Assembly (NCBI GenBank): GCA_003222395.1
Contig: QHWB01000058.1
Span: forward strand, 1-64,000
Reading direction: 5' to 3'
From: Acidobacteriota bacterium
GTDB taxonomy: Bacteria; Acidobacteriota; Vicinamibacteria; Vicinamibacterales; CAVVIG01
Length of the DNA: 64,000 nucleotides
This document shows, piece by piece, positions 1 through 64,000 of the stretch. Position 1 is the stretch's first letter, and each line of letters starts with the position of its first letter. Position numbers and translations under genes: made by a program. The notes beneath the pieces are model-generated. The model had not been told where the DNA came from. It made no database searches and saw only the letters and a program-made list of their open reading frames with translations.

Positions 1-40
1 AGAGCTCGAACGCCGGGATGATGTCGCGAATCACGGCCAT
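1..40 (-). CDS. FAD-binding subunit of molybdenum hydroxylase, N-terminal fragment
   Basis: Only the first 13 codons are inside the window: an ATG at 38-40 read leftwards gives MAVIRDIIPAFEL, and the frame runs off the left edge. This opening resembles the start of subunit M (the FAD-binding, CoxM-like subunit) of xanthine dehydrogenase-type enzymes. The position fits too, as the third gene after the 2Fe-2S and molybdopterin subunits on the same strand. About 140 bases carrying three palindromic repeats separate it from the Mo subunit, more than is usual inside such an operon. The assignment rests mainly on context; any other partner protein remains possible. Confidence 0.5.
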   Translation of the reverse strand, partial: MAVIRDIIPAFEL

Positions 41-65
41 TGTCGTTATCTCCTCATTCGCGGTT

Positions 66-163
66 CCGCTCGGCTAAAAGCCTCGCGCTACACGTGCGAT
101 TGCGCTCCGCTAAAGGCGTCGCGTTACAGTGACACGGTAGCGCGAGCCTTTCAGGCGAGCGTC
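66..163. repeat. Cluster of three short palindromic repeats
   Basis: Three degenerate copies of the palindromic repeat family lie side by side between the Mo subunit and the presumed FAD subunit. They are at 66-92 (plus; core GCTAAAAGCCTCGCGCTACA), 102-128 (plus; core GCTAAAGGCGTCGCGTTACA) and 137-163 (inverted; GTAGCGCGAGCCTTTCAGGC and onward). The inverted copy is nearly identical to the copy at 60228-60255 and the reverse complement of the one at 35909-35935. The cluster could fold in the operon mRNA and affect transcript stability. Confidence 0.75.
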
Positions 164-179
164 CCGCGGACCTCAACCT

Positions 180-2657
180 CTATATATGCGCAGTCAACGG
201 TTCCTGCACGGCGTGGCCCGCTTCGATCGCGGCCATCAACGTTCCAACCATGACCGGCGCGCGCTTGAACGCCTCGTCGCCAACCGCGTCGGCGATCGCG
301 TTCAGCACGGCGCAGCAACCGGCGGCGACCGGCGGTTCGCCGATGCCGCGCGCGCCGACCGGAGTTTCCGGATCGGGGATGTTCAGCGCATCCCACGCCA
401 TCTTCTGCGGCGCGTCGAGAATCGACGGCGGCTTGTTGTGATGGAACCGTTTGGCGAGCGGCAGCCCGTAGTGCTGGTCGTACACCCAGTGCTGACCGAT
501 GGCGTGGCCGATCCCGAGCATCGATCGACCGAGCACCTGACCGCCGAGCGCGTGCGGGTGGATCACCGTGCCGACGTCAGCGACCGCCACGTAGTCGAGG
601 ATGTGGTATTTGCCGGTTTCGACGTCGACCTCGACTTCCGCGAACCCCGCGACGAAGGAATGCGTCGCGCCGTCGTGCGGATACGCGTCGCGCGCCACGC
701 CCATCAGTCCCTGCCCGGCGAGCGCGGTGGCCGATGTCTTCGTGAAGGCGTTGATGTTGTCGGGCAGCTCGTGGCCGTCGTAGCTGCCGCCAAGCTCGAT
801 GGCCTTCTGTGCCGCCTGTGCGAGCGTCATGCTGCCGCCCGGCCCGGAGACGCGCTCGTTCGCGACGGTGTACTGCTCCGGCCGTCCGCCGTGCGTCTTG
901 GCCGCGATGTCCTGCAGCTTCTTGATCGCGTAGGTCGCCGCCGCATGCGCCGCGCGCGTATGCGCGTGCGTCGTCTGGCTGCCACCCGAAACACAGCTCC
1001 ACGGCAGGTTCTGTCCCGTGTTGCCCCACGTGACGACGACTTTCTCCCACGGCACGCCGAGCATTTCAGCGGCGACGCGCTGCGTGTCGCTGAACGACTC
1101 GGTGCCGAGGTTGCCGATGCCGGACTGGATGTACATCTTGCCGTCCGGCTTGATCACGAACAGCCCGTCGAAGCCGACCGAGCCGGAGACGAACACGCTC
1201 GACGAGACGCCGTAGCCGCGCACTTTCGTTCCCTGGCGTTTGCCGCCCTGCGCCTTGCGCTCGTCCCAGCGGAACAGCTCCGCACCGCGATCGAGCGCCT
1301 GTTTCATGAATGCGCTGGTCGCATGCGCCCGCTGCCCGCGCGCGTTGGCCGGGCCGAGCAGCGCCTTGCCTTCGGGTGCGTTGATCCGGTGAATCGCCAC
1401 TTGATCGACGCCTAGCTTGCGCGATGCCTTGGCGAGGATCGGCTCCATCACCATGATGCCCTGCAGGCCCCCGGGCTGGCTCTGGGCGCGCCGCGGTGGC
1501 GTGTTGGTCAGCACCGACACGCCGCGCCACCGCATCGCTGGCGGCTGGTAGAGCAGCGAGACCATCCGGCCGGCTGTTCCCGTGTCGCCGCCGTTCTCGT
1601 AGGGGCCGTTCTCGTTGACCACGAACATGTCGAGCGCGGTGATGCGGCCGTCCTTCGCGAAGCCGACTTTCATGCGTCCGTGCTGCGCGGGCCGGGCGCC
1701 ACCAATGCCGTACTCGGTCTCTATATCGATGCGCATCATCACCGGCGCGTTCAGCTTCTTCGACAGCAGCGCCGGGATGACCGCCGTGATCGTTCCCGTG
1801 GCCTTGCTGCCGAAGCCGCCGCCGGTGTACTGGCTGATGAGCACGATGTCCTTCGGCTCGAGGTGCAGCCAGCGCGACATGGATCCGACCGTCTGCACGG
1901 CGCTCTGCGTGGAGCAGTGGATGTACAGCTTGCCGTTCTGCCAGTACGCCATCGCCGAGCGCGGCTCGAGCGTCTGGTGGCTCGTGTTCGGCGTGACGAA
2001 CGTTTCGTCGAGGACGAGCGCCGCCTGCTTGAAGCCCGCGTCGAGATCGCCGTACGACCATTCATCCGGCGTCTTGCCCATCGGCAGCCGTCCCTGTTCG
2101 TACTCGGCGAAATCGGCGTCGGTCCATTTCAGCTCTTCGATCGCGGCGGGCTGGCCCGGCTGGCCGGGTGCGCCCGGCTTGGGGACACCCCAGACGTTGC
2201 CCTGAAGCCGCGCGTTGGGTCCGCCAGGCCGCAGGCTGACGAGCGGATCGACGACGAAGGGCAGCTGCTCCCACTCGATCTCGATCTTCTCGATTGCCTC
2301 CACGGCGGTCAGCTCGTCGACCGCGGCGACAGCGAGCACCGGCTCGCCCTGGTACACCGGCTCGTTGGTCAGCGCCCGCTCGCCCTGCTTGTTCGCGGGA
2401 ATGCGTTGTCCAAGGTCGGTGACGACGTCGGCGGGCGCCGGCAGTTCGTCGGCGGTCAGGATGCCCTTGACGCCGGGGATGGCGAGCGCCGCGCTCGTGT
2501 TCATCCGCTTGACGCGCGCGTGAGGATACGGGCTGAGCAGCAGCTTGCAGAACAGCATGCCGTCGGCGCGGAAATCTTCCGCGTACTTGGCCTGCCCGGT
2601 GACCTTCGCGACGAGATCGGGTGTGACGTAGTTCTGGCCGATCAGTTTGTTCGCCAT
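180..2657 (-). CDS. Xanthine dehydrogenase-family molybdopterin-binding subunit
   Basis: This 825-residue protein is the large catalytic subunit of a molybdenum hydroxylase (xanthine dehydrogenase, aldehyde oxidase or CO dehydrogenase type). The N-terminal 'a/b hammerhead' domain starts IGQNYVTPDLVAKVTGQAKY. A glycine-rich cofactor loop GGGFGSKATG follows, then the cofactor segment IGNLGTESFSDTQRVAAEML, and near the C-terminus GARGIGEPPVAAGC, whose Glu is the conserved catalytic base. Length and motif order match active members. It follows the 2Fe-2S subunit after 4 bases and precedes the FAD subunit, so the order is S-L-M. It has no leader of its own and is probably co-exported with the Tat-tagged 2Fe-2S partner. 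The substrate (aldehyde, purine or N-heterocycle) cannot be read from the sequence. Confidence 0.9.
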   Translation of the reverse strand: MANKLIGQNYVTPDLVAKVTGQAKYAEDFRADGMLFCKLLLSPYPHARVKRMNTSAALAIPGVKGILTADELPAPADVVTDLGQRIPANKQGERALTNEPVYQGEPVLAVAAVDELTAVEAIEKIEIEWEQLPFVVDPLVSLRPGGPNARLQGNVWGVPKPGAPGQPGQPAAIEELKWTDADFAEYEQGRLPMGKTPDEWSYGDLDAGFKQAALVLDETFVTPNTSHQTLEPRSAMAYWQNGKLYIHCSTQSAVQTVGSMSRWLHLEPKDIVLISQYTGGGFGSKATGTITAVIPALLSKKLNAPVMMRIDIETEYGIGGARPAQHGRMKVGFAKDGRITALDMFVVNENGPYENGGDTGTAGRMVSLLYQPPAMRWRGVSVLTNTPPRRAQSQPGGLQGIMVMEPILAKASRKLGVDQVAIHRINAPEGKALLGPANARGQRAHATSAFMKQALDRGAELFRWDERKAQGGKRQGTKVRGYGVSSSVFVSGSVGFDGLFVIKPDGKMYIQSGIGNLGTESFSDTQRVAAEMLGVPWEKVVVTWGNTGQNLPWSCVSGGSQTTHAHTRAAHAAATYAIKKLQDIAAKTHGGRPEQYTVANERVSGPGGSMTLAQAAQKAIELGGSYDGHELPDNINAFTKTSATALAGQGLMGVARDAYPHDGATHSFVAGFAEVEVDVETGKYHILDYVAVADVGTVIHPHALGGQVLGRSMLGIGHAIGQHWVYDQHYGLPLAKRFHHNKPPSILDAPQKMAWDALNIPDPETPVGARGIGEPPVAAGCCAVLNAIADAVGDEAFKRAPVMVGTLMAAIEAGHAVQEPLTAHI

Positions 2658-2661
2658 GATG

Positions 2662-3273
2662 TCAGCCTCGCATCAGCTCTGCGCCGCGCATCAGCGCGGT
2701 GAGAATCTTGTCGTAGTCCTGGCAGCGGCACAGATTGCCCGAGACGCCGTGCGCGAGCTCCTGCCGCGTCGGGTTCGGGTTCGTCTTCAGATAACCGGTC
2801 GCCGCCATCACGAAGCCGGGCATGCAGAACGCGCACTGGAAGCCCTGCTCCTCGACGACCCCCTGCTGCACCGCGCTCAGTTTGCCGGTGGCCGGATCGG
2901 CGAGGCCTTCGATCGTCACGATCTTCTTGCCGCGCGCGCGATGCGCCAGATACGAGCACGAATAGTGCGGCACGTCGTCGACGAGCACCGTGCAGGCGCC
3001 GCACTCGGCGCGGTCGCAGCCGATCTTGGTGCCCGTCAACCCGAGCTTGTAGCGGAGCACCATTGCCAGCGTTTCCTGCGGCATCACGTCGACGCGGCGA
3101 TCCTGGCCGTTGACGTTGAGCGTGATGAGACGCTCGACGCCGCCCGCCACGGGCTGGCCGTGGAGCAGCGTCGAGCGGAACAAGTACGCGGACGATGACG
3201 CGACCGCGCCCGCCGCCACGACCCCTTTGATGAAATTGCGCCGTGAGAACCCTGTGGGTGTGTCTTCGCTCAT
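2662..3273 (-). CDS. 2Fe-2S subunit of molybdenum hydroxylase, Tat-exported
   Basis: This small iron-sulfur subunit of about 203 residues passes electrons from the molybdenum site. The start at 3273 (MSEDTPTGF) is chosen because GGAGGG lies at the right distance upstream; an ATG 15 bases further up is also in frame. The twin-arginine leader FSRRNFIKGVVAAGAV places the enzyme in the periplasm. A plant-type ferredoxin domain follows with GCDRAECGACTVLV, then the all-helical second cluster domain with AFCMPGF and GNLCRCQDY. The stop of the upstream small gene lies within the spacer between this Shine-Dalgarno site and the ATG, so the two are probably translationally coupled. It is the first of the three hydroxylase subunits on the minus strand. 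Confidence 0.9.
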   Translation of the reverse strand: MSEDTPTGFSRRNFIKGVVAAGAVASSSAYLFRSTLLHGQPVAGGVERLITLNVNGQDRRVDVMPQETLAMVLRYKLGLTGTKIGCDRAECGACTVLVDDVPHYSCSYLAHRARGKKIVTIEGLADPATGKLSAVQQGVVEEQGFQCAFCMPGFVMAATGYLKTNPNPTRQELAHGVSGNLCRCQDYDKILTALMRGAELMRG

Positions 3274-3277
3274 CGCA

Positions 3278-3673
3278 CTACCCTCCATACCCGACGGCCT
3301 CTTCGACGGTGAACTTCCAATTCACGTGGTTCGATTCGACCACGACATAAAAGACGTGGGGATCCTGCTGAACGTAGCCGATGCCGCTGCCGGCGCCGGG
3401 ATGATCGACGATCTGCTGCAGCGGGCGGCCGCTGATCGCGCTGTGGGCGGTCAGACGAAACGCGCCGGGGTCGGTCGACTCGGCCGTCGTTTCCCAGCGC
3501 ACGCGCAGCGTGCCGGTGTCGCTCGTAAACGATTCGGTCTGCCGGTTGCCGTGGCCCGACCACGATCCGAGCGGACGCCACGCGACGCTGGGCTCCGACG
3601 CCTTCGGCGGCTGATCCGCGCGCGCCCCGCAGGACGCGGCAATCAGTGCGGTGAGCAGGATGGCCAAACGCAA
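3278..3673 (-). CDS. Small secreted or lipoprotein, unknown function
   Basis: I do not recognise a family. The frame is open further upstream, but the first plausible signal peptide begins at a TTG at 3671-3673 (MRLAILLTALIAASCGARAD), just after a -10-like TATAATAT. The hydrophobic stretch ends in AASC, which could be a weak lipobox, or the protein may be cleaved after ARA. The mature part, about 110 residues, is polar with several Trp residues (WRPLGSWSGHG, RVRWETTAES, VNWKFTVEEAVG) and looks like a small beta-rich domain. It ends 4 bases before the 2Fe-2S subunit start, so it is likely co-transcribed with the molybdenum hydroxylase and may be an accessory periplasmic protein. Confidence 0.55.
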   Translation of the reverse strand: MRLAILLTALIAASCGARADQPPKASEPSVAWRPLGSWSGHGNRQTESFTSDTGTLRVRWETTAESTDPGAFRLTAHSAISGRPLQQIVDHPGAGSGIGYVQQDPHVFYVVVESNHVNWKFTVEEAVGYGG

Positions 3674-3783
3674 GGTGGATATTATAAGTCCGCCGCTCGC
3701 ACGACACAGAATGATTTGGCATACCTCCGCACGTGCACGGACTCCACCCGACAGCCGATCAGCTGGACACATCGCCACTCAGT

Positions 3784-5916
3784 TCAGTGTTGAGTGCTTC
3801 GTCCGTCGCCGGGCAGCCGGAATGCGATCAGCTCGCCGCTGTAATTCCCGCCGCTGATCGCGAGCACGAGATACTGCTTGCCGTTCACCAGGTAGGTCAT
3901 CGGCGATCCGCTTTGCGGCGCCGGCATGTACACCGATCCGATTTCGTTTCCGGTTGCCTTGTCGTAGGCGATCAGCTTCGCGCCGCGCTGCCCGTTGGCC
4001 TGCGTCGCGAATCCGCCTTCGCCCGCGATGGCCAGCGTCTTGGTGACGAGCACACCGATGCGTCCCTGACGGCCCGTCTTCGGGATGTTGACGCCCTTCA
4101 GCGCCGGATGATTCCTGATGTTGTCGGGCGTATCGCCGTGCGCGATCTGCCAGACGATTTCGCCTTTGTTGAGATCGATCGCGGTGATGCGGCCGTACGG
4201 CGGCTTGATCAACGGTAGTCCCTGGATCGTGAGACCGCCGCCGCCTTCACCACCGCGCCCGCCGCCTTGTCCCGGCGCGCCGGCTTCACTCAAGGCGGGA
4301 CCGCCGCGGCCGCCGCCTCCTGCCCGTCCCGCGGCTCCAGCCCCTGCGGCCGGACTAGGGACGGGCGCATTCGGATCGCGCGCCGTCCCCTGCGTGTAAT
4401 CGAAATCCTGCTTCGCCGGATCCGCTTTCACCAGACCAAGCGCCGTCACGTTCGTGTTCGTGAAGATGTAGAAGATTTTCGTTTCGGGATCGAACGCGCC
4501 GCCCTCCCAGTTGGCGCCGCCTGTCGCCGACGGCAGCATCAGCGTCGCGAGCGGGCTCGGCCACGTGCTCACCACGGGCGGCGTGAAGATTGGTCCCAGC
4601 TTGTAGCGCGACGCGAGCTTCAGCGCTTCCTGGCGCAGCTCCGGCGTGAAATCGATGAGATCGTCGACCGACACGCCCTGACGCTCGTACGCCGGCGGCC
4701 TGGTCACGAACGGCTGCGTCGGCGAATACCACTCGCCCGGCACCGTGCCTTTCTCAACGGGGCGTTCCTCGATCGGCCACACGGGCTTGCCGTTGGTGCG
4801 ATCGAAGACGTACAGCCATCCTTGCTTCGTCGGTTGCGCGACCGCTTTGATTTGCCGGCCGTTCACGGTGATGTCGGCCAGAATCGGCGCGCACGGGATG
4901 TCCATGTCCCAGATGCCGTGGTGCACGAGCTGGAAGTGCCACTTGCGCTGACCCGTCTTCAGATCGAGCGCGACGAGGCTCTCGCCGAAGAGTCCGTTGC
5001 CGGGACGATGACCGCCGTAGTAGTCGCCCGTCGGCAGCTCCACAGGCAGGAACACCGTGTTCGTCTCTTCGTCGACGGTCATCTGTGCCCACACGCCCGC
5101 GTTGCCGGTGTAGGCCCACGAATCTTTTTCCCACGAGTCGTTGCCGAACTCGCCGGCCTGCGGAATCGTGTGGAAGATCCACAAACGCTTGCCGGTGCGC
5201 GCGTCGTAGCCGCGGATGAATCCCTTTTCGTGAATGCGGCTCTTCGGCGATCCGCCGGGCAGGTGCGCGGCGCCGACGACGATGACGTCCTTGGCGATGA
5301 TCGGCGTCGCGTGCAGACCGATCTCACCCGTCACCGGATCGACTTTCTGGTCGTCGTCCGTTTTCAGATCGACGATGCCGTTCTCGCCGAATCCTTTCAC
5401 TGGCACGCCGGTCTTCGCGTCGAGCGCGACCATGCGGTAGCCGGGCGTCACGTACACGACGCGCGACTCTTTTCCTCCAGGGCCGTCGGTCCAGTACGCG
5501 AGCCCGCGTCCCGAGAGCTGACGCGGCGCCGACTCGCCGCGCTTCCCCTCGTTCTCGCTGTGCATCCACAACAGCTCGCCGGTGGCCGCGTCGAGCGCGA
5601 CGACGGCGCGGCGCGTGCCGGCGGTCGCGTAGAGAATGCCGTCGATCATCAACGGCGTCCCCTGCAGATTGAACTCGGGACGCGGTCCGAGGAAGTCCGT
5701 CTTGAAGCGCCAGGCGACCTCGAGGGTCTTGAAGTTGTCCTTGTTAATCTGATCGAGCGGCGAGTAACGCGTGCTCGCCAGATCGCCGCCGTAGGTCCAC
5801 CATTCGCCAGGTTTCGGTTTCACCTGACGTCCGGCGTCAGCCGGACTTTGACCAAAGATGCCGGCGTTCATCGAGACGAGCGCGAACGCGAGCGCGAAGA
5901 GGGCTGACTTTCGCAT
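3784..5916 (-). CDS. PQQ-dependent glucose/alcohol dehydrogenase-like quinoprotein
   Basis: The protein is 710 residues from the ATG that opens a clear signal peptide (MRKSALFALAFALVSMNAGI). An ATG at 5928, four codons further upstream, is less likely. It is an eight-bladed PQQ beta-propeller of the membrane glucose dehydrogenase/pyrroloquinoline dehydrogenase type: WWTYGGDLASTRYSPLDQIN opens the first blade, with repeated ALDAATGELLW and IWDMDIPCAPILAD motifs and the C-terminal GGNYSGELIAF. It lacks the five N-terminal membrane helices of E. coli Gcd and has no CxxCH, so it is probably a soluble periplasmic form that needs an external electron acceptor. A Gly/Ala/Pro-rich insert at about residues 535-590 (GGGGRGG and GGGRGGEGGGG runs) is unusual. 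It is divergent from GluQRS with almost no space between the two starts. Confidence 0.88.
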   Translation of the reverse strand: MRKSALFALAFALVSMNAGIFGQSPADAGRQVKPKPGEWWTYGGDLASTRYSPLDQINKDNFKTLEVAWRFKTDFLGPRPEFNLQGTPLMIDGILYATAGTRRAVVALDAATGELLWMHSENEGKRGESAPRQLSGRGLAYWTDGPGGKESRVVYVTPGYRMVALDAKTGVPVKGFGENGIVDLKTDDDQKVDPVTGEIGLHATPIIAKDVIVVGAAHLPGGSPKSRIHEKGFIRGYDARTGKRLWIFHTIPQAGEFGNDSWEKDSWAYTGNAGVWAQMTVDEETNTVFLPVELPTGDYYGGHRPGNGLFGESLVALDLKTGQRKWHFQLVHHGIWDMDIPCAPILADITVNGRQIKAVAQPTKQGWLYVFDRTNGKPVWPIEERPVEKGTVPGEWYSPTQPFVTRPPAYERQGVSVDDLIDFTPELRQEALKLASRYKLGPIFTPPVVSTWPSPLATLMLPSATGGANWEGGAFDPETKIFYIFTNTNVTALGLVKADPAKQDFDYTQGTARDPNAPVPSPAAGAGAAGRAGGGGRGGPALSEAGAPGQGGGRGGEGGGGLTIQGLPLIKPPYGRITAIDLNKGEIVWQIAHGDTPDNIRNHPALKGVNIPKTGRQGRIGVLVTKTLAIAGEGGFATQANGQRGAKLIAYDKATGNEIGSVYMPAPQSGSPMTYLVNGKQYLVLAISGGNYSGELIAFRLPGDGRSTQH

Positions 5917-5926
5917 AATGCGCGCC

Positions 5927-6790
5927 ATGATATCGCGTTTCGCGCCGGCGCCGACCGGGTTCCTGCACCTCGGTCACGTCGTGAACGCGATTTACGTCTG
6001 GGGCAACGCGCGGCGGATTCTTCTTCGGATCGAGGACCACGATCGGCAGCGGAGCCGCCCGGAATTCGAGGCGGCCATCGTCGCCGATCTCGACTGGCTC
6101 GGGTTCACGTGGGACGGACCCATCGTGCGGCAGAGCGCACGCAGTGACATCTATTCACAATCGCTCGATCGGCTCAGACGTTCGGGTCTGGTGTACGCGT
6201 GCAATTGTTCGCGCGCGGAGATCGCGGCAGATGTGGCGCGGCCCTTTCAGGGCCGCGCCGGCGGGCCTGAAAGGCCCGCCCCACCGTACCCGGGCACGTG
6301 TCGCGATCGCGGCGTCATTGAAGGACCCGGCGTCGGCATCCGCGTGCGACTCGAGCCTTCGGTCGAACGCTTCGTCGATCTGCGCCATCGCCTGCAAGAG
6401 CAGCGGCCGCACGAGCAATGCGGCGATCTGCTCGTCCGCGATCGCGAGGGCAACTGGACGTATCAGTTCGCGGCGACCGTCGACGATTTCGAGCAGGGCG
6501 TCACGCTCGTCGTGCGCGGAGATGATCTGCTGCCGTCGACCGGACGCCAGATTCAGCTCGCGCGGCTTCTTGGACGCACCGAGCCGCCGTCGTTCCTGCA
6601 TCACCTGTTGATAATGAAGCGACCGGGACAGAAACTGAGCAAATCGGACCACGACACCGGCGTCCGCGACCTGCGCGCGCAGGGGTGGAGCGCGCCGCGC
6701 GTCATCGGTCAGGCCGCGTATCTTGCGGGGCTGATTCCAGAACCGCGAGACCTTCGCGCCGACGACGTCTCGTCTATCATGGCGCCATGA
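5927..6790 (+). CDS. gluQ: Glutamyl-queuosine tRNA(Asp) synthetase (GluQRS)
   Basis: This 287-residue class I aminoacyl-tRNA synthetase fragment attaches glutamate to the queuosine base of tRNA(Asp). Evidence: an N-terminal HIGH-type motif (FAPAPTGFLHLGH, residues 5-17), a KMSKS-type motif KLSKS (236-240), and the zinc site Cys-x-Cys ... Tyr-x3-Cys (CNC ... YPGTC). It lacks the anticodon-binding half of GltX, as GluQRS should. In E. coli the second Cys and the Tyr are separated by 11 residues; here there are 27. The extra 16 residues (VARPFQGRA ...) are encoded by a palindromic repeat at 6233-6284. Its TGA overlaps the next ATG (ATGA), so it is coupled to the tannase. Zinc binding and activity with the insert are uncertain. 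Confidence 0.9.
   Translation: MISRFAPAPTGFLHLGHVVNAIYVWGNARRILLRIEDHDRQRSRPEFEAAIVADLDWLGFTWDGPIVRQSARSDIYSQSLDRLRRSGLVYACNCSRAEIAADVARPFQGRAGGPERPAPPYPGTCRDRGVIEGPGVGIRVRLEPSVERFVDLRHRLQEQRPHEQCGDLLVRDREGNWTYQFAATVDDFEQGVTLVVRGDDLLPSTGRQIQLARLLGRTEPPSFLHHLLIMKRPGQKLSKSDHDTGVRDLRAQGWSAPRVIGQAAYLAGLIPEPRDLRADDVSSIMAP
6233..6284. repeat. Paired palindromic repeat inside GluQRS coding sequence
   Basis: Two adjacent stem-loops in opposite orientation: the first is centred on GCGGCCCTTTCAGGGCCGC, the second on GGCGGGCCTGAAAGGCCCGC, and the pair is bounded by GTGG and CCAC. This is a BIME-like arrangement of the family with core CCTGAAAGG. It is read in frame through the zinc-binding loop of GluQRS, adding about 16 residues with no stop codon or frameshift. 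A second copy of the same pair lies about 590 bases downstream in the next gene. Confidence 0.9.
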
Positions 6791-8301
6791 AGAAACGCTT
6801 CCTGGTCGTACTGACCGTTGTCTTGGTGGCGCGGCCCTTTCAGGGCCGCGCGATCTGCGGGCCTGCAAGGCCCGCCCTATCGGACCACGCCGAATGCTCG
6901 CATCTCGTGATGCTGAAATTTCCCGACGTCAAGGTGACCGAAGCGACGGCGGTCCCCGCCGCCCAGGGGGCAACGTCCGGCGCGATTCGGGTGCCGCACT
7001 GCAAGGTGAGCGGCGTCATCGGCACCGAGATCAAGTTCACGCTGCTGCTGCCCAACGAGTGGAACGGGAAGTTCTTCATGGGCGGCGGCGGCGGATTCGT
7101 CGGCACGGTGCAGAACTCGGCGCAGTCGACGGTCAATCTGGGCTACGCGACGGCGGGCACCGATACCGGCCATCAGGGCGGCGCCGTCGAGGCCGGGTGG
7201 GCGCTCAACAACATCGAGCGCCGCGTCAACTTCGGCTACCTCGCCGTGCACCGCACGGCCGACGTCGCGAAGTCCATCGTCCTTAGCTACTACGGATCCG
7301 CGTCCACCCGCAGCTATTTCAGCGGCTGTTCGCGCGGCGGCGGTCAGGCGATGATGGAAGCGCTGCGCTATCCCGACGATTTCGACGGGGTCGTGGCAGG
7401 CGCGCCGGCGATGGACTGGACGGGCATCGGCGCGCAGTTCATCAAGGACGCGCAGGCGGCGTTTCCCGCCGGCGCCTCGGCGCCGCTCCTCACGCCCGAT
7501 GTCCTCAAATCGATCGACGCGCAGATCATGGCTGCGTGCGATGCGCTCGACGGCGTGAAAGACGGGACGATGGAGGATCCGCGGCGCTGCACGTTGTCGG
7601 TCGACAAAATGACCGGCCTCACCGACGCGCAGCGGATCGCGCTGAAGAAGATCTACTCGGAGACGCGCGCGCGGGACGGCGTCCTGTTCCCCGGCCAGCC
7701 GTACGGCGGCGAAGGGGAGCTGCAGGGATGGCCCGCGTGGATTACCGGCGCGCCGCTGCCGGGACAGACGGCGCCGAGCCTCCGGGTCGGCTTCGGTACC
7801 GAGCTGTTCAAGTATTTCGTGTTCAACGATCCGGCGTGGGATTACACGAAGTACCAGTTCGCGAACTTCAGGAAGGACACCGAGCTGACCGCCAGCTATC
7901 TCAACTCGAACGATCCGAAACTCGACGCGTTCAAGGCGAACAATCACAAAGTGATCATGTGGCACGGCTGGGCGGACGCGGGTCTCTCGCCGCTCGGCAC
8001 GACAGAGTTCTACGAGCAGGTCGAGGCGCGCGATCCGAACGCGCGCGACTTCTTCCGCCTTTTCATGCTGCCCGGTGTGCTGCACTGCGGCGGCGGTCGC
8101 GGCCCCGACACCGTTGATTGGGTCTCCGCGATCGTCGACTGGGTGGAGCATGGCAAGGCGCCCGATCGCCTCGTGGCGCGAAAGGCCGCCACCGCCGGTG
8201 GCGCGATCGAGCGCACGCGTCCGCTGTGCCCGTACCCGCAGCACGCGGAGTACACCGGCACCGGCAGCACCGACGAGGAAAAAAACTTCGTGTGCAGGTG
8301 A
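6787..8301 (+). CDS. Tannase/feruloyl esterase-family hydrolase, secreted
   Basis: The protein has 504 residues; its ATG overlaps the GluQRS stop. It is a serine esterase of the tannase/feruloyl esterase (chlorogenate esterase) family, which cleaves phenolic esters of plant material. The nucleophile motif is FSGCSRGGGQAM. The acid is probably the Asp in GWADAGLSP, and the His is in VLHCGGGRGPD. The Cys next to the nucleophilic Ser and the Cys after the His form the disulfide typical of this family. The hydrophobic leader MKKRFLVVLTVVLVA is followed directly by a palindromic repeat that encodes VARPFQGRA and GPARPA before the mature start near HAECSHLVML. The insertion falls at the signal-peptide cleavage region and may have changed the cleavage site. 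Confidence 0.9.
   Translation: MKKRFLVVLTVVLVARPFQGRAICGPARPALSDHAECSHLVMLKFPDVKVTEATAVPAAQGATSGAIRVPHCKVSGVIGTEIKFTLLLPNEWNGKFFMGGGGGFVGTVQNSAQSTVNLGYATAGTDTGHQGGAVEAGWALNNIERRVNFGYLAVHRTADVAKSIVLSYYGSASTRSYFSGCSRGGGQAMMEALRYPDDFDGVVAGAPAMDWTGIGAQFIKDAQAAFPAGASAPLLTPDVLKSIDAQIMAACDALDGVKDGTMEDPRRCTLSVDKMTGLTDAQRIALKKIYSETRARDGVLFPGQPYGGEGELQGWPAWITGAPLPGQTAPSLRVGFGTELFKYFVFNDPAWDYTKYQFANFRKDTELTASYLNSNDPKLDAFKANNHKVIMWHGWADAGLSPLGTTEFYEQVEARDPNARDFFRLFMLPGVLHCGGGRGPDTVDWVSAIVDWVEHGKAPDRLVARKAATAGGAIERTRPLCPYPQHAEYTGTGSTDEEKNFVCR
6826..6880. repeat. Paired palindromic repeat inside tannase signal-peptide region
   Basis: This is the same two-stem arrangement as at 6233-6284: a GCGGCCCTTTCAGGGCCGC stem, then a CGGGCCTGCAAGGCCCG stem (one loop change, TGAAAG to TGCAAG), ending in CCCGCCCTAT. 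It is read in the same frame as in GluQRS, so the peptide VARPFQGRA appears in both proteins. It lies at codons 14-31, just after the hydrophobic core of the leader. Confidence 0.88.
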
Positions 8302-8537
8302 TGTACCTCTTCTGGCAGATCGTCATCGGCATCCTCGCCGGCTATCTCGCCGGCAAAATCATGCGGGGCCGCGGCTACGGAGTACTGATCGATTTGCTGC
8401 TCGGCATCGTCGGATCGATCCTCGGCGGGATTGTGTTCGGGATTCTCGGCTTGTACGCGGCGGGCCTCATCGGGCGCCTCGTCGTCGCGACCGCCGGCGC
8501 CGTCCTGCTGATTTACATCGCGCGGCGGCTCAAATGA
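8301..8537 (+). CDS. GlsB/YeaQ/YmgE-family small membrane protein
   Basis: This 78-residue integral membrane protein belongs to the transglycosylase-associated (YeaQ/YmgE/GlsB) family, often linked to stress response. It has about three hydrophobic segments with the family's Gly-rich faces: IVIGILAGYLAGKIM, a second around LLLGIVGSILGGIVFGILGL, and VVATAGAVLLIYIARRLK at the end. The ATG overlaps the tannase stop by one base, and its TGA overlaps the start of the next gene (ATGA), so it belongs to the same operon. The biochemical role is unknown for the family. Confidence 0.88.
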   Translation: MYLFWQIVIGILAGYLAGKIMRGRGYGVLIDLLLGIVGSILGGIVFGILGLYAAGLIGRLVVATAGAVLLIYIARRLK

Positions 8538-8965
8538 TCAAAACCTTCGGCCTGACGCACGTGGCGCTCGCGGTGCGCGACGTCGAACGCGCATCGGCGT
8601 TCTACCAGCGGATCCTCGGCGCCGTCGAAGTGTACCGGCACGACACGTTCGCGCAGCTGCAGACGCCGGGCGCCCGCGACGTGATCGTCCTCGAGCGGGA
8701 CGTGAAGCGTGCGGGGACGCGCGGCGGCATCGCCCACTTTGGGTTCCGGCTGCAGCGGCCGAAGGACATAGACGCGGCCGTGCGCGCGGTGAAGAAGGCC
8801 GGCGGCCGCGTCAGGGAGCACGGCGAGTTCGTTCCGGGCGAGCCGTACCTCTTCGCGATCGATCCCGACGGCTACGAATTCGAGATCTGGTACGAGCTGC
8901 CGACGCCCGTCGATCCGCGGCCGCGGCGCGCGTCGCGGCACACGGCGCGGCGCGCTCGCGCGTAG
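8534..8965 (+). CDS. VOC (glyoxalase/bleomycin resistance) family protein
   Basis: The protein has 143 residues with two beta-alpha-beta-beta-beta modules of the vicinal oxygen chelate superfamily. It opens LTHVALAVRDVERASAFYQR; a second metal-ligand position is in GGIAHFGFRL and a Glu near the end in DPDGYEFEIWYE. His at the start, His in the middle and Glu near the C-terminus suit a metal-binding site. The Arg-rich tail after position 125 lies outside the fold. Start and upstream stop overlap (ATGA), placing it in the operon with the GlsB protein and the tannase. The substrate cannot be inferred; a ring-cleaving or glyoxalase-type activity is possible. Confidence 0.85.
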   Translation: MIKTFGLTHVALAVRDVERASAFYQRILGAVEVYRHDTFAQLQTPGARDVIVLERDVKRAGTRGGIAHFGFRLQRPKDIDAAVRAVKKAGGRVREHGEFVPGEPYLFAIDPDGYEFEIWYELPTPVDPRPRRASRHTARRARA

Positions 8966-8967
8966 CG

Positions 8968-9327
8968 ATGAAAAAAATGTACGACGACGAGAGCAGAGAC
9001 CGGCAGCATCCACAGCGCGGCGGCAAGGACATCTCGCCGGAGGCGCCGGGCGCGCTCGAATGGACGTGCCAGGATCCGGCCGAATCGCTGAAGCGCCTGC
9101 TGCAGTACGTCGAAAGCGAAGCCGACAAGGCGATCGCGTGGTACCGGCAGCGCAAGAACAGGAAATGGTCGCGCGCCAACGTCAAGCCGGGTCAGTACAA
9201 CGTCAGGGTGTCGTCAACCAGCCTCGCAGGCGCCGCGGCGCCGGCAGGGGCCGTTGCCGATTCGACGGTCGTGATCGTCAAGCCGGGCGAGATCGCGAAG
9301 GGCGCGATCGAGTTGCCGCTGCCTTAA
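8968..9327 (+). CDS. Hypothetical protein, apparent chimera with a SLATT-like N-half
   Basis: This 119-residue protein starts 2 bases after the previous stop. The first half (SLKRLLQYVESEADKAIAWY to KNRKW) resembles the helix that precedes the two membrane segments of SLATT-domain proteins. Those membrane segments are missing. Instead the sequence runs into a beta-type tail (VKPGQYNVRVSSTSLAG, then STVVIVKPGEIAKGAIELP), reminiscent of a regulatory carboxypeptidase-like or Big-type domain end. The join at about residue 67 suggests a deletion that fused two genes. It may be a non-functional remnant; I cannot assign a role. Confidence 0.5.
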   Translation: MKKMYDDESRDRQHPQRGGKDISPEAPGALEWTCQDPAESLKRLLQYVESEADKAIAWYRQRKNRKWSRANVKPGQYNVRVSSTSLAGAAAPAGAVADSTVVIVKPGEIAKGAIELPLP

Positions 9328-9389
9328 TCTTTGCGCGTGGGCGCGCTCGGGCGTAATCCAGAACGGCGCTGATGGATAATTGGCGCCTT

Positions 9390-10853
9390 ATGACACGCAC
9401 AACCTCGCTCGTCGTGTTCGCGGCGGCAGTCGCCATCGGCGGCTGCTCGCGCGCCACTCCCGAACAGCAGACCGTCGACGATGCCGCGGCCGCGCTCGGC
9501 GGTCGCGATCGCCTGCTCGCCATCAAGACGCTCGTCATCGAAGGCGAAGGAACGAACGGCAACCTCGGGCAGGACGTGACGCCCGAGGCGACTGGCCAGG
9601 CCTTCGTCCTGAAGGGCTACAAACGCGCAATCGACGTCGCCGGCGGAGCCGTGCGCGTCGAGCAGACGCGGACGCCGAACTTCGCGTACTTCCAGGGACA
9701 GCAGCCGCAGACGCAGGTATTCGGCGTCGACGGCGACGTCGGATACAACGTCGCGCCGAACGGCACCCCCACGCGCGTATCGAACGCCGTGGCAAAGGAT
9801 CGCCGCGCGGAGATGTACCACCATCCGGTGACCATCGTGCGCGCGGCGCTCGATCCGGGCGCGAAGCTCGCGAACCCGCGCACGGCGAACGGGCAGCGCG
9901 CCGTCGACGTGACAACGGCCGCCGGCTTGACGTTGACGCTGGCGATCGACGAGACGACCAAGCTGCCGACACGCGTCGTCTCGATGACCGACAATCCGAA
10001 TCTCGGCGACGTCGCCGTCGAGACGAGCTTCTCGGACTATCAGGACGTCGCCGGCCTGAAGTTGCCGTCGCACCTGACAACGAAGACCGACAAGTTCACG
10101 ACCGCGGACATCCGCGTGACGAAACAGAGCGTCGACGCCGATACCGGAAACCTCGCGGCGCCGGCCGCGGTCGCCTCGGCGGCCGCCATTGCCGGTCCGC
10201 CGCCGGCAACGGTCACCGCCGAAGAGCTGGCCAGCGGCATCTGGCTTCTGGCGGGGCAGTCGCACCACAGCGTTCTCGTGGAGTTCGCCGATCATCTGAT
10301 GCTCATCGAGGCGCCCCAGAACGATACGCGCGCCCTCGCCGTCATCGCGAAGGCGCGGGAGCTGCGGCCCAACAAGCCGCTGACGCACGTCGTGAGCACG
10401 CATCACCATTTCGATCATTCGGGCGGCGTCCGCGCGGCGGTGTCGGAGGGGCTCACGGTCGTCACGCACAAGGCGAACGCGGCGTTCTATCAGGACGCCG
10501 TCAGCCGCGCGCACACGCTGGCGCCCGATGCCCTCGCGAAAAAGCCGAAGCCGATCAAAATCGAAACCGTCGACGACGTGATGCACTTGAAAGATGACAC
10601 GATGGCGGTCGATCTCTATCCAATCGCCGGCAGCCCTCATGCGGACACGCTCCTGATGGCGTACTTCCCGAAACAGCGTCTCCTCGTCGAAGCCGACGTG
10701 TACTCGCCAGCCTCCGCGGTTCAGCCCTATGCCGCGAACCTCCTCGAGAACATCCGCAAGCGGAACCTGGACGTCGATCGCATCGTGCCGATTCATGGAA
10801 CAGTGGTGCCGTTCAGCGAGCTGCTGAAGACTCAGGCGAAGTCGACGAGCTAA
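9390..10853 (+). CDS. Metallo-beta-lactamase-fold hydrolase, lipoprotein
   Basis: The protein has 487 residues from the ATG at 9390, chosen because it directly opens a lipoprotein leader (MTRTTSLVVFAAAVAIGGCS, lipobox IGGC). An in-frame ATG lies 18 bases upstream. After a beta-rich N-terminal region of about 260 residues comes an MBL-fold domain with the zinc motif STHHHFDHSGG and a later metal His in GSPHADTLL. Family members include lactonases, glyoxalase II and alkylsulfatase-type hydrolases. The C-terminal region VDRIVPIHGTVVPFSELL carries the last conserved His. It is probably anchored to a membrane facing the periplasm. Substrate unknown. Confidence 0.85.
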   Translation: MTRTTSLVVFAAAVAIGGCSRATPEQQTVDDAAAALGGRDRLLAIKTLVIEGEGTNGNLGQDVTPEATGQAFVLKGYKRAIDVAGGAVRVEQTRTPNFAYFQGQQPQTQVFGVDGDVGYNVAPNGTPTRVSNAVAKDRRAEMYHHPVTIVRAALDPGAKLANPRTANGQRAVDVTTAAGLTLTLAIDETTKLPTRVVSMTDNPNLGDVAVETSFSDYQDVAGLKLPSHLTTKTDKFTTADIRVTKQSVDADTGNLAAPAAVASAAAIAGPPPATVTAEELASGIWLLAGQSHHSVLVEFADHLMLIEAPQNDTRALAVIAKARELRPNKPLTHVVSTHHHFDHSGGVRAAVSEGLTVVTHKANAAFYQDAVSRAHTLAPDALAKKPKPIKIETVDDVMHLKDDTMAVDLYPIAGSPHADTLLMAYFPKQRLLVEADVYSPASAVQPYAANLLENIRKRNLDVDRIVPIHGTVVPFSELLKTQAKSTS

Positions 10854-10928
10854 TTTTCTCTGCGGGCCGTGCGAGCTCTGCGCGCTTCGTTCACGGGTTC
10901 ATTGCCGCAGCCACGGTATAGACTGGAC

Positions 10929-10955
10929 GGGCGGGCCTGAAAGGCCCGCCCTACA
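10929..10955. repeat. Palindromic repeat abutting the CBS-like gene start
   Basis: A near-perfect palindrome centred on GGGCCTGAAAGGCCC and ending CCCGCCCTACAC, the consensus form of the family. Only three bases separate it from the GTG start of the next gene, so it occupies the normal ribosome-binding position and could hide or replace the Shine-Dalgarno site. Confidence 0.9.
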
Positions 10956-10958
10956 CCT

Positions 10959-12329
10959 GTGCGGAAGAAGATCTGCGACACCGTGCTCGACGCGATCGGC
11001 GACACGCCGATGATCCGCATCAATCAGTTGACGAAAGGCGTCGTGAAAGGCACGGTGCTGGCGAAGGTCGAGACGTTCAACCCCGGCAACTCGATCAAGG
11101 ACCGCATGGCGGTGAAGATGATCGAGGACGCCGAGCGTGCCGGTCTGTTGAGACCCGGCGGAACGATCGTCGAGGGAACGTCCGGCAACACCGGCATGGG
11201 CCTCGCGATCGCCGCCGTCGTCAGGGGCTACAAGTGCGTCTTCACGACGACCGACAAGCAATCCAAGGAGAAGATCGACGCGCTGAAGGCGTTCGGCGCC
11301 GAGGTCATCGTCTGTCCCACCAACGTCGATCCCGAGGATCCACGGTCCTACTATTCCGTGTCGTCGCGCCTCGAAAAAGAAGTGCCCAACGCGTGGAAGG
11401 CGAACCAGTACGACAACCTGTCGAACACGGCGGCTCACTACGAGCAGACGGGTCCCGAGATTTGGGATCAGACCGACGGCGCGATCACGCAGCTCGTGGT
11501 CGGCGTCGGCACGGGAGGCACGGTCTCCGGCGTCAGCAAGTTCCTGAAGGAGAAGAATCCGACGATCAAGGTATGGGGCATCGATACGTACGGCTCCGTG
11601 TTCAAGAAGTACAAGGAGACCGGCGTCTTCGACAAACACGAAATCTACCCGTACATCACCGAAGGCATCGGCGAGGACTTCCTGCCGCGCAACGTCGACT
11701 TCGGCCTCATCGATCACTTCGAAAAGGTGACCGACAAGGACGCGGCGGTGATGACGCGCCGGATCGCGCGCGAAGAAGGCATCTGGGTCGGCAACTCGGG
11801 CGGCGCCGCGATGGCGGGGCTGATGCAGCTCAAGGATCAATTCACCGACCGCGACGTGATCGTCGTCATCTTCCACGACCACGGCTCGCGCTACCTGGGC
11901 AAGATGTTCAACGACGACTGGATGCGGGAGAAGGGGTTCATCGAGAAGTACGGGCTGACCGCGCGCGATCTGGTTGCGACGCGGATGGCCGGCGAGCTGT
12001 GCGCGGTCGAGTTCAGCGAGCCGGTCGAGAACGCGGTCCGCGTGATGGCCGAGCACGACTTCTCGCAGATCTCCGTCACACGCGACAACCGGCTGATCGG
12101 ATCGCTTAACGAGACGCAGCTCTACACGCAGCTCGTGAAGAATCCGGGCGTCAAGACGAAGCCGGTCGAGTCGATCATGCAGCCGGCGTTCCCTTTCGTC
12201 GACATCTCGACGCCGGTCGATCTGCTCTCGCCGATGATCACGCCCGAAAGCCCGGCGGTCCTCGTCCGCGACTTCAAGACCGACAAGACGTTCATCATCA
12301 CGAGGAGCGACCTGATTCGTGTCTTGTGA
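10959..12329 (+). CDS. Cystathionine beta-synthase-like PLP enzyme with CBS domains
   Basis: This 456-residue fold-type II PLP enzyme makes cystathionine from serine and homocysteine, or cysteine from O-acetylserine. Lys47 in NPGNSIKDRM is the PLP lysine. GTSGNTGMG binds the substrate carboxylate, and GTGGTVSG binds the PLP phosphate. The segment VWGIDTYGSVFKKYKETG and the tandem CBS pair (about residues 335-456, with VMAEHDFSQISVTRDNRLIG) match cystathionine beta-synthase more than CysK/CysM, which lack CBS domains. The N-terminal haem domain of animal enzymes is absent, as in other bacteria. The GTG start lies three bases after a palindromic repeat and has no clear Shine-Dalgarno site; an in-frame ATG at about 10986 would cut into the fold. 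Confidence 0.9.
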   Translation: MRKKICDTVLDAIGDTPMIRINQLTKGVVKGTVLAKVETFNPGNSIKDRMAVKMIEDAERAGLLRPGGTIVEGTSGNTGMGLAIAAVVRGYKCVFTTTDKQSKEKIDALKAFGAEVIVCPTNVDPEDPRSYYSVSSRLEKEVPNAWKANQYDNLSNTAAHYEQTGPEIWDQTDGAITQLVVGVGTGGTVSGVSKFLKEKNPTIKVWGIDTYGSVFKKYKETGVFDKHEIYPYITEGIGEDFLPRNVDFGLIDHFEKVTDKDAAVMTRRIAREEGIWVGNSGGAAMAGLMQLKDQFTDRDVIVVIFHDHGSRYLGKMFNDDWMREKGFIEKYGLTARDLVATRMAGELCAVEFSEPVENAVRVMAEHDFSQISVTRDNRLIGSLNETQLYTQLVKNPGVKTKPVESIMQPAFPFVDISTPVDLLSPMITPESPAVLVRDFKTDKTFIITRSDLIRVL

Positions 12330-12330
12330 C

Positions 12331-12369
12331 AGAACGCAGAGATTGCGACCTCAGCGATCTCTGCGTTCT
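12331..12369. terminator. Strong hairpin after the CBS-like gene
   Basis: Inverted repeat AGAACGCAGAGATTGC / GCGATCTCTGCGTTCT: a 16-base stem with one wobble pair and a 7-base loop, starting right after the stop codon. There is no long T-run (TTCTATACC follows), so it may be a terminator of the non-canonical kind or an mRNA-stabilising hairpin. Confidence 0.6.
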
Positions 12370-12382
12370 ATACCGGTGTGAT

Positions 12383-12859
12383 ATGGCTGACGACAAGCCT
12401 CTACGCGACCACCTCGGAACGCTGCTCGACTGGGGCGACGCGCACGTCGGCTTCGACAGAGCAGTGAAAGGTATTCCGCCGCGCCTGCGCGGCGTCGTGC
12501 CGGATCGCCTGGAGCACTCCGCGTGGCAGCTGGTCGAGCACATCCGCCTCGCGCAGGCCGACATCCTCGAGTTCTGCGTCAATCCGAAGTACGCGGAAAA
12601 GAAGCGGCCCGACGACTACTGGCCTCGTGACGCGCGGCCGAAGAACGCGATGGCGTGGACGGCGTCGATCGCGGCGTACCGCAATGACCTCAAAGCGCTG
12701 CGGCGGCTGGCCCGCGATCGCGCGATCGATCTGTTCGCGGCGGTTCCTCACGGTGACGGCCAGACCTATCTGCGCGAGATCCTGCTCGTCGCCGACCACA
12801 CGGCGTATCATGTCGGCCAGCTGATCCTCGTCCGCCGCGCGCTCGACATCTGGGGATGA
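12383..12859 (+). CDS. DinB-family four-helix protein
   Basis: The protein has 158 residues and a DinB/YfiT-like four-helix bundle. Evidence: LRDHLGTLLDWGDAHVGFD at the start, an HSAWQLVEHIRLAQADIL helix and a C-terminal DHTAYHVGQLILVRRAL, which gives the three His positions of the metal site (one in the second helix, two in HTAYH). In this family the metal often supports thiol transfer or hydrolase reactions with bacillithiol or mycothiol, but many members have no known role. The ATG at 12383 is used; a GTG lies 5 bases before but out of phase. It is separated from the CBS-like gene by a hairpin and followed closely by tatC. Confidence 0.85.
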   Translation: MADDKPLRDHLGTLLDWGDAHVGFDRAVKGIPPRLRGVVPDRLEHSAWQLVEHIRLAQADILEFCVNPKYAEKKRPDDYWPRDARPKNAMAWTASIAAYRNDLKALRRLARDRAIDLFAAVPHGDGQTYLREILLVADHTAYHVGQLILVRRALDIWG

Positions 12860-12880
12860 GAGAGAGGAGCCGACCTCGAC

Positions 12881-13741
12881 ATGGCTGCAGCTGCAACCGG
12901 GCCGGTCAAATCGCCTCGAGACGACGAAATCGAAGACGGCGACCCGCGCGAAGGCCGGATGGGGTTCCTCGAGCATCTCGACGAGTTGCGCACGCGCATC
13001 ATCCGCTCGTGCATCGCGATCGCCGCCGGTATGGCGGTCGCGTTCTTCTTCGTCGACCGCATCGCCGACTTCGTGCTCGCGCCGACGATTCGCGCGCTGC
13101 CGGACGGCGCCACGCTCGTGTTCCTCAGACCGGGCGAAGGATTCTCCTTCGATCTCGACATCGCGCTGATCGGCGGATTGATTCTCGCGGCGCCTTTCGT
13201 CACATATCAGGTGTGGCGCTTCGTTGCCCCGGGGCTCTACGCTCGGGAGAAGAAGTTCGTCGTTCCGATCGTCCTGCTGGCGGCAGTCGGCACGCTCGCC
13301 GGCGCCGCGTTCAGTCATTACGTCCTCTATCCGGCGATGATGGCGTTCTTCCGCAGCTTCGATTCGCCGCGGATTCGGTTCACGCCGCGGCTCGAAGACA
13401 CGTTCGATCTGTACAAGAACCTGCTGATCGGGATGGTGGCGGTCTTTCAGATTCCGACGCTGGTGTTCTTCCTGGCGAAGGTGCGTCTCGTCACGGCGCG
13501 GTTTCTGTGGCGGCAGATCAAGTACGCCGTGCTGATCAGCTTCATCGTGGCGGCGGTGCTCACGCCGTCGGCCGATCCCTGGAATCAGACCATGTTCGCC
13601 GCGCCGATGATCGCGCTGTACGTGATCAGCATCGGGCTGGCGTGGCTGGTCGGTCCGAAGGCCGACGGCGCGGCGGCGAGCCGGAGCGATGTGAAGCTCC
13701 CGCTCGTCGCCGCCGCGACGATACTCAAGTTCAGAAGGTAA
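12881..13741 (+). CDS. tatC: Sec-independent translocase subunit TatC
   Basis: This 286-residue multi-span membrane protein is the signal-binding subunit of the twin-arginine translocase. The family signature is clear: GFLEHLDELRTRIIRS before the first helix, the first periplasmic loop, LILAAPFVTYQVWRFVAPGLY with the conserved Phe/Pro pattern, and HYVLYPAMMAFF. About six membrane helices are visible, ending near GLAWLVG. A 25-residue acidic N-terminal extension precedes the conserved part. GGAG lies upstream of the ATG. No tatA or tatB is nearby. Many proteins in this window carry RR leaders, so it has clear clients here. Its 3' end overlaps the convergent TonB receptor gene by 11 bases. Confidence 0.95.
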   Translation: MAAAATGPVKSPRDDEIEDGDPREGRMGFLEHLDELRTRIIRSCIAIAAGMAVAFFFVDRIADFVLAPTIRALPDGATLVFLRPGEGFSFDLDIALIGGLILAAPFVTYQVWRFVAPGLYAREKKFVVPIVLLAAVGTLAGAAFSHYVLYPAMMAFFRSFDSPRIRFTPRLEDTFDLYKNLLIGMVAVFQIPTLVFFLAKVRLVTARFLWRQIKYAVLISFIVAAVLTPSADPWNQTMFAAPMIALYVISIGLAWLVGPKADGAAASRSDVKLPLVAAATILKFRR

Positions 13742-16517
13742 TCCGGCCGCCGACGCGCACGAGCCTGCCCATCACGATCGCCGACGGACGGCCGAGCGAT
13801 GAGCCGATGGTCGTGACGGCGCTCGTCACCGCGCTGTTGTCGAACACGTTGAAGAGATCGACCGTCGGCTCGAAGCGCGTGCTGCCGCTCCTGACGCTCC
13901 ACGCCAGTCGCAGATCGACGAGGTTCACCCACGGATAGCGGAAGTCGCCGCGCGGAGCAACCTGAATGTTCTGCGTCACCTGCGTCAGGCCCTGCACGAT
14001 CGAGGTCGTCACCGGATACACGCGCGACTGCGGCAGGCCCGTCGCCTCGCGGATCGATCCCGACAGCTGCACGTTCGCCGGCAGCCGATAGCTGAAGCCG
14101 CCGCGGACCTGGTAGGTGGAATCGAAGCCGACGGCGCCGCGGTTGTTGATGCTCACGTTCGGATTGTTCAGATCGCCGGTGAGCGGCGCCGGGAACGTGT
14201 CCTGATCGCCGTAGTCGCTGCCGATGGTCAGCCCGCCGAACACCGTCGCCTGACGCATGCGGGTGTTCATCTGGAACTCGACGCCGTTGTAGTGCTGCTC
14301 GAGATTCGGCACCGTGGCCACCACGTTGCGAACGAGGCCGCGGGTCGCCGGATCCTGGTTGTAGACGGTCAACGGCTGATTCGTCAGCGGATTGGTGATT
14401 GTGACCGGTGAGTACGCCGAGGATGGCACGGCCGCGTTCACCGTCGTGTACAGATCGCCGAAGCGGCGTCCGTAGTAGCCGACGCTCACCGCGGTGTTCG
14501 CGCCGATCTGCCGCTGCACCATCACTGTGTATTCCCACTGGTGCGGCCGCTTGAGATTCGGATCCACGTTGCCCAGCGTCGGCTGCAGCGATCCAGAGCA
14601 GCGATCGCGGGCAATCTCGCTAAGCTGCGCCGTCAGATCGTTGTTCGCATCGCTCCACGGGCACAGCTGAAACGAGATGTTCCGCTGATTGAGCGGCTGG
14701 ATGATCGTGATCCCCTCGAGCCGATCGTAGCGGCTGACGCCGCCCTTCACGGCGGTGCGGCCGTCGCCGCGGACGTCCCACGACGCGCCGACGCGCGGCG
14801 AGACGGTGTTCCAGTTGACGATGCCGTCCTGCGCGGCGAAGTCGCGGGGACCGATCCACGTGCCGGCGGGAGCGCTCTGCGCCGGAATCGACATGACGAA
14901 GCGCTCGTAGCGGACGCCGGGATTGATCGTCACGCGATTGAGCCGCCACGAGTCCTGCATGTACACGGCGGCGTTGACGCCGGTTTCCTTGTGCCCGCTC
15001 GGCGTGTTGACGAGGCGGACGGAATTCGGCACGCCGTTGCTCGTGATCTGCAGGATGTCGCCGCGGATCGTGAACAGCTCCTGCGACCAGCCGGTGCGCA
15101 CCTGCGCGCCGGCCTTCACGCTGTGCGCGCCGGTGAGGAACGACGCGCTGCCCGCCCATGTGTTCATGCGCGCGCTGTTGGTGTCCATGCGCGGCGACAC
15201 GCCGCCGATCGTCGAACGGATCTGATCGAAGGTGGCAATGGCGTTCGGCGTTGCGTCGGGCTCGAAGCCGAGCGTGTAGTTGATCGGGAGCGAGAACAGG
15301 GCGGCGTCGGCGAAGACGCGGTTGTTGATCGGCGACGACCACTTCACCTCGCCGATGTAATTGAGCTGCGTCGTCTGGACGACGTCGGAAATCGGATCGT
15401 TGATGCTGGCCGAGAGCCAGTTGTTGGGACGATGGCCGCGCCACTTGATGCTGCGGTCGTAGTGCGCCGACACCTTGTTCCGCTTGGACGCCTGCCACGT
15501 GACGCGGCCGGTCGCGTCGCTGATGTGCTGATCGTCGACCGCCTGGTCGCCCGTGGACGTGAACGTGTTTCCGAGGAAATTGTTCGCGCTCCAGCGCCGG
15601 AAGGTGCCGAAGAACCACAAGCGGTCGCGGCGGATCGGACCGCCGAGCGTCGCGTTGACGTCGTAGACGCTCTGCACGCGGTTCTGCGCGCGGAAGCCCA
15701 GCGCGATGAGATCGTCGTCGAGGTTGTTCGCCTGCATGCCGTCGTTCGCGCCGGTGGCGAACAACGAGCCGTGAAACGTGTTGCCGCCGTCGTGCGGGAT
15801 CATGTTGATCTGCACGCCTCCGACGGGCGCCTCGGCCGGCAGCGAGCTGGTCTGATAGCCGATCTCCTCCATCAACCCGTCGTTGAAGTAGAAGCCGGTC
15901 TGGTTGCCGCCGAATCCCATGTGCTGAATCTGCACGCCGTCGACCATGAAGACATTGTCGTTGTTCGACGAGCCGTGCACCTGCAGCGTCGGCTGCTGCA
16001 TGATCTGCGTCCCGCCGACGTCGGGCGTCGTTGTGGTGACGCCGGCAATCAGCTGGCCGACGGCGAACGGATCCTTGCCGGTGGGAATCGTGTCGAGGGT
16101 CTCGCGCGTCATCACCGACTGCGAGACCGATCGCTGGACGTCGACGAGCGGCGACGCGCCCGTCACGGTAATCGCTTCTTCGAGCGTCCCGACGGCGAGG
16201 TCGGCGTTGATCGTCGCCGTGAACGACGTCGGCAGGACGATCCCCTCGCGCTTGACGGTGCGGAAGCCGGTGAGCGTGAAGGTGACGGCGTACGTGCCGG
16301 GTCGCAGATCGACAATGGAATACTGGCCGGTCGCGTCGGTAACCGTCGTGCGCGCGCCTTCGATGAGCGCGGAGCTCGACGCTTCGACGGTGACGCCGGG
16401 CAGCACCGCGCCCGACGCGTCGCGCACGAGGCCCGCGATCGCGCTCTGCGCGAACGCGGACGGCGCAAAAGCCGCAAAGATGACGGCGAACAGGGCAGAA
16501 CGCACGTGCTGGCGCAT
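13731..16517 (-). CDS. TonB-dependent receptor, carboxypeptidase-regulatory type
   Basis: This outer-membrane transporter of 928 residues has a strong Shine-Dalgarno site (GGAGGGG) before the ATG. It has a signal peptide (MRQHVRSALFAVIFAAFAP ... FAQ), an N-terminal regulatory beta-sandwich (AGLVRDASGAVLPGVTVEAS ... DLRPGTYAVTF), a plug domain (VMTRETLDTIPTG ... VFMVDGVQIQHMG) and a long beta-barrel ending in Phe (VGGRITF). This is the Oar-like type common in Acidobacteriota; it lacks a SusD partner nearby. The substrate is unknown, probably an oligosaccharide, peptide or other polymer fragment. It is divergent from the serine hydrolase with 37 bases between starts, so the two may share control. 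Confidence 0.92.
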   Translation of the reverse strand: MRQHVRSALFAVIFAAFAPSAFAQSAIAGLVRDASGAVLPGVTVEASSSALIEGARTTVTDATGQYSIVDLRPGTYAVTFTLTGFRTVKREGIVLPTSFTATINADLAVGTLEEAITVTGASPLVDVQRSVSQSVMTRETLDTIPTGKDPFAVGQLIAGVTTTTPDVGGTQIMQQPTLQVHGSSNNDNVFMVDGVQIQHMGFGGNQTGFYFNDGLMEEIGYQTSSLPAEAPVGGVQINMIPHDGGNTFHGSLFATGANDGMQANNLDDDLIALGFRAQNRVQSVYDVNATLGGPIRRDRLWFFGTFRRWSANNFLGNTFTSTGDQAVDDQHISDATGRVTWQASKRNKVSAHYDRSIKWRGHRPNNWLSASINDPISDVVQTTQLNYIGEVKWSSPINNRVFADAALFSLPINYTLGFEPDATPNAIATFDQIRSTIGGVSPRMDTNSARMNTWAGSASFLTGAHSVKAGAQVRTGWSQELFTIRGDILQITSNGVPNSVRLVNTPSGHKETGVNAAVYMQDSWRLNRVTINPGVRYERFVMSIPAQSAPAGTWIGPRDFAAQDGIVNWNTVSPRVGASWDVRGDGRTAVKGGVSRYDRLEGITIIQPLNQRNISFQLCPWSDANNDLTAQLSEIARDRCSGSLQPTLGNVDPNLKRPHQWEYTVMVQRQIGANTAVSVGYYGRRFGDLYTTVNAAVPSSAYSPVTITNPLTNQPLTVYNQDPATRGLVRNVVATVPNLEQHYNGVEFQMNTRMRQATVFGGLTIGSDYGDQDTFPAPLTGDLNNPNVSINNRGAVGFDSTYQVRGGFSYRLPANVQLSGSIREATGLPQSRVYPVTTSIVQGLTQVTQNIQVAPRGDFRYPWVNLVDLRLAWSVRSGSTRFEPTVDLFNVFDNSAVTSAVTTIGSSLGRPSAIVMGRLVRVGGRITF

Positions 16518-16554
16518 GGTCTCCCCTCCTGGCGAGCCAGTATACTTTCGCGCC
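16518..16554. promoter_or_regulatory. Short divergent start region
   Basis: Only 37 bases separate the starts of the TonB receptor (minus) and the serine hydrolase (plus). The minus strand carries the GGAGGGG ribosome site. The plus strand carries TATACTTT about 8 bases before the ATG, a -10-like motif that would imply a leaderless or near-leaderless transcript for the hydrolase. Confidence 0.4.
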
Positions 16555-17757
16555 ATGCAGACGCTGCTTCGCGCTTTCACGCTTGCTCTGCCGATCGCCG
16601 TTCCGATCGGCGCGGTTGGATCGGCGCCGTCGATTCCGGACAGCGGCAAGGTCGCGCTGGCGCGCTTCCTGGCGGCCAGCGTCGATCGCGGTGACGTCCC
16701 GGCGGTGGCGGCGATCGTCGTCAATCGCGACTCGATGCTGTACGGCGGCGCGTTCGGCAAGCGCGACGTCGCAGGCAACAAGCCGGCGACGCCGCAGACG
16801 ATCTTCCGCATCGCGTCGATGACCAAACCGGTGACGTCGCTGGCGATCATGATGCTGAACGAGGAAGGCAGGGTCGGGCTCGACGATCCCGTCACGAAGT
16901 ACCTGCCCGAGTTCGCGAACATTCGAACGCTCGCGGGCCGGCCGCCGAAGCGTCCCGTCACGGTGCGCGATCTGCTGACGCACACGTCGGGGATTGGGTA
17001 CGCGTTCTCGGACGAGCGTCTGGCGAAGCTCGATACTGGCGGCAAGCCGGTCGTCGAACTGCCGCTCCTCCACGAACCGGGAGCGAAGTTCACGTACGGT
17101 CAGAACACGGCGGTGCTCGGACAGATTGTCGAGAAGGTGTCGGGTCAGTCGCTCGACGCATTTCTCAAAGCGAGAATTTTCGATCCGCTCGGCATGCGCG
17201 ACACCTCCTACGTCGTGCCGGCCGATCAGCGCGATCGCCTCGTCACGCAGCACAACCGCGGAAGCGACGGCGTGCTGACCGAGCGACCGAACCCGGCGGA
17301 TATCCGGTCACCGATTCGCGGCGACGGCGGGTTGTTCTCGGACGTGGTCGATTATGCGGCGTTCATGCAGCTGTTCCTCAACGGCGGGCGGCACGGCGAG
17401 CGGCGCATCGTCGGCGAGCGCACGCTCGCGACGATGATGTCGAATCAGATCGGACGGCTGACCGTCGTGCAGCAGCCGACCGCCGATCGCGCGCGCGCGA
17501 AGCCCTTTCCGATCGGCGCGGGAAAAGACAAGTTCGGCTTCGGCTTTCAGATCGAGACCGAGCCGTCCGATCCGTCGATGCGCAGTCCGGGAAGCGTCAG
17601 CTGGGGCGGCATCTACAACACGCACTTCTGGATCGATCCGCGGAAGGGGATCGCCGCCGCCGTCCTGATGCAAGTGTTGCCGTACTACGACGACAAGGCG
17701 CTGGCCATCCTGCGCGGGTTTGAAAAAATCACCTATCAGAATTTGGTAATTGGATAA
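16555..17757 (+). CDS. Class C beta-lactamase-type serine hydrolase
   Basis: The protein has 400 residues. A signal-like N-terminus (TLLRAFTLALPIAVPIGAVG) precedes a beta-lactamase/DD-peptidase fold. Ser88 in S88-M-T-K91 is the nucleophile of the SxxK motif; TYGQNTAVLG (Tyr181) is at the position of the YxN motif. LLTHTSGIGYAFSD is the typical esterase-family segment. A C-terminal KTG-type motif is not obvious, which suits the EstB-like esterases and D-aminopeptidases of the family rather than a true lactamase. Its last five codons (NLVIG) come from an AT-rich inverted repeat that follows, so the natural C-terminus may have been altered by that repeat. Confidence 0.87.
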   Translation: MQTLLRAFTLALPIAVPIGAVGSAPSIPDSGKVALARFLAASVDRGDVPAVAAIVVNRDSMLYGGAFGKRDVAGNKPATPQTIFRIASMTKPVTSLAIMMLNEEGRVGLDDPVTKYLPEFANIRTLAGRPPKRPVTVRDLLTHTSGIGYAFSDERLAKLDTGGKPVVELPLLHEPGAKFTYGQNTAVLGQIVEKVSGQSLDAFLKARIFDPLGMRDTSYVVPADQRDRLVTQHNRGSDGVLTERPNPADIRSPIRGDGGLFSDVVDYAAFMQLFLNGGRHGERRIVGERTLATMMSNQIGRLTVVQQPTADRARAKPFPIGAGKDKFGFGFQIETEPSDPSMRSPGSVSWGGIYNTHFWIDPRKGIAAAVLMQVLPYYDDKALAILRGFEKITYQNLVIG

Positions 17758-17838
17758 TCGGGTAATTGGGTAATCGCGTAATTGAACAATCACTGCGCCT
17801 CAATTACCCAATTACCCAATTACCCAATTATCCAATTC
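17742..17838. repeat. Long AT-rich inverted repeat of GGTAATTG units between convergent genes
   Basis: The left arm (17742-17785) is made of degenerate tandem copies of GGTAATTG/GGATAATC; the right arm (17800-17838) is CAATTACC repeated. Together they form a stem of nearly 40 bp with few mismatches around a short GC loop. It differs sharply from the GC-rich surroundings. It lies exactly between two convergent genes and supplies the last codons of one; a bidirectional terminator or a mobile spacer repeat is likely. Confidence 0.85.
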
Positions 17839-18682
17839 ACACGTCACACAGCGCGACGGCCTCCCGAAGTGATGTCAGCGGATCGCGCGTCGGAACGAAC
17901 TCGTGCGCGACGTAGCCGGTGAAGCCGGTCTCGACGATCGCGCGCGCGACGGCCGCCCAGTTCACTTCCTGCGTGTCGTCGAGCTCGTGGCGGCCGGGGA
18001 CGCCGCCGGTGTGGTAGTGCGCGATGTACTGATGGTTCGCGCGGATCGTCGCGATCAGATCGCCTTCCATGATCTGCATGTGGTAGATGTCGTAGAGCAG
18101 CTTCACGCGCGGCGAGTCCACGGCCTTGACGATGTCCACGCCGAACTTCGTTCGATCGCCCTGATAGTCCTTGTGGTTGACGCGGCTGTTCAGCAGCTCG
18201 ACGCAGATCGTGACGCCGTGATCCTCGGCGATCTTCTTGACGCGATTCAGACCGGTAGCGCAGTTGGCCGTGGCCTCCTCGTCGCTCATGCCGCGCCTGT
18301 TGCCGAAGAAGGTGATGACGTTGGGGATCTTCATCGCCGCCGCGCGCGGAATCTTCTGCTCGAAGTTGCGGACGATGGCGTCGTGGTTGGCCGTCACGTT
18401 CAACCCGTCGGGAATCGAACCGCCGCCCGCATACGCCATCGAGACGACGAGGCCGTGATCGCGCGCGACCTGCCAGTCGGGCTCTTCGAGGAGATCGATT
18501 GCCGGCAATCCCATTTCGGCGATCGCGCGGCAGAATTCCGGCAGCGGAATCTTCGCGTAGGGCCACCGGCTGACGGACTGTTTCAGGCGTCCCTTCTTGA
18601 CGACGCGGTCGGCAGTCGCGCGCAGGTCGACGCCCGCAACGGCGAGGGAGCCAACCAACGCAATGAGCTGACGCCTGGTCAT
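17837..18682 (-). CDS. Hydroxypyruvate isomerase-like TIM-barrel sugar isomerase
   Basis: The protein has 281 residues, with an MTRRQLIALVGSLAVAG leader that looks like a Tat-type or membrane signal. It has the xylose isomerase-like TIM barrel: a sequence of metal and catalytic residues appears as VELLNSR (Glu), LYDIYHMQ (Asp, His), AHYHTGG (His) and YVAHEFVP (Glu). The closest family is Hyi, but many relatives in Acidobacteriota act as sugar epimerases, isomerases or keto-sugar eliminases. It follows the cupin gene on the same strand, with an L-element in the gap, and so probably belongs to the sugar-oxidation group 17837-24324. Confidence 0.85.
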   Translation of the reverse strand: MTRRQLIALVGSLAVAGVDLRATADRVVKKGRLKQSVSRWPYAKIPLPEFCRAIAEMGLPAIDLLEEPDWQVARDHGLVVSMAYAGGGSIPDGLNVTANHDAIVRNFEQKIPRAAAMKIPNVITFFGNRRGMSDEEATANCATGLNRVKKIAEDHGVTICVELLNSRVNHKDYQGDRTKFGVDIVKAVDSPRVKLLYDIYHMQIMEGDLIATIRANHQYIAHYHTGGVPGRHELDDTQEVNWAAVARAIVETGFTGYVAHEFVPTRDPLTSLREAVALCDV

Positions 18683-18758
18683 TATTCTTTATGCTCTCGG
18701 GGCCCCACCCCGCTCGCGCTCACTCGGCGGCCCGGCGCCTCGCTCGAGCCGCAGGCGC
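18683..18758 (-). repeat. L-element copy A, upstream of the TIM-barrel gene
   Basis: Read on the minus strand it begins GCGCCTGCGGCTCGAGCGAG directly after the cupin stop, contains CGGGGTGGGGCCCCG and ends CATAAAGAATA before the ATG. The central hairpin and A-rich end match the other L-elements; the GTTCTAGATACG head is missing. It fills the whole intergenic gap, so it forms the leader of the TIM-barrel gene. Confidence 0.75.
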
Positions 18759-19184
18759 TCATTTCTTCGGGCTTTCCCAACCGATCACGTAATACGTTGC
18801 CGGCGCCGTGCCGACGTTGGTGACGTTGTGCAGCTCGTTCGACGCCTGAAAGATGATCGCGCCGGGACCGGCGCGGCGCGTGGCGCCGTTCTGGAACGTT
18901 TCGAGCGTTCCCTCCTTCACGATGAGCAGCTCTTCGTGCTCGTGCTTGTGCGGCGCGTGCGGCGACTGACCGGGCTTCAGCGTCGAGATGTGGATCTCGA
19001 GCTCGTCGAGCGTCGGCGTCCGCTCGCGGACGACCTGCCGCACGGCGCCCCACTCGTTCGGCTTCGGGGCCGCCGCATCCCAGTCGAAGACGGTCGAATG
19101 GATCGGCGCCTTCTGGGCCGCCATGACGGCCGCACCAAACGCCACACCCACGAGCGCCACTGTCAGATCACGTCTTGTCATCAT
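18759..19184 (-). CDS. Secreted single-domain cupin
   Basis: The protein has 141 residues from the first of two adjacent ATG codons (MMTRRDLTVALVGVAFG). The leader TRRDLTVALVGVAFGAAVMA suggests export. The cupin domain has the metal motif HAPHKHEHEELLIVKEG (His, His, Glu) and a second motif PGAIIFQASNELHNVTNVG (His). Members of this type act as sugar isomerases, epimerases or dioxygenases, or simply bind metabolites. The frame stays open upstream through the L-element as an Arg-rich extension, but the strong leader supports this start. It stands between the TIM-barrel isomerase and the GMC/subunit 3 pair, suggesting a role in keto-sugar handling. Confidence 0.85.
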   Translation of the reverse strand: MMTRRDLTVALVGVAFGAAVMAAQKAPIHSTVFDWDAAAPKPNEWGAVRQVVRERTPTLDELEIHISTLKPGQSPHAPHKHEHEELLIVKEGTLETFQNGATRRAGPGAIIFQASNELHNVTNVGTAPATYYVIGWESPKK

Positions 19185-19386
19185 TTTCTTAATTTGTGCG
19201 CGGGACCCCACATTTTTCACTGCGCCTGGGGCCCCACCCCAGGCGCGCTCGCTCGCGCGTTGCGCTCGCTCGGGCTCAAGGCTGCCACGCACCTGTCGCG
19301 GCTCGCTCATTTTCTTATGCTCGCGGGGCCCCACCCCCGCTCGCCTCGCTCGCGCGTTCGCGCTCGCGAGAGCCGCAGGCGCTCGC
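19185..19386 (-). repeat. L-element copy B (double unit), upstream of the cupin gene
   Basis: Minus-strand reading: a first unit GAGCGCCTGCGGCTCTCGCG ... GGGGTGGGGCCCC ... CATAAGAAAATG, then a second unit with CAGCCTTGAGCC ... GGGGTGGGGCCCC ... GTGAAAAATG, then TGGGGTCCCGCGCACAAATT and AAGAAA before the cupin ATG. Both units contain the GC hairpin and the A-rich end. The order of modules is the same as in copies D and F. Confidence 0.8.
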
Positions 19387-19422
19387 CGCGGTATCCGATA
19401 CATTTGCTTTTGCGAAATCGGG

Positions 19423-20058
19423 TCATGACTGTGCGCTCACTCCCAGCTTGCGCAGCGCTTCGTCGGGACATCCGGTCCATTCGCTGACGAACCGGTTGCC
19501 CTGGTACCGCAGATCGGCAATCCCCATCTTTGTCGTCCAGAATCCGCTCGCGGTGAGATCGCGAAAGCTGTTGAAGAACACCACGGCGTGTTCGAGTCCC
19601 GGCTTGACGGCATCGGTGTACGCGATGTCGTCGAGCAGCTGTCGCCGCTCCGCATCCGAGCACGCGGCGAATCGCTTGTCGAACCGTTTTTCGCAAAGAC
19701 GATCGACGAGCGCAAGACCGCCGCGCATCGCGGTCTGACGCCGCGGCTGATCGATCATCATGAAATCCATGAATTCGGGCACGCCGGCGTCGGTGGCACT
19801 GCCCGATCGCTCGTCCCGCGGGATGATGAGATCGACGAGCAGAATGACCGTCGCGTATTCGTGCGCGGTGAAGAACTGTGGTTGATAGCCCTTCGGCTGC
19901 GATGCGGCCTGGCTTCGCGCCCGCTGCGCCTGCCCGCCCGCGCGCTCGGCTTCGGCCGGCGTCCAGACGATGGCCGCGGCGACGGGCGCGGACGTCACGA
20001 TGCGCAGCGCCTCGCGCCGCGAAATCCCCGATCCGCAATCCGCATTCCGCGATGTCAT
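19423..20058 (-). CDS. Gluconate 2-dehydrogenase subunit 3-family protein, Tat-exported
   Basis: This 211-residue small subunit partners an FAD-dependent GMC oxidoreductase; together such pairs form gluconate, glucose or glucoside 3-dehydrogenases. The leader ISRREALRIVTSAPVAAAIV is a Tat signal. The core has the family pattern FFTAHEYATVILLVDLIIPR, followed by GVPEFMDFMM and a C-terminal GNRFVSEWTGCPDEAL. The ATG overlaps the GMC stop (ATGA), so the two are translationally coupled. In characterised enzymes this subunit chaperones or co-exports the FAD subunit, which here has no leader of its own. Confidence 0.9.
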   Translation of the reverse strand: MTSRNADCGSGISRREALRIVTSAPVAAAIVWTPAEAERAGGQAQRARSQAASQPKGYQPQFFTAHEYATVILLVDLIIPRDERSGSATDAGVPEFMDFMMIDQPRRQTAMRGGLALVDRLCEKRFDKRFAACSDAERRQLLDDIAYTDAVKPGLEHAVVFFNSFRDLTASGFWTTKMGIADLRYQGNRFVSEWTGCPDEALRKLGVSAQS

Positions 20059-21752
20059 AGGATTCCCTGATTGCGCTGCTGCGCGATGCGCTCCGACGTC
20101 CGCATCGAGAGCGCGAGGATCGTCCACGTGACGTTCTTGTCGGCGTTCGAGACGAACGGGCCGCCGTCGGCGATGAAGAGATTCTTCACGTCGTGCGCCT
20201 GACAGTTCGCGTCGACGACCGATGTTTTCGGATCGTTGCCCATCCGTGTGGTCCCGACTTCGTGGATGATGCGGCCGACGTTCTCCAATCCGTACCACGC
20301 GTCGCGCGACGGCATCGGCGACAACGGCGTGCCGCCCATGTCGTGGATGATCTCGCGAAACGTTTCCTGCATGTGCTTCGCCTGCCGGTACTCGTGGTCG
20401 GTGAACGATGCGTGAAACCGCAGCACCGGGATACCGTAGGTGTCGACGGCGAATGGGTCGATCTCGCAGTACGTCTGATCGTTCGGAAGCATCTCGCCGC
20501 GCCCGGAGAAGCTGACGGTGGATCCGTAGTACTTCCGGTAATCGTCCTTCAGTTGTTTCCCGTACCCGCCGCGCCCGTTGAAGCGCTGAATGCCGCCGAG
20601 GATGCCGTAGCTCGGAGCGCCGCGGCGTCCGCCGCTGATCTCGACGTGATATCCGCGCGGAAAATCGAGCTTCGCGTTGTCGAGCCACCACGGCATGTAG
20701 AGATGCATGCCGCCGACGCCGTCCTCGTTGTGCGGCACGCCGTCGGCCAGCTTCGGAATGTGTCCGGAGACCGTGAGCCCCGTCGAATCGGTGAGATAGC
20801 GACCGACCGTGCCGCTCGAGTTCGCGAGGCCATCGGGGAAGCGCGCCGACTTCGAGTTCAGCAGCAGCCGCGCCGTCTCGCACGCGCTCGCCGCCAGCAC
20901 GACGATGCGCGCGCGGACGGCATAGTCGCGGCGGTCGTTCGTGTCGACGTACGACACGCCGGTGGCTAGCCCGTCCTCGCCAGTCGTCACTTCTCGCGCC
21001 ATCGCGTTCGCGATGATGCGAAGCCGTCCGGTGGCGAGCGCAGGCGGCAGCAGCACCGAGGGCGACGAGAAGTTCGAATGCGTCGCGCAGCCGCGTCCGC
21101 ACTGGCCGCAGTAGTGGCACGCCGCGCGGCCGTTGAGCGGCTTCGTCAGAATCGACAGCCGCGCCGGGATGCACGTGATGCCCAGGCGATCGCACGACTG
21201 CTTGATCAGCAGCTCGTAGCAGCGCGGCTTGGGCGGCGGCAGGAAGACGCCGTTGGGCTCGTTCGGCAGGTTTTCCATCGATCCGAAGATGCCGACGAGC
21301 CGATCGAGCTTGTCGTAATACGGCTTGAGATCGTCGTACGTGATCGGCCACTCGTCGCCGAGGCCGTCGATGCTGCGGCGGCGGAAATCGTCCGGACCGA
21401 ACCGGAGCGAAATGCGTCCCCAGTGGTTCGTGCGCCCGCCGAGCATCCGCGCCCGAAACCAGTCGAAGGTCGATCCGGGCGCCTGCGTGTACGGCTCGCC
21501 CTCGAGGTCCCATCCGCCGACGCAGCCGTCGAATTCGCCGAACGGCCTGCTCGGCGTCGCCGCGCCGCGCCGCGGCGAGTCGTACGCCCACGCCGACATC
21601 TTCGAATCTTTTTCGACGTCCCACATGCCGCCGGCTTCGAGCATCACGACGTCGGCGCCCGCCTCGCACAGCACCTTGGCGGCCATGCCGCCGCCGGCGC
21701 CCGAGCCGACGATGCAGACGTCGTAGATTCTGGATTGACGGATGACCTGCAT
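20055..21752 (-). CDS. FAD-dependent GMC oxidoreductase
   Basis: The protein has 565 residues from the ATG at 21752 (a TTG seven codons upstream is in frame). The Rossmann FAD motif VGSGAGGGMAAKVL lies at residues 15-28, followed by VVMLEAGG. A Cys-rich segment with three cysteines (CHYCGQCGRGC) in the middle may hold an extra iron-sulfur cluster. The C-terminal GMC signature is HEVGTTRMGNDP and NADKNVTWTILAL. The Cys cluster is typical of glucose/gluconate/glucoside 3-dehydrogenase large subunits that pass electrons to cytochrome c. It has no leader and is probably exported with the Tat-tagged subunit 3 protein. A di-haem cytochrome c is encoded divergently 50 bases away and may accept its electrons. 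Confidence 0.92.
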   Translation of the reverse strand: MQVIRQSRIYDVCIVGSGAGGGMAAKVLCEAGADVVMLEAGGMWDVEKDSKMSAWAYDSPRRGAATPSRPFGEFDGCVGGWDLEGEPYTQAPGSTFDWFRARMLGGRTNHWGRISLRFGPDDFRRRSIDGLGDEWPITYDDLKPYYDKLDRLVGIFGSMENLPNEPNGVFLPPPKPRCYELLIKQSCDRLGITCIPARLSILTKPLNGRAACHYCGQCGRGCATHSNFSSPSVLLPPALATGRLRIIANAMAREVTTGEDGLATGVSYVDTNDRRDYAVRARIVVLAASACETARLLLNSKSARFPDGLANSSGTVGRYLTDSTGLTVSGHIPKLADGVPHNEDGVGGMHLYMPWWLDNAKLDFPRGYHVEISGGRRGAPSYGILGGIQRFNGRGGYGKQLKDDYRKYYGSTVSFSGRGEMLPNDQTYCEIDPFAVDTYGIPVLRFHASFTDHEYRQAKHMQETFREIIHDMGGTPLSPMPSRDAWYGLENVGRIIHEVGTTRMGNDPKTSVVDANCQAHDVKNLFIADGGPFVSNADKNVTWTILALSMRTSERIAQQRNQGIL

Positions 21753-21802
21753 AGAGCGCACAGGGTACGCCAACTCACGCGTTTTGGAGTAAGGTTTTGC
21801 GC

Positions 21803-22639
21803 ATGGAGCGGGGTCGGGGGTTCGTCTTCTCAGCGATCTTTGCGTGCTCTGCGTTCGCCGTCGGCCCGATGTCGGTTGGTATCCTACGAGCTCAACAATC
21901 GGTCCCCGATGCTGCAGCGATCGGGCGGGGCGGCGAGCTGCTCGGCGCGCAGTGCGGCTTCTGCCACGGCACGAACGCGCGCGGCGGATCGAGCGGCCCC
22001 GATCTCACGCGCTCGGCGCTCGTCCAGGAGGACGAAGGCGGCAGGCAGCTCGGCGAATTCCTCCGCGTCGGCCGGCCCGATCGCGGCATGCCGAAGTTCG
22101 ATCAGCTCACCGACGCCCAGATGTCGGACCTCGCGGCGTTTCTGCATGACACCATTCGCCTGGTCGCCAGACGGAACCTGTACAAGATTCTCGATATCCT
22201 CGTCGGCGATGCGAAGGCCGGCGAGGCGACGTTCAACGGCGCAGGCCGATGCGCCACGTGTCATTCGCCGACCGGCGATTTCAAGGGGATCGGCGCGAAG
22301 TACGAGCCCGAGGTTCTGCAGGGTCGCATGGTGATGCCTCGCGGCCGCGCGGGCCTACCGTCAGGTCCGCCGCGGCCACCATATACCGAACCGACCGCGG
22401 TGAAGGCGACCGTTACCACTCCGTCGGGGCCGTCGTTCACCGGCGCCATCGTCCGTCTGACCGACTTCGACGTGGTGCTCTACGACCAATCCACCGGACA
22501 GATGCGATCGTGGCTGCGCAACGGCGACGTTCCGAAGGTCGTGGTTTCCGATCCGCTGCAGGCGCACGTCGACATGCTCTCGAAGTGGACCGACGCCGAC
22601 ATGCACAACATGACCGCTTATCTCGCGAGCCTCAAATGA
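21803..22639 (+). CDS. Di-haem c-type cytochrome with central beta domain
   Basis: The protein has 278 residues from the ATG at 21803, eight bases after AAGG (a TTG two codons upstream is an alternative). Signal peptide, then haem 1 CGFCH (Cys51) with a likely Met ligand in DRGMPKF, and haem 2 CATCH (Cys150). The C-terminal part is a small beta domain (VTTPSGPSFTGAIVRLTDFD ... LYDQSTGQMRSW) and a helix (WTDADMHNMTAYLASL). The same architecture is found at 32009-32878. The gene's last bases overlap the ATG of the PQQ protein (ATGA), so the two are made together and the cytochrome is the probable electron acceptor. Confidence 0.9.
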   Translation: MERGRGFVFSAIFACSAFAVGPMSVGILRAQQSVPDAAAIGRGGELLGAQCGFCHGTNARGGSSGPDLTRSALVQEDEGGRQLGEFLRVGRPDRGMPKFDQLTDAQMSDLAAFLHDTIRLVARRNLYKILDILVGDAKAGEATFNGAGRCATCHSPTGDFKGIGAKYEPEVLQGRMVMPRGRAGLPSGPPRPPYTEPTAVKATVTTPSGPSFTGAIVRLTDFDVVLYDQSTGQMRSWLRNGDVPKVVVSDPLQAHVDMLSKWTDADMHNMTAYLASLK

Positions 22640-24324
22640 ACAAGCGATCGACCGTGGCGCGGGGCTTCAGCGCCGCGAGCCTCATCATCGGCGCTCTCTT
22701 GGTCGGCGCGCTGCCGATGATCCTCGCGGGTCAATCGACGACGCTCAGCTCCGATCTGCTCGGAAAGCCGCCGATCGATTCGTGGCCGACGTACCACGGC
22801 GACTACTCGGGACGCCGCTACAGCACGCTGAAACAGATCAACGCGAGCAACGTGAAGAATCTGACGCTCGCATGGATGTACCGCGCGAATCTGTCGCGCG
22901 GCGGCGCCATCGTGGGCGGCGAAGGACCCGACACGCCGCCGGCCGGCGTGCCGGCGACCGCGAGCATCAAATCGACGCCGCTCGTCGTCAACGGCATTCT
23001 CTACTTCTCGGTGCCCGATCACGTCTACGCCGTCGACGCGCGTACGGGACGCGAGGTGTGGCACTTCGCGTGGAAGACCCGCGGCGGCGACCACATCGGC
23101 AACCGCGGCGTCGGCATGTACGGCAACTGGCTGTACTTCCTCACGCCCGACAACTACTTCGTCTCGCTCGAGGCCGCGACTGGAAAAGAGCGCTGGCACC
23201 ACGAGATCGCGAGCATGAAGCGCGAGTATTTTTCCTCGAACGCGCCGATCGTGGTCGGACGTCACGTGATCATCGGCGTCGGCGGCGACGCGCTCGACAT
23301 CCCTGGCTATCTCGAGTCGCGCGATCCCGAGAGCGGAGAGGTGGTGTGGCGCTGGAACACGACGCCGCGTCCGGGTCAGGCCGGCGCCGAAACGTGGCCC
23401 GGCGAGTACGAGATGTCGAGCGGCGGCGGCATGCCGTGGCTGCCCGGCACGTACGATCCCGAGCTGAACCTCTATTACATCGGGACCGGCAATCCGCAGC
23501 CGGTGCTGACGGGTCAAAGCCGGCCGGGCGACAATTTGTGGACCTGCTCGATCGTGGCGCTGAACCCCGACACCGGCAAGATGGTGTGGGCCTATCAGGT
23601 GACGCCGCACGACACACACGACTGGGACGCCGCGCAGACGCCCGTGTTGATCGACGGCGTCATCGACGGACGTCCGCGCAAGCTCGTCGCGCAGGCGAGT
23701 CGCAACGGACATTTCTTCCTGCTCGATCGCGCCAACGGCCAGCACATCCTGACGACGAGGATGATCGACTCGGCGAACTGGACGAAGGAGATCAACGCAA
23801 AGGGACAACCGATCCGCAATCCCGCGAAGGATGCGATTGTGGCGGGAACGCTCGTGTCGCCGAGCACGGGTGGCGCCACCAACTGGCCGCCGCCGAGCTT
23901 CAACCCCGATACGGGGTTGTTCTACGTCGGCACGTCGCAGACCTACGGTCTCTTCTATCTCACAGATACAGACCCGCGTCCGCAGGGATGGGCCGCGGCC
24001 GAACGCAACATGGGCAACGTCGGGAGCGCGCTGAAGGCCATCGATTACCAGACCGGCAAGGTGCGATGGAGCCATCCGCTCGCGATGACGGCGAACGGCA
24101 GCACGGGCGGCGCGATGGGGCTGCTCAGCACCGCCGGCGGACTGCTGTTCGGCAACGACGGCGGCAGCAACTTCGTCGCCTACGACCCGCTGAACGGCAA
24201 ACCGCTGTGGCACGCCGGCCTCGGCGTCAACACGAGCAATGGTCCGCAGACGTATCTGCTCGACGGCCGCCAGTTCGTCGTCGTCGGCGCGGGCGACACG
24301 TTGTTCGCGTTCAGCCTGCAATAG
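22636..24324 (+). CDS. PQQ-binding beta-propeller dehydrogenase
   Basis: The protein has 562 residues. A signal-anchor leader (ARGFSAASLIIGALLVGALP) precedes a quinoprotein alcohol dehydrogenase-type propeller. It starts SWPTYHGDYSGRRYSTLKQI, has W-motif blades such as YAVDARTGREVWHF, the conserved Asp/Trp motif TPHDTHDWDAAQTPVL near the PQQ site, and the C-terminal GDTLFAFSLQ. No CxxCH and no adjacent Cys-Cys pair are seen, so haem is supplied by the cytochrome encoded just upstream. Shorter than classical methanol or ethanol dehydrogenases (about 600 residues). The substrate is likely an alcohol or sugar. Paralogous to 33163-34869 and to the C-terminal part of 54103-56160. Confidence 0.9.
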   Translation: MNKRSTVARGFSAASLIIGALLVGALPMILAGQSTTLSSDLLGKPPIDSWPTYHGDYSGRRYSTLKQINASNVKNLTLAWMYRANLSRGGAIVGGEGPDTPPAGVPATASIKSTPLVVNGILYFSVPDHVYAVDARTGREVWHFAWKTRGGDHIGNRGVGMYGNWLYFLTPDNYFVSLEAATGKERWHHEIASMKREYFSSNAPIVVGRHVIIGVGGDALDIPGYLESRDPESGEVVWRWNTTPRPGQAGAETWPGEYEMSSGGGMPWLPGTYDPELNLYYIGTGNPQPVLTGQSRPGDNLWTCSIVALNPDTGKMVWAYQVTPHDTHDWDAAQTPVLIDGVIDGRPRKLVAQASRNGHFFLLDRANGQHILTTRMIDSANWTKEINAKGQPIRNPAKDAIVAGTLVSPSTGGATNWPPPSFNPDTGLFYVGTSQTYGLFYLTDTDPRPQGWAAAERNMGNVGSALKAIDYQTGKVRWSHPLAMTANGSTGGAMGLLSTAGGLLFGNDGGSNFVAYDPLNGKPLWHAGLGVNTSNGPQTYLLDGRQFVVVGAGDTLFAFSLQ

Positions 24325-24441
24325 CGCGCAACGAAGGATTCGGATCACTGAACTCCCCATCCGCCCTTTGCGCGCAAAAACAGAGGACTGACGCCGCGAG
24401 CTCGCCGTCGGTGGATTACGATTTGCTTAGGCCGACCGCGC

Positions 24442-25542
24442 ATGCCAACGCACGTCTTCGACTTTCATCCACACACGGCTGCCATCCTTTCTTCCCCATC
24501 GAAGATCCGTGAGATGGAGCCTTTAGTCGCGCAGATGATGCCCGAGCGCGACATCACGCTGGAGCCGCGGTTCTTTCTTGCCTCGGTGTCGTCGGCGTGG
24601 ACGCCCCGCGCTGTGGTCGTCAGGCGTGACGGGCACGTTGCGGGAATCGTCTACGCAAAAGAACGACGATGGGCGGGCATGCCCACAGGTCTTGTCTGCC
24701 TCGACGGGAGACTCGGCAACATGGTCGTTGCCGATCCAGCCGATGTCGAGGACGTGCTCCGCGTCGCGATCCAGGCTTTGTTTGCGAGGCGTCGTGTGGT
24801 CGAATTGCGGCTGCTGATTCCGCCGTCCGGGCTCGAAGAGCGAGCCGTCGAGAAAACTCGTGCGTCGATGAATCTGGATTTCGGGTGCTCTGTGCCCGAT
24901 CCGCACACGCGTCTGTCGCTGCCGGCCGACTACGAGCAGTTCCTGGAAATACTCGGCTACAAGACGCGGCGAAATTTTCGGTATTACCGCCGCAAGTTCG
25001 AGGAAGGCGGTCATACCTATCTGGCGGACGTTTCAGCGCCAGACATGCAGCGGGCCGTTGCGGCGCTGCGCTCGAAATGCCGGATTCCGAGCCGGCGCTC
25101 CGAGATCCGGCGGGCGTTGAACGTCGTGGCCGCCGTCGATCGGCCGTGGGCCGTCGGTCTCAAGCATGGCAACGGCGAGTGGCTCAGCGTTGCAGCCGGA
25201 TGGTACAGCGGCGACCGCGCGACGATGTTCTTTCAACTGAACAACGATCGCGAGCACGCCGAGGCGTCTCTGTCCGTCGTGCTTCGCGCAAGGCTCATCG
25301 AAACCTTGATCGGCCGCGGCGTCCGGGAATTGGTCTTCTGGTCGGGATCGGCGCCGCCGCTGTCGCGGTACGCCACAGAGATTCCGGCGGTCGCGTTGCA
25401 TCTCGACTCGCGGACGCCGGCGTGGCGGCTCGCGCGCTTCGCCATCCGAATCGCCGGCCGTCATTTCTCGAATTGGATGGACACGGATCTGCGCGACGCA
25501 GGTTCTCCCGCGATTGCCAATCCGCGCGGGCATGCCGTCTGA
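24442..25542 (+). CDS. GNAT/CelD-like acetyltransferase-fold protein
   Basis: This 366-residue soluble protein has two GNAT-like halves. The first (VSSAWTPRAVVVRRDGHVAG) and second halves are separated by the linker YKTRRNFRYYRRKFEEGG, which resembles the Lys/Arg segment of FemAB and BcsL/CelD-type transferases. The second half carries an acyl-transferase-like strand pattern (WLSVAAGWYSGDRATMFFQL, then EASLSVVLRARLIETLI). These families move acetyl or aminoacyl groups in polysaccharide or cell-wall synthesis. The protein overlaps the start of the aldo/keto reductase gene, so they are coupled. Family recognition is moderate and the acceptor is unknown. Confidence 0.6.
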   Translation: MPTHVFDFHPHTAAILSSPSKIREMEPLVAQMMPERDITLEPRFFLASVSSAWTPRAVVVRRDGHVAGIVYAKERRWAGMPTGLVCLDGRLGNMVVADPADVEDVLRVAIQALFARRRVVELRLLIPPSGLEERAVEKTRASMNLDFGCSVPDPHTRLSLPADYEQFLEILGYKTRRNFRYYRRKFEEGGHTYLADVSAPDMQRAVAALRSKCRIPSRRSEIRRALNVVAAVDRPWAVGLKHGNGEWLSVAAGWYSGDRATMFFQLNNDREHAEASLSVVLRARLIETLIGRGVRELVFWSGSAPPLSRYATEIPAVALHLDSRTPAWRLARFAIRIAGRHFSNWMDTDLRDAGSPAIANPRGHAV

Positions 25543-26479
25543 CATCCCGCTGCGCGCGTTGGGCCGCACGGGTCAGATGGTTTCGTGCATCGGCGTCGGC
25601 GGCTGGCATCTCGGTCTGAAGCACGTCACCGAAAAACTCGCGATTCGCATCGTTCGCACCGCCATCGACCGCGGCGTCACGTTCCTGGACAACTGCTGGG
25701 ACTACAACGACGGCGCGAGCGAGAGGCGTATGGGCAAGGCGCTTCGCGACGGCTACCGGCGCCGTGCGTTCGTGATGACGAAGATCGACGGCCGATCGAG
25801 GAAAGAGGCGGCCAGACAAGTCAACCAGTCGCTGCGGCGTCTGCAGACCGACACGATCGATCTCGTGCAGCACCACGAGATCCTGCGGTTCGAGGATCCG
25901 CATCGCATTCTCGATCCCCAGGGCGCGAACGCGGCGCTCGTCGAGGCGCAGAAGGCCGGAAAGATCCGGTTCATCGGCTTCACCGGCCACAAGGATCCGC
26001 ACATCCATCTCCACATGCTGCAGGTCGGGCGGGACGCCGGCGTCCGCTTCGACACGGTTCAGATGCCGCTCAACGTGATGGACGCGCACTATCGAAGCTT
26101 CGAGAAGCTGGTGCTGCCCGAGCTCGTGAGAGACGGCGTCGGGGTGCTCGGCATGAAGCCGATGGCCAATGGCATCATTCTCAAGTCGGGGACCGTCGCG
26201 GCGCTCGAGTGTCTGCAGTACGCGCTGCGGCTGCCGACCTCGGTCGTCATCACCGGCATCGACAGTCTCGAGATTCTGGATCAGGCGCTCGAAGCCGCGC
26301 GCACGTACACGTCGCTGACGAAGGCGAAGGTGGATGCGCTGCTCGCGAAGACGGCGAAGGCTGCGTCACGCGGTGAATTCGAGCCGTTCAAGACGTCATC
26401 GATCTTCGACGGGACCGCCCAGAATCCCGAATGGCTGGGTGAGGAGCCGGAACGCCTGCAGAACTTGATGCCCGAATGA
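25532..26479 (+). CDS. Aldo/keto reductase
   Basis: The protein has 315 residues from the ATG that overlaps the upstream stop. It has a TIM barrel of the aldo/keto reductase superfamily with the catalytic tetrad visible: Asp in FLDNCWDYNDG, Tyr in the same segment, Lys in VMTKIDG and His in LVQHHEILRF. The NAD(P) phosphate-binding end is near VVITGIDSLEILDQAL. It reduces carbonyl groups or oxidises sugars or alcohols with NAD(P). No leader is present, so it is cytoplasmic, unlike many AKRs in this phylum that have a Tat signal. Confidence 0.9.
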   Translation: MPSDIPLRALGRTGQMVSCIGVGGWHLGLKHVTEKLAIRIVRTAIDRGVTFLDNCWDYNDGASERRMGKALRDGYRRRAFVMTKIDGRSRKEAARQVNQSLRRLQTDTIDLVQHHEILRFEDPHRILDPQGANAALVEAQKAGKIRFIGFTGHKDPHIHLHMLQVGRDAGVRFDTVQMPLNVMDAHYRSFEKLVLPELVRDGVGVLGMKPMANGIILKSGTVAALECLQYALRLPTSVVITGIDSLEILDQALEAARTYTSLTKAKVDALLAKTAKAASRGEFEPFKTSSIFDGTAQNPEWLGEEPERLQNLMPE

Positions 26480-26503
26480 CGTGAAGCGCTTGACCACCCA
26501 TCG

Positions 26504-26586
26504 GTGACGTCCTGTTCTAGATACGCGCGCGGGCTACGGCCGCGCGCGTCAGCGCGCGGGGGTGGGGCCCCGCGCGAATTAAGAAA
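26504..26586 (+). repeat. L-element copy C, upstream of the hydrolase gene
   Basis: It has the complete short form: GTGACGTCCTGTTCTAGATA, then a GC-rich stem (GCGCGCGGGCTACGGCCGCG), GCGGGGGTGGGGCCCCGC and the end GCGAATTAAGAAAA. It lies in the gap between the aldo/keto reductase and the hydrolase, ending 10 bases before the hydrolase ATG, in the same orientation as both genes. Confidence 0.8.
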
Positions 26587-26596
26587 AGTCTGCTGA

Positions 26597-27544
26597 ATGA
26601 TGCATGTAGTTCGAATCCTCGCGACGAGCATCGCAATCGCGATTGCGCAGAACGCAGGTCACTTCGATTACGACGCGAAAGCGCCGCTCGGGCTGACAGA
26701 GGTCGGCGTCGAGCATCGCGCGGCTGCCGACGTGCACGACATCACCTACGCGAGCCCGAGAGGCGGATGCGTTCCGGCGTACCTCGTCGTTCCTAAGGGC
26801 CGCGGGCCATTTGCGGCCGTCATCTGGGGCCACTGGTACTGGGAAAACTCTCCGCAGCGCAACCGCACTGAGTTCCTCGAGGAGGCTGCGGCACTGGCGC
26901 AGGCCGGCGTCGTGTCGCTGCTGACCGACGGTCCGATTGCGCGGCCCGGGCACGTCGAAGACAAGGATCCGCTCAGCGAACGGCAGGCTGCCGACCTCCA
27001 GCAACAGGTGATCGACATGCGGCGCGGAGTCGACGTCCTGCTGACGCGCCGCGACGTGGATCCGAATCGACTTGCGTTCGTCGGGCACAGCTACAACGCC
27101 GCGGTCGGCGCGACGCTGAGCGGCGTCGACCGCCGCTTCAGGGCGTTCGTGCTGATGGCGGGCACGATGTCGGACGAGATCGACAGGCGGACGCCGGAAT
27201 ATCTGGAATATCGGCAGAAAATGGGTCCTGAGAAGTTCGACGCGTTCATGGCGAAGTACTCGTGGCTCGATCAAGGGAAGTACGTCTCGCATGCCGCGCC
27301 GGCCGTCGTCTTCCTTCAGTATGGAACGCGGGAGAAATATCTGACGCCCGAACGCGCGCGGCAGTACGAGAAGATCGTGAGCGAGCCGAAAAAGTTTCAA
27401 TTGTACGACGCGCCGCACGCGCTGAACGCCGAAGCGCGCCGCGACCGCATCGCGTTCCTGACCGCGCAGCTGAAACTGAAACCGCTTCCACAAAAGGTGA
27501 TCGCGAGCATTCCAGATCTCGTCCAACCGCCGGATCCAAAATAG
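26597..27544 (+). CDS. Secreted alpha/beta hydrolase (dienelactone hydrolase-like)
   Basis: The protein has 315 residues. A short leader (VVRILATSIAIAIAQNA) suggests export. The alpha/beta fold shows an oxyanion strand AAVIWGHWYW, the nucleophile elbow VGHSYNAAVGA (Ser), and the catalytic His in LYDAPHALN. The acidic residue is probably in the segment before LTPERARQYE. Families with this layout include acyl esterases, peptidases and dienelactone hydrolases. It follows an L-element that separates it from the aldo/keto reductase, and ends near a second L-element (27567-27622). Confidence 0.8.
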   Translation: MMHVVRILATSIAIAIAQNAGHFDYDAKAPLGLTEVGVEHRAAADVHDITYASPRGGCVPAYLVVPKGRGPFAAVIWGHWYWENSPQRNRTEFLEEAAALAQAGVVSLLTDGPIARPGHVEDKDPLSERQAADLQQQVIDMRRGVDVLLTRRDVDPNRLAFVGHSYNAAVGATLSGVDRRFRAFVLMAGTMSDEIDRRTPEYLEYRQKMGPEKFDAFMAKYSWLDQGKYVSHAAPAVVFLQYGTREKYLTPERARQYEKIVSEPKKFQLYDAPHALNAEARRDRIAFLTAQLKLKPLPQKVIASIPDLVQPPDPK

Positions 27545-27566
27545 GTCGAATCATCGATCACGACAT

Positions 27567-27622
27567 TCTTTTTAACGCGTGGGGCCGCGCGAGCCCGCCC
27601 CAGCGCTAGAACAGGACGTCGC
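27567..27622 (-). repeat. L-element remnant between convergent genes
   Basis: Minus-strand reading: GACGTCCTGTTCTAGCGCTG, GCGGGCTCGCGCGGCCCCAC and GCGTTAAAAAGAATG. The central hairpin is shortened. It is one of the three copies that do not precede a gene; it lies between the 3' ends of the hydrolase and the LacI regulator. Confidence 0.65.
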
Positions 27623-27638
27623 AACGATGACCCCGAAA

Positions 27639-28658
27639 TCAATCGATGCTTCGCGGCGGGGCCGTGCTCGAGCGGATGCTGAGCGTGTGCGGCAGCGTGA
27701 CTGACTCGGGCGCCGATGCGCCGTCTCCGTGGAGAATCTGCAGGAGGAGCCGAACGGTTCCTTCGCCGATCGCGCGCATCGGCTGCGCGACGGTCGTCAG
27801 CGGCGGATCGGTGTAGCGCGCGAAGCGGATGTCGTCGAAGCCGACGACGGAGAGATCGTCGGGGACTCGGACGTGGCGCCGCCGCGCGGTCTCGAGCACC
27901 CCCATCGCCATCTCGTCGTTGAAGCAGAAAATCGCCGACGGCGGATCGCGCCGCCCGAGCAGCCGCTCAGCTGCCACCGATCCCGATTCGATCGAGAAAT
28001 CTCCGTGCATGACGATGAAGTCGCGCTCGGCGCGCGCCTGCTTGGCGCGCGCGGTCGCGCCGCTCAGGCGATCGCGGCTGAGCGGACTGACGAGCGGTCC
28101 GGTGACGATGCCGATGCGGCGGTGGCCCAGGCGATACAGATGGTCCATCGCCTCGAACGCCGCCTTCGCATTGTCGATGTGCACGCTCGGGATGCCGAGC
28201 CGCGGGCTGAACTCGCAGCCGTTGACGACCGGCGCGCACCGCGGCGCCATCGCGCGGACGAGCATCGCGGCCTGCTTCGGCAGCCGGTGCCCGAGGAAGA
28301 TGAGCCCATCAGCTTCCTTACGTTTCAGCATCAGCGCGTACCGCTCCTCGCGCTGATCGTCGTGCTGCGTGTCGCCGACGAGCACCGAGTAGCCGCCGCG
28401 CTGCGCGGCGTCTTCGATGCCCTGCAGAATGAGTGAGAAAAACGGATTCGAGATGTCGGGCACGGTGACGAGGAGCTTCGCCGTCCTGAGCGTCCGCAGA
28501 TTCTTCGCCGCGGAGTTCGGCTCGTAGCCGAGGCGTTCGACCGCCTGCATCACGCGCCGTCGCGTGTCGGGCGCGACGACGTCGGGCTGGCTCATCACGC
28601 GCGAAACGGTGGCCGTGGAAACCCCGGCCCGCTTCGCCACTTCGTAGATGTTCGCCAC
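27639..28658 (-). CDS. LacI-family transcriptional regulator
   Basis: This 339-residue repressor has an N-terminal helix-turn-helix (IYEVAKRAGVSTATVSRVMS, residues 4-23) and hinge (RLGYEPNSAAKNLRTLRTAK). A periplasmic-binding-like effector domain follows (DISNPFFSLILQGIEDAA, and SVVGFDDIRFARYTDPPLTT near the end). Such proteins usually sense a sugar and repress uptake genes. It is transcribed away from the TonB receptor at 28803, and a LacI-type operator lies between them. It probably controls that receptor and perhaps the cytochrome c/PQQ genes that follow it, and may also control itself. Confidence 0.93.
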   Translation of the reverse strand: MANIYEVAKRAGVSTATVSRVMSQPDVVAPDTRRRVMQAVERLGYEPNSAAKNLRTLRTAKLLVTVPDISNPFFSLILQGIEDAAQRGGYSVLVGDTQHDDQREERYALMLKRKEADGLIFLGHRLPKQAAMLVRAMAPRCAPVVNGCEFSPRLGIPSVHIDNAKAAFEAMDHLYRLGHRRIGIVTGPLVSPLSRDRLSGATARAKQARAERDFIVMHGDFSIESGSVAAERLLGRRDPPSAIFCFNDEMAMGVLETARRRHVRVPDDLSVVGFDDIRFARYTDPPLTTVAQPMRAIGEGTVRLLLQILHGDGASAPESVTLPHTLSIRSSTAPPRSID

Positions 28659-28752
28659 GATTCGATCTTTTGGATGGGTCGCTGCGCGGCGCCGATCATA
28701 CTCCGACCGCCCCTTGCCCCGCGCCGCGCCTCTTGCTAGGATGCGAGCGCTT

Positions 28753-28766
28753 TGTAACCGATTACA
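28753..28766. promoter_or_regulatory. LacI-type operator upstream of the TonB receptor
   Basis: TGTAACCGATTACA is a dyad with the central CG typical of LacI/CcpA-family operators. A related half site, ATCGGTTAAC, follows at about 28776-28785. It lies between the divergent LacI gene and the TonB receptor, about 37 bases before the receptor ATG, so binding would block transcription of the receptor. Confidence 0.75.
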
Positions 28767-28802
28767 TACAGATGAAATCGGTTAACGACTGGAGGAGAGC
28801 GG

Positions 28803-31800
28803 ATGTTCAATGCCCGCTGGTGCGCCGGCGTCCTCGTCGTCATCCTCGCGCTTCCCGCCGCGGCCGCCGCTCAGGTGACGACCGCCGACATCGTCGGACG
28901 CGTCACCGACAGCAGCGGCGCCGTGCTGCCCGGCGCCACCGTCACGATCGAAAACCTGGCGACGCACGACGTGCGCACCGCGCCGACCAATGAAACCGGC
29001 GACTACCTGTTCAATCTGCTGCCGATCGGCACGTACACCGTGAACGTCGAGCTGCAGGGATTCGCGAGCCAGACGACGCGCGTCGTGCTGTCGGCGGGCG
29101 ATCGCGTTCGCTTCGATCCGAAGCTGCAGCTCGGACAGGTGCAGGAGAGCGTGCTCGTCACGGCTGAATCGCCGCTGCTGCAGACCGATACGGCGACGGT
29201 GAGCGCGCTCGTTTCGGAGAAGGCCGTGCAGGATCTTCCTGTCAGCGGACGCAACGTCGTCCGCCTGGTGCAGCTCGTGCCCGGCGCGTTCGAGGGGCTG
29301 ACGAACTCGCTGGCGACCGGCAACCGGCCCGACGATCGCCGGCAGACCTCCGCCGTGTCGATCAACGGCGCGATGGACAATCAGAACAATCACCTGATCG
29401 ACGGCATCGACAACAACGAGCGCTCCATCGGCACAGTCGGCGTGAAGCCGTCGATCGACGCCATCGCCGAGGTGAAAGTCCAGACGAGCATGTACACGGC
29501 GGAAGTCGGCCGGACGTTCGGCGGCGTCGTGAACATCATCACGAAGTCGGGCGGCAACGCGTTTCACGGATCCGGTTTCGAGTTCTTCCGCAACGATCGG
29601 TTCGACGCCCGCAATTTCTTTGCGACGTCGATTCCCAAGCCGAAGCTCAGTCAGAACCAGTACGGCGGCAGCCTCGGCGGACCGCTCATCCGCAACAAGA
29701 CGTTCTTCTTCGCCGACTTCGAACGCTTCGACGTGACGCAGGGCGTGACGGCTGTCGTGACGGTGCCGACGGCGAAGATGCGCGCCGGCGATTTCTCGGA
29801 GCTCTCGACGGTCATCTACGATCCGACGACGACGCCGCGGACGCCGTTTGCGGGAAATATCATCTCGTCAGGCCGTCTGGAGCCGGTCGCGCTGAAATAC
29901 CTATCGCTCTATCCACTGCCGACGAGCGCCGGCCTGGCGAACAATTACACGGGCGTACGCGACCGGACACAGGTCAATTCGACGACCGACGCCCGTGTCG
30001 ACCACATCTTCGACGCGCAGAATCGTCTGTTCGTCCGCTACTCGTACAACACGGGCGATACGTTCACGCCGCCGGTCTTTCCAATCGTGAACGGCATCGA
30101 AGGCGGCGGCGGCGGTTCGTTCCCCGGCAAGAACGACACGGCGGCGCACAACTTCGGCGCGAGCTATTCGAAGGTATTCAGCCCGTCGCTCGTCGGCGAA
30201 TTCAGGACCGGATACCTGAACGTGAACATCGCGTCGTACGGCCTCAACTACGGCAGCAACGTCGCCGCGTCGTTCGGGCTGCCCGGCGTGAACATCGACG
30301 ATCTCACGTCGGGCCTGACGCCGATCACGCTGACCGGATACGCGGGCGCCGGCGACGCGACGTTTCTGCCGCTGATCCAGGTGAATCACACGTGGCAGGG
30401 CAGCGGATCGCTGACGAAGATCAAAGGGCCCCACTCGATCAAGGGCGGCGCGGGGTTGATCAACCGCAACTTCAGCCTGTACCAGAGCAACTCTCCGCTC
30501 GGCACGATCACGTTCAACACGACGCTCACCGACAACGGCGCCGGATCGGGCGGCAACACGATCGCCTCGTTCGTCCTCGGCTATCCGCAGCAGGTGACGC
30601 GCATCGTGTCGCTCTTCTATCCGCACTACAATACGAAGGAACCGTTCGCGTTCGTGCAGGACGACTGGCGCGCGACGTCGAATCTGACGCTGAACCTCGG
30701 ACTGCGCTACGACGTGTTCACGCCGTACACCGAGCAGGACAACCATCTCGTCAACGTCGACATCGCGCGGTCGGCGATCCTCGTCGCCGGGCAGAACAGC
30801 GTCTCCCGAACCGCCGGGATCCAGACCGACTACAGCAATCTCGCGCCGCGCCTCGGGTTCTCGGCGACGCTGCCCGCGCTCACCGTCGTGCGCGGCGGTT
30901 ACGGCCTGTCGTTCTATCCCGGCAACTACATGTCGCAGTCGTTCCTGAAGAGCGCGCCGTTCACGAGCACGTACGGACCGGTCATCAGCAACGCGGCCTC
31001 CGGTGGTGTTCCCAATCTGTTTCTGAGGAATGGTCTGCCGCTTCCGGCTGCGACCGACATCACCGTGCCGTCCGGCACGTTCCAGGCCGAGGAGCTGAAC
31101 TTCCGCAACACGCGCACGCACCAGTACAACTTGTTCGTCGAAAAAGAAATGAGCGGCAACGTCGTCGGCGCCGGCTACCTCGGATGGAAAGCCGATCACC
31201 TCACGCAGTACATCGGGAACGTCGATCTCGCGCCCGCGGGACCCGGCGCGATTCAGCCGCGGCGCGCGTTCGCGGCGACGCTTCCCAACGTCAGCGCGAT
31301 CCCGTTGGTCGCCAGCGACTTCGAGGGAACCTACAACGCGATGCAGGTGACCTTCCAACGACGCCAGCAGAGCGGCCTGACGCTCTCGTCGAGCTACACG
31401 CTCGCGCATGCCGTGCAGACCAACGCCTCGCCGTGGGATGTAACCGTGATCGAGCGATACGATTCGGACTTCGACGTCCGCCACCGCTTCGTGCTGTCGG
31501 CGAACTACGAGCTGCCGTTCCTGCGAACGGCGCCGGGGCCGGTGCACGCGGTGTTCGCCGGCTGGCAGGTCAACGGCGTCGCGGTGCTGCAGTCCGGCAT
31601 CCCGTTCACTGTCGCGAACGGCACCGCGCGGAGCAACACGGGCGGCACCGACCGGCCGAACCAGCTCGGGAATCCGCAGCTCGACAATCCGACCGTCGCG
31701 CAGTGGTTTGACGTGACGGCGTTCGCGGCGGAGCCGATCAACACGGCCGGCAACACGGGGCGCAACACGCTTCACGGTCCGCCGATGCGGCGGCTCGATC

Positions 31801-31994
31801 TGTCGCTGTTCAAGAACGTCGACCTGACGGCGTCGACGCGGCTGCAGCTGCGCGCCGAAGTCTTCAACGTGACGAATACGCCGAGCTTCTCGAACCCGAA
31901 CGCGAACTTCGGGACGGCCGGGTTCGGGAGCATCACGAGCACGGGGAACAACATCCCGCGGCAGATGCAGTTCGCGGTGAAGGTTCTGTTTTAG
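28803..31994 (+). CDS. TonB-dependent receptor, carboxypeptidase-regulatory type, LacI-controlled
   Basis: The protein has 1063 residues with a strong ribosome site (GGAGGAGAGCGG before ATG). Leader FNARWCAGVLVVILALPAAA ... AQ; regulatory beta-sandwich (DIVGRVTDSSGAVLPGATVT, LPIGTYTVNVELQGF); plug (LVSEKAVQDLPVSGRNVVRL; HLIDGIDNNERSIG); and a barrel with Oar-like motifs (FGGVVNIITKSGGNAFHGSG, FVQDDWRATSNLTLNLGLRY) ending in FAVKVLF. The operator just upstream and the divergent LacI gene suggest induction by a specific sugar. The cytochrome c gene starts 15 bases after its stop, so receptor, cytochrome and PQQ dehydrogenase may form one operon. Confidence 0.94.
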   Translation: MFNARWCAGVLVVILALPAAAAAQVTTADIVGRVTDSSGAVLPGATVTIENLATHDVRTAPTNETGDYLFNLLPIGTYTVNVELQGFASQTTRVVLSAGDRVRFDPKLQLGQVQESVLVTAESPLLQTDTATVSALVSEKAVQDLPVSGRNVVRLVQLVPGAFEGLTNSLATGNRPDDRRQTSAVSINGAMDNQNNHLIDGIDNNERSIGTVGVKPSIDAIAEVKVQTSMYTAEVGRTFGGVVNIITKSGGNAFHGSGFEFFRNDRFDARNFFATSIPKPKLSQNQYGGSLGGPLIRNKTFFFADFERFDVTQGVTAVVTVPTAKMRAGDFSELSTVIYDPTTTPRTPFAGNIISSGRLEPVALKYLSLYPLPTSAGLANNYTGVRDRTQVNSTTDARVDHIFDAQNRLFVRYSYNTGDTFTPPVFPIVNGIEGGGGGSFPGKNDTAAHNFGASYSKVFSPSLVGEFRTGYLNVNIASYGLNYGSNVAASFGLPGVNIDDLTSGLTPITLTGYAGAGDATFLPLIQVNHTWQGSGSLTKIKGPHSIKGGAGLINRNFSLYQSNSPLGTITFNTTLTDNGAGSGGNTIASFVLGYPQQVTRIVSLFYPHYNTKEPFAFVQDDWRATSNLTLNLGLRYDVFTPYTEQDNHLVNVDIARSAILVAGQNSVSRTAGIQTDYSNLAPRLGFSATLPALTVVRGGYGLSFYPGNYMSQSFLKSAPFTSTYGPVISNAASGGVPNLFLRNGLPLPAATDITVPSGTFQAEELNFRNTRTHQYNLFVEKEMSGNVVGAGYLGWKADHLTQYIGNVDLAPAGPGAIQPRRAFAATLPNVSAIPLVASDFEGTYNAMQVTFQRRQQSGLTLSSSYTLAHAVQTNASPWDVTVIERYDSDFDVRHRFVLSANYELPFLRTAPGPVHAVFAGWQVNGVAVLQSGIPFTVANGTARSNTGGTDRPNQLGNPQLDNPTVAQWFDVTAFAAEPINTAGNTGRNTLHGPPMRRLDLSLFKNVDLTASTRLQLRAEVFNVTNTPSFSNPNANFGTAGFGSITSTGNNIPRQMQFAVKVLF

Positions 31995-32008
31995 GGTAAG
32001 GTTTGCGG

Positions 32009-32878
32009 ATGCCTTATTCGGCGTTCTTTGCGCTCTGTATGTTGTTCGTTGCCGTCACGTTGAACGCCCAGCCGCCAACCCCACAAGGCGGCGGCGGACG
32101 TGGCCGTGGCCGCGGCGGCGGCGTCGTCACGTCGCCGCGCAACGCGTATCCCGATCGACCGACCGGCGATCCGGCGGCGATCGAGCGGGGCAAGGCGCTG
32201 TACAGCGTGAACTGCGCGTTCTGCCACGGCGCCGACACGCGCGGCGGCGACGGCGGACCCAGCCTGCTGCGCTCGGGCGTCGTGCTCGACGACCAGAACG
32301 GCGAGCTGATTGCGCCGATCGTGCAGAACGGCCGTCCCGATCGCGGCATGCCGAAGTTCGCGTTCTCGCCCGATCAAATCGCCGACATTGCGACGTTCAT
32401 CCACACGTTCAGAGCTGCCGGGTACGACGAGTCGCGGCAGAAGCCGCCGAGCATCCTCGTCGGCGACCCGAAAGCCGGCGAGGCGTACTTCAACGCGCGG
32501 TGCGCGTCGTGTCACTCGGCGACCGGCGATCTGCGCGGCATCGCGACGAAAATTCCTGACGAGAAAGTGCTGCAGCAGACGTGGCTGATGCCGGGGGGCG
32601 GCGGCGGCCGCGGCGGGCCGCCGCCGGTCCTGGCGCCGGTGCCCACCGTCACGGTCACGCTCCCATCGGGCGAGACGGTCGAAGGGAAGCTTCAGCGGAT
32701 CGACGATTTCAACGTGTCGTTGATAACAGCCGACGGGGCGTACCGATCGTTTCGCACGGAAGGCGACGCGCCGAAAGTGGCGATCCGCGATCCGCTGCAG
32801 GGACATCGCGAGCTGCTGCGCGTCTACAGCGACAAGGACATCCACAACGTCACAGCGTTCTTGGTGACATTGAAATGA
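32009..32878 (+). CDS. Di-haem c-type cytochrome with central beta domain
   Basis: The protein has 289 residues from the ATG at 32009 (TAAGG is eight bases upstream). Signal peptide (AFFALCMLFVAVTLNAQ), a Gly/Arg-rich linker (GGGGRGRGRGGG), haem 1 CAFCH (Cys69) with Met in DRGMPKF, haem 2 CASCH, a second Gly-rich turn, then the small beta domain VTLPSGETVEGKLQRIDDFN and a C-terminal helix DKDIHNVTAFLVTLK. Layout and spacing match the cytochrome at 21803. It is tightly linked to the TonB receptor upstream. Its final ATGA suggests original coupling to the PQQ gene, now interrupted by an L-element. Confidence 0.9.
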   Translation: MPYSAFFALCMLFVAVTLNAQPPTPQGGGGRGRGRGGGVVTSPRNAYPDRPTGDPAAIERGKALYSVNCAFCHGADTRGGDGGPSLLRSGVVLDDQNGELIAPIVQNGRPDRGMPKFAFSPDQIADIATFIHTFRAAGYDESRQKPPSILVGDPKAGEAYFNARCASCHSATGDLRGIATKIPDEKVLQQTWLMPGGGGGRGGPPPVLAPVPTVTVTLPSGETVEGKLQRIDDFNVSLITADGAYRSFRTEGDAPKVAIRDPLQGHRELLRVYSDKDIHNVTAFLVTLK

Positions 32879-32910
32879 ATTGGCGACACTGCTGCATCGG
32901 AAGGGACGTC

Positions 32911-33145
32911 TGTGACGTTCTGTTCTTGATACGTCCTCGCGCAGCGCCTGCGGCTCGAGCGAGCGCGAACGCGCAAGCGAGGCGCGCGGGGGTGGGGCCC
33001 CGCGCGCTTTGGGAAGAGTCGCGAAGGCGTCTGCGCGTGCCAGCCTTGAGCCGTTGCGAGGCGCGCATGCGCCGAGCAACAGCGGCGGGGGTGGGGTCCC
33101 CGCCGCGATCGAAAAATGTCGGGCCCCACGCGAAAGTAAAAAGTG
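32911..33145 (+). repeat. L-element copy D (long form), between cytochrome c and PQQ gene
   Basis: This is the longest single copy. Head TGTGACGTTCTGTTCTTGAT, then the first hairpin unit (GCGCCTGCGGCTCGAGCGAG ... GGGGTGGGGCCCCGCGCG), a second unit (CAGCCTTGAGCCGTTGCGAG, hairpin GGCGCGCATGCGCC, GGCGGGGGTGGGGTCCCC, GAAAAATG), and the tail GGGCCCCACGCGAAAGTAAA. It lies exactly where the 562-residue paralogue has a direct ATGA overlap, so it looks inserted into a cytochrome-PQQ operon. Confidence 0.85.
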
Positions 33146-33162
33146 TTGATGGCGATACGGGC

Positions 33163-34869
33163 TTGGTTCGAGGTGGCTTGGCGGCAGGCGCGTTGCTCGC
33201 ATGCGTCACCGTGCTGGCCGCCACTGATGGCCTCGACCCCGCGCAGATCCTCAAGCCGCTCAGCGACTCGTGGCCGACCTATTCCGGCGATTACACCGGC
33301 CGCCGCTACAGCTCGCTGAAACAGATCGATCAATCGAACGTGAAGCACATGACGCTCGCATGGAGCGCGCGGCTCGCGGCCGGCGCGGGTCCCGAAGGCG
33401 GAGGGCGGGGCAATGCGCAAGGGCCGCCGTTCGGTCCGGCGCCGACCATCGTCGGCGGCGAAGGCAAAGGCGACGTCGTCGTCGCCGGCGGCATCACGGT
33501 CAAGGGCGCGATTCTCGCGGTCGACAACGTCCTGTATGTGACGGCGCCCGATCACGTGTGGGCGCTCGACGCGCACGACGGCCACGAGCTGTGGCATTAC
33601 TTCTGGCGCACGAAGGGCGGAACGCACATCGGCAACCGCGGCGCGGCGATGTGGGGTCACTATCTGTTCTTCGTCACGCCGGACGATTACTTCGTCTCGA
33701 TCGACGCGCGCACCGGGAAGGAGCGGTGGCACAAGGAAGCCGCGAGCTTCGCGCAGCAGTATTTTCTGACGTCGGCGCCGGTCACCGTCGGCAACCACAT
33801 CATCGTCGGCACCGGGAACGATCTCGATTCGCCCGGCTACCTCACGTCATACGATCCGGAGACCGGCGAGCAGCAGTGGCGCTTCTACACCGTGCCGATG
33901 AACCCGGGCGATCCCGGGCTCGAGACGTGGAAGAGCCTCGACGCGGCGCGCCACGGCGGCGGGCACCCGTGGCTGCCTGGCGCCTACGATCCGGACACGC
34001 ACCTCTACATCTTCGGCACCGGCAACCCGACGCCGGCCTACACGGCGCAGGTCCGCGGTGAAGGCGACAATCTGTTCACGTGCGCGATCGTCGCGGTGAA
34101 CGTCGACACCGGCAAGATGGCGTGGTACTACCAGACATCGCCGCACGATACGCACGACTGGGATTCGGCGCAGACGCCGGTGCTCATCGACGGCGATTTC
34201 CGCGGCAGCGGGCCGCGGCGCATGGTGCTCACCGCGAGCCGCAACGGCTACTACTTCACACTCGACCGTCTGACGGGCGAGCACATGGTGACGAGCAAAT
34301 TCTCCGACACGGTGAACTGGGCGAAGCCGGATCTGAACGCGAAGGGGCAGCCGGTTCGCGAACCGGCCAAGGACCACGACATCGCGGGGGCGCTCGTGTC
34401 GTCGGCCAACGGCGGCGCGACCAACTGGCCGCCGCCCGCCTACAGCCCCGACACCGGATTGTTCTACGTGCCGCTTGCCGAGAGCTACGCGATGTACTAC
34501 CTGAGCGAAACCGATCCGCGCGGCGCGATGGGTCTCGGCGGGAAGGAGGAGATCGGCGTCGGCTCGCTCGGCAGCTACATCATCGCCATCGATCCAAAGA
34601 CGGGCAGCGCCGCGTGGCGTCACAAATTCCGTACGGCGACGGGCGGAGGCGGCGGCGCGTCGGGTCTTTTGACGACCGCGGGGAAGCTGCTCTTCGGCGG
34701 CGACGTGTCGGGCAATTTCGTCGCGTTCGATCCGGCGACTGGAAGGCCGCTCTGGCACACGCAGATCGGCCGCGTGACGAACGCGCCGGAAACGTTCCTC
34801 GTCGACGGCCAGCAGCACGTATTGGTTGCCGCCGGCGACACGTTATACGCATTTACTTTGAACCAGTGA
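33163..34869 (+). CDS. PQQ-binding beta-propeller dehydrogenase
   Basis: The start is uncertain. The frame stays open from the cytochrome stop (an ATG at 32875 would read through the whole L-element as an Arg-rich 96-residue extension). The first signal-like stretch opens at a TTG at 33163 (VRGGLAAGALLACVTVLA), giving 568 residues, close to the 562 of its paralogue. The propeller shows SWPTYSGDYTGRRYSSLKQI, YVTAPDHVWALDAHDGHELW, TSPHDTHDWDSAQTPVLIDG and GDTLYAFTLNQ. A Gly-rich insert follows the first blade (GPEGGGRGNAQG). No haem motif. The cytochrome upstream is the likely electron acceptor; the LacI/TonB set upstream suggests a sugar or glycoside substrate. Confidence 0.85.
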   Translation: MVRGGLAAGALLACVTVLAATDGLDPAQILKPLSDSWPTYSGDYTGRRYSSLKQIDQSNVKHMTLAWSARLAAGAGPEGGGRGNAQGPPFGPAPTIVGGEGKGDVVVAGGITVKGAILAVDNVLYVTAPDHVWALDAHDGHELWHYFWRTKGGTHIGNRGAAMWGHYLFFVTPDDYFVSIDARTGKERWHKEAASFAQQYFLTSAPVTVGNHIIVGTGNDLDSPGYLTSYDPETGEQQWRFYTVPMNPGDPGLETWKSLDAARHGGGHPWLPGAYDPDTHLYIFGTGNPTPAYTAQVRGEGDNLFTCAIVAVNVDTGKMAWYYQTSPHDTHDWDSAQTPVLIDGDFRGSGPRRMVLTASRNGYYFTLDRLTGEHMVTSKFSDTVNWAKPDLNAKGQPVREPAKDHDIAGALVSSANGGATNWPPPAYSPDTGLFYVPLAESYAMYYLSETDPRGAMGLGGKEEIGVGSLGSYIIAIDPKTGSAAWRHKFRTATGGGGGASGLLTTAGKLLFGGDVSGNFVAFDPATGRPLWHTQIGRVTNAPETFLVDGQQHVLVAAGDTLYAFTLNQ

Positions 34870-34878
34870 GAGTGTCCA

Positions 34879-34952
34879 CGACGTTCTGCCTCGGCGACGT
34901 TCCGTTCTAGATACGCCCGAGCGGGGTGGGGCCCCACACGAAATAAGAAATG
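34879..34952 (+). repeat. L-element copy E (short form), upstream of a TIM-barrel gene
   Basis: Head CGACGTTCCGTTCTAGATAC, hairpin GAGCGGGGTGGGGCCCCACA and end CGAAATAAGAAATG. The head is partly duplicated (ACGTTCTGCCTCGGCGACGT). It lies between the PQQ gene and the isomerase gene at 34993 and points at the latter, about 40 bases before its ATG. Confidence 0.78.
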
Positions 34953-34992
34953 TTGGCTTGCCGTCAGCGGTCGCCTACGTTCGAGGTGAGTT

Positions 34993-35919
34993 ATGTATAC
35001 ACGACGTGAGTTCGGCACGATGGCACTCGCGGGTCTGGCCGTTCCGCGGTTTCTCGACGCCGCGACGAGCGCGCTCGTCAACGGCGTGCGCCTCGGCGTG
35101 CAGACCTACAGCTTCCGCGACCTGCCGCGGACGCCCGGCAGTGACATGGTCGATCCGCTGATCAAAGCGATGCTCGAGTGCGAGCTCGTCGAGTGCGAGC
35201 TGTGGGCGCCGCAGCTGGAGCCGCAGTTCGACAGCGGCGCGCGCGGCCGGCGCGGCCAGCCGCCGCCGCCGGAAGCGGTGAAGGCGCGCGAGGATCTCCG
35301 CAAGTGGCGGCTCGAGACGCCGCTCGATCACTTCCGCGAAATCGGCACCAGGTTCAAGAAGAACGGCATCACGATTTACGCGTACAACTACAGCCCCAAC
35401 GCCAGCTACACAGACGCCGAGATCGACCGTGGATTCGAGATGACCAAAGCGCTCGGCGCGGAGATCATCACCGCCTCGACCACGCTCGACGTCGCGAAGC
35501 GGATCGCGCCGCTGGCGGAAAAGCACAAGACGATCGTCGCGATGCACGGCCACTCGAACGTGACCGACCCGAACGAGTTCGCGACGCCCGACAGCTTCGC
35601 GGCGGCGATGAAGATGTCGAAGTACTTCAAGGTGAACCTCGACATCGGGCATTTCACGTCGGCGGACTTCGATCCGGTCTCGTACATCCGTGAGCATCAT
35701 GCCGACATCACGAACCTGCATCTGAAGGATCGCAAGAAGCACCAGGGCGACAACACGCCGTGGGGCCAGGGCGAGACGCCGATCAGGGAGGTCCTGCAGC
35801 TGTTGAAGCGCGAGAAGTGGCCGATCCGCGCCTATATTGAATACGAGTACAAGGGGCAAGGCACTCCGGTCGAAGAAGTGAAGAAGTGTCTCGCGTACGC
35901 CAAGGCGGCGCTCGCCTGA
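34993..35919 (+). CDS. Tat-exported sugar phosphate isomerase/epimerase-like TIM barrel
   Basis: The protein has 308 residues. The leader YTRREFGTMALAGLAVPRFL is a Tat signal. The xylose isomerase-like TIM barrel starts at GVRLGVQTYSFRDLP. Metal-site residues are suggested by CELWAPQLEPQ (Glu), MHGHSNVTDPN (His), LDIGHFTSADFDP (Asp, His), NLHLKDRKKH (His) and AYIEYEYKG (Glu). Family members isomerise, epimerise or dehydrate sugars; the exported location suggests action on oxidised sugars in the periplasm. Its TGA stop lies within a palindromic repeat (35909-35935), so the last codons AALA may be repeat-derived. An L-element precedes it. Confidence 0.87.
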   Translation: MYTRREFGTMALAGLAVPRFLDAATSALVNGVRLGVQTYSFRDLPRTPGSDMVDPLIKAMLECELVECELWAPQLEPQFDSGARGRRGQPPPPEAVKAREDLRKWRLETPLDHFREIGTRFKKNGITIYAYNYSPNASYTDAEIDRGFEMTKALGAEIITASTTLDVAKRIAPLAEKHKTIVAMHGHSNVTDPNEFATPDSFAAAMKMSKYFKVNLDIGHFTSADFDPVSYIREHHADITNLHLKDRKKHQGDNTPWGQGETPIREVLQLLKREKWPIRAYIEYEYKGQGTPVEEVKKCLAYAKAALA

Positions 35920-35935
35920 AAGGCTCGCGCTACAG
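35909..35935. repeat. Palindromic repeat supplying the TIM-barrel stop codon
   Basis: CGCTCGCCTGAAAGGCTCGC followed by GCTACAG: the consensus form of the second sequence variant. It is the reverse complement of the copies at 137-163 and 60228-60255. The TGA of its loop (CCTGAAAG) is the stop of the upstream gene. Confidence 0.88.
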
Positions 35936-35954
35936 GCGATGATGTGTGTTGGTG

Positions 35955-36110
35955 GTGACGTTCTGTTCTAGATACGCCCTCGCGCTACGGCGCGAGGGGT
36001 CAGCGCGTGACAGCCTTGAGCCGTTGCGAGGCGCGTACGCGCCGAGCAACAGCGGCGGGGGTGGGGCCCGCCGCGATAGGGAAATGCGGGGCCCCACGCG
36101 AGAGTAAAAA
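35955..36110 (+). repeat. L-element copy F (long form), upstream of a Gfo/Idh/MocA gene
   Basis: Head GTGACGTTCTGTTCTAGATA, hairpin CCTCGCGCTACGGCGCGAGG, then CAGCGCGTGACAGCCTTGAG, hairpin GGCGCGTACGCGCC inside GTTGC ... GCAAC, GGCGGGGGTGGGGCCCGCCG, GGGAAATG, and the tail GGGGCCCCACGCGAGAGTAA ending in AAAAATG, whose ATG is the start codon of the next gene. It is the best copy for defining the family. Confidence 0.88.
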
Positions 36111-37283
36111 ATGAAACGCATCGGAATGGGCCTCGTCGGCCCCGGCTTCGTCGGCGTCCACCACATCGACGCCGTGCGACGCCTCGGGTTCGTCGACGTC
36201 GTTGCGATCGCCGCGAGCACGGAGAAATCGGCGCGAGCGAAAGCCGACGCGCTCGGCGTCCCGAAGGCGCACGGCAGCTACGAACAGCTGATTGCCGACC
36301 CCGACGTCCACGTCGTTCACAACACGACGCCGAACTTCCTCCACGTTCCGGTGATCAAGGCTGCGCTCGCGCGTCGCAAGCACGTCGTCTCCGACAAGCC
36401 GCTCGCGATGACGGCCAACGACGCGCGCGACCTGTGGCGCGCGGCCGAGCAGGCCGGCGTCGTGCACGCCGTCACGTTCAACTACCGCGGCAACCCGCTC
36501 GTCCAGCAGGCGCGCGAGATGATCGCCGCCGGCGACGTCGGGCCGGTGCATTTCATCCACGGCGGCTACCTCCAGGACTGGCTCATCGAGGCGACCGATT
36601 TCTCGTGGCGCCTCGAGCCCGAGAAGGGCGGCGCGAGCTCCGCCGTCGCCGACATCGGATCGCACTGGTGCGATCTCGTGCAGCACGTCGCCGGTCAACG
36701 CATCGTCGAAGTGCTCGCGGATCTGACGACGGTGATCGGCACGCGGATGAAGCCCTCGGGATCGGTGGAGGCGTTCGCGAAGGGAGCCGGCGATCGCCGC
36801 GAACCGTTCACGATGCAGAGCGAGGATCTCGCGACGCTGCTCGTCCGGTTCGACGGCGGCGCGAAAGGGGCCGTGAACGTCGGTCAGGTGTGCGCGGGCC
36901 ACAAGAACGATCTGTGGTTCGAAATCAACGGCGCGCGCGCGTCGCTCGGATGGCGTCAGGAGCGGCAGAACGAGCTGTGGATCGGACGCCGCGAGTCGGC
37001 CAGCGGGATTCTTCCGAAAGATCCGTCGCTGCTGATGCCGGGGGCGCGGAAGTACGCCCATCTGCCCGGCGGACACCAGGAGGCGTGGGCCGACGCATTC
37101 TGCAATGTGATGCGCGACATCTACGCGTTCATCGCCGACGGCCGGACGATGAGCGAGTTGCGACCACCGGCGTTTGCGACCTTCGAAGACGGGTATCATG
37201 CCGCGTGCATTGTCGACGCCGTACTGGAAAGCCATCGCCGCGGCGGCGCGTGGACGGCGGTGCGCGAGCGAGTCGCGGTGTGA
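36111..37283 (+). CDS. Gfo/Idh/MocA-family NAD(P)-dependent sugar oxidoreductase
   Basis: This 390-residue cytoplasmic protein has an N-terminal Rossmann domain with GLVGPGFVGVHH (residues 7-18), the catalytic Lys96 in SDKPLAMT, and the substrate-binding domain with DIGSHWCDLVQHV (catalytic His at about 185). These enzymes oxidise or reduce a hydroxyl of sugars and inositols; some oxidise at C3. The ATG is the last codon of the L-element upstream. The next gene, a TIM-barrel isomerase, starts 39 bases after its stop. The pair 'Gfo/Idh/MocA plus TIM-barrel isomerase' is typical of inositol or keto-sugar catabolism. Confidence 0.92.
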   Translation: MKRIGMGLVGPGFVGVHHIDAVRRLGFVDVVAIAASTEKSARAKADALGVPKAHGSYEQLIADPDVHVVHNTTPNFLHVPVIKAALARRKHVVSDKPLAMTANDARDLWRAAEQAGVVHAVTFNYRGNPLVQQAREMIAAGDVGPVHFIHGGYLQDWLIEATDFSWRLEPEKGGASSAVADIGSHWCDLVQHVAGQRIVEVLADLTTVIGTRMKPSGSVEAFAKGAGDRREPFTMQSEDLATLLVRFDGGAKGAVNVGQVCAGHKNDLWFEINGARASLGWRQERQNELWIGRRESASGILPKDPSLLMPGARKYAHLPGGHQEAWADAFCNVMRDIYAFIADGRTMSELRPPAFATFEDGYHAACIVDAVLESHRRGGAWTAVRERVAV

Positions 37284-37322
37284 AACGCGATATGAATAGT
37301 GACATGCGTTCCAGAGGTTGAA

Positions 37323-38288
37323 ATGAAGCTTGGTCTGTTCACTCCGGTGTTCGGGAAGCTGAATCAGGACGACATGCTCGCGAAGGTGCGCGCGCTCGGA
37401 AGGATTCAGGCGATCGAGCTCGGCACCGGCGGCTGGCCCGGCCACGATCATCTCGACGTCGACGCTCTGGTGAACGACGAGCGCGGCACGGACCGGCTCA
37501 AAGGCAAGCTGACCGACGCCGGGCTGACGATCAGCGCGCTGTCGTGCCACGGCAACCCGCTCCACCCCGACAAGAAGACCGCCCAGGCGTACGACGACAC
37601 GTTTCGGAAGACCGTCTGCCTCGCGAAACGCCTCGACGTTCCCGTCGTCGTCACCTTCTCCGGCTGTCCCGGCGACTCCGACGATGCGAAGCATCCGAAC
37701 TGGATCACGACGCCATGGCCGCCGGAATTCCTCGACGTCCTCGAGTGGCAGTGGGAGAAGAAGGCGATTCCGTACTGGCGCGAGGCCGGGCGCTTCGCGT
37801 CCGAGCACGGCGTGAAGGTGGCGCTGGAGGCGCATCCCGGCTTCATCGTCTACAACGTCGAGTCGATGCTGAAGCTGCGGGCGGCGTGCGGAACGAACGT
37901 CGGCGTCAACTTCGACCCGAGCCATTTCTTCTGGCAGGGCGTCGACGTGCCGGCCGCGATTCGCGCGCTCGGCGACGCGATCTTCCACGTGCACGCGAAG
38001 GACGTGGCGCTCGATCGGCAGAACGTCGCGGTGAACGGCGTGCTCGACACGAAGACGTATCGACGCATGGCGGAGCGATCGTGGCTGTTCCGCAGCGTCG
38101 GCTGGGGCCACGACGAGCTCGAGTGGAAGCGTATCGTCAGCGCGCTGCGGCTGGCCGGCTACGACTACGTGATGAGCATCGAGCACGAGGACGCGCTGGC
38201 GTCGATCGACGAAGGATTGAACGCGGCGATCGATCTCCTCTCGCGGGTGATACTGACGGAACAGCCTGTTGAAGCGTGGTGGACTTGA
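37323..38288 (+). CDS. Cytoplasmic sugar phosphate isomerase/epimerase-like TIM barrel
   Basis: The protein has 321 residues with no leader (MKLGLFTPVFGKLNQDDMLA). It is a xylose isomerase-like TIM barrel with metal ligands suggested by VALEAHPGFIVYN (Glu), FDPSHFFWQGVD (Asp, His), HVHAKDVALD (His, Asp) and MSIEHEDALASID (Glu). This set matches the IolE/DUF6379-like sugar epimerases that pair with Gfo/Idh/MocA oxidoreductases, and the gene follows one at 36111 by 39 bases. Being cytoplasmic, it should act after uptake, unlike the Tat-exported relatives at 34993 and 43985. Confidence 0.9.
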   Translation: MKLGLFTPVFGKLNQDDMLAKVRALGRIQAIELGTGGWPGHDHLDVDALVNDERGTDRLKGKLTDAGLTISALSCHGNPLHPDKKTAQAYDDTFRKTVCLAKRLDVPVVVTFSGCPGDSDDAKHPNWITTPWPPEFLDVLEWQWEKKAIPYWREAGRFASEHGVKVALEAHPGFIVYNVESMLKLRAACGTNVGVNFDPSHFFWQGVDVPAAIRALGDAIFHVHAKDVALDRQNVAVNGVLDTKTYRRMAERSWLFRSVGWGHDELEWKRIVSALRLAGYDYVMSIEHEDALASIDEGLNAAIDLLSRVILTEQPVEAWWT

Positions 38289-38370
38289 TTTTATTCGCGT
38301 GGGGCCACCCCCACGCGCTGACGCCCTCGCGCCGTAGCGCTCGGGCGTATCTAGAACAGAGCGTCGCAGA
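38289..38370 (-). repeat. L-element copy G, antisense downstream of an isomerase gene
   Basis: Minus-strand reading: GACGCTCTGTTCTAGATACG, CCGAGCGCTACGGCGCGAGG, GTCAGCGCGTGGGGGTGGCC, CCACGCGAATAAAATC. It is a short form with all modules but opposite in direction to the flanking genes, so it is not the leader of an annotated gene. Confidence 0.78.
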
Positions 38371-38395
38371 GCGGTAGTCGTACGTGGACTTAGCT

Positions 38396-38466
38396 GGTTA
38401 CTGGGAGCTCGGGGCTAGGATTGAAACTGTGAACTCCAGAACCCAGAACCCCAGAGCCCCGAACCT
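38396..38466. repeat. Degenerate inverted repeat with CCAGAACCCAGAACCCC spacer units
   Basis: GGTTACTGGGAGCTCGGGGC and CCAGAGCCCCGAACCTCGAA face each other around an AACTGTGAACTCCAGAACCC spacer. Similar CCCAGC-type spacer sequence occurs upstream of the DUF1552 gene stop at about 57525-57565. It could be a terminator for the isomerase operon or a small repeat. Confidence 0.5.
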
Positions 38467-38481
38467 CGAACGGGCGACAAG

Positions 38482-39705
38482 ATGTCCCTGACCGTTCGCC
38501 TGAAGCTGTCCGTGCTGATGTTCCTCCAGTACTTCGTCTGGGGCGCGTGGTACGTGACGATGGGCACCTGGCTCGGCGGGCGGCTGCATTTTTCCGGGGA
38601 GCAGATCGGGCTCGCGGCCGGGACGACCGCGCTGGCGGCGATGATCTCGCCGTTCTTCGTCGGCATGATCGCCGACCGGTTTCTCGCAACCGAGCGAATT
38701 CTTGCCGTGCTGCACGTTGCCGGCGGCGTCGTGCTGTTCTACGCGTCGGCGCAGACGCGGTTCGCCCCGTTCTACGCGGTGCTGCTCGTCTACACGCTGT
38801 GCTACATGCCGACGCTCGCGCTGAGTAACTCGATTTCTTTTCATCAAATGCAGGATCCAGGGCGCGAGTTCCCGCCGATCCGCGTGCTCGGCACGATCGG
38901 CTGGATCGTCGCCGGGCTCATCATCGGCACGCTCGCGCTCGAAGCGACGGAGCGGCCGATGCAGATCGCCGCCGCCGGCTCGATTGTGCTCGGCGTCTTC
39001 TGCCTCGTGCTGCCGCACACCCCGCCGGCGCGCCGAACGAAGCCGACGCTCGGCGACGTGCTCGGCCTCGACGCGCTGAAGCTGATGCGCGATCGCTCGT
39101 TCGCGATCTTCGTCGTGGGATCGTTCCTGATCTGCATTCCGCTGCAGTTCTACTACGCCTTCGCGAACCTGTTCCTGAACGAACTGAACGTGACCAACGC
39201 GGCGGGCAAGATGACGCTCGGCCAGATGTCCGAGATCTTCTTCATGCTCGTCATGCCGTGGTTCTTCCGCCGCCTCGGCGTGAAGTACATGCTGCTCGTC
39301 GGCATGGCGGCGTGGACGGCGCGCTACGCGCTCTTCGCGAACGGCGACAACGGATCGCTCGTGTGGATGCTGTATGCCGGCATCCTGCTGCACGGCATCT
39401 GCTATGACTTCTTCTTCGTGACCGGCCAGATCTACGTCGACCGCAAAGCGCCGCTGGATCTGCGCGCGGCCGCCCAGGGATTCATCGCGTTCGTCACGCT
39501 GGGCGTCGGCATGTTCATCGGCTCGTGGGCGTCGGGTCGCGTCGTCGACGCGTTTCGGGTCGGCGCCGGACACGACTGGGGCCGCATCTGGATGGTGCCG
39601 GCGGGCGGCGCGGCGGCGGTGCTGGTGCTGTTCGCGGTGTTCTTCCGATCGGCCGCAGCCGACACGGCGCCCGCGGTCGGCCGAGTGTCAGTGGCAGAAG
39701 GATAA
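38482..39705 (+). CDS. NupG-family nucleoside/sugar MFS permease
   Basis: This 407-residue major facilitator has 12 predicted membrane helices. The opening LKLSVLMFLQYFVWGAWYVT matches the nucleoside:H+ symporter (NupG/XapB) branch, with GRLHFSGEQIG in the first loop and IGWIVAGLIIGTL and IYVDRKAPLDLRAAAQGF as conserved segments. In Bacteroidota and Acidobacteriota, relatives often sit next to Gfo/Idh/MocA and isomerase genes and carry sugars rather than nucleosides. Here the phosphofructokinase gene starts at the base after its stop codon, so the two are co-translated. Substrate not determined. Confidence 0.88.
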   Translation: MSLTVRLKLSVLMFLQYFVWGAWYVTMGTWLGGRLHFSGEQIGLAAGTTALAAMISPFFVGMIADRFLATERILAVLHVAGGVVLFYASAQTRFAPFYAVLLVYTLCYMPTLALSNSISFHQMQDPGREFPPIRVLGTIGWIVAGLIIGTLALEATERPMQIAAAGSIVLGVFCLVLPHTPPARRTKPTLGDVLGLDALKLMRDRSFAIFVVGSFLICIPLQFYYAFANLFLNELNVTNAAGKMTLGQMSEIFFMLVMPWFFRRLGVKYMLLVGMAAWTARYALFANGDNGSLVWMLYAGILLHGICYDFFFVTGQIYVDRKAPLDLRAAAQGFIAFVTLGVGMFIGSWASGRVVDAFRVGAGHDWGRIWMVPAGGAAAVLVLFAVFFRSAAADTAPAVGRVSVAEG

Positions 39706-40983
39706 TTGGAACAGCACAACAATCTTGCGATTCTCGTCGGCGGCGGTCCTGCTCCCGGCATCAACAGCGTCATCGGCGCGGCGACGATCCGTGCGCGGCT
39801 CGAAGGGCTCGAGGTCCTCGGCATCCGCGACGGGTTCGAATGGCTCATGCGCGGCGACATCGACCATGTCATGCCGCTCTCGATCGACGCCACGAGCCGC
39901 ATCCACTTCCGCGGCGGCTCGTACATCGGCATCTCACGCGCGAACCCGACGTCGGATCCCGATCTGCTCGACAACACCATCTCGTCGCTGCTGCGGCTCA
40001 ACGTATCGCAGCTCATCACGATCGGCGGCGACGACACCGCGTATTCGGCGATGCGGCTCGAGGCGCGCGCGGGCGGGAGCATCCGCGTCGTCCACGTGCC
40101 GAAGACCATCGACAACGATCTCGATCTGCCGTCCTACGTCGACACGTTCGGCTACCAGACGGCGCGGCATCACGGCGTCGAGATCGTGAAGAACCTGATG
40201 GTCGACGCCAAGACGACGTCGCGGTGGTACTTCGTCGTCGCGATGGGCCGCAAGGCGGGTCACCTCGCGCTCGGCATCGGGAAGGCGGCCGGCGCGACGC
40301 TGACGCTCATCACCGAGGAGTTCGAGACGCCGATTCGGCTGAAGACGATCGTCGACAACCTCGTGGCGGCAATCATCAAGCGCATTAGCTACGGGCGGCG
40401 TGACGGCGTCGCCGTGATCGCCGAAGGCGTCGTGCTCGACGTGGCGCCGGGAGATCTGGAGGGGCTGCACGAGGTCGAGCGCGATGCGCATGGCCATCTG
40501 CGCATCGCCGAGGTGAACATCGGCGAGATTCTCAAGTCGCAGGTGACCTCGCGGCTGAAGGCGCTCGGCATCAAGGCGGCGATTGCCGCGAAGAACATCG
40601 GGTACGAGCTGCGCTGCGCCGATCCGATCCCGTTCGACATGGAATATACGCGGGATCTCGGCTACTGCGCGGCGAAGTACCTCATCGCCAACGGCAACGC
40701 CGCGATGATTTCAATCCAGGGCGGCCGCTTCGTGCCGATTCCGTTCTCCGACATGATCGATGCGCAGACCGGGCGCACGCGCATCCGGCTCGTCGACGTC
40801 GCCTCCACGCGCTACGCCATCGCGCGGCGCTACATGATCCGCGTCCGCAGAGACGACTTCGACGAGCCCCACGAGCTCGCCAAGCTCGCCGCCACGGCGC
40901 GGATGTCGCAGGACGATTTCCGCCGCGAGTTCGAGTATCTCGTCGCGAACGAGCCGCCCGGTCTCGCGATAGACATTACTTAA
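39706..40983 (+). CDS. pfp: PPi-type 6-phosphofructokinase
   Basis: The protein has 425 residues and a TTG start immediately after the permease TAA. PFK-A fold: GGGPAPGINSVIG (residues 12-24), GGDDTAYSA and PKTIDNDLDLPSYVDTFGYQ, and catalytic MGRKAGHLALGIGKAAGA. Two positions decide the phosphoryl donor in this family: Asp at the second residue of GGDD (residue 110) and Lys133 in PKTIDND. Both are of the pyrophosphate-using type; ATP enzymes have Gly at each. The prediction is therefore PPi-dependent, reversible fructose 6-phosphate/fructose 1,6-bisphosphate conversion. Long for the short bacterial form (about 320), so an insert or C-terminal extension is present. Confidence 0.88.
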   Translation: MEQHNNLAILVGGGPAPGINSVIGAATIRARLEGLEVLGIRDGFEWLMRGDIDHVMPLSIDATSRIHFRGGSYIGISRANPTSDPDLLDNTISSLLRLNVSQLITIGGDDTAYSAMRLEARAGGSIRVVHVPKTIDNDLDLPSYVDTFGYQTARHHGVEIVKNLMVDAKTTSRWYFVVAMGRKAGHLALGIGKAAGATLTLITEEFETPIRLKTIVDNLVAAIIKRISYGRRDGVAVIAEGVVLDVAPGDLEGLHEVERDAHGHLRIAEVNIGEILKSQVTSRLKALGIKAAIAAKNIGYELRCADPIPFDMEYTRDLGYCAAKYLIANGNAAMISIQGGRFVPIPFSDMIDAQTGRTRIRLVDVASTRYAIARRYMIRVRRDDFDEPHELAKLAATARMSQDDFRREFEYLVANEPPGLAIDIT

Positions 40984-41103
40984 CGCGTGGGGCCCGACCT
41001 TGTCTTATTGCGGCGGGGACCCCACCCCCGCCGCTGTCGCTCGGCTCGTTCGCGCCTCGCAACGGCTCAGGGCTGTCACGCGCTGACGCCCTCGCAACAT
41101 TGA
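40984..41103 (-). repeat. L-element copy H (long form), after phosphofructokinase
   Basis: Minus-strand reading: GTCAGCGCGTGACAGCCCTG, GTTGCGAGGCGCGAACGAGC, CAGCGGCGGGGGTGGGGTCC, CCGCCGCAATAAGACAAGG, GGGCCCCACGCGTTA. It lacks the GTTCTAGATACG head. It lies between the convergent ends of the phosphofructokinase gene and the zinc-ribbon gene, facing the former. Confidence 0.78.
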
Positions 41104-41116
41104 CTGCGCGCGCCTT

Positions 41117-41281
41117 TCAGCGTTTCTTCGCGCGACGCTTGCCGGGACGCTTCGCCCACGTGTGCTCGCACGCCGAGCAGAAGAAGACGCGCTCACCGAA
41201 GTTTTCGAATGTTTGGATCGTCTGGGTTGATTGACACTTGGGGCAGGATGGCGGGCCGATGCGATCCGGACGAGACGACAT
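41117..41281 (-). CDS. Small zinc-ribbon protein
   Basis: The protein has 54 residues from the ATG at 41281 (MSSRPDRIGPPSCPKCQSTQ). Upstream frame is open but not protein-like. Two Cys pairs, CPKC and CSAC about 20 residues apart, form a one-domain zinc ribbon, followed by a basic tail (KRPGKRRAKKR) that may contact nucleic acid. Function unknown. The gene is monocistronic and convergent with phosphofructokinase. Confidence 0.65.
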   Translation of the reverse strand: MSSRPDRIGPPSCPKCQSTQTIQTFENFGERVFFCSACEHTWAKRPGKRRAKKR

Positions 41282-41594
41282 GCGCGATGGGTCGAGAGTA
41301 TCGCGCGTCTTCAGGAAATTGTCACTCGCAACAAATGATGAGCTGCTAACGCGAGCTTGACCGCTGACGCATGAAACGGCGGCCGCCTTCATGCCGCCGC
41401 ATTTCAACCGCCGCAGGTCGTGCTGCGGGATTCATCGTGCGCATTTCGCGCTCGTGCATTTCGTTGGATCGCGCGTCTGAAACGGTGGCGCGCCGCCTCG
41501 CGTGAAACAAATCTCAGTGCAACCGGCTGCATCGATGCGGGATACCCGGGTATAAACACCGTCGCGGGATCATGTGCGAAAAGGAGCTGCATAT
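41282..41594. other. Intergenic region before the CHRD gene
   Basis: This 313-base gap shows no coding frame I would support. It holds a GCGGCGG-type hairpin around 41375-41410, and a perfect palindrome ATACCCGGGTAT at 41542-41553 that runs into TATAAAC, a possible -10 for the CHRD gene 40 bases downstream. A ribosome site AAGGAG precedes the CHRD ATG. Confidence 0.4.
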
Positions 41595-42113
41595 ATGAAC
41601 AGAGTCCGAATCGTCGTCGCGCTACTCGTAGTACTGGCCACTGCCAGCATGGCACGCGCTGAGCGGATCAAAGCCACGCTCATCGGCTACCAGGAAGTCC
41701 CTTCGGTCTCGACGGATGCCCGTGGCGAGTTCCGCGCGGTGATTCATCGCGGCGATGACGCGATCGACTACGAGCTGACGTTTCAAGGCCTCCAGGCGCC
41801 AGTGACGCAGTCGCACATCCATTTCGCGCAGAAAAGCGTGAACGGCAGCATCGTCATCTGGCTGTGCGGCACGGCGACCAATCCTGGCCCGGCCGGCACT
41901 CAGACGTGCCCGCAGTCGGGCACCATCACCGGAACGATCACGGCGGCGAACGTGATTGCAGCGGCCGCCCCCCAGCAGCTGACAGCAGGAGAATTGGACG
42001 AAGTCATCGCCGCGATCCGTGCGGGCGTCGCCTACGTCAACGTGCACACCGCCGTGTCTCCCGGCGGCGAGATTCGCGGCCAGCTGCGCGCGTCCGACCG
42101 GGACAAGAATTAG
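41595..42113 (+). CDS. Secreted CHRD-domain protein
   Basis: The protein has 172 residues; AAGGAG lies eight bases before the ATG. Signal peptide (RIVVALLVVLATASMARA), then one CHRD (chordin-like) domain: KATLIGYQEVPSVSTDARGE, YELTFQGLQAPVTQSHIHFA, and the C-terminal GVAYVNVHTAVSPGGEIRGQ. The domain is a small beta-sandwich found in secreted proteins of many bacteria; its role in bacteria is not defined. A Cys pair (WLCGTA, GTQTCP) in the middle likely forms a disulfide. Confidence 0.88.
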   Translation: MNRVRIVVALLVVLATASMARAERIKATLIGYQEVPSVSTDARGEFRAVIHRGDDAIDYELTFQGLQAPVTQSHIHFAQKSVNGSIVIWLCGTATNPGPAGTQTCPQSGTITGTITAANVIAAAAPQQLTAGELDEVIAAIRAGVAYVNVHTAVSPGGEIRGQLRASDRDKN

Positions 42114-42175
42114 CTCGCCGGAGTAGTCGAGGGCTTCCGCGTTCGCTCACTCTGGGCGCGCTGCGGAAGCTCTTG

Positions 42176-43744
<1,569 letters not shown>

Positions 43745-43754
43745 GCTCGTCTCC

Positions 43755-43840
43755 TTAATTACACGCGTGGGGCCCCACCCCCACGCGCTGACGCGCTCGC
43801 GGCGTAAACCGCTCGCGCGTATCCAGAACAGAACGTCACC
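43755..43840 (-). repeat. L-element copy I, upstream of the exported Gfo/Idh/MocA gene
   Basis: Minus-strand reading: GTGACGTTCTGTTCTGGATA, CGCGAGCGGTTTACGCCGCG, GCGTCAGCGCGTGGGGGTGG, GGCCCCACGCGTGTAATTAA, then GGAGACGAGC and the ATG. It is a short form with the head and the central hairpin, ending 10 bases before the start codon. Confidence 0.82.
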
Positions 43841-43848
43841 AACCTGGT

Positions 43849-43869
43849 CATGTGGGTTGCACAACCATG
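43849..43869. promoter_or_regulatory. Palindrome between divergent sugar genes
   Basis: CATGTGGGTTGCACAACCAT and the next G form an imperfect 21-base dyad (GGTTGCACAACC at its centre). It lies just upstream of the L-element and about 115 bases before the TIM-barrel ATG at 43985. A regulator binding here could control both divergent genes; no regulator gene is adjacent. Confidence 0.4.
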
Positions 43870-43984
43870 TTTTTGGTTCCCACCCGCGGCGACGCGCTCT
43901 CGAAGTCGAAACCGTCTTGACCGCTGACCACACGAATGATAACGATTACACGCGGAGCACGGGCAGAAAAAAAGAGAGGCGATC

Positions 43985-44953
43985 ATGCCATCACGCCGCG
44001 CGTTTCTGACCGGTCTCGGAACGGTTGCCGCCGCGATCCCGCTCAGCCGCCTCGCGCACGCGCTACCCAGACCGGCTATGTCGTCATTCAAGCTTTCGGT
44101 GCTGACCGACGAGATCTCGCAGGACCTCGCCCGCGCCTGCGAAGTGGCGTCGCGCGAGTTCGGCCTCGGGTTGGTCGAGCTTCGTGCGATGCACAACAAG
44201 AACGTCATGAGCTGGGACGCGCATGACATCGCCGAAGCCAAGTCCATTCTCGCGAAGTACAACCTGCGCGTCTCGGAGATCGCATCGCCAATCTTCAAGA
44301 CCGACTGGCCCGGCGCGCCGAAATCGCCGTTCAGCCCCAAGAACCCGCAGTTCGGCGCCGACTTCACCTACGAGCAGCAGGACGAGCTGATCGAGCGCGC
44401 CGTGGACCTCGCCAGGGCTCTCGACACGCGATACATTCGCATCTTCGATTTCTGGCGCCTCGACGATCAGACGCCGCACAGAAAAGCGATCGACGATCGC
44501 GTGCGCGAGGCGTCGATCAAGGTCGGCAGGAAGGGCGTCACGTTCACGCTCGAGAACGAGCTGGCGTGCAACACGGCGACCGGCGCCGAAGCCGGGCGGC
44601 TGCTCGGCGCGATTCGCGAGAAGTCGCTGATGCTCAACTGGGATCCGGGCAACGCGCGGGCGCGCGGCGAGAACGCCTTCCCCGACGGCTACGCCAAAAT
44701 CCCGAAAGATCGCATCGCGCACATGCACCTGAAGGACGTCGTCGATCTCGGCAACGGCAAGACGGAATGGGCGCCGATGGGGAAAGGCGTGATCGATTAC
44801 GTCGGGCAGTTCCGTGCGCTGAAGCGAGACGGCTACATCGGCCCGCTGTCGCTCGAGACGCATTGGCGGCTCAAGGGCGGCACGCCCGAGGAATCGACGC
44901 GGCAGAGCATGGCCGGCTTGAAAGAGCTGCTGCAACGCGCTGAACAGACGTAG
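43985..44953 (+). CDS. Tat-exported sugar phosphate isomerase/epimerase-like TIM barrel
   Basis: The protein has 322 residues. Leader MPSRRAFLTGLGTVAAAIPL is a Tat signal. The TIM barrel starts at FKLSVLTDEISQDLARACEV, a motif typical of the sugar isomerase/epimerase family that follows Gfo/Idh/MocA genes. Metal residues are suggested by FTLENELACNTA (Glu), LNWDPGNARARGE (Asp), HMHLKDVVDLG (His) and PLSLETHWRLKGG (Glu). It is divergent from the exported Gfo/Idh/MocA gene at 42176. A TonB receptor starts 50 bases after its stop. Confidence 0.88.
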   Translation: MPSRRAFLTGLGTVAAAIPLSRLAHALPRPAMSSFKLSVLTDEISQDLARACEVASREFGLGLVELRAMHNKNVMSWDAHDIAEAKSILAKYNLRVSEIASPIFKTDWPGAPKSPFSPKNPQFGADFTYEQQDELIERAVDLARALDTRYIRIFDFWRLDDQTPHRKAIDDRVREASIKVGRKGVTFTLENELACNTATGAEAGRLLGAIREKSLMLNWDPGNARARGENAFPDGYAKIPKDRIAHMHLKDVVDLGNGKTEWAPMGKGVIDYVGQFRALKRDGYIGPLSLETHWRLKGGTPEESTRQSMAGLKELLQRAEQT

Positions 44954-44991
44954 GGGATCGCGGGCGAGCGGGGTGGTTCCCCGCGAGCGTA
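44954..44991 (+). repeat. Degenerate L-element (copy J), upstream of a TonB receptor
   Basis: GATCGCGGGCGAGCGGGGTG, GTTCCCCGCGAGCGTAAAGG, with only the central GC hairpin (CGGGGTGGTTCCCCG) and the A-rich end remaining. It ends next to GGAGGGTGGA, the ribosome site of the receptor. Confidence 0.55.
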
Positions 44992-45003
44992 AAGGAGGGT
45001 GGA

Positions 45004-48000
45004 ATGCGTCGCTTCGTGATCACTGCGCTGGCCGTACTCTGCCCGGCCCTCGCCGGCGCGCAGGCGGTGAAGGGCTCGCTCGTCGGCAACGTGACGGACA
45101 CGTCAGGCGCAGTGCTGCCTGGCGTGACGGTCACGATCACGGAAGTCAACACCAACATCTCGTACTCGACGACGACGAACGAGTCCGGGTACTACACCTT
45201 CTCGAATCTGAAGGACGGCACCTACCGCGTCACGTCCGAGCTCTCGGGCTTCAAGCGCTTCGTGCGCGAGGGCGTCGAGGTGCCGGTCAACGCCACGGTG
45301 CGCGTCGACTGCAGGATGGACGTCGGCGCGCTCGAAGAATCGGTCACCGTCGTCGGCGCCAGTCCATTGCTGCAGACCGACCGCGCCGACACGGGGCGCA
45401 TCATCGAGAGCGTCCACCTGCAGGAAGTGCCGCTCGGATTCAACCGCAACTTCCAGGGGATGCTCGTCACCGTACCGGGCGCGACGCGGCCGTTCCGGCC
45501 GCACTCGGAATTCTTCAACGCGCAGGACAGCCTCTCGACGAACGTCAACGGGCAGTCGCGGCTCGCCAACAACGTGCAGATCGAAGGGATCGACGACAAC
45601 CACCGCACCGGTCTGCTGACGACGCTCATTCCGTCGGCGGAAGCGATCGAGACGGTGAACGTCACGACGAGCATGTACGACGCGGAGTTCGGCCGCGCCG
45701 GCGGCGCGATCACGAACGTGACGCTGCGGTCCGGCACGAACGATGTCAAGGGGAGCGCATTCGCCTTCGGCAACAACGAGAAGACGAACGCGGCCGGCTA
45801 CTTCTCGCATTCGAATCCGCCGACCGATTATCTCGAGAGCGGTTTCACGCTCGGCGGACCGATTCAGCGCAACAAGCTGTTCTTCTTCGGCGACTACCGC
45901 CACATCACGGACCACGCCGGCCGCACGACGCGCGCGATCATCCCGCCGGCGGCGTTCCGGAACGGCGACTTCACGTCGGCATCGACGAAGATCTACGATC
46001 CATCGACCGGCAGCGCCGACGGTACCGGGCGCACGACGTTCGCGAACAACGTCATCCCTGCCGATCGCATCAGCCCGATCGCGAAAGCGATTCTGGCGCA
46101 CCTGCCCGCGCCGAACATCGATGCGGCGCCGGGCCAGATCAATTTCCAGCAGGACTACGTCCGCACCAAGCTGACGCATTCGTTCGACACCAAGGTGAAC
46201 GCGCAGCTCAGTCAGGCCGATCAGCTCTCGGCGCGCTTCAGCTTTCTGCGTCCCGACATCACCGATCCGTCGGACTATCCCGGCTTTGGCGGCTCGAAGC
46301 AGGGGGGGCCGTCGGGCAACGGGTTCTCGGGCACAGGCATCGACACGACGTACAGTACCGGCCTCAACTACACGCGCACCTTCAGCAACACACTCGTGAT
46401 GGAAGCGCGCGGCGGCATGAACTACTTCCACAACAAGGCAACGATCGACGGCGTGGCGACCGCAGCGTCGGATGTCGGCATCCGCGGCGCGAACATCGAC
46501 GAATGGTCGGCGGGCATGACGCAGATCGACTTCGGCACCAATCTGAGTCTCAGCAACCCGATGGTCGGCTTCTCCGGGAGCCTCCCGTGGGATCGCAGCG
46601 AGCGCACGGTGCAGTTCGCGAGCGTCTTCACGAAAGTGAAGGGGAACCACACCATCAAGTTCGGCGAGGACCTGCGGCACACGCGCGACTTCCTGCTGCA
46701 GACGCAGGACAACGGCGGCCCGCGCGGGCAGTTCCAATTCAGGGCACCGCAGACGTCGATCCCGTCGGATGCGGCCGCCACGGCCGGCTTCGCGAACGCG
46801 TTCGCGTCGTTCCTGCTCGATGTTCCCTCGCTCGTCCAGCGCGACCTGAAGGTGACCGATCCGGGCGTCCGCTTCTGGGCGTTCTTCACGTTCATCCAGG
46901 ACAAGTGGCAGGTGTCGCCGAACCTGACGCTCGACCTCGGACTGCGGCACGAGTACTACACGCCGATGATCGGCCTCGTCGATCAAGGCGGCTTGTCCAA
47001 CTACGATCCCGCGACCAACACGCTGCAGGTCGCAGGCTACAGCAGCGTGTCGGAGAGCGTTGGTGTCCAGAAGTACTTCAGGAACTTCGGGCCGCGTGTC
47101 GGCCTCTCGTATCGCATGAACGACAAGACCGTCCTGCGCGGCGGCTACGGCGTCAGCACGATTCCGTTCCCCGACAACAGCTACGCGTACAACTTCCCGG
47201 TCAAACAGAACAACGTCTTCAACGCGCCGAACAACTTCGCCCCCGCCGGGTCGATGAAGAACGGCTTCCCGGATCCGATCGTCACGCAGATCCCTTCTAC
47301 CGGCGTGATCGACGCGAGTCCAACCGCGCTGCGCAACGCCTCGTATTTCCACGTCCCGTCGAACCTGCACGAGGGCTCGCTGCACTCGTGGAACATCGCG
47401 TATCAGCGCGAGCTGCCGAGTCGATTCACCGTGGACATCGCGTACGTCGGCAATCGCGGCCACGACATCCCGACTCAGTTCAACGAGAACGCCGCGACCG
47501 TCGTCGGACTGCCGGGCAACGCCGGCCGTCCGCTGTTCGCGCCGTTCAACAAGTCGGCGGACGTGACGACGTGGATTCCGACCAAATCGCTGTACCACTC
47601 GCTGCAGACGAAGCTCGATCGGCGATTCACGAACGGATTCCTGTTGACGTCGTCGTATACCCTGGGCCGCGGCTGGAGCTACAACACCGGCGACAGCAAC
47701 ACCAACATCCCGACGCCGGCCGACATCGAGCGCAGCTGGGCGCGCACCGACCAGGATCGGCTGCATACGTGGGTCGAGAGCTTCCTCTATCAGCTGCCAG
47801 TTGGTCCGGATCGGCGATGGTTGAAGGAGGGTCCGCTGAGCCAGATCCTCGGTGGCTGGCAGGTCGGCGGCTTCTTCACCGCGCAGTCGGGGCTGCCGAT
47901 CAATTTCACGATGAGCGCCGCGACGCTGAACGCGCCGGGCAATACGCAGCGTCCGAACGTCAGCGGGACGCCCGCGGTCCTCGGCAACGTCGGTCCGGGT

Positions 48001-48303
48001 CAGCTGTGGTTCGACACGTCGGTATTCTCATCGCCGGCGGCGAACACGTTTGGCAACGCGCCGAGAAACGGCGTGCTCGACGGCCCGAAGTTCGTCAACC
48101 TCGACGCGACGCTCGCCAAACTGTTCTCATTCCCGCACGGGGTGAAGGGTGAGTTCCGCGCCGACGTGTTCAACGTCACGAATACGCCGCATTTCGACCG
48201 TCCGAACGGCACGTTCCTCGGCGCCACCTTCGGCCAGATCACGGCCACTGCAGCCGGACTCGATCAGAGGTCGATGCGATTCGGATTCAGGCTGACGTTC
48301 TGA
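45004..48303 (+). CDS. TonB-dependent receptor, carboxypeptidase-regulatory type
   Basis: The protein has 1099 residues with a strong ribosome site (AAAGGAGGGTGGA). Leader MRRFVITALAVLCPALAGAQ; regulatory domain (LVGNVTDTSGAVLPGVTVTI, LKDGTYRVTSELSGF); plug with RIIESVHLQEVPLGFNRNFQ and VQIEGIDDNHRTGLL; and a barrel with FGRAGGAITNVTLRSGTNDV and FTFIQDKWQVSPNLTLDLGL, ending FGFRLTF. It is the largest of the three Oar-like receptors. It follows the exported TIM-barrel gene on the same strand and may be co-transcribed. The three receptors differ enough in sequence to have different substrates. Confidence 0.93.
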   Translation: MRRFVITALAVLCPALAGAQAVKGSLVGNVTDTSGAVLPGVTVTITEVNTNISYSTTTNESGYYTFSNLKDGTYRVTSELSGFKRFVREGVEVPVNATVRVDCRMDVGALEESVTVVGASPLLQTDRADTGRIIESVHLQEVPLGFNRNFQGMLVTVPGATRPFRPHSEFFNAQDSLSTNVNGQSRLANNVQIEGIDDNHRTGLLTTLIPSAEAIETVNVTTSMYDAEFGRAGGAITNVTLRSGTNDVKGSAFAFGNNEKTNAAGYFSHSNPPTDYLESGFTLGGPIQRNKLFFFGDYRHITDHAGRTTRAIIPPAAFRNGDFTSASTKIYDPSTGSADGTGRTTFANNVIPADRISPIAKAILAHLPAPNIDAAPGQINFQQDYVRTKLTHSFDTKVNAQLSQADQLSARFSFLRPDITDPSDYPGFGGSKQGGPSGNGFSGTGIDTTYSTGLNYTRTFSNTLVMEARGGMNYFHNKATIDGVATAASDVGIRGANIDEWSAGMTQIDFGTNLSLSNPMVGFSGSLPWDRSERTVQFASVFTKVKGNHTIKFGEDLRHTRDFLLQTQDNGGPRGQFQFRAPQTSIPSDAAATAGFANAFASFLLDVPSLVQRDLKVTDPGVRFWAFFTFIQDKWQVSPNLTLDLGLRHEYYTPMIGLVDQGGLSNYDPATNTLQVAGYSSVSESVGVQKYFRNFGPRVGLSYRMNDKTVLRGGYGVSTIPFPDNSYAYNFPVKQNNVFNAPNNFAPAGSMKNGFPDPIVTQIPSTGVIDASPTALRNASYFHVPSNLHEGSLHSWNIAYQRELPSRFTVDIAYVGNRGHDIPTQFNENAATVVGLPGNAGRPLFAPFNKSADVTTWIPTKSLYHSLQTKLDRRFTNGFLLTSSYTLGRGWSYNTGDSNTNIPTPADIERSWARTDQDRLHTWVESFLYQLPVGPDRRWLKEGPLSQILGGWQVGGFFTAQSGLPINFTMSAATLNAPGNTQRPNVSGTPAVLGNVGPGQLWFDTSVFSSPAANTFGNAPRNGVLDGPKFVNLDATLAKLFSFPHGVKGEFRADVFNVTNTPHFDRPNGTFLGATFGQITATAAGLDQRSMRFGFRLTF

Positions 48304-48319
48304 GGACCATGTATGGTCC
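48304..48319. terminator. Inverted repeat after the TonB receptor
   Basis: GGACCATGTATGGTCC, a 7-base stem with a 2-base loop, begins just after the TGA. Without a T-run it is a weak terminator candidate. It stands next to a palindromic repeat (48329-48357). Confidence 0.45.
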
Positions 48320-48328
48320 GAACACTCT

Positions 48329-48357
48329 GTGGGGGCGGCCCTTCAGGGCCGCCCTTC
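48329..48357. repeat. Palindromic repeat downstream of the TonB receptor
   Basis: GTGGGGGCGGCCCTTCAGGG followed by CCGCCCTTCG: an inverted copy of the family, one base shorter in the loop (CTTCAG for CTTTCAG). The rest of the 255-base gap to the VWA gene shows no gene I would support. Confidence 0.82.
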
Positions 48358-48567
48358 GAGAAGAACCAAGGTGCTCGAAGGACGAGCCGCGGACCTTTCT
48401 CACCGCCGGACGAGCGAATGTCACCGCGACTGCGACGGCCACCGACGACACGGACGAGTCGACTCAGCCACGTCACGACGGCGATCGTGCTCCGCGGCTG
48501 ACGCTGATTGGCGACGCGGGCGCGCCGCCAATTGACACGCCTGCCGCATTGACGCATTGTGTCGTCG

Positions 48568-49623
48568 ATGCGCGAGGCAGCCAGAAAGGCGGTGCGCCGC
48601 AGCCGGATCGCTGTCGTTTCGGCGGTCGCCGCATCGATTGCGGGCGTCGGCGCGCAGCAGCCGCCTCGCTTCGGCGAGCGCGTCGAGGTTGCGCGCATCA
48701 TCGTCGACGCTCGCGTGCTCGACGATCGCGGCAATCCAATTCCCGGACTGACGGCGAACGACTTCAAGGTGAGCATCGACGGCAAGCAGGCGCGCGTGGA
48801 GACGGCCACGTGGGTGGGCGGGCGCGACACCGTTGCAGGCGGCGAGCCGTCACGCTCGACGTCGTCCGACGGCGCCGACACACCGGCCGATGTTGGACGT
48901 CTGATCGTCTTTCTCTTCCAAAAGGATCTCGAGCCATCGCGCATCGTCGGCTTGATGCGGATGCTCTTGCAGAGTCGTCATCTCGTCGAGACGCTGACGT
49001 CGAACGATCGCGTCGCCATCCTGTCGTTCGATTCGCATCTCAAGATCTGGATCGATTTCACGAACGATCGCGAGCGCCTCGATCGCGTGCTGGCGCACGG
49101 CATCCTGTTCGAACGGCCTCCCGTTGTGACGGCCTCCTCGACGCCGTCGCTCATCGCGCGCCTTGCTCCCGAAAGCGGACGGCGGACGTACCGCATCGAA
49201 CGCGCGCTCGAATTGATCGGCGAGGCGCTCGAGCCGCTGCCCGGATCCAAATCGCTCGTGCTCATCGGCCATGGTTTCGGCCGGTTCAGCCGGGACGGCG
49301 TGACGATGGAGAATGATTATGCGCCCGCACGTCGGACGCTCGTCGCATCGCGGACGTCAGTGTTCTCGCTCGACGTCACCAATGCCGACTACCACTCGCT
49401 CGAAGCCGGCTTGCAGCTCATTTCGGAGCAGACCGGCGGTTTCTATGCACGGACCCACATCTTTCCGGACGCGGCAATGCGGAGGTTGGCGGGCGCGCTC
49501 GCCGGGTACTACGTGCTCTTCGTCGAGATGCCGGAGAGCCGGAAGGCCATGCACGACGTAAAGACAGAGCTGACGCACGGCAAGGGTCTCGTGCTCGCGA
49601 CGAGCAGCATTTCGGAGCGCTGA
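48568..49623 (+). CDS. Secreted VWA-like domain protein without a MIDAS motif
   Basis: The protein has 351 residues from an ATG at 48568 (a GTG three codons upstream is also possible). Leader SRIAVVSAVAASIAGVGAQ. The N-terminal part VEVARIIVDARVLDDRGNPI and PGLTANDFKVSIDGKQ is the beta-sandwich seen in acidobacterial VWA proteins. The following VWA-like fold (RLIVFLFQKDLEP, RVAILSFDSHLKIWIDFTND, SKSLVLIGHGFGRFSRDG, TGGFYART) has no DxSxS; the expected site reads FQKDLEPS. Metal binding through a MIDAS site is therefore unlikely. Its role is unknown; a surface or periplasmic adhesion or scaffolding role is possible. Confidence 0.75.
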   Translation: MREAARKAVRRSRIAVVSAVAASIAGVGAQQPPRFGERVEVARIIVDARVLDDRGNPIPGLTANDFKVSIDGKQARVETATWVGGRDTVAGGEPSRSTSSDGADTPADVGRLIVFLFQKDLEPSRIVGLMRMLLQSRHLVETLTSNDRVAILSFDSHLKIWIDFTNDRERLDRVLAHGILFERPPVVTASSTPSLIARLAPESGRRTYRIERALELIGEALEPLPGSKSLVLIGHGFGRFSRDGVTMENDYAPARRTLVASRTSVFSLDVTNADYHSLEAGLQLISEQTGGFYARTHIFPDAAMRRLAGALAGYYVLFVEMPESRKAMHDVKTELTHGKGLVLATSSISER

Positions 49624-49645
49624 CCTCAGAGTACTTTCAGACTTC

Positions 49646-50402
49646 TTACTCTTTTTGTGCCGCCGGCGTGCCCTTTCGCAGGTCGCGGCTGTCGACGGTA
49701 ATCCGCGCCTGCGGCGCGTACATCTCGTCCCAGCTCTGCTCCGACCAGAACACTTCCTTCTCCGGCGCCGGGTTGTACGGGTTCTTTGCGGAGTTGTCGA
49801 ACAGCGTCACGACGGTCACCTTGCTGCCGGCCGGGATGTGCTTCGGCGTGGCGAGCTCGTAATACAGCTGCCAGTTGAAGTCGTACTTCGGGACGTCGAG
49901 CAGAATCTCTTCGCGCCCGTCCGGCCACGTGAGCGTGTACTTCATGCTCCTGCCGCGCAGGTGCAGATGCGGCGTCAGACCGTAGAGCGTGATCGCCTCG
50001 CGGATTGAGTGGACGCTCACGACTTTCCAGTTCTCGGCGTACGCAGGGATGTTGGGCAGGTTCACGCCGCCTTCGTCGCGCGTCTGACCGGCGCGCCAGC
50101 GCGGCGTGTACTCTTTCCCCTCGACGATGTACGTCGCCGGTCCGGCGGTGCTGAAGCTGTGATAGATCTGGTGGCCGACCTCCTGTCCCGGCTTCGCGAG
50201 ATACAGTCCGAGCCTGGTCCGATCCTTTCGAGGCGAGCCGTTCGGCTGATAGTGCATGTAGAAGTCGATGTAGGAGCCCGCTTTGATCAGCTGACCGGCG
50301 TCGCCCTGGTATTCCTCGTAGCCGCGTCCCGGCACGAACGACAGCAGCTTCTGGATTTCTTCGGTGCTCGATCCGCCGTTGGCGCGCGCGACCTCGTTCC
50401 CT
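49646..50402 (-). pseudogene. 5'-truncated ascorbate-dependent copper monooxygenase-type protein
   Basis: The open frame encodes about 250 residues matching the C-terminal half of the acidobacterial cytochrome/copper type II monooxygenase-like proteins: FIDFYMHYQPNGSPRKD-like region (SYIDFYMHYQPNGS), LTPHLHLRGRSMKYTLTWPD with the copper His-x-His, REEILLDVPKYDFNWQLYYE, TLFDNSAKNPYNPAPEKEVF and EQSWDEMY. Full-length relatives carry an N-terminal cytochrome or thioredoxin domain and the first copper domain; none is present. The frame continues into KDDRGNEVARANGGSST upstream but has no plausible start, and it collides with the zinc-ribbon gene stop at 50403. A GTG at 50335 could start a 229-residue remnant. 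Probably a broken gene. Confidence 0.65.
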
Positions 50403-50606
50403 CTATCGTCTTTTCCGTTTGGTGTCGATCGGCTGCGGCGGTTCGGTCTCGACGTCGAACGTAGGCACGGACAGCTTGTTCGATTCGGGATCGAGCACGA
50501 GCTCCAGGCGGCAGATATGACACCGGTACCGCGCGCCGGGACGCGGTGTCGCTTCAGCCTCGCCGTGATGGATTTGGGTCCCGCATGCGGGACAGCGCCA
50601 GGGCAC
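50403..50606 (-). CDS. Small zinc-ribbon protein
   Basis: The protein has 67 residues from a GTG at 50606. MPWRCPACGTQIHHGEAEAT and YRCHICRLELVLDP give two Cys-x2-Cys pairs (CPAC and CHIC) about 20 residues apart, a zinc ribbon. A Pro/Lys-rich tail follows (PPQPIDTKRKRR). It may be a small rubredoxin-like or nucleic acid-linked protein; I do not recognise a named family. Its stop is adjacent to the truncated monooxygenase, so the deletion that broke that gene may have joined these two. Confidence 0.6.
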   Translation of the reverse strand: MPWRCPACGTQIHHGEAEATPRPGARYRCHICRLELVLDPESNKLSVPTFDVETEPPQPIDTKRKRR

Positions 50607-50678
50607 GGAACCGGCGGGATTCTAGGAAACCCGAATTAGGGCGTCAAGTAATTTTGTCGCCGTCGCTGACGGCCGCCC

Positions 50679-53210
50679 TCATTCGTACCGGAGCGCGATC
50701 ATCGGATCGACGCGCGCTGCGGTCCGCGCGGGCACGAACGCAGCGAAAGCAGACGCGATCACCATCAGCACCACCGCGAGCGCGATCGTCGCCGGATCGG
50801 TCGGCGCGACGCCGAAGAGCAGCGTCGACACGAGGCGGCCGGCGGCGAGCGCCACCGAGCCGCCGATCGCGACGCCGGCGACAACCAGAATCAGCGATTC
50901 GCCCATCACCATCCGCGTGACGTCGCGCCGTCGGGCGCCGAGCGCCATGCGAATGCCGATTTCGTTCGTGCGGCGTGCGACGTTGTAGGACATGAGGCCG
51001 AACAATCCGATTGAGGCGACCAGCAGCGCAAGGCCGCCGAACAGCGCATAGGCCTGGGCGAAAACTTTTTCCTGCGCGAATCGGCGCTCGATCTGATCCG
51101 TTTGCGTCGACACGTTCAGAATCGGAAGGTTCGGATCGATTTGGTGAATCGTCTCGCGGACCGACGACACGACGGTGACAGGATCGGCCGCGGTTCGCAA
51201 TTCGAACGTCGTCGTCACGTCGAGGCGTCTCTGCTGAAGGTACGATGAGTACATCGTAGGCGGCGCCGCCTCGCGGACGTTGTTGTATTTCGCGTCTTTC
51301 ACGACGCCGACGATTTCGCGGTCTCCGCGGCTCTCGAACGTCGGACCGACTCGCCGTCCCAGCGGGTTTTCGCCCGGAAAGTACTTGCGCGCCGCGGCTT
51401 CGTTGATCACGACGACCCGCGGCGCATTCAGACCGTCGCGCGCCGTGAATCCGCGGCCGGCAACGAGTGGAATATTCATCGCGTCGAAGAAGTTCGGCGC
51501 GATCGTCATGACGCTGATCGTGTTCCGGTCCACCGGTCCCGAGCGGCCCTGAATGAATAGGCCGATCCGGCTCATGCTGCCGGTCAGGAGGGCGGGAGTC
51601 GACAAGGTCGCGGCCCGCACGCCCGGCACCTGCGGCAGTCGATCGAGCATCTCGCCGTGCAGCCTCGCAATCCGTGCCTGGTCGTACCGATTCAGTCCCG
51701 GGTTGACCGGGACGAGCAGCAGGTTGTGCGTATCGAATCCCACGTCGACCCGACGCAGGTTTCGCACCGTGCGCAGGAAGAGGCCGGCGCCAAAGAGCAG
51801 CACGATCGAAACGGCCACTTGCGCGATGACGAGCGACTTGCCGAGCCGCGATCGGCGGCGGCTGACAGACCGCCCTTCCTTCAGCGCCGCGCCAACCTTC
51901 GTTCCCGACGAGCGCCACGCCGGCGCGATTCCGAACACGATGCCGGTTGCGAGCGTCAGTCCGCCGACGAACCCGATCACGCGCCAGTCGAGCGGCGTGG
52001 CGAGCGCCAGATTTCCCGGCAGCAGCCGGCGGCTCCAGTACGCGACAAGCGTCCCGGCGGCTGCACCGATTGACGCGAGGAGCACGCTTTCGGTGAGGAG
52101 TTGCCGGATCAGTCGGGCGCGGGTCGCTCCCAGCGAGAGCCGGATCGAGATCTCGCGCTCGCGCGCCGCCGCGCGCGACAGCAAGAGGTTCGCGACGTTC
52201 GCGCAGACAATCAAAAGGACGAGCGCGACGACCGCGCTGAGCAGCGTGACTGATTGATAGGTATCGGCCGGAACGTCGTAGATGCCGCGGCTCCCGGATG
52301 CGACCCTCAATCGAGGGATCTTCGTGCGGTTCTGGTTCTGGGCAGCCGACCGGCCAGGCTCCGGCAACGATCCCAGGTACGACGTCCACGCCTCGCGCGC
52401 GCTGGAGTGGAACAGCCCGTCGAGTTCGCCCTGCACCTGATCGGGGGTCGTGCCTGGTTTCAGCCGGCCCATGATCTGCAGCCACCACCACGCCGGCTGT
52501 GAGAGACGCGTCCGATCCGTGGGGGAGTCGAAGTTGAATCGCGGATCGAGCGCGACCGGCAGCGTGATGTCGCGGGCTTCGGTAAGGACCTGCTGTACGC
52601 CGGTGAATGCCGGCGGTGTGACGCCAATCACTGTGACCGGCACGGTATTGATTTGGAGTACCGTTCCAATCACGTGCGGATCGGCGCCGAATCGACGCGT
52701 CCAGTAGCCGTGACTGAGCACCGCCACCGGCGCCGCACTCGGCCGGTCGTCGTCGGGCGTGAACGTCCGGCCGATGAGGGCACGTACGCCGAGCACGTCG
52801 AAATAGTTCCCTGACGCAACGAATCCGGATGCGAGCTCCGCGCGGCCGTTCGCCACGACGTTCAGCTGACCCTCGGGCGCGCAGGCGAACAGATCAACCA
52901 GGGTTCGACTGCTGCTCCGGAACGTGTGGAACATGTCGTAGGAGAACGTCGGCGTGATCTGCAGGCCGCCTTCCTTCTCGGAGTAGCCGTAGTCGTTCAC
53001 GTCCGTCAACATGTCGTTGTCGCCGATCCATCGGAATCGCACGAGCGTCTGCGGATCGGCGACCGGGAGCGTCCGCAGCAGAAGGCCGTTGATGGCGCTG
53101 AAGACGGTCGCGTTCGCGCCGATGCCGAGCGCGAGCGACAGCAGGACGACGAGCGTCCATCCTTTGCTCTGCACCAGGAGCCGGATGGCGTGGCGGAGAT
53201 CGCGGAGCAT
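50679..53210 (-). CDS. MacB/FtsX-type ABC transporter permease, 10-helix form
   Basis: The protein has 843 residues from an ATG whose A overlaps the last base of the upstream stop (TAATG). It belongs to the acidobacterial 'ADOP' permease class: N-terminal LRDLRHAIRLLVQSKGWTLV and first helix LVVLLSLALGIGANATVFSA; MacB periplasmic core (VAVLSHGYWTRRFGADPHVI); FtsX segments (LLSAVVALVLLIVCANVANL, REISIRLSLGATRARLIRQL); a second MacB core; and a final FtsX domain (RTNEIGIRMALGARRRDVTR, VALAAGRLVSTLLFGVAPTD). No ATP-binding subunit is adjacent. Such permeases move lipids, lipoproteins or peptides or relay signals. It follows the DUF1080 gene in one operon. Confidence 0.92.
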   Translation of the reverse strand: MLRDLRHAIRLLVQSKGWTLVVLLSLALGIGANATVFSAINGLLLRTLPVADPQTLVRFRWIGDNDMLTDVNDYGYSEKEGGLQITPTFSYDMFHTFRSSSRTLVDLFACAPEGQLNVVANGRAELASGFVASGNYFDVLGVRALIGRTFTPDDDRPSAAPVAVLSHGYWTRRFGADPHVIGTVLQINTVPVTVIGVTPPAFTGVQQVLTEARDITLPVALDPRFNFDSPTDRTRLSQPAWWWLQIMGRLKPGTTPDQVQGELDGLFHSSAREAWTSYLGSLPEPGRSAAQNQNRTKIPRLRVASGSRGIYDVPADTYQSVTLLSAVVALVLLIVCANVANLLLSRAAAREREISIRLSLGATRARLIRQLLTESVLLASIGAAAGTLVAYWSRRLLPGNLALATPLDWRVIGFVGGLTLATGIVFGIAPAWRSSGTKVGAALKEGRSVSRRRSRLGKSLVIAQVAVSIVLLFGAGLFLRTVRNLRRVDVGFDTHNLLLVPVNPGLNRYDQARIARLHGEMLDRLPQVPGVRAATLSTPALLTGSMSRIGLFIQGRSGPVDRNTISVMTIAPNFFDAMNIPLVAGRGFTARDGLNAPRVVVINEAAARKYFPGENPLGRRVGPTFESRGDREIVGVVKDAKYNNVREAAPPTMYSSYLQQRRLDVTTTFELRTAADPVTVVSSVRETIHQIDPNLPILNVSTQTDQIERRFAQEKVFAQAYALFGGLALLVASIGLFGLMSYNVARRTNEIGIRMALGARRRDVTRMVMGESLILVVAGVAIGGSVALAAGRLVSTLLFGVAPTDPATIALAVVLMVIASAFAAFVPARTAARVDPMIALRYE

Positions 53211-53884
53211 TACCGCAATTCGCGGATGCGGATATTGCGGAAGGCGAGCGCGCCTTCGTGGTCTCCCTGCATGGCGATGTGGCCGCGCGGGGCGCGGCCG
53301 TAGTTCGGCCAGTCGACGAACTTGCTTGCCTTGACCTTCGTCTGCCAGTCTGGACTGCCGAGCTCGTACTCGAGCAGCTTGAATCCGTTCAGCCAGTGCT
53401 CGACATGGGCGCCGCGGGCGACGATGCGCGCGGTGTTCCACTCGCCGACCGGCTTCAGATGTCCGGGCGGCGACGGGTAGATCGCGTACGCGGCGCCGGC
53501 GCACGTGAGGCGCGTCTTGTTGTCGGACGCCTTGGCGTCGTCAAGGAGCTGGTACTCGGGAGCGCTCCAGTAGATGTGTTCGTACTCCTCGGTGCCGCGG
53601 TAGAAGATCCCGGAGTTGCCGGCTTCGCCGATCTTCCAGTCCATCACGAGCTCGAAGTCGCCGAACTCGTCCTTCGACACGATGTCTTCCACGCGTCCGT
53701 CTTTCGCGAGCGTGCGATCGACGATCTTCCATCCGACGGGCACCTTGTCGGATTTGTATCCGCGCCACGCGTCGAGCGATGTGCCATCGAACAGCACGCG
53801 CCACTTCGCTGCCGATTGCGCCATCGATTGAGGAACGATCGTCGTCAACGCGATCGCGCAGCCACACAAAACCCGAATCATCAT
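53210..53884 (-). CDS. Secreted DUF1080 (3-keto-disaccharide hydrolase type) protein
   Basis: The protein has 224 residues. Leader MMIRVLCGCAIALTTIVPQS ... AQ, then a concanavalin-type beta-sandwich of the DUF1080 family: WRVLFDGTSLDAWRGYKSDK at the start, FELVMDWKIGEAGNSGIFYR in the middle and LAFRNIRIREL at the end. Characterised members hydrolyse the glycosidic bond of 3-keto-glycosides, which come from C3 oxidation of disaccharides or glycosides. This suits the GMC/subunit 3 pair and the TIM-barrel/Gfo/Idh/MocA genes in the same window. Its stop overlaps the permease start, so the two genes form an operon. Confidence 0.9.
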   Translation of the reverse strand: MMIRVLCGCAIALTTIVPQSMAQSAAKWRVLFDGTSLDAWRGYKSDKVPVGWKIVDRTLAKDGRVEDIVSKDEFGDFELVMDWKIGEAGNSGIFYRGTEEYEHIYWSAPEYQLLDDAKASDNKTRLTCAGAAYAIYPSPPGHLKPVGEWNTARIVARGAHVEHWLNGFKLLEYELGSPDWQTKVKASKFVDWPNYGRAPRGHIAMQGDHEGALAFRNIRIRELR

Positions 53885-53913
53885 GATGGAAGATTATGCA
53901 TATAATCCGCGCG

Positions 53914-54099
53914 ATGCGTTCGAGATTCACATTGCTTCTAACGGTCGCGCTTCTCGCCGATGCTGGCCACAGGCTCAATCCCGTGATTGACATCCAAATG
54001 CGCATGAAGCAGGGCTTCAGCGTGTTCGTCATGAACTGGGGCGACGCTGGTTTCAAGACGATCGAACTGGGTCGCGCTGCCGCCGATCGCAGGAAGTAG
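53914..54099 (+). CDS. Doubtful small ORF before the fused cytochrome-PQQ gene
   Basis: It has 61 codons from an ATG at 53914 (MRSRFTLLLTVALLADAGHR), with a leader-like N-terminus but then a sequence without a recognisable fold (LNPVIDIQMRMKQGFSVFVM). It ends three bases before the next ATG. It could be the stump of a gene whose 3' part was lost, a leader peptide, or an accidental frame. I do not assign a function. Confidence 0.25.
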   Translation: MRSRFTLLLTVALLADAGHRLNPVIDIQMRMKQGFSVFVMNWGDAGFKTIELGRAAADRRK

Positions 54100-54102
54100 A
54101 CG

Positions 54103-56160
54103 ATGTGGCTCGTGATTGCGGCAATCGCGTTCGGGGCGCAGGCTGACACGGTTCGTAATCCGCTCGCGAACAATCCTTCGGCGGCGGTCGCAGGGCGCCG
54201 TCTCTACGATCAGGCGTGCCAGTCGTGTCACGGTTCCGCAGGTCAGGGCGATCGCGGGCCAGCGCTGAACGGCTTCACGTTCACATACGGCGGCGCGGAC
54301 GCGGACCTGTTCCACACCGTTCGCGCCGGCGTGCCGGGAAGTCAGATGCCGCCGTTCGCCGGCTTCAGCGACGAGCAGGTCTGGCAGCTGGTGTCGTACA
54401 TCCGCAGCCTCGCGCCGTCGAGCACAGGAGCGAGGCCACAGCCGATCACTGTCACGACGCGCGACGGCGTCGAAGTCCGCGGTCTGCGGTTGAACGAGGA
54501 CACGTTTACACTGCAGCTCGTCGACGCCGACGGCGCGCTCCACCTGTTCGACAAACTGACGCGGGCCGACGTCCGGGTCGCCGCACGCGGCGCCAGCTTC
54601 GATCGCCTCGTGCATGCGGACGCGGAGCCGCAGAACTGGTTCGTGTACTGGGGCAATTTCCAGGGCACGCATTACTCGGCGCTGAAGGACATCGACGCGG
54701 CGAACGTGAGCCAGCTGCGGGTGGCGTGGACGTTTCCGATGCCGGGCGATTCGGTGCTCGAAGCGACGCCGCTGGTCGTCGACGGCGTCATGTACACGAC
54801 GCAGCCGGGACTGGTCGTCGCCCTCGATGCGCGGACCGGACGTCAGATCTGGAGGTACGCGCGGTCGCAGAAGGTTCGAAGTCCGTACGAGATCAACCCG
54901 TTCAACCGCGGCGCGGCCATCCTCGGCAACCGGCTGTTCGTCGGCACGCTCGACGCTGCGCTCGTGGCCCTCGACATCGGCACGGGTCTGCCGCTGTGGG
55001 AGACGCAGGTCGCCGATCCGATGCTCGGCTACAGCCTTACGAGCGCGCCGCTCGTCGTCAAGGACAGGGTGCTGGTCGGCATCACCGGCGGCGAGTTCGG
55101 CGCGCGTGGTTTTCTCGATGCGTACGATGCGGCAACCGGACGCCGTTTGTGGCGATGGTATTCGGTGCCGGGTCCGGGCGAGTTCGGGCACGAGACGTGG
55201 CTCGGCGACAGCTGGCAGCAAGGCGGCAGCCCGATGTGGCTCACCGGTTCGTACGATCCGGAACTGAATCTCGTGTACTGGGCCGTCGGCAACCCCGGCC
55301 CGCAGATCGATCGCTCGGTGCGCGGCGAGCTCGACAATCTGTTCAGCGATTCGGTCGTCGCCATCGATCCGGATACAGGCGAGCGCAGATGGCACTATCA
55401 GTTCACGCCGAATGACGGCCACGACTGGGACTCGTGCCAGGACGTCATCCTGGTCGATCGCACGTGGCGCGGCGAACGGCGGAAGCTCCTGCTGCATGCC
55501 GATCGCAACGGCTTGTTCTATGTGATCGATCGCACGAACGGCCGACTGCTCTCGGGAACCCCGTTCGTGCACGCGAACTGGTTCGGCGGCTTCGATCGGG
55601 ACGGCCGTCCGATCGCGGTGCCCGGATCGAATTCGAGCCGCGAGGGAAGCTTCTTCGTTTACCCGACGCTCGGCGGCGCGACGAACTTCCAGGCGCCGTC
55701 GTACAGTCCGCTCACGGGCTGGATGTATCTCGAGTACTCCGAGAACGGGCAGCGATACGTCAGCGAGCCTTCAACGTTCGAAGCGGGGCGTCAGTACATC
55801 GGACGCGCCAGGGTCACCGACCCGGCGGCGGCGGGCAGAACGCCGGGCGAGCCGCCCCCCTCGGCGGGAATCAAGGCGATCGATCCGGAGACGGGCAAAA
55901 CGGTGTGGGACTTCAAGATCGTGCAGGGCTCGCTCACCAACGGCGTGCTCGCCACAGGGGGAAACGTCGTCTTCGGCGCGATCCGCGACGGCAATCTCGT
56001 CGCGCTCGACGCGAAGACCGGCGCGCACCTCTGGCATTTCCCGACCGGCGCGAACATGGCCGCCTCGCCGATCAGTTACGCGATCGACGGCAAGCAGTAC
56101 GTCGCCATCGCAGCGGGCCACACGGTATACGCGTTCACGCTGCCAGACAGGCAGCGCTAA
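54103..56160 (+). CDS. Quinohaemoprotein: N-terminal cytochrome c fused to PQQ propeller
   Basis: The protein has 685 residues. Leader MWLVIAAIAFGAQA. Residues 30-110 are a c-type cytochrome (CQSCH at 39-43, GVPGSQMPPFAGF for the Met ligand). Residues about 115-160 hold the small beta domain (ITVTTRDGVEVRGLRLNEDT, FTLQLVDADGALHLFD). The remainder is a PQQ propeller (NWFVYWGNFQGTHYSALKDI, FTPNDGHDWDSCQDVILVD, GHTVYAFTLPDRQR). This order, cytochrome first, is the reverse of type II quinohaemoprotein alcohol dehydrogenases, where haem is C-terminal. It matches the cytochrome-then-PQQ gene order of 21803-24324 and 32009-34869, as if the two genes had fused with loss of one haem domain. It ends in a 4-base overlap with the convergent ankyrin gene. 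Confidence 0.9.
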   Translation: MWLVIAAIAFGAQADTVRNPLANNPSAAVAGRRLYDQACQSCHGSAGQGDRGPALNGFTFTYGGADADLFHTVRAGVPGSQMPPFAGFSDEQVWQLVSYIRSLAPSSTGARPQPITVTTRDGVEVRGLRLNEDTFTLQLVDADGALHLFDKLTRADVRVAARGASFDRLVHADAEPQNWFVYWGNFQGTHYSALKDIDAANVSQLRVAWTFPMPGDSVLEATPLVVDGVMYTTQPGLVVALDARTGRQIWRYARSQKVRSPYEINPFNRGAAILGNRLFVGTLDAALVALDIGTGLPLWETQVADPMLGYSLTSAPLVVKDRVLVGITGGEFGARGFLDAYDAATGRRLWRWYSVPGPGEFGHETWLGDSWQQGGSPMWLTGSYDPELNLVYWAVGNPGPQIDRSVRGELDNLFSDSVVAIDPDTGERRWHYQFTPNDGHDWDSCQDVILVDRTWRGERRKLLLHADRNGLFYVIDRTNGRLLSGTPFVHANWFGGFDRDGRPIAVPGSNSSREGSFFVYPTLGGATNFQAPSYSPLTGWMYLEYSENGQRYVSEPSTFEAGRQYIGRARVTDPAAAGRTPGEPPPSAGIKAIDPETGKTVWDFKIVQGSLTNGVLATGGNVVFGAIRDGNLVALDAKTGAHLWHFPTGANMAASPISYAIDGKQYVAIAAGHTVYAFTLPDRQR

Positions 56161-57512
56161 TGTTTTTGATTCTTCCCTGAACGCGCGCCGTTCGCGACGA
56201 GGAAGTCGACGACAGTCTGGTACTTCAGCGCTGTCGCCGCGTCGAGTGCGGTGCGGCCGTCGACGTTGGCTGCGTTGACGTCGACGCCGAGGTCGACGGC
56301 GAGCTTCACCGCTTCGAGGACCAGCGGCTCGCGCTCGCGGCGATCGAGCTCCACCCACGCCTCGCCGCCGCCCATCCCCGTGGCGGCCATGACGGCGGTC
56401 GTCACGTCGCCTCGATGTTGAAATCCGACGCCGCGCCCCTCGACGACGTGGTCGCCGTGGTGGACGAACAGCGGATCGGCGCCGTGTTTCAGGAGGAGGC
56501 GCATCACGTTCGGCTCGCTGAAACGCGCCGCGAGCCAGAACGGCGTGGCGCCGACGAGCTCGGGCGCGAAGTGAAAGTCTTTCGATGAGCGGCGCGTCGG
56601 CGTCCACGTCCGAAGCGGCGCGTTCGCGTCGGCGCCGTGGGCGACGAGCGCCGTCGCCATCCGCTCGTCGCGCCGCATGACCGCCACGTGCAGCGCGGTG
56701 AAGCCGGCCTGCGCCGCGTTGGGATCGGCGCCTCGGTCGAGCAGGAATTCGACGACATCCCGATAGCCGGCGTGCGCCGCCATCGTCGTCGCGCTGACGC
56801 CCCAGGCGTCGGCATCGTTCACGTGGGCGCCGGCCTCGACGAGCAGCTTCGCCGAGGCGAGATCGCCGGCGCGCGCCGCGAACATGAGCGCCGTGTCGCC
56901 GCCATGCGGGATCGCGCGGTTGTAGTCGAGATACCCGTGCGGCGGCACCGCCATTACCTCGTTCCAGACGTTCGATCGCGCCTGCACGTCGGCGCCGTGC
57001 GCGAGCAGCACCTTCACCGCGTCCGGATGCTTCTCCGATACCGCCCACATCAGCGCGGTCTGACCGCGCGCGCCGCGCGCGTTCGGGTTGGCGCCTTTTG
57101 CGAGCAGTTGTTCGATGACCGAAGGATTGCCGGTGCGGGCGGCGATCATCACGGGCGTCTCGCCGGCCATGAGCGCCGCATTGGGATCGGCGCCCGCCTT
57201 CAACAGCCGACGAACCATCGCGTCGCTTCCGTTCAGGCTCGCGGTCCAGAGCGGCGTGACGCCAAGATCCGTGGCCGCGCTCACCTTCGCGCCGGCGCGA
57301 ATCAGAAGATCCGCGCTCTCGAGATCGTCCAGATACACTGCCCAGTGAAGCGCCGTCGTTCCATCCGCTTCGGCCGCGTTGACGTCCGCCTTCCGCTGCA
57401 CGAGCGCGCGCAGCCCCTCCTTGTCGGCATTCTTGACCGCGTCAATCACCAGCGGACGGCCGCCGCCTGCGCCGATTAACAGAACGCCAAGCAGTGGAAT
57501 CAGACTCTTCAT
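56157..57512 (-). CDS. Secreted ankyrin-repeat protein
   Basis: The protein has 451 residues. Leader MKSLIPLLGVLLIGAGGGRP, then about a dozen ankyrin repeats, each with the pattern G-x-T-x-L-x-x-A ... LLxxGADxN. Examples are DGTTALHWAVYLDDLESADL, GETPVMIAARTGNPSVIEQL and GQTALMWAVSEKHPDAVKVL, the last ending near DGRTALDAATALKYQTVVDF. Ankyrin repeats bind other proteins; a secreted form may act in the periplasm as a scaffold. Two repeats are interrupted by longer loops (after WNEVMAVPPHGYLDY and at HFAPELVGATPFWL). It is followed on the minus strand by nothing of the same operon; the DUF1552 gene lies 56 bases upstream of its start. Confidence 0.9.
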   Translation of the reverse strand: MKSLIPLLGVLLIGAGGGRPLVIDAVKNADKEGLRALVQRKADVNAAEADGTTALHWAVYLDDLESADLLIRAGAKVSAATDLGVTPLWTASLNGSDAMVRRLLKAGADPNAALMAGETPVMIAARTGNPSVIEQLLAKGANPNARGARGQTALMWAVSEKHPDAVKVLLAHGADVQARSNVWNEVMAVPPHGYLDYNRAIPHGGDTALMFAARAGDLASAKLLVEAGAHVNDADAWGVSATTMAAHAGYRDVVEFLLDRGADPNAAQAGFTALHVAVMRRDERMATALVAHGADANAPLRTWTPTRRSSKDFHFAPELVGATPFWLAARFSEPNVMRLLLKHGADPLFVHHGDHVVEGRGVGFQHRGDVTTAVMAATGMGGGEAWVELDRREREPLVLEAVKLAVDLGVDVNAANVDGRTALDAATALKYQTVVDFLVANGARSGKNQKH

Positions 57513-57568
57513 CGAATCGCCTCGAGCCCCCAGCCCCGGCCCCAGCAGCCAGCAACCAGCACCCAGCG

Positions 57569-58909
57569 TCAGACCCCAGACAACGTATCGAGCGGAAGCT
57601 TCCCGGTGCTGCCGCCAATGCGCTCCACAGGCACGGCCATCTTGTCCATCAGCGTCACGAGCAGATTCGCCATCGTCGGCTTGTCGGTGAACGCGAGGTG
57701 GCGGCCGCCCTTGAGCGTGCCGGCGCCGCCGCCCATGACGAGAATCGGCAGGTTGTCGCCCGAGTGACGCGTGCTGTTGGAGATGCCCGAGCCGTAGAGG
57801 ATTGTCGTGTGATCGAGCAGCGAGCCGTCGCCGTCGGGCGTCGCGCGCAGCCGCGCGAGATACTTCGAGAACAGCTCGGTGTGGTAGCGGTTGATCTTCG
57901 ACATGTGCGCGATCAACTCGGGGATGTCGTTGTGGTGCGACAGCGGGTGGTGCGCCTCGGGGACGCCGATTTGCGGATACGGGCGCGCGCTCTGTTCCTT
58001 GCTGATCATGAAGGAGATGACGCGGGTGAGATCGGACTGGAACGCCAGGAGCTGCAGATCGAACATCAGGTCCAGATGATCTTCGAAGACCGGAGGCGCG
58101 CCCTGCGGCTGCTCGACGGTCGGCAGCTCGAGGTCGGCCTGCTGCTCCGCCTTCTGGATGCGGCGCTCCACGTCGCGGATCGCTTCGGCGTATTCGTCGA
58201 CCTTGACGCGATCATCCGGCCCGAGATCGCTCTTGAGGCCCGCCAGCTTCGCCGAGACCGAATCGAGAATGCTCTTGTGCTGCCGCAGGCGCGCTTCGCG
58301 CGCGTTCCGATCGGTGCTGCCGCTGTCGCCGAAGAGGCGCTCGAACACGACGCGTGGATTCCATTCCATCGGCAGCGGCTGCGTCGGGCTGCGCCACGAC
58401 AACGTGTGCGTGTAGACGCAACTGAGATTGCCGGTGCACGCACCGGCGTTCGCCGGCGCGTCCATCGAGAGCTCGAGCGAGGCGACCTGCGTCTCGGTTG
58501 CGAAGTGCCGCGCGAGCAGCTGGTCCATCGACACGTCGGCGACGATCTCGGTTTCATTCCGGCCGCCGCGCGCGGTGCCGGTCAGAAACGATCCGGACGC
58601 GCCCGCGTGAATGTAGTTCCAGTTGGCTTTGAGCCCGGAAAGCACGAGCATCTGGTTTCGGTACGGCGCCAGCGGCTCGAGAATAGGCGAGAGCTCGAAG
58701 GCTGTGCCTTCGCCTTTCGGCAGCCAGTGCTCCATCGCCATCCCGTTCGGGACGTAGAACGTCTGGAACCGGTGCGCCGGCTTCGCGGCCGCGCGCCCGC
58801 GGACCGAAAACGCCGGAAGCATCGCATCGAGGAACGGCAGCGCGAGCGTCGCGCCCAATCCTCGCAGCACTGTCCGCCGTGGCAGCGACTTCGTCGTCAG
58901 GAAAGACAT
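57569..58909 (-). CDS. DUF1552 family protein, Tat-exported
   Basis: The protein has 446 residues. Leader LPRRTVLRGLGATLALPFLD is a Tat signal. The DUF1552 body shows FYVPNGMAMEHWLPKGEGTA near the start, QLLARHFATETQVASLELSM, and LDHTTILYGSGISNSTRHSG then DNLPILVMGGGAGTLKGGRH near the end. This is a relative of the DUF1501/alkaline phosphatase superfamily arrangement, though its activity is not established. It begins two bases after the DUF1592 stop; the pair is conserved in Planctomycetota, Myxococcota and Acidobacteriota and is likely a functional unit. Confidence 0.92.
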   Translation of the reverse strand: MSFLTTKSLPRRTVLRGLGATLALPFLDAMLPAFSVRGRAAAKPAHRFQTFYVPNGMAMEHWLPKGEGTAFELSPILEPLAPYRNQMLVLSGLKANWNYIHAGASGSFLTGTARGGRNETEIVADVSMDQLLARHFATETQVASLELSMDAPANAGACTGNLSCVYTHTLSWRSPTQPLPMEWNPRVVFERLFGDSGSTDRNAREARLRQHKSILDSVSAKLAGLKSDLGPDDRVKVDEYAEAIRDVERRIQKAEQQADLELPTVEQPQGAPPVFEDHLDLMFDLQLLAFQSDLTRVISFMISKEQSARPYPQIGVPEAHHPLSHHNDIPELIAHMSKINRYHTELFSKYLARLRATPDGDGSLLDHTTILYGSGISNSTRHSGDNLPILVMGGGAGTLKGGRHLAFTDKPTMANLLVTLMDKMAVPVERIGGSTGKLPLDTLSGV

Positions 58910-58911
58910 CG

Positions 58912-61437
58912 TTAGTTTCTCCGCCCCAGGAACGTCGGGCTCTCGACGATTCCTAGAATGAGCGACGACCAGCGGTACTCGTGCGCCGCCGCGTCGCGGA
59001 CAATCTTTCTCACGGCCGGACGATCGGTGTATTCGAGCGGCCGGCCGAGCGCGTAGGCCAGAAGCTTTTCGGTGACGGTGCGCGGGAACTGATCCGGGCG
59101 ACCGAGCAGCAGCGCGCGCAATCCGGTGAGGCCGTTTATCTCGACGCCGCTCGTCGTCGTGCCGCGTGCGTCGACCGGTTTCCCCGATTCATCGATCGAG
59201 CGCCAGCCGCCGATCACGTCGAAGTTCTCGAGCGCGAACCCGAGAGGATCGATCGCCGAGTGACAGCTGTTGCACGACGGGTTCTTCCGATGTTCGGCCA
59301 GCCGCTCGCGTATCGACGTCGGCGGGGCGCCGGGTCTGACGTTCAGGTTCATGTCGACGCCGGGCGGCGGCGGCGGAATAGGCAGGCCGAATATGTTGTT
59401 CAGCAGCCATTTGCCGCGCAGCACCGGCGACGTGCGATCGGGATACGACGTCGTGGCCAGAAGCGCGCCCTGCGCGAGCAGGCCGCCGCGCTGATCGTGA
59501 TTCGGCAGCGACACCCGGCGAAAGCGGCTGCCGTAGATTCCCGGAATCCCGTACTGGCGCGCGAGCCGTTCGTTGACGAACGTGTAGTCCGCATTCAGCA
59601 GATCGACGACGCTCCTGTCCTCCCGGATGGTGCTGCCGACGAACAGCTCCGTCTCCCGCTGGAACGCCTGCATCAGGCTCAGGTCGTAGTTCGGATACCG
59701 TTCCGGATCGACGACGACTTCCGAGACGCGCCGCAGGTTCAGCCACTGGGCCGCGAAGTCGGTGACGAGGGCGTCGGTCGCGCGCGGATCGGCGAGCATG
59801 CGCCGAACCTGCTCGTCGAGCACAGCCGGCTTCGTCAGTTGCCCGCGCTCTGCCAGCGACAAGAGATCGTCATCGGGGATACTGCTCCAGAGAAAGAACG
59901 ACAGCCGCGACGCGACTTCGAGATCGGTCAGATGATCGGCGCCCGGCCGATGAACGCGCAGCAGGAAGTCGGGATCGACCAGCATCCGTTCGAGCGCGAA
60001 CTGAATCGCGGTGTCAAAGGAGCCGCCGTCGTTGCGACGGCTCGTGAAGAACTCGAGCAGCGTTTGCACGTCGCCATTGGTCACCGGGCGGCGATAGGCG
60101 AGGCGCGCCAGCCTCGAAAGGATCTTCGAAGCGCACGCGGTTTCATCTGCAGCGAGCTTCGGCCGGCAGACGAAAATCGCGCGCCGGCTCGGCGTGTTGT
60201 TGGCATCGTTGTGACGCGCGCCTTCTGTGTAGCGCGAGCCTTTCAGGCGAGCGTCATCGCGGTACGGGCCCCCAATCTGCACCGACCCGACGCTCGCGTA
60301 GCCCATGTAGACCTGATCGTCGGTAATGACGCGGCCGCGCTGCAGCGGCTGCGGCAAACCTTCGGGCGCCCACAGCTCTCTCACGAACGAGACGCCAACC
60401 AGATGCGGTCCGGCGCCGACCGGCACGCGGACTTCGAGTCCCGCGTCTCCGCCGATCTGCATGTACTTTTCCCACGAGTCGTCGCCGGCAAACCCGGGCT
60501 CGCCGTCGCCGGCGTAGCTCGATGCGGCGGGCCTGCCGTGCGCTCCACCGCCGACCGTGAAGCGCTTCAGCAGCTTGCCATCGAGACGGACGTCGAGTTG
60601 CTGCGGCCATCCCATGCCCTTGATGTAGTCCTGGTACTGCCGCTGCAGACGAACCTTGATCAGGTACTCGCCTTCGACCGGAAAGTCGTGGTGAATCGCA
60701 AGGCCGCCGCGCGATCCGAACGGCAGATCCTCGCTCTGGCGCTCGTCCTGCACGACGTGAAGGGGAATCTCGAACGTCTCGACGCGAGGGCTCGACGGCG
60801 GAAGACCTATGGCGAGCCGCGTCACCTGACGAGCGACCGACAGATAGCGTTCGAGATGGGCCGTCGAGATCGAGAGCGCATCCGCGAAGTTGTCGAAGCT
60901 GCCATCCGCGGTTTCGTCGCCCGGCAGCAGCGACTTCACGTCGAAGCTCAGAGGATCGAGCGCGAACAGGTCGCGCACGGCGTTGCCGTATTCGGTGCGA
61001 TTGAGGCGGTGGACTGCGCTGATTCTTCCTGGATTCGGATTCGCGATCCACGCGCGATCGATTTCCGTCTCGAGCCAGCCCGCGACGGCGTCATACGTGG
61101 CGGCGTCGGGACGCGGCCTCCCCGGCGGCGGCATCGAGCCGGCGCGGAGCTTCGCGATGACGCGCTCCCACACTTCTGCGTTTGCAGCCGGTCTCGTGAC
61201 GTCGACCGCGTCGAGCATCATCCCGGCGGTGCGAAGCTTCTGGTTGTGGCAGGTGATGCAGTACTGATCGAGGACGGCCTGCGGTGATGCGGGGCTCGTC
61301 TGACCGCCCGACAGCGAGGCGACGCCGCCGCCGATCAGCAGCGCGAAGATCGTGGCGCGCGCCGCCTGCGCACGCCACGACGGTCGCCGCGCTCCATGTC
61401 CCGCAACCGGCATTCGCGCACGCCCTCCGAACGGCAT
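58912..61437 (-). CDS. DUF1592 family haem protein (DUF1587/1592/1588/1585)
   Basis: The protein has 841 residues. After a leader (RATIFALLIGGGVASLSGG) comes a haem motif CITCH with QKLRTAGMMLDAVD, then DUF1587 (ISAVHRLNRTEYGNAVRDLF), a carbohydrate-binding-like middle region, DUF1592 (VASRLSFFLWSSIPDDDLLS), DUF1588 (SYPDRTSPVLRGKWLLNNIF with PSCNSCHSAIDPLGFALENF) and DUF1585 at the C-terminus. The second CNSCH may bind a further haem. Residues 395-404 (DARLKGSRYT) come from a palindromic repeat at 60228-60255 and lengthen a loop before TPSRRAIFVC compared with relatives. Function is unknown; an exported redox or degradation complex with the DUF1552 protein is possible. Confidence 0.92.
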   Translation of the reverse strand: MPFGGRARMPVAGHGARRPSWRAQAARATIFALLIGGGVASLSGGQTSPASPQAVLDQYCITCHNQKLRTAGMMLDAVDVTRPAANAEVWERVIAKLRAGSMPPPGRPRPDAATYDAVAGWLETEIDRAWIANPNPGRISAVHRLNRTEYGNAVRDLFALDPLSFDVKSLLPGDETADGSFDNFADALSISTAHLERYLSVARQVTRLAIGLPPSSPRVETFEIPLHVVQDERQSEDLPFGSRGGLAIHHDFPVEGEYLIKVRLQRQYQDYIKGMGWPQQLDVRLDGKLLKRFTVGGGAHGRPAASSYAGDGEPGFAGDDSWEKYMQIGGDAGLEVRVPVGAGPHLVGVSFVRELWAPEGLPQPLQRGRVITDDQVYMGYASVGSVQIGGPYRDDARLKGSRYTEGARHNDANNTPSRRAIFVCRPKLAADETACASKILSRLARLAYRRPVTNGDVQTLLEFFTSRRNDGGSFDTAIQFALERMLVDPDFLLRVHRPGADHLTDLEVASRLSFFLWSSIPDDDLLSLAERGQLTKPAVLDEQVRRMLADPRATDALVTDFAAQWLNLRRVSEVVVDPERYPNYDLSLMQAFQRETELFVGSTIREDRSVVDLLNADYTFVNERLARQYGIPGIYGSRFRRVSLPNHDQRGGLLAQGALLATTSYPDRTSPVLRGKWLLNNIFGLPIPPPPPGVDMNLNVRPGAPPTSIRERLAEHRKNPSCNSCHSAIDPLGFALENFDVIGGWRSIDESGKPVDARGTTTSGVEINGLTGLRALLLGRPDQFPRTVTEKLLAYALGRPLEYTDRPAVRKIVRDAAAHEYRWSSLILGIVESPTFLGRRN
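60228..60255. repeat. Palindromic repeat inside the DUF1592 coding sequence
   Basis: TGTAGCGCGAGCCTTTCAGG followed by CGAGCGTC, nearly identical to 137-163. Read on the minus strand it encodes DARLKGSRYT in frame. Related proteins are shorter at this point, which supports an insertion between the conserved GGPY and TPSRR segments. Confidence 0.85.
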
Positions 61438-61473
61438 TTTACGTCCGCCCCGAGGGCGATGGCGCGTTTTGTG

Positions 61474-62250
61474 TTAAAGCAGGTCGATCCGGTAAATGTA
61501 GCTGTGCGTCTTGCTTTTGTTCTCGGGCCAGCCCGGATGGATGCCGGCGTCGCAGCTGTAGAGCGCGCCGTCGTGCCATGCGAGGCCATGCGGATCGGGA
61601 TCGGTTTCAGAAAACTGGACCGTCTCGAGCGGCCGGCCCGTTTCAGCGTCGTACTTGATCAATCCCGCGCCCTCATCGGTTCCCGTCACCATCCAGATCG
61701 CGCCGTCGTGCCAGGCCGTGCCGTGCGCGCGCGGCACGTTGTAGGGGATGAGGAATTCGGGCTCCCATGTTTTGGCGTCGACGCGGAGGATGCCGCGCAG
61801 GCGCAGCGCCGCGATCCACAGCTTGCCGTCGACGTACTCGACGCCGTGGCAGCCGCCGCCGCCGAGCGGGATCTGCCGATGGCTGATCGTCTTCGAGTTC
61901 ATGTCGGTCTGGAAGATGCCGTTCGGCGCGGCGTTCGCGCCCATCCAGATGTAGCCGCCGCCGACGCCCATGCCGCTGGTGTTCTTCGATTCGGTCTTGA
62001 CCGTCTTCAACAGCTTGCCGTTCCAGTCGACGAGGTGCGCGTTGTCGGATTTCTGCTCGGCGATCCACAGACCGTCCTGCGTCGCAGTGATTGCGTTGGG
62101 ATAACCTTCCGGGCTCTTGAAGAGCACGGTCGTTTTCACCTTGCGCGTCGGGATCGTGGGCCGCGCCGGCGGCTGCGCCGTCTGCGCGCGCGCGAACCGC
62201 GCGCCGAGAAGCGCTATACCCGCGCTCGCGAGAAATGTTCTGCGTTCCAT
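61474..62250 (-). CDS. Tat-exported Vgb/SMP-30-like beta-propeller protein
   Basis: The protein has 258 residues from the ATG at 62250 (MERRTFLASAGIALLGARFA, a Tat signal). It holds a six-bladed propeller of the virginiamycin B lyase/SMP-30 kind: YPNAITATQDGLWIAEQKSD, MGVGGGYIWMGANAAPNGIF, HGVEYVDGKLWIAALRLRGI and HGTAWHDGAIWMVTG each form a blade with a Trp-containing strand. It may be a sensor, a lyase or a sugar-lactone hydrolase; catalytic residues are not clear. GGGGCAGGG lies before the start. A palindromic repeat (62271-62293) separates it from the amidase gene. Confidence 0.85.
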   Translation of the reverse strand: MERRTFLASAGIALLGARFARAQTAQPPARPTIPTRKVKTTVLFKSPEGYPNAITATQDGLWIAEQKSDNAHLVDWNGKLLKTVKTESKNTSGMGVGGGYIWMGANAAPNGIFQTDMNSKTISHRQIPLGGGGCHGVEYVDGKLWIAALRLRGILRVDAKTWEPEFLIPYNVPRAHGTAWHDGAIWMVTGTDEGAGLIKYDAETGRPLETVQFSETDPDPHGLAWHDGALYSCDAGIHPGWPENKSKTHSYIYRIDLL

Positions 62251-62270
62251 ATCCCTGCCCCTTTTCTCAG

Positions 62271-62293
62271 ACAGGCCTAAAGCCTGCGCCACC
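62271..62293. repeat. Degenerate palindromic repeat between propeller and amidase genes
   Basis: ACAGGCCTAAAGCCTGCGCC then ACC: the same stem plan (GGCCTxAAGxC ... GCGCCAC) as the main family, with TAAAG for TGAAAG. It sits in the 53-base gap downstream of the amidase stop. Confidence 0.6.
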
Positions 62294-62303
62294 ATGACCC
62301 TTG

Positions 62304-64000
62304 TCACAACTCGGGACGGACGCGACGCTTCGTCGCCTGCTCGAACGCGTACGCGAGCTCGATGAGGCGCGGCTCGCTGCACGATGCGCCGGTGAATCCT
62401 ACGCCGAACGGCGCCGGTCTCGCGTTGAATCCTGACGGCAACGCGGGCGTCGGGGCATTCGGCACCAGACCGAATGGAACGACGATGATCGGATAGCCGG
62501 CGCGCGCGGCCAGTCCGGCGCCGGCGCCGCCTGGCGTCAGGATCGCGTCTAATTTCATACCGCTCGATTGACTCGCGGCGCTCGATTGACTCGCGGCGCT
62601 CGATTGACTCGCGGTCCCCTTCAAGACACCATCGATTCCCTGGTCGCGGCTCAGAGCCTTGTCCTTCTCGACGTCCGCTTCGTTGCGTGCCTTGTCGGCG
62701 TCGAGGTCCATCTCGTCGGAGATGTCGAGCCGCGACTGACCGTATCTGACTGCGCCACCCTTCATGTGCGTGATGTTCCATTGCCGCAGCTCGGTGAGCG
62801 TTTTCACGGGCGCGGATGGACCGAGGCTCTTCAGCCACAGGTTGAAGTCGCGCTTCATCCCGTACTTGAAGTTCACCGAGCAGTTCGCATCCCTGCCCTT
62901 CGCCTGCTCCGCGCCCGAGCAGTAGTCCCACGCGAGGAAGTTCTTCTGCGGATCCCTGTCGACGAAGCTCGGTACGTCGGCGGGATCGACGACGATGGCG
63001 CCCTGCTGTTTCAGGACGGCGATCGCGTCGGTCATCGCTTTCGCTTGTTCGGCGTTGAGACCGCCTCTGGGCGACGCTTCACCGGGAACGGTGATGCGGT
63101 CGTAGTAGAACGCGCGCGGGATGCCGATGCGCGCGCCCTTCAACGCGTCGGCCCGCAGGAACTTCGTGTAGTCGCGCCCCGGCGGCGGCGTGCACGTCGT
63201 CGTCGCCGGATCGTGCGGATCGGGCGACGCGCCTTCGAGCGCGCCGAGCAGAATCGCGGCGTCCGCCACGGTCCGCGTCATCGGGCCCGCCGTGTCGTGG
63301 TCGGCTGTTATCGGAATGACGCCATAGCGGCTGATGCGGCCGATCGTCGGGCGGATGCCGACGAGCATGTTCGCGTTCGACGGGCTGATGACCGATCCGC
63401 CCGTGTCGCTGCCGACGTTGGCGGCCCAGAGGCTCGCCGTCGTTCCGATGCCGGAGCTCGATCCGCCGGTCTGCAGGACCGGTCGGCCGTCGGCGGTGCC
63501 TTCTCGCGGGTCGGGACGCGGATCGTACGGATTGAATCCGAATCCGCCGACCGCGTTGTAGTTGCCCGGCATCGGCGTCGGGTTGCCGGCCACCCAGTTG
63601 GCGAGCTCGGTCAGTCCCGTCTTCGCGATGATGATCGCGCCCGCGTCGCGCAGGTTCTTGGTGAGCGTCGCTTCGTAGGGCGGCGCGTAGCCGGCGAAGG
63701 CGAGCGCGCCGCCGGTCGTCGGCAGATGCGTCGTGTGAATGTTGTCCTTCAGCGCGATCGGAATGCCGTGCAGCGGACCGCGCACGCGTCCCTGCGCGCG
63801 CTCGCGATCGAGCGCGTCGGCTTCTTCGAGCGCGTGGGCGTTGACCGCGAGCGTGGCGTGCAGCCGGTTCTCGTACATCGCGATCCGCATCAAGTACTGG
63901 GTGGCGAGCTCGCGCGACGTGAGGCGCCCGTCTTTCATCGCCGCCTGCATGTCCGGAATGGTCGCCTCCACGACGGAAAACGTCGGCGTGGAAGGCGCGG
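62304..64000 (-). CDS. Amidase (AS family), N-terminus beyond the window
   Basis: The open frame continues past position 64000 (APSTPTFSVVEATIPDMQ), so the start and any leader are not visible; about 565 residues are in the window. Amidase-signature catalytic residues are intact: Lys in GIPIALKDNIHT, the first Ser in VLQTGGSSSGIGTTAS and the nucleophile Ser in NVGSDTGGSVISPSN. It hydrolyses an amide bond; long members of this group cleave secondary amides or act on peptides. A loop near residue 465 holds the repeated peptide SQSSAA encoded by an 18-base tandem repeat (62561-62614). The C-terminal part AGYPIIVVPFGLVPNAPTPA and GASCSEPRLIELAYAFEQ is typical of the family. Confidence 0.9.
   Translation of the reverse strand, partial: APSTPTFSVVEATIPDMQAAMKDGRLTSRELATQYLMRIAMYENRLHATLAVNAHALEEADALDRERAQGRVRGPLHGIPIALKDNIHTTHLPTTGGALAFAGYAPPYEATLTKNLRDAGAIIIAKTGLTELANWVAGNPTPMPGNYNAVGGFGFNPYDPRPDPREGTADGRPVLQTGGSSSGIGTTASLWAANVGSDTGGSVISPSNANMLVGIRPTIGRISRYGVIPITADHDTAGPMTRTVADAAILLGALEGASPDPHDPATTTCTPPPGRDYTKFLRADALKGARIGIPRAFYYDRITVPGEASPRGGLNAEQAKAMTDAIAVLKQQGAIVVDPADVPSFVDRDPQKNFLAWDYCSGAEQAKGRDANCSVNFKYGMKRDFNLWLKSLGPSAPVKTLTELRQWNITHMKGGAVRYGQSRLDISDEMDLDADKARNEADVEKDKALSRDQGIDGVLKGTASQSSAASQSSAASQSSGMKLDAILTPGGAGAGLAARAGYPIIVVPFGLVPNAPTPALPSGFNARPAPFGVGFTGASCSEPRLIELAYAFEQATKRRVRPEL
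62561..62614. repeat. Three copies of an 18-base tandem repeat in the amidase gene
   Basis: CGCTCGATTGACTCGCGG is present three times head to tail at 62561-62578, 62579-62596 and 62597-62614, all in frame, giving SQSSAA-type units on the minus strand. Length changes by 18 bases would keep the reading frame, so this is a likely site of copy-number variation. Confidence 0.9.

Follow-up and report, generated by a model that had tools for sequence, protein, structure and literature searches.

The question raised by this locus, from a bacterium that is probably an acidobacterium, is why two adjacent genes of unrelated function should carry the same palindrome in the same reading frame. The window, by which we mean the whole stretch of 64,000 nucleotides that was analysed, includes a gene for GluQRS and one of the tannase/feruloyl-esterase family, with the tannase start and the GluQRS stop overlapping in an ATGA at 6787-6790 (see table). 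A first-pass annotation had reported a palindrome in both genes, read in the same frame and giving VARPFQGRA in each, and this held when positions and translations were re-derived. The palindromes are at 6233-6284 in GluQRS and 6826-6880 in the tannase gene, 593 bp apart, and the one reading phase gives VARPFQGRA-GGPERPAPP in GluQRS and VARPFQGRA-ICGPARPAL in the tannase. That annotation recognised neither the units as REPs arranged in a REPIN nor the presence of a REP-associated transposase (RAYT) in the genome, and it did not see that other genera have these loops filled too.

Genes and REP units in the window, with positions counted from its first nucleotide
Feature	Position	Strand	Remarks
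GluQRS (tRNA glutamyl-Q(34) synthetase) gene, 287 aa	5927..6790	+	profile matches and orthologues; carries first REPIN
REP unit 1 in GluQRS	6233..6257	+	family B, GTGG head, exact consensus; codes VARPFQGR
REP unit 2 in GluQRS	6260..6284	-	family B, GTGG head on minus strand
Tannase/feruloyl-esterase family gene, 504 aa	6787..8301	+	Pfam PF07519, 338 bits
REP unit in tannase	6826..6850	+	family B, exact; codes VARPFQGR; closes signal-like stretch
Second REP unit in tannase, degenerate (ATAGGGCGGGCCTTGCAGGCCCGCA)	6856..6880	-	spacer exceeds that of the 52-nt form by 3 nt
Single family B REP, GTAG head	10930..10954	-	not called in frame
Single family A REP	35909..35933	-	not called in frame
Single family A REP in PSD-domain (DUF1592/1588/1585) protein	60229..60253	+	called in frame; ORF 58915-61473 on minus strand
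Single family A REP by window edge	137..161	+	absent from census rows

Both copies are REPIN-like, each with two inverted REP units with GTGG heads. The first 26 nt (GTGGCGCGGCCCTTTCAGGGCCGCGC) are common to both and the second stems differ. In GluQRS the two units make up a 52-nt head-to-head REPIN that codes for residues at about 103-120. Families A and B together have 599 matches at up to 2 mismatches in the 7.74-Mb genome, with 0 in the reversed control, and thus have the high copy number and dispersal of REPs and REPINs. The family B pattern at up to 1 mismatch occurs 119 times in this genome; among 99 others sampled from the class, a set without relative G017, 6 have it, with at most 11 copies in each. 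REPs of the GTAG superfamily are imperfect palindromes of 20-40 nt that have a GTAG-like tetranucleotide at one end. Most units in our census have the head GTGG (family B) or GTAG (family A), and in our reading GTGG counts as a GTAG-like REP head. The inverted doublet is also present, as head-to-head pairs of family B with a modal length of 52 nt (9/12 for those in frame and 9/17 for the others). There is one RAYT in the genome (NF047646, 100.5 bits with a cut-off of 80), located between arrays of the sister family A, and no RAYT with family B copies beside it was found in the genome. Tentatively, the 52-nt doublet, the two open phases, and GTGG in place of GTAG as head, which removes one stop, may be traits that make the elements compatible with coding.

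How often such elements lie within genes was assessed in a census of clusters. Among the analysable clusters, in a sample partly drawn around family B copies, 44/147 (30%) are in frame inside genes, and a 400-kb stretch taken for its contig size gave 4 of 18. Random windows are in frame inside genes in 1295 of 1960 cases (66%), so that REPs are two-fold depleted from genes. As 103 of the 147 clusters have no in-frame call within a gene, the elements are as a family mostly extragenic, although less strictly so than published families, and the two copies that we started from are both intragenic. The 44 in-frame clusters compare with 30 that have coding sequence on the same strand at both sides and are frame-broken or stopped (p = 3.7e-6 against one third). 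Family B is in frame in 27/71 clusters and family A in 16/74, a marginal difference (Fisher p = 0.045); families C and D in the same genome gave 9/34, and in relative G006, for regions picked for their REPs, 10 of 47 analysable clusters are in frame. Gene calls for the census are predictions of a codon model whose test pieces were drawn from its own training ORFs. The tannase copy escapes the in-frame classifier, having only 39 nt of gene ahead of it, and a stricter version missed the GluQRS copy as well. Single Pfam domain matches span the inserts in HutH, the DUF4131 domain of ComEC, siroheme synthase, DcuC and a molybdopterin enzyme, and also in DUF1223, M16 peptidase, PP2C, amidase, amidohydrolase, methyltransferase and other proteins, the check covering all but clusters 20, 31 and 41. 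The census and the Pfam matches together thus place in-frame insertions in unrelated protein genes.

The Rickettsia palindromic elements (RPEs) of Ogata et al. are reportedly palindromic inserts of this sort, in frame in unrelated protein genes and kept as extra peptide. The first-pass annotation had drawn this parallel, and it is apt in that in-frame palindromic copies in unrelated protein genes become extra peptide here too, but it does not extend to membership, as the heads are GTGG or GTAG and not CGTC, and there is a RAYT in the genome. RPE-4 and RPE-6 are given as CGTC-tagged repeats without a dedicated transposase by Di Nocera et al. 2013 (PMC3733652). In-frame REPs are a known kind, published in that same paper for intragenic GTAG-tagged REPs, with tRNA synthetases among the genes, and those elements share with ours GTAG-type heads, palindromic units, doublets, RAYTs and in-frame copies. 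However most REPs are intergenic according to that paper, whereas here about 30% of the sampled clusters are in frame in genes, and Xanthomonas recB is the one case there in which two species have REPs at roughly the same site, whereas here REPs of several families, plus unrelated repeats, occupy the same loops across genera in 4 of 5 genes. The main text has "Acidobacter" once, and Koribacter with TIR-type transposase genes. The REPINs of Pseudomonas fluorescens (Bertels and Rainey 2011, PMC3116915), where the inverted REP doublet is the proposed replicative unit, likewise share doublets, RAYTs and copies in the hundreds, and one of the core 16-mers there starts with GTGG as well; but only 14 of 1,067 core 16-mers overlap genes there, against 44/147 clusters in frame here. 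REPs in Acidobacteriota seem already to be in print, as a table of RepRanger 2025 (PMC12306157) has Granulicella, Acanthopleuribacter and Chloracidobacterium. That paper has REPs seldom overlapping protein-coding regions, and the words "intragenic" and "in-frame" are absent from its main text. Our literature search found no report of REPs inside genes of Acidobacteria.

The identity of the GluQRS gene is supported by a Pfam PF00749 match above cut-off and by NCBIfam, where the best matches are GluQRS models, yet below their own cut-offs (NF004315, 235.7 bits with a cut-off of 250). Foldseek matches include E. coli GluQRS (4a91 and 1nzj), ranked beneath several glutamyl-tRNA synthetases. The zinc site of GluQRS, which we take from E. 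coli to be Cys-x-Cys ... Tyr-xxx-Cys, has its ligands retained to both sides of the insert in our alignment, and this places the protein in GluQRS. The spacing from the second Cys to the Tyr was given earlier as 27 residues; we count 26. The earlier figure for E. coli GluQRS is 11, but E. coli was rejected as reference for loop length, since 16-18 residues are already present in orthologues within the family (6 of the 15 other GluQRS, with a range of 16-53 over the 16 aligned; fragments from G011 and G022 and paralogous GltX matches were set aside). The gain is thus not exactly 16 residues as had been proposed, but about 8-10 over the short forms, as the 17-18 residues coded by the repeat took the place of part of a variable loop. 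The proposal that the peptide is repeat-derived stands: VARPFQGRA does not occur in any of the 15 further GluQRS in the alignment, and the family to which the repeat belongs is spread over the whole genome. In the tannase, a similar hydrophobic N-terminal stretch was seen by eye at the same place in six orthologues (a fragment of G020 being excluded), so that on alignment an annotation error at the start appears unlikely.

In relatives, REPs were found in the same loop in other genera for 4 of the 5 genes examined. For GluQRS they are in G005 and G006; for tannase in G017, and decayed in G006; for MutS in G020, where the reading phase differs from that in our genome, and decayed in G017 and G019; and for siroheme synthase in G017 and G023, and decayed in G022 and G005. 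In one relative the siroheme synthase REPIN is at the same aligned codon but inverted, with 51 of 52 bases identical. For HutH, the fifth gene, the loop in relatives holds other repeats and not REPs. Ten of the same-loop REPs were scored, and for each no more than 4 of 2000 random segments did as well; siroheme synthase of G017, outside these ten, has two zero-mismatch units. Two more cases also looked REP-like, the loop in G017 GluQRS and siroheme synthase in G021, but 846 and 1844 of 2000 random segments respectively were as good, and both were rejected. The relatives' REP pattern matches 18 of 27 genomes, the reversed control giving one match, in our own genome. As background, G017 has only 2 REP units in 18 regions taken irrespective of repeats (about 296 kb in all), and 45 matches to the family C pattern in its whole genome. 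The loop segments were chosen by eye, and inserts may draw alignments together. The alignments excluded G006 (43% identity) and a fragment of G008 for MutS, fragments for HutH, and G011, which has stops, for siroheme synthase.

The explanation that we favour is that both palindromes are copies of a genome-wide REPIN family, typically of 52 nt with GTGG heads, presumably moved by the RAYT (Y1/HuH) transposase of this genome. Copies that land in genes would persist if the frame is kept, there is no stop codon, and the site is a loop, a linker or the end of a signal peptide, and they would then be translated as about 17-18 flexible residues. The same loops would be permissive in related genera, where REPs of several families fill them, as do unrelated repeats, with the recurrent sites presumably taking independent insertions. 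The inserts would be neutral, and the peptide, most likely without dedicated function, is probably filler. We put the probability of this reading as a whole, mobile REPINs persisting where frame and fold tolerate them with the peptide as filler, at about 0.77. A further suggestion, which is tentative, is that in this bacterial family certain loops are standing landing sites for REPINs, with coding-compatible elements returning time and again to the same codon region of the same enzymes in different genera and continually rewriting the loops by target choice or survivorship.

The most serious alternative, although we consider it unlikely, is that there was one old insertion per gene, since overwritten through gene conversion by the current REP family of each genome. 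It fits with the MutS tree, where the four genomes with REP-like loops are in one group of 10 genomes (support 90/92), and with decayed REPs being in the same frame in some relatives (tannase in G006, MutS in G017 and G019). However empty MutS loops of 38 residues (G005, G021, G022 and G023) are interspersed within that group; REP families, orientation and, for GluQRS, the exact codon vary among genomes; and the same loops also hold unrelated repeats, including 12-bp tandem units and a long GGGGTCAGATC palindrome.

It is distinctly improbable that the REPINs act mainly as nucleic-acid elements, be it as mRNA hairpins that pause or stabilise or as DNA sites for gyrase and similar proteins, with the peptide as by-product. 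The folds are indeed very stable, at -45.6 kcal/mol (z -6.1) for the GluQRS copy and -42.7 (z -4.9) for the tannase copy, far beyond chance as 0 of 200 shuffles of either folded equally well, and PMC3733652 considers roles of this sort for REPs elsewhere. But a purely nucleic-acid role does not predict the reading phase of in-frame family B clusters, 20 of 27 being in phase 0 with 13.7 expected (p = 0.012), a preference absent in family A (8 of 16, 8.8 expected), and an Rfam scan of 5900-7100 gave no match near gathering score, the best being a weak sbcD (17.3 bits with 40 needed).

Still less probable is that the peptide itself was selected, the extra loop altering GluQRS activity and the tannase gaining a signal-peptidase site (AQA or GRA). 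The two genes do share the frame, and the tannase of G017 has AVAQAFRPA at the same place. Against this, the loop lacks sequence conservation from genus to genus and has several unrelated origins, and in the AF2 model of GluQRS (mean pLDDT 86.5) the insert scores low in confidence, which is what one would expect of a flexible loop: the only segment of at least 3 residues below 50 is 105-119, which falls within the REPIN-coded part. The model suggests that the insert may be tolerated as a flexible, loop-like segment. A local duplication, or gene conversion from one copy to the other, as first put forward from the 26 identical nt at such short distance, is very unlikely, as their identity needs no local event when the exact 25-mer occurs at 17 places in the genome among zero-mismatch matches, the second stems, spacer and flanks differ with no identical flanking bases, and other genera fill both sites with another REP family.

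The reading that we favour suggests that, in this lineage, translatable selfish DNA repeatedly fills the loops of housekeeping enzymes, something of which our literature search found no earlier description there. Nature has, in these recurrent loops, run replicated experiments on where proteins tolerate insertion, and they let one ask whether the RAYT chooses its targets or we see only the survivors. Automatic annotation and phylogenies of such genomes also take in residues that are coded by repeats and lack homology from one species to another.

Both copies lie within open genes, that for GluQRS and then that for a tannase-family esterase, the ATG of the latter overlapping the GluQRS stop. 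Judged by sequence, the repeat unit in both is a REP (a short palindromic unit) in the inverted-doublet arrangement known as a REPIN, and the predicted folds of both copies beat 200/200 shuffles of each. The first-pass annotation had the same palindrome in both genes, which is right for unit 1 and wrong for unit 2 and the spacer (see table); it also had both copies coding for the same peptide, and VARPFQGRA is indeed encoded in GluQRS and in the tannase. The host is probably an acidobacterium: among named proteins its GluQRS is closest to that of an Acidobacteria MAG (68%). Next come the proteins of a MAG that bears the label Cyanobacteria (62%), which we doubt, and of a Luteitalea MAG (61%).

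Repeat features and REP family consensus sequences
Feature	Position	Sequence	Remarks
REPIN in GluQRS gene	window 6233-6284	GTGGCGCGGCCCTTTCAGGGCCGCG - CC - GGCGGGCCTGAAAGGCCCGCCCCAC	two inverted palindromic units, GTGG head on each
Second copy, in tannase gene	window 6826-6880		unit 1 identical to GluQRS copy; unit 2 degenerate; spacer +3 nt
Family A		GTAGCGCGAGCCTTTCAGGCGAGCG	consensus
Family B		GTGG[C/G]GCGG..CTTTCAG..CCGC	consensus; family of both window copies
Family C		GTAGCGCAGGCCTTYAGGCCTGC	consensus; has a partner named D
Family A array at RAYT	L031, about 864-1405 and about 1935-2056	GGATATCACC in spacer	genome's only RAYT lies behind this long array; period 37 bp; inverted A copies after
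B REPIN in siroheme synthase of G017	L330 14028-14079		sole family B REPIN in the 336 kb of G017 covered
Perfect inverted repeats	window 26553-26576, 32982-33007, 33082-33106, 36052-36074, 41010-41034	GGGGGTGGGG-type centre	by eye not REP families A-D

Three related REP families, A, B and C with its partner D, can be discerned in the 7.74-Mb genome, where the pattern GTRGSGCGRSSCTTTCAGSSCNGSS, which takes in A and B, has 599 matches with up to 2 mismatches and a reversed control searched in the same way has none. The single Y1-transposase match in the genome at E <=0.001 is classed by NCBIfam as a RAYT, the REP-associated transposase (100.5 bits, cut-off 80), and has a long family A array upstream and inverted A copies downstream. 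By sequence criteria the genome thus carries both a dispersed REPIN family and a RAYT, and family B may be moved by this RAYT too. Family B has 119 matches in the genome (<=1 mismatch). In a sample of 99 other genomes of the class, to which G017, a relative with at least one B REPIN, did not belong, 93 have no match and the maximum is 11; the family is concentrated in this genome.

With regard to location, we took a census of 1.30 Mb, in part chosen around known B copies, using a codon model; tested on 200 pieces of 150 nt taken from the ORFs on which it was trained, the model chose the true frame for 193. There were 147 analysable A and B clusters (<=2 mismatches). Of these, 44 lie within genes with the reading frame kept, another 30 are flanked on both sides by same-strand coding but with the frame broken or a stop, 11 lie between coding stretches of opposite strands, and the other 62 have coding on one flank or neither. 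The stretch C14:1-400000, picked because the contig is large and containing none of the 34 exact cores, gave 4/18 in frame. Loosening the cut-off to <=4 mismatches gave 47/152 in frame. As 1295 of 1960 random 52-nt windows of the same sample are in frame inside genes, against 44/147 clusters, REPs are about two-fold depleted in genes, yet not excluded, and on the codon model in-frame copies lie within many genes. In contrast only 14 of 1,067 core 16-mers overlap genes in P. fluorescens SBW25, according to PMC3116915. Searches among open-licence PMC main texts gave no account of a comparable in-frame share.

Head-to-head B doublets of 52 nt prevail in genes (9/12) and elsewhere (9/17), so this length belongs to the element itself, and upkeep of the frame must demand 2 extra nt beside it, carried along or gained. 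Compared with empty orthologues, MutS has gained a net 19 residues and siroheme synthase 16, and flanking residues have therefore been altered as well. Phase 0 is used by 20 of 27 in-frame B clusters (13.7 expected, p 0.012), with no such preference for family A (8/16, 8.8 expected).

Pfam scans covered 40 ORFs with 43 of the 47 in-frame clusters and, separately, GluQRS, which makes 44 of the 47. One domain match spans the insert in HutH, ComEC DUF4131, DUF2085, siroheme-synthase NAD_binding_7, DcuC, molybdopterin oxidoreductase, DUF1223, M16 peptidase, PP2C, amidase, PMT_2, a methyltransferase and GluQRS, also in an aldose epimerase with a weak unit (4 mismatches), and spans two inserts in an amidohydrolase. 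The insert falls between domain matches in MutS, galactokinase, Lhr, a MrfA-like helicase and prolyl oligopeptidases, and outside the matched domains in several ORFs; three ORFs had no Pfam match. An AlphaFold2 model of GluQRS (seven sequences) has mean pLDDT 86.5, and its Foldseek matches are led by glutamyl-tRNA synthetases and include E. coli GluQRS (4a91, 1nzj). A run of three or more residues with pLDDT under 50 occurs in one place alone, 105-119, within the repeat-coded 103-120, and for this reason we take the model to show the insert as a floppy zinc-site loop.

We compared five genes across related genomes (G numbers). As these were picked for their insert in the window genome, they show where inserts are tolerated and not the number of hot loops. 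In a GluQRS alignment of 16 sequences the span from the second Cys to the Tyr is 26 residues in the window genome, not the 27 first counted, 16-18 in six others, and up to 53. G005 and G006 have a family C REP in the same loop and phase at different exact positions. In G020 (L061) the loop has an in-frame 12-bp tandem array, ATCCAGGATCRG, coding IQDR/IQDQ repeats (IQDRIQDR); the site is thus used by tandem repeats as well. In the tannase (7 sequences) the same place holds a family C REP in G017, a decayed REP in G006 and a different palindrome in G023, with no REP seen by eye in G005, G019 and G022.

The MutS segment (24 sequences) is 38 residues in seven and 57 in the window genome; G020 has a REPIN read in a different phase, G017 and G019 decayed REPs, and G013 another palindrome. 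Siroheme synthase (25 sequences, 24 genomes) has a segment of 39 residues in 14 and 55 in the window genome. At the aligned codon that holds the REPIN in the window genome, G017 too carries a B REPIN, inverted, with 51/52 bases the reverse complement of the window genome's, although the proteins are 70% identical and the sequences beside the REPIN differ. An exact family A unit is present in G023, and decayed units in G022 and G005. HutH, histidine ammonia-lyase, has a family A doublet in the window genome, with no REP seen elsewhere among 11 sequences. The HutH loop of G006 (L290) holds a long in-frame GGGGTCAGATC palindrome (GGGGTCAGATCTTGATTCTTTCG...) and that of G021 a tandem array. Those of G017, G019, G009 and G018 (L287, L292, L293, L294) are filled by similar charged segments rich in Arg (such as RGERNERRENKGSLR), which look like another repeat family.

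The loop segments were chosen by eye and scored against a REP consensus, with 2000 random G017 segments as null. For 10 of 12 the match was equalled by 0-4 of the 2000; the GluQRS loop of G017 and siroheme synthase of G021 scored at chance level and were dropped as REPs. Eighteen G017 regions not picked for repeats (about 296 kb) have only 2 REP units. This agrees with the whole 6.3-Mb genome of G017, where family C matches number 45, and despite this low density 2 of its 5 loops examined have a clear REP. By alignment and scoring, the same loops are occupied in other genera. One old insertion, with later losses and renewal, may lie behind this occupancy, because the four genomes with REP-like MutS loops all fall, among empty ones, within one ten-genome group of the MutS tree (support 90/92).

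In-frame intragenic REPs, including doublets and copies in tRNA-synthetase genes, have been known since 2013 (PMC3733652), and that paper also has one same-site case across two Xanthomonas. The finding is thus not a new kind of element. Searches among open-licence PMC main texts gave no account of in-gene REPs in this lineage, or of one loop being occupied in several genera and by several families of repeats.

We suggest that the RAYT inserts REPINs and that selection would clear the harmful insertions. The repeat-coded residues are presumably translated, the resulting peptide would be neutral, and recurrent events in the same loop would be independent.
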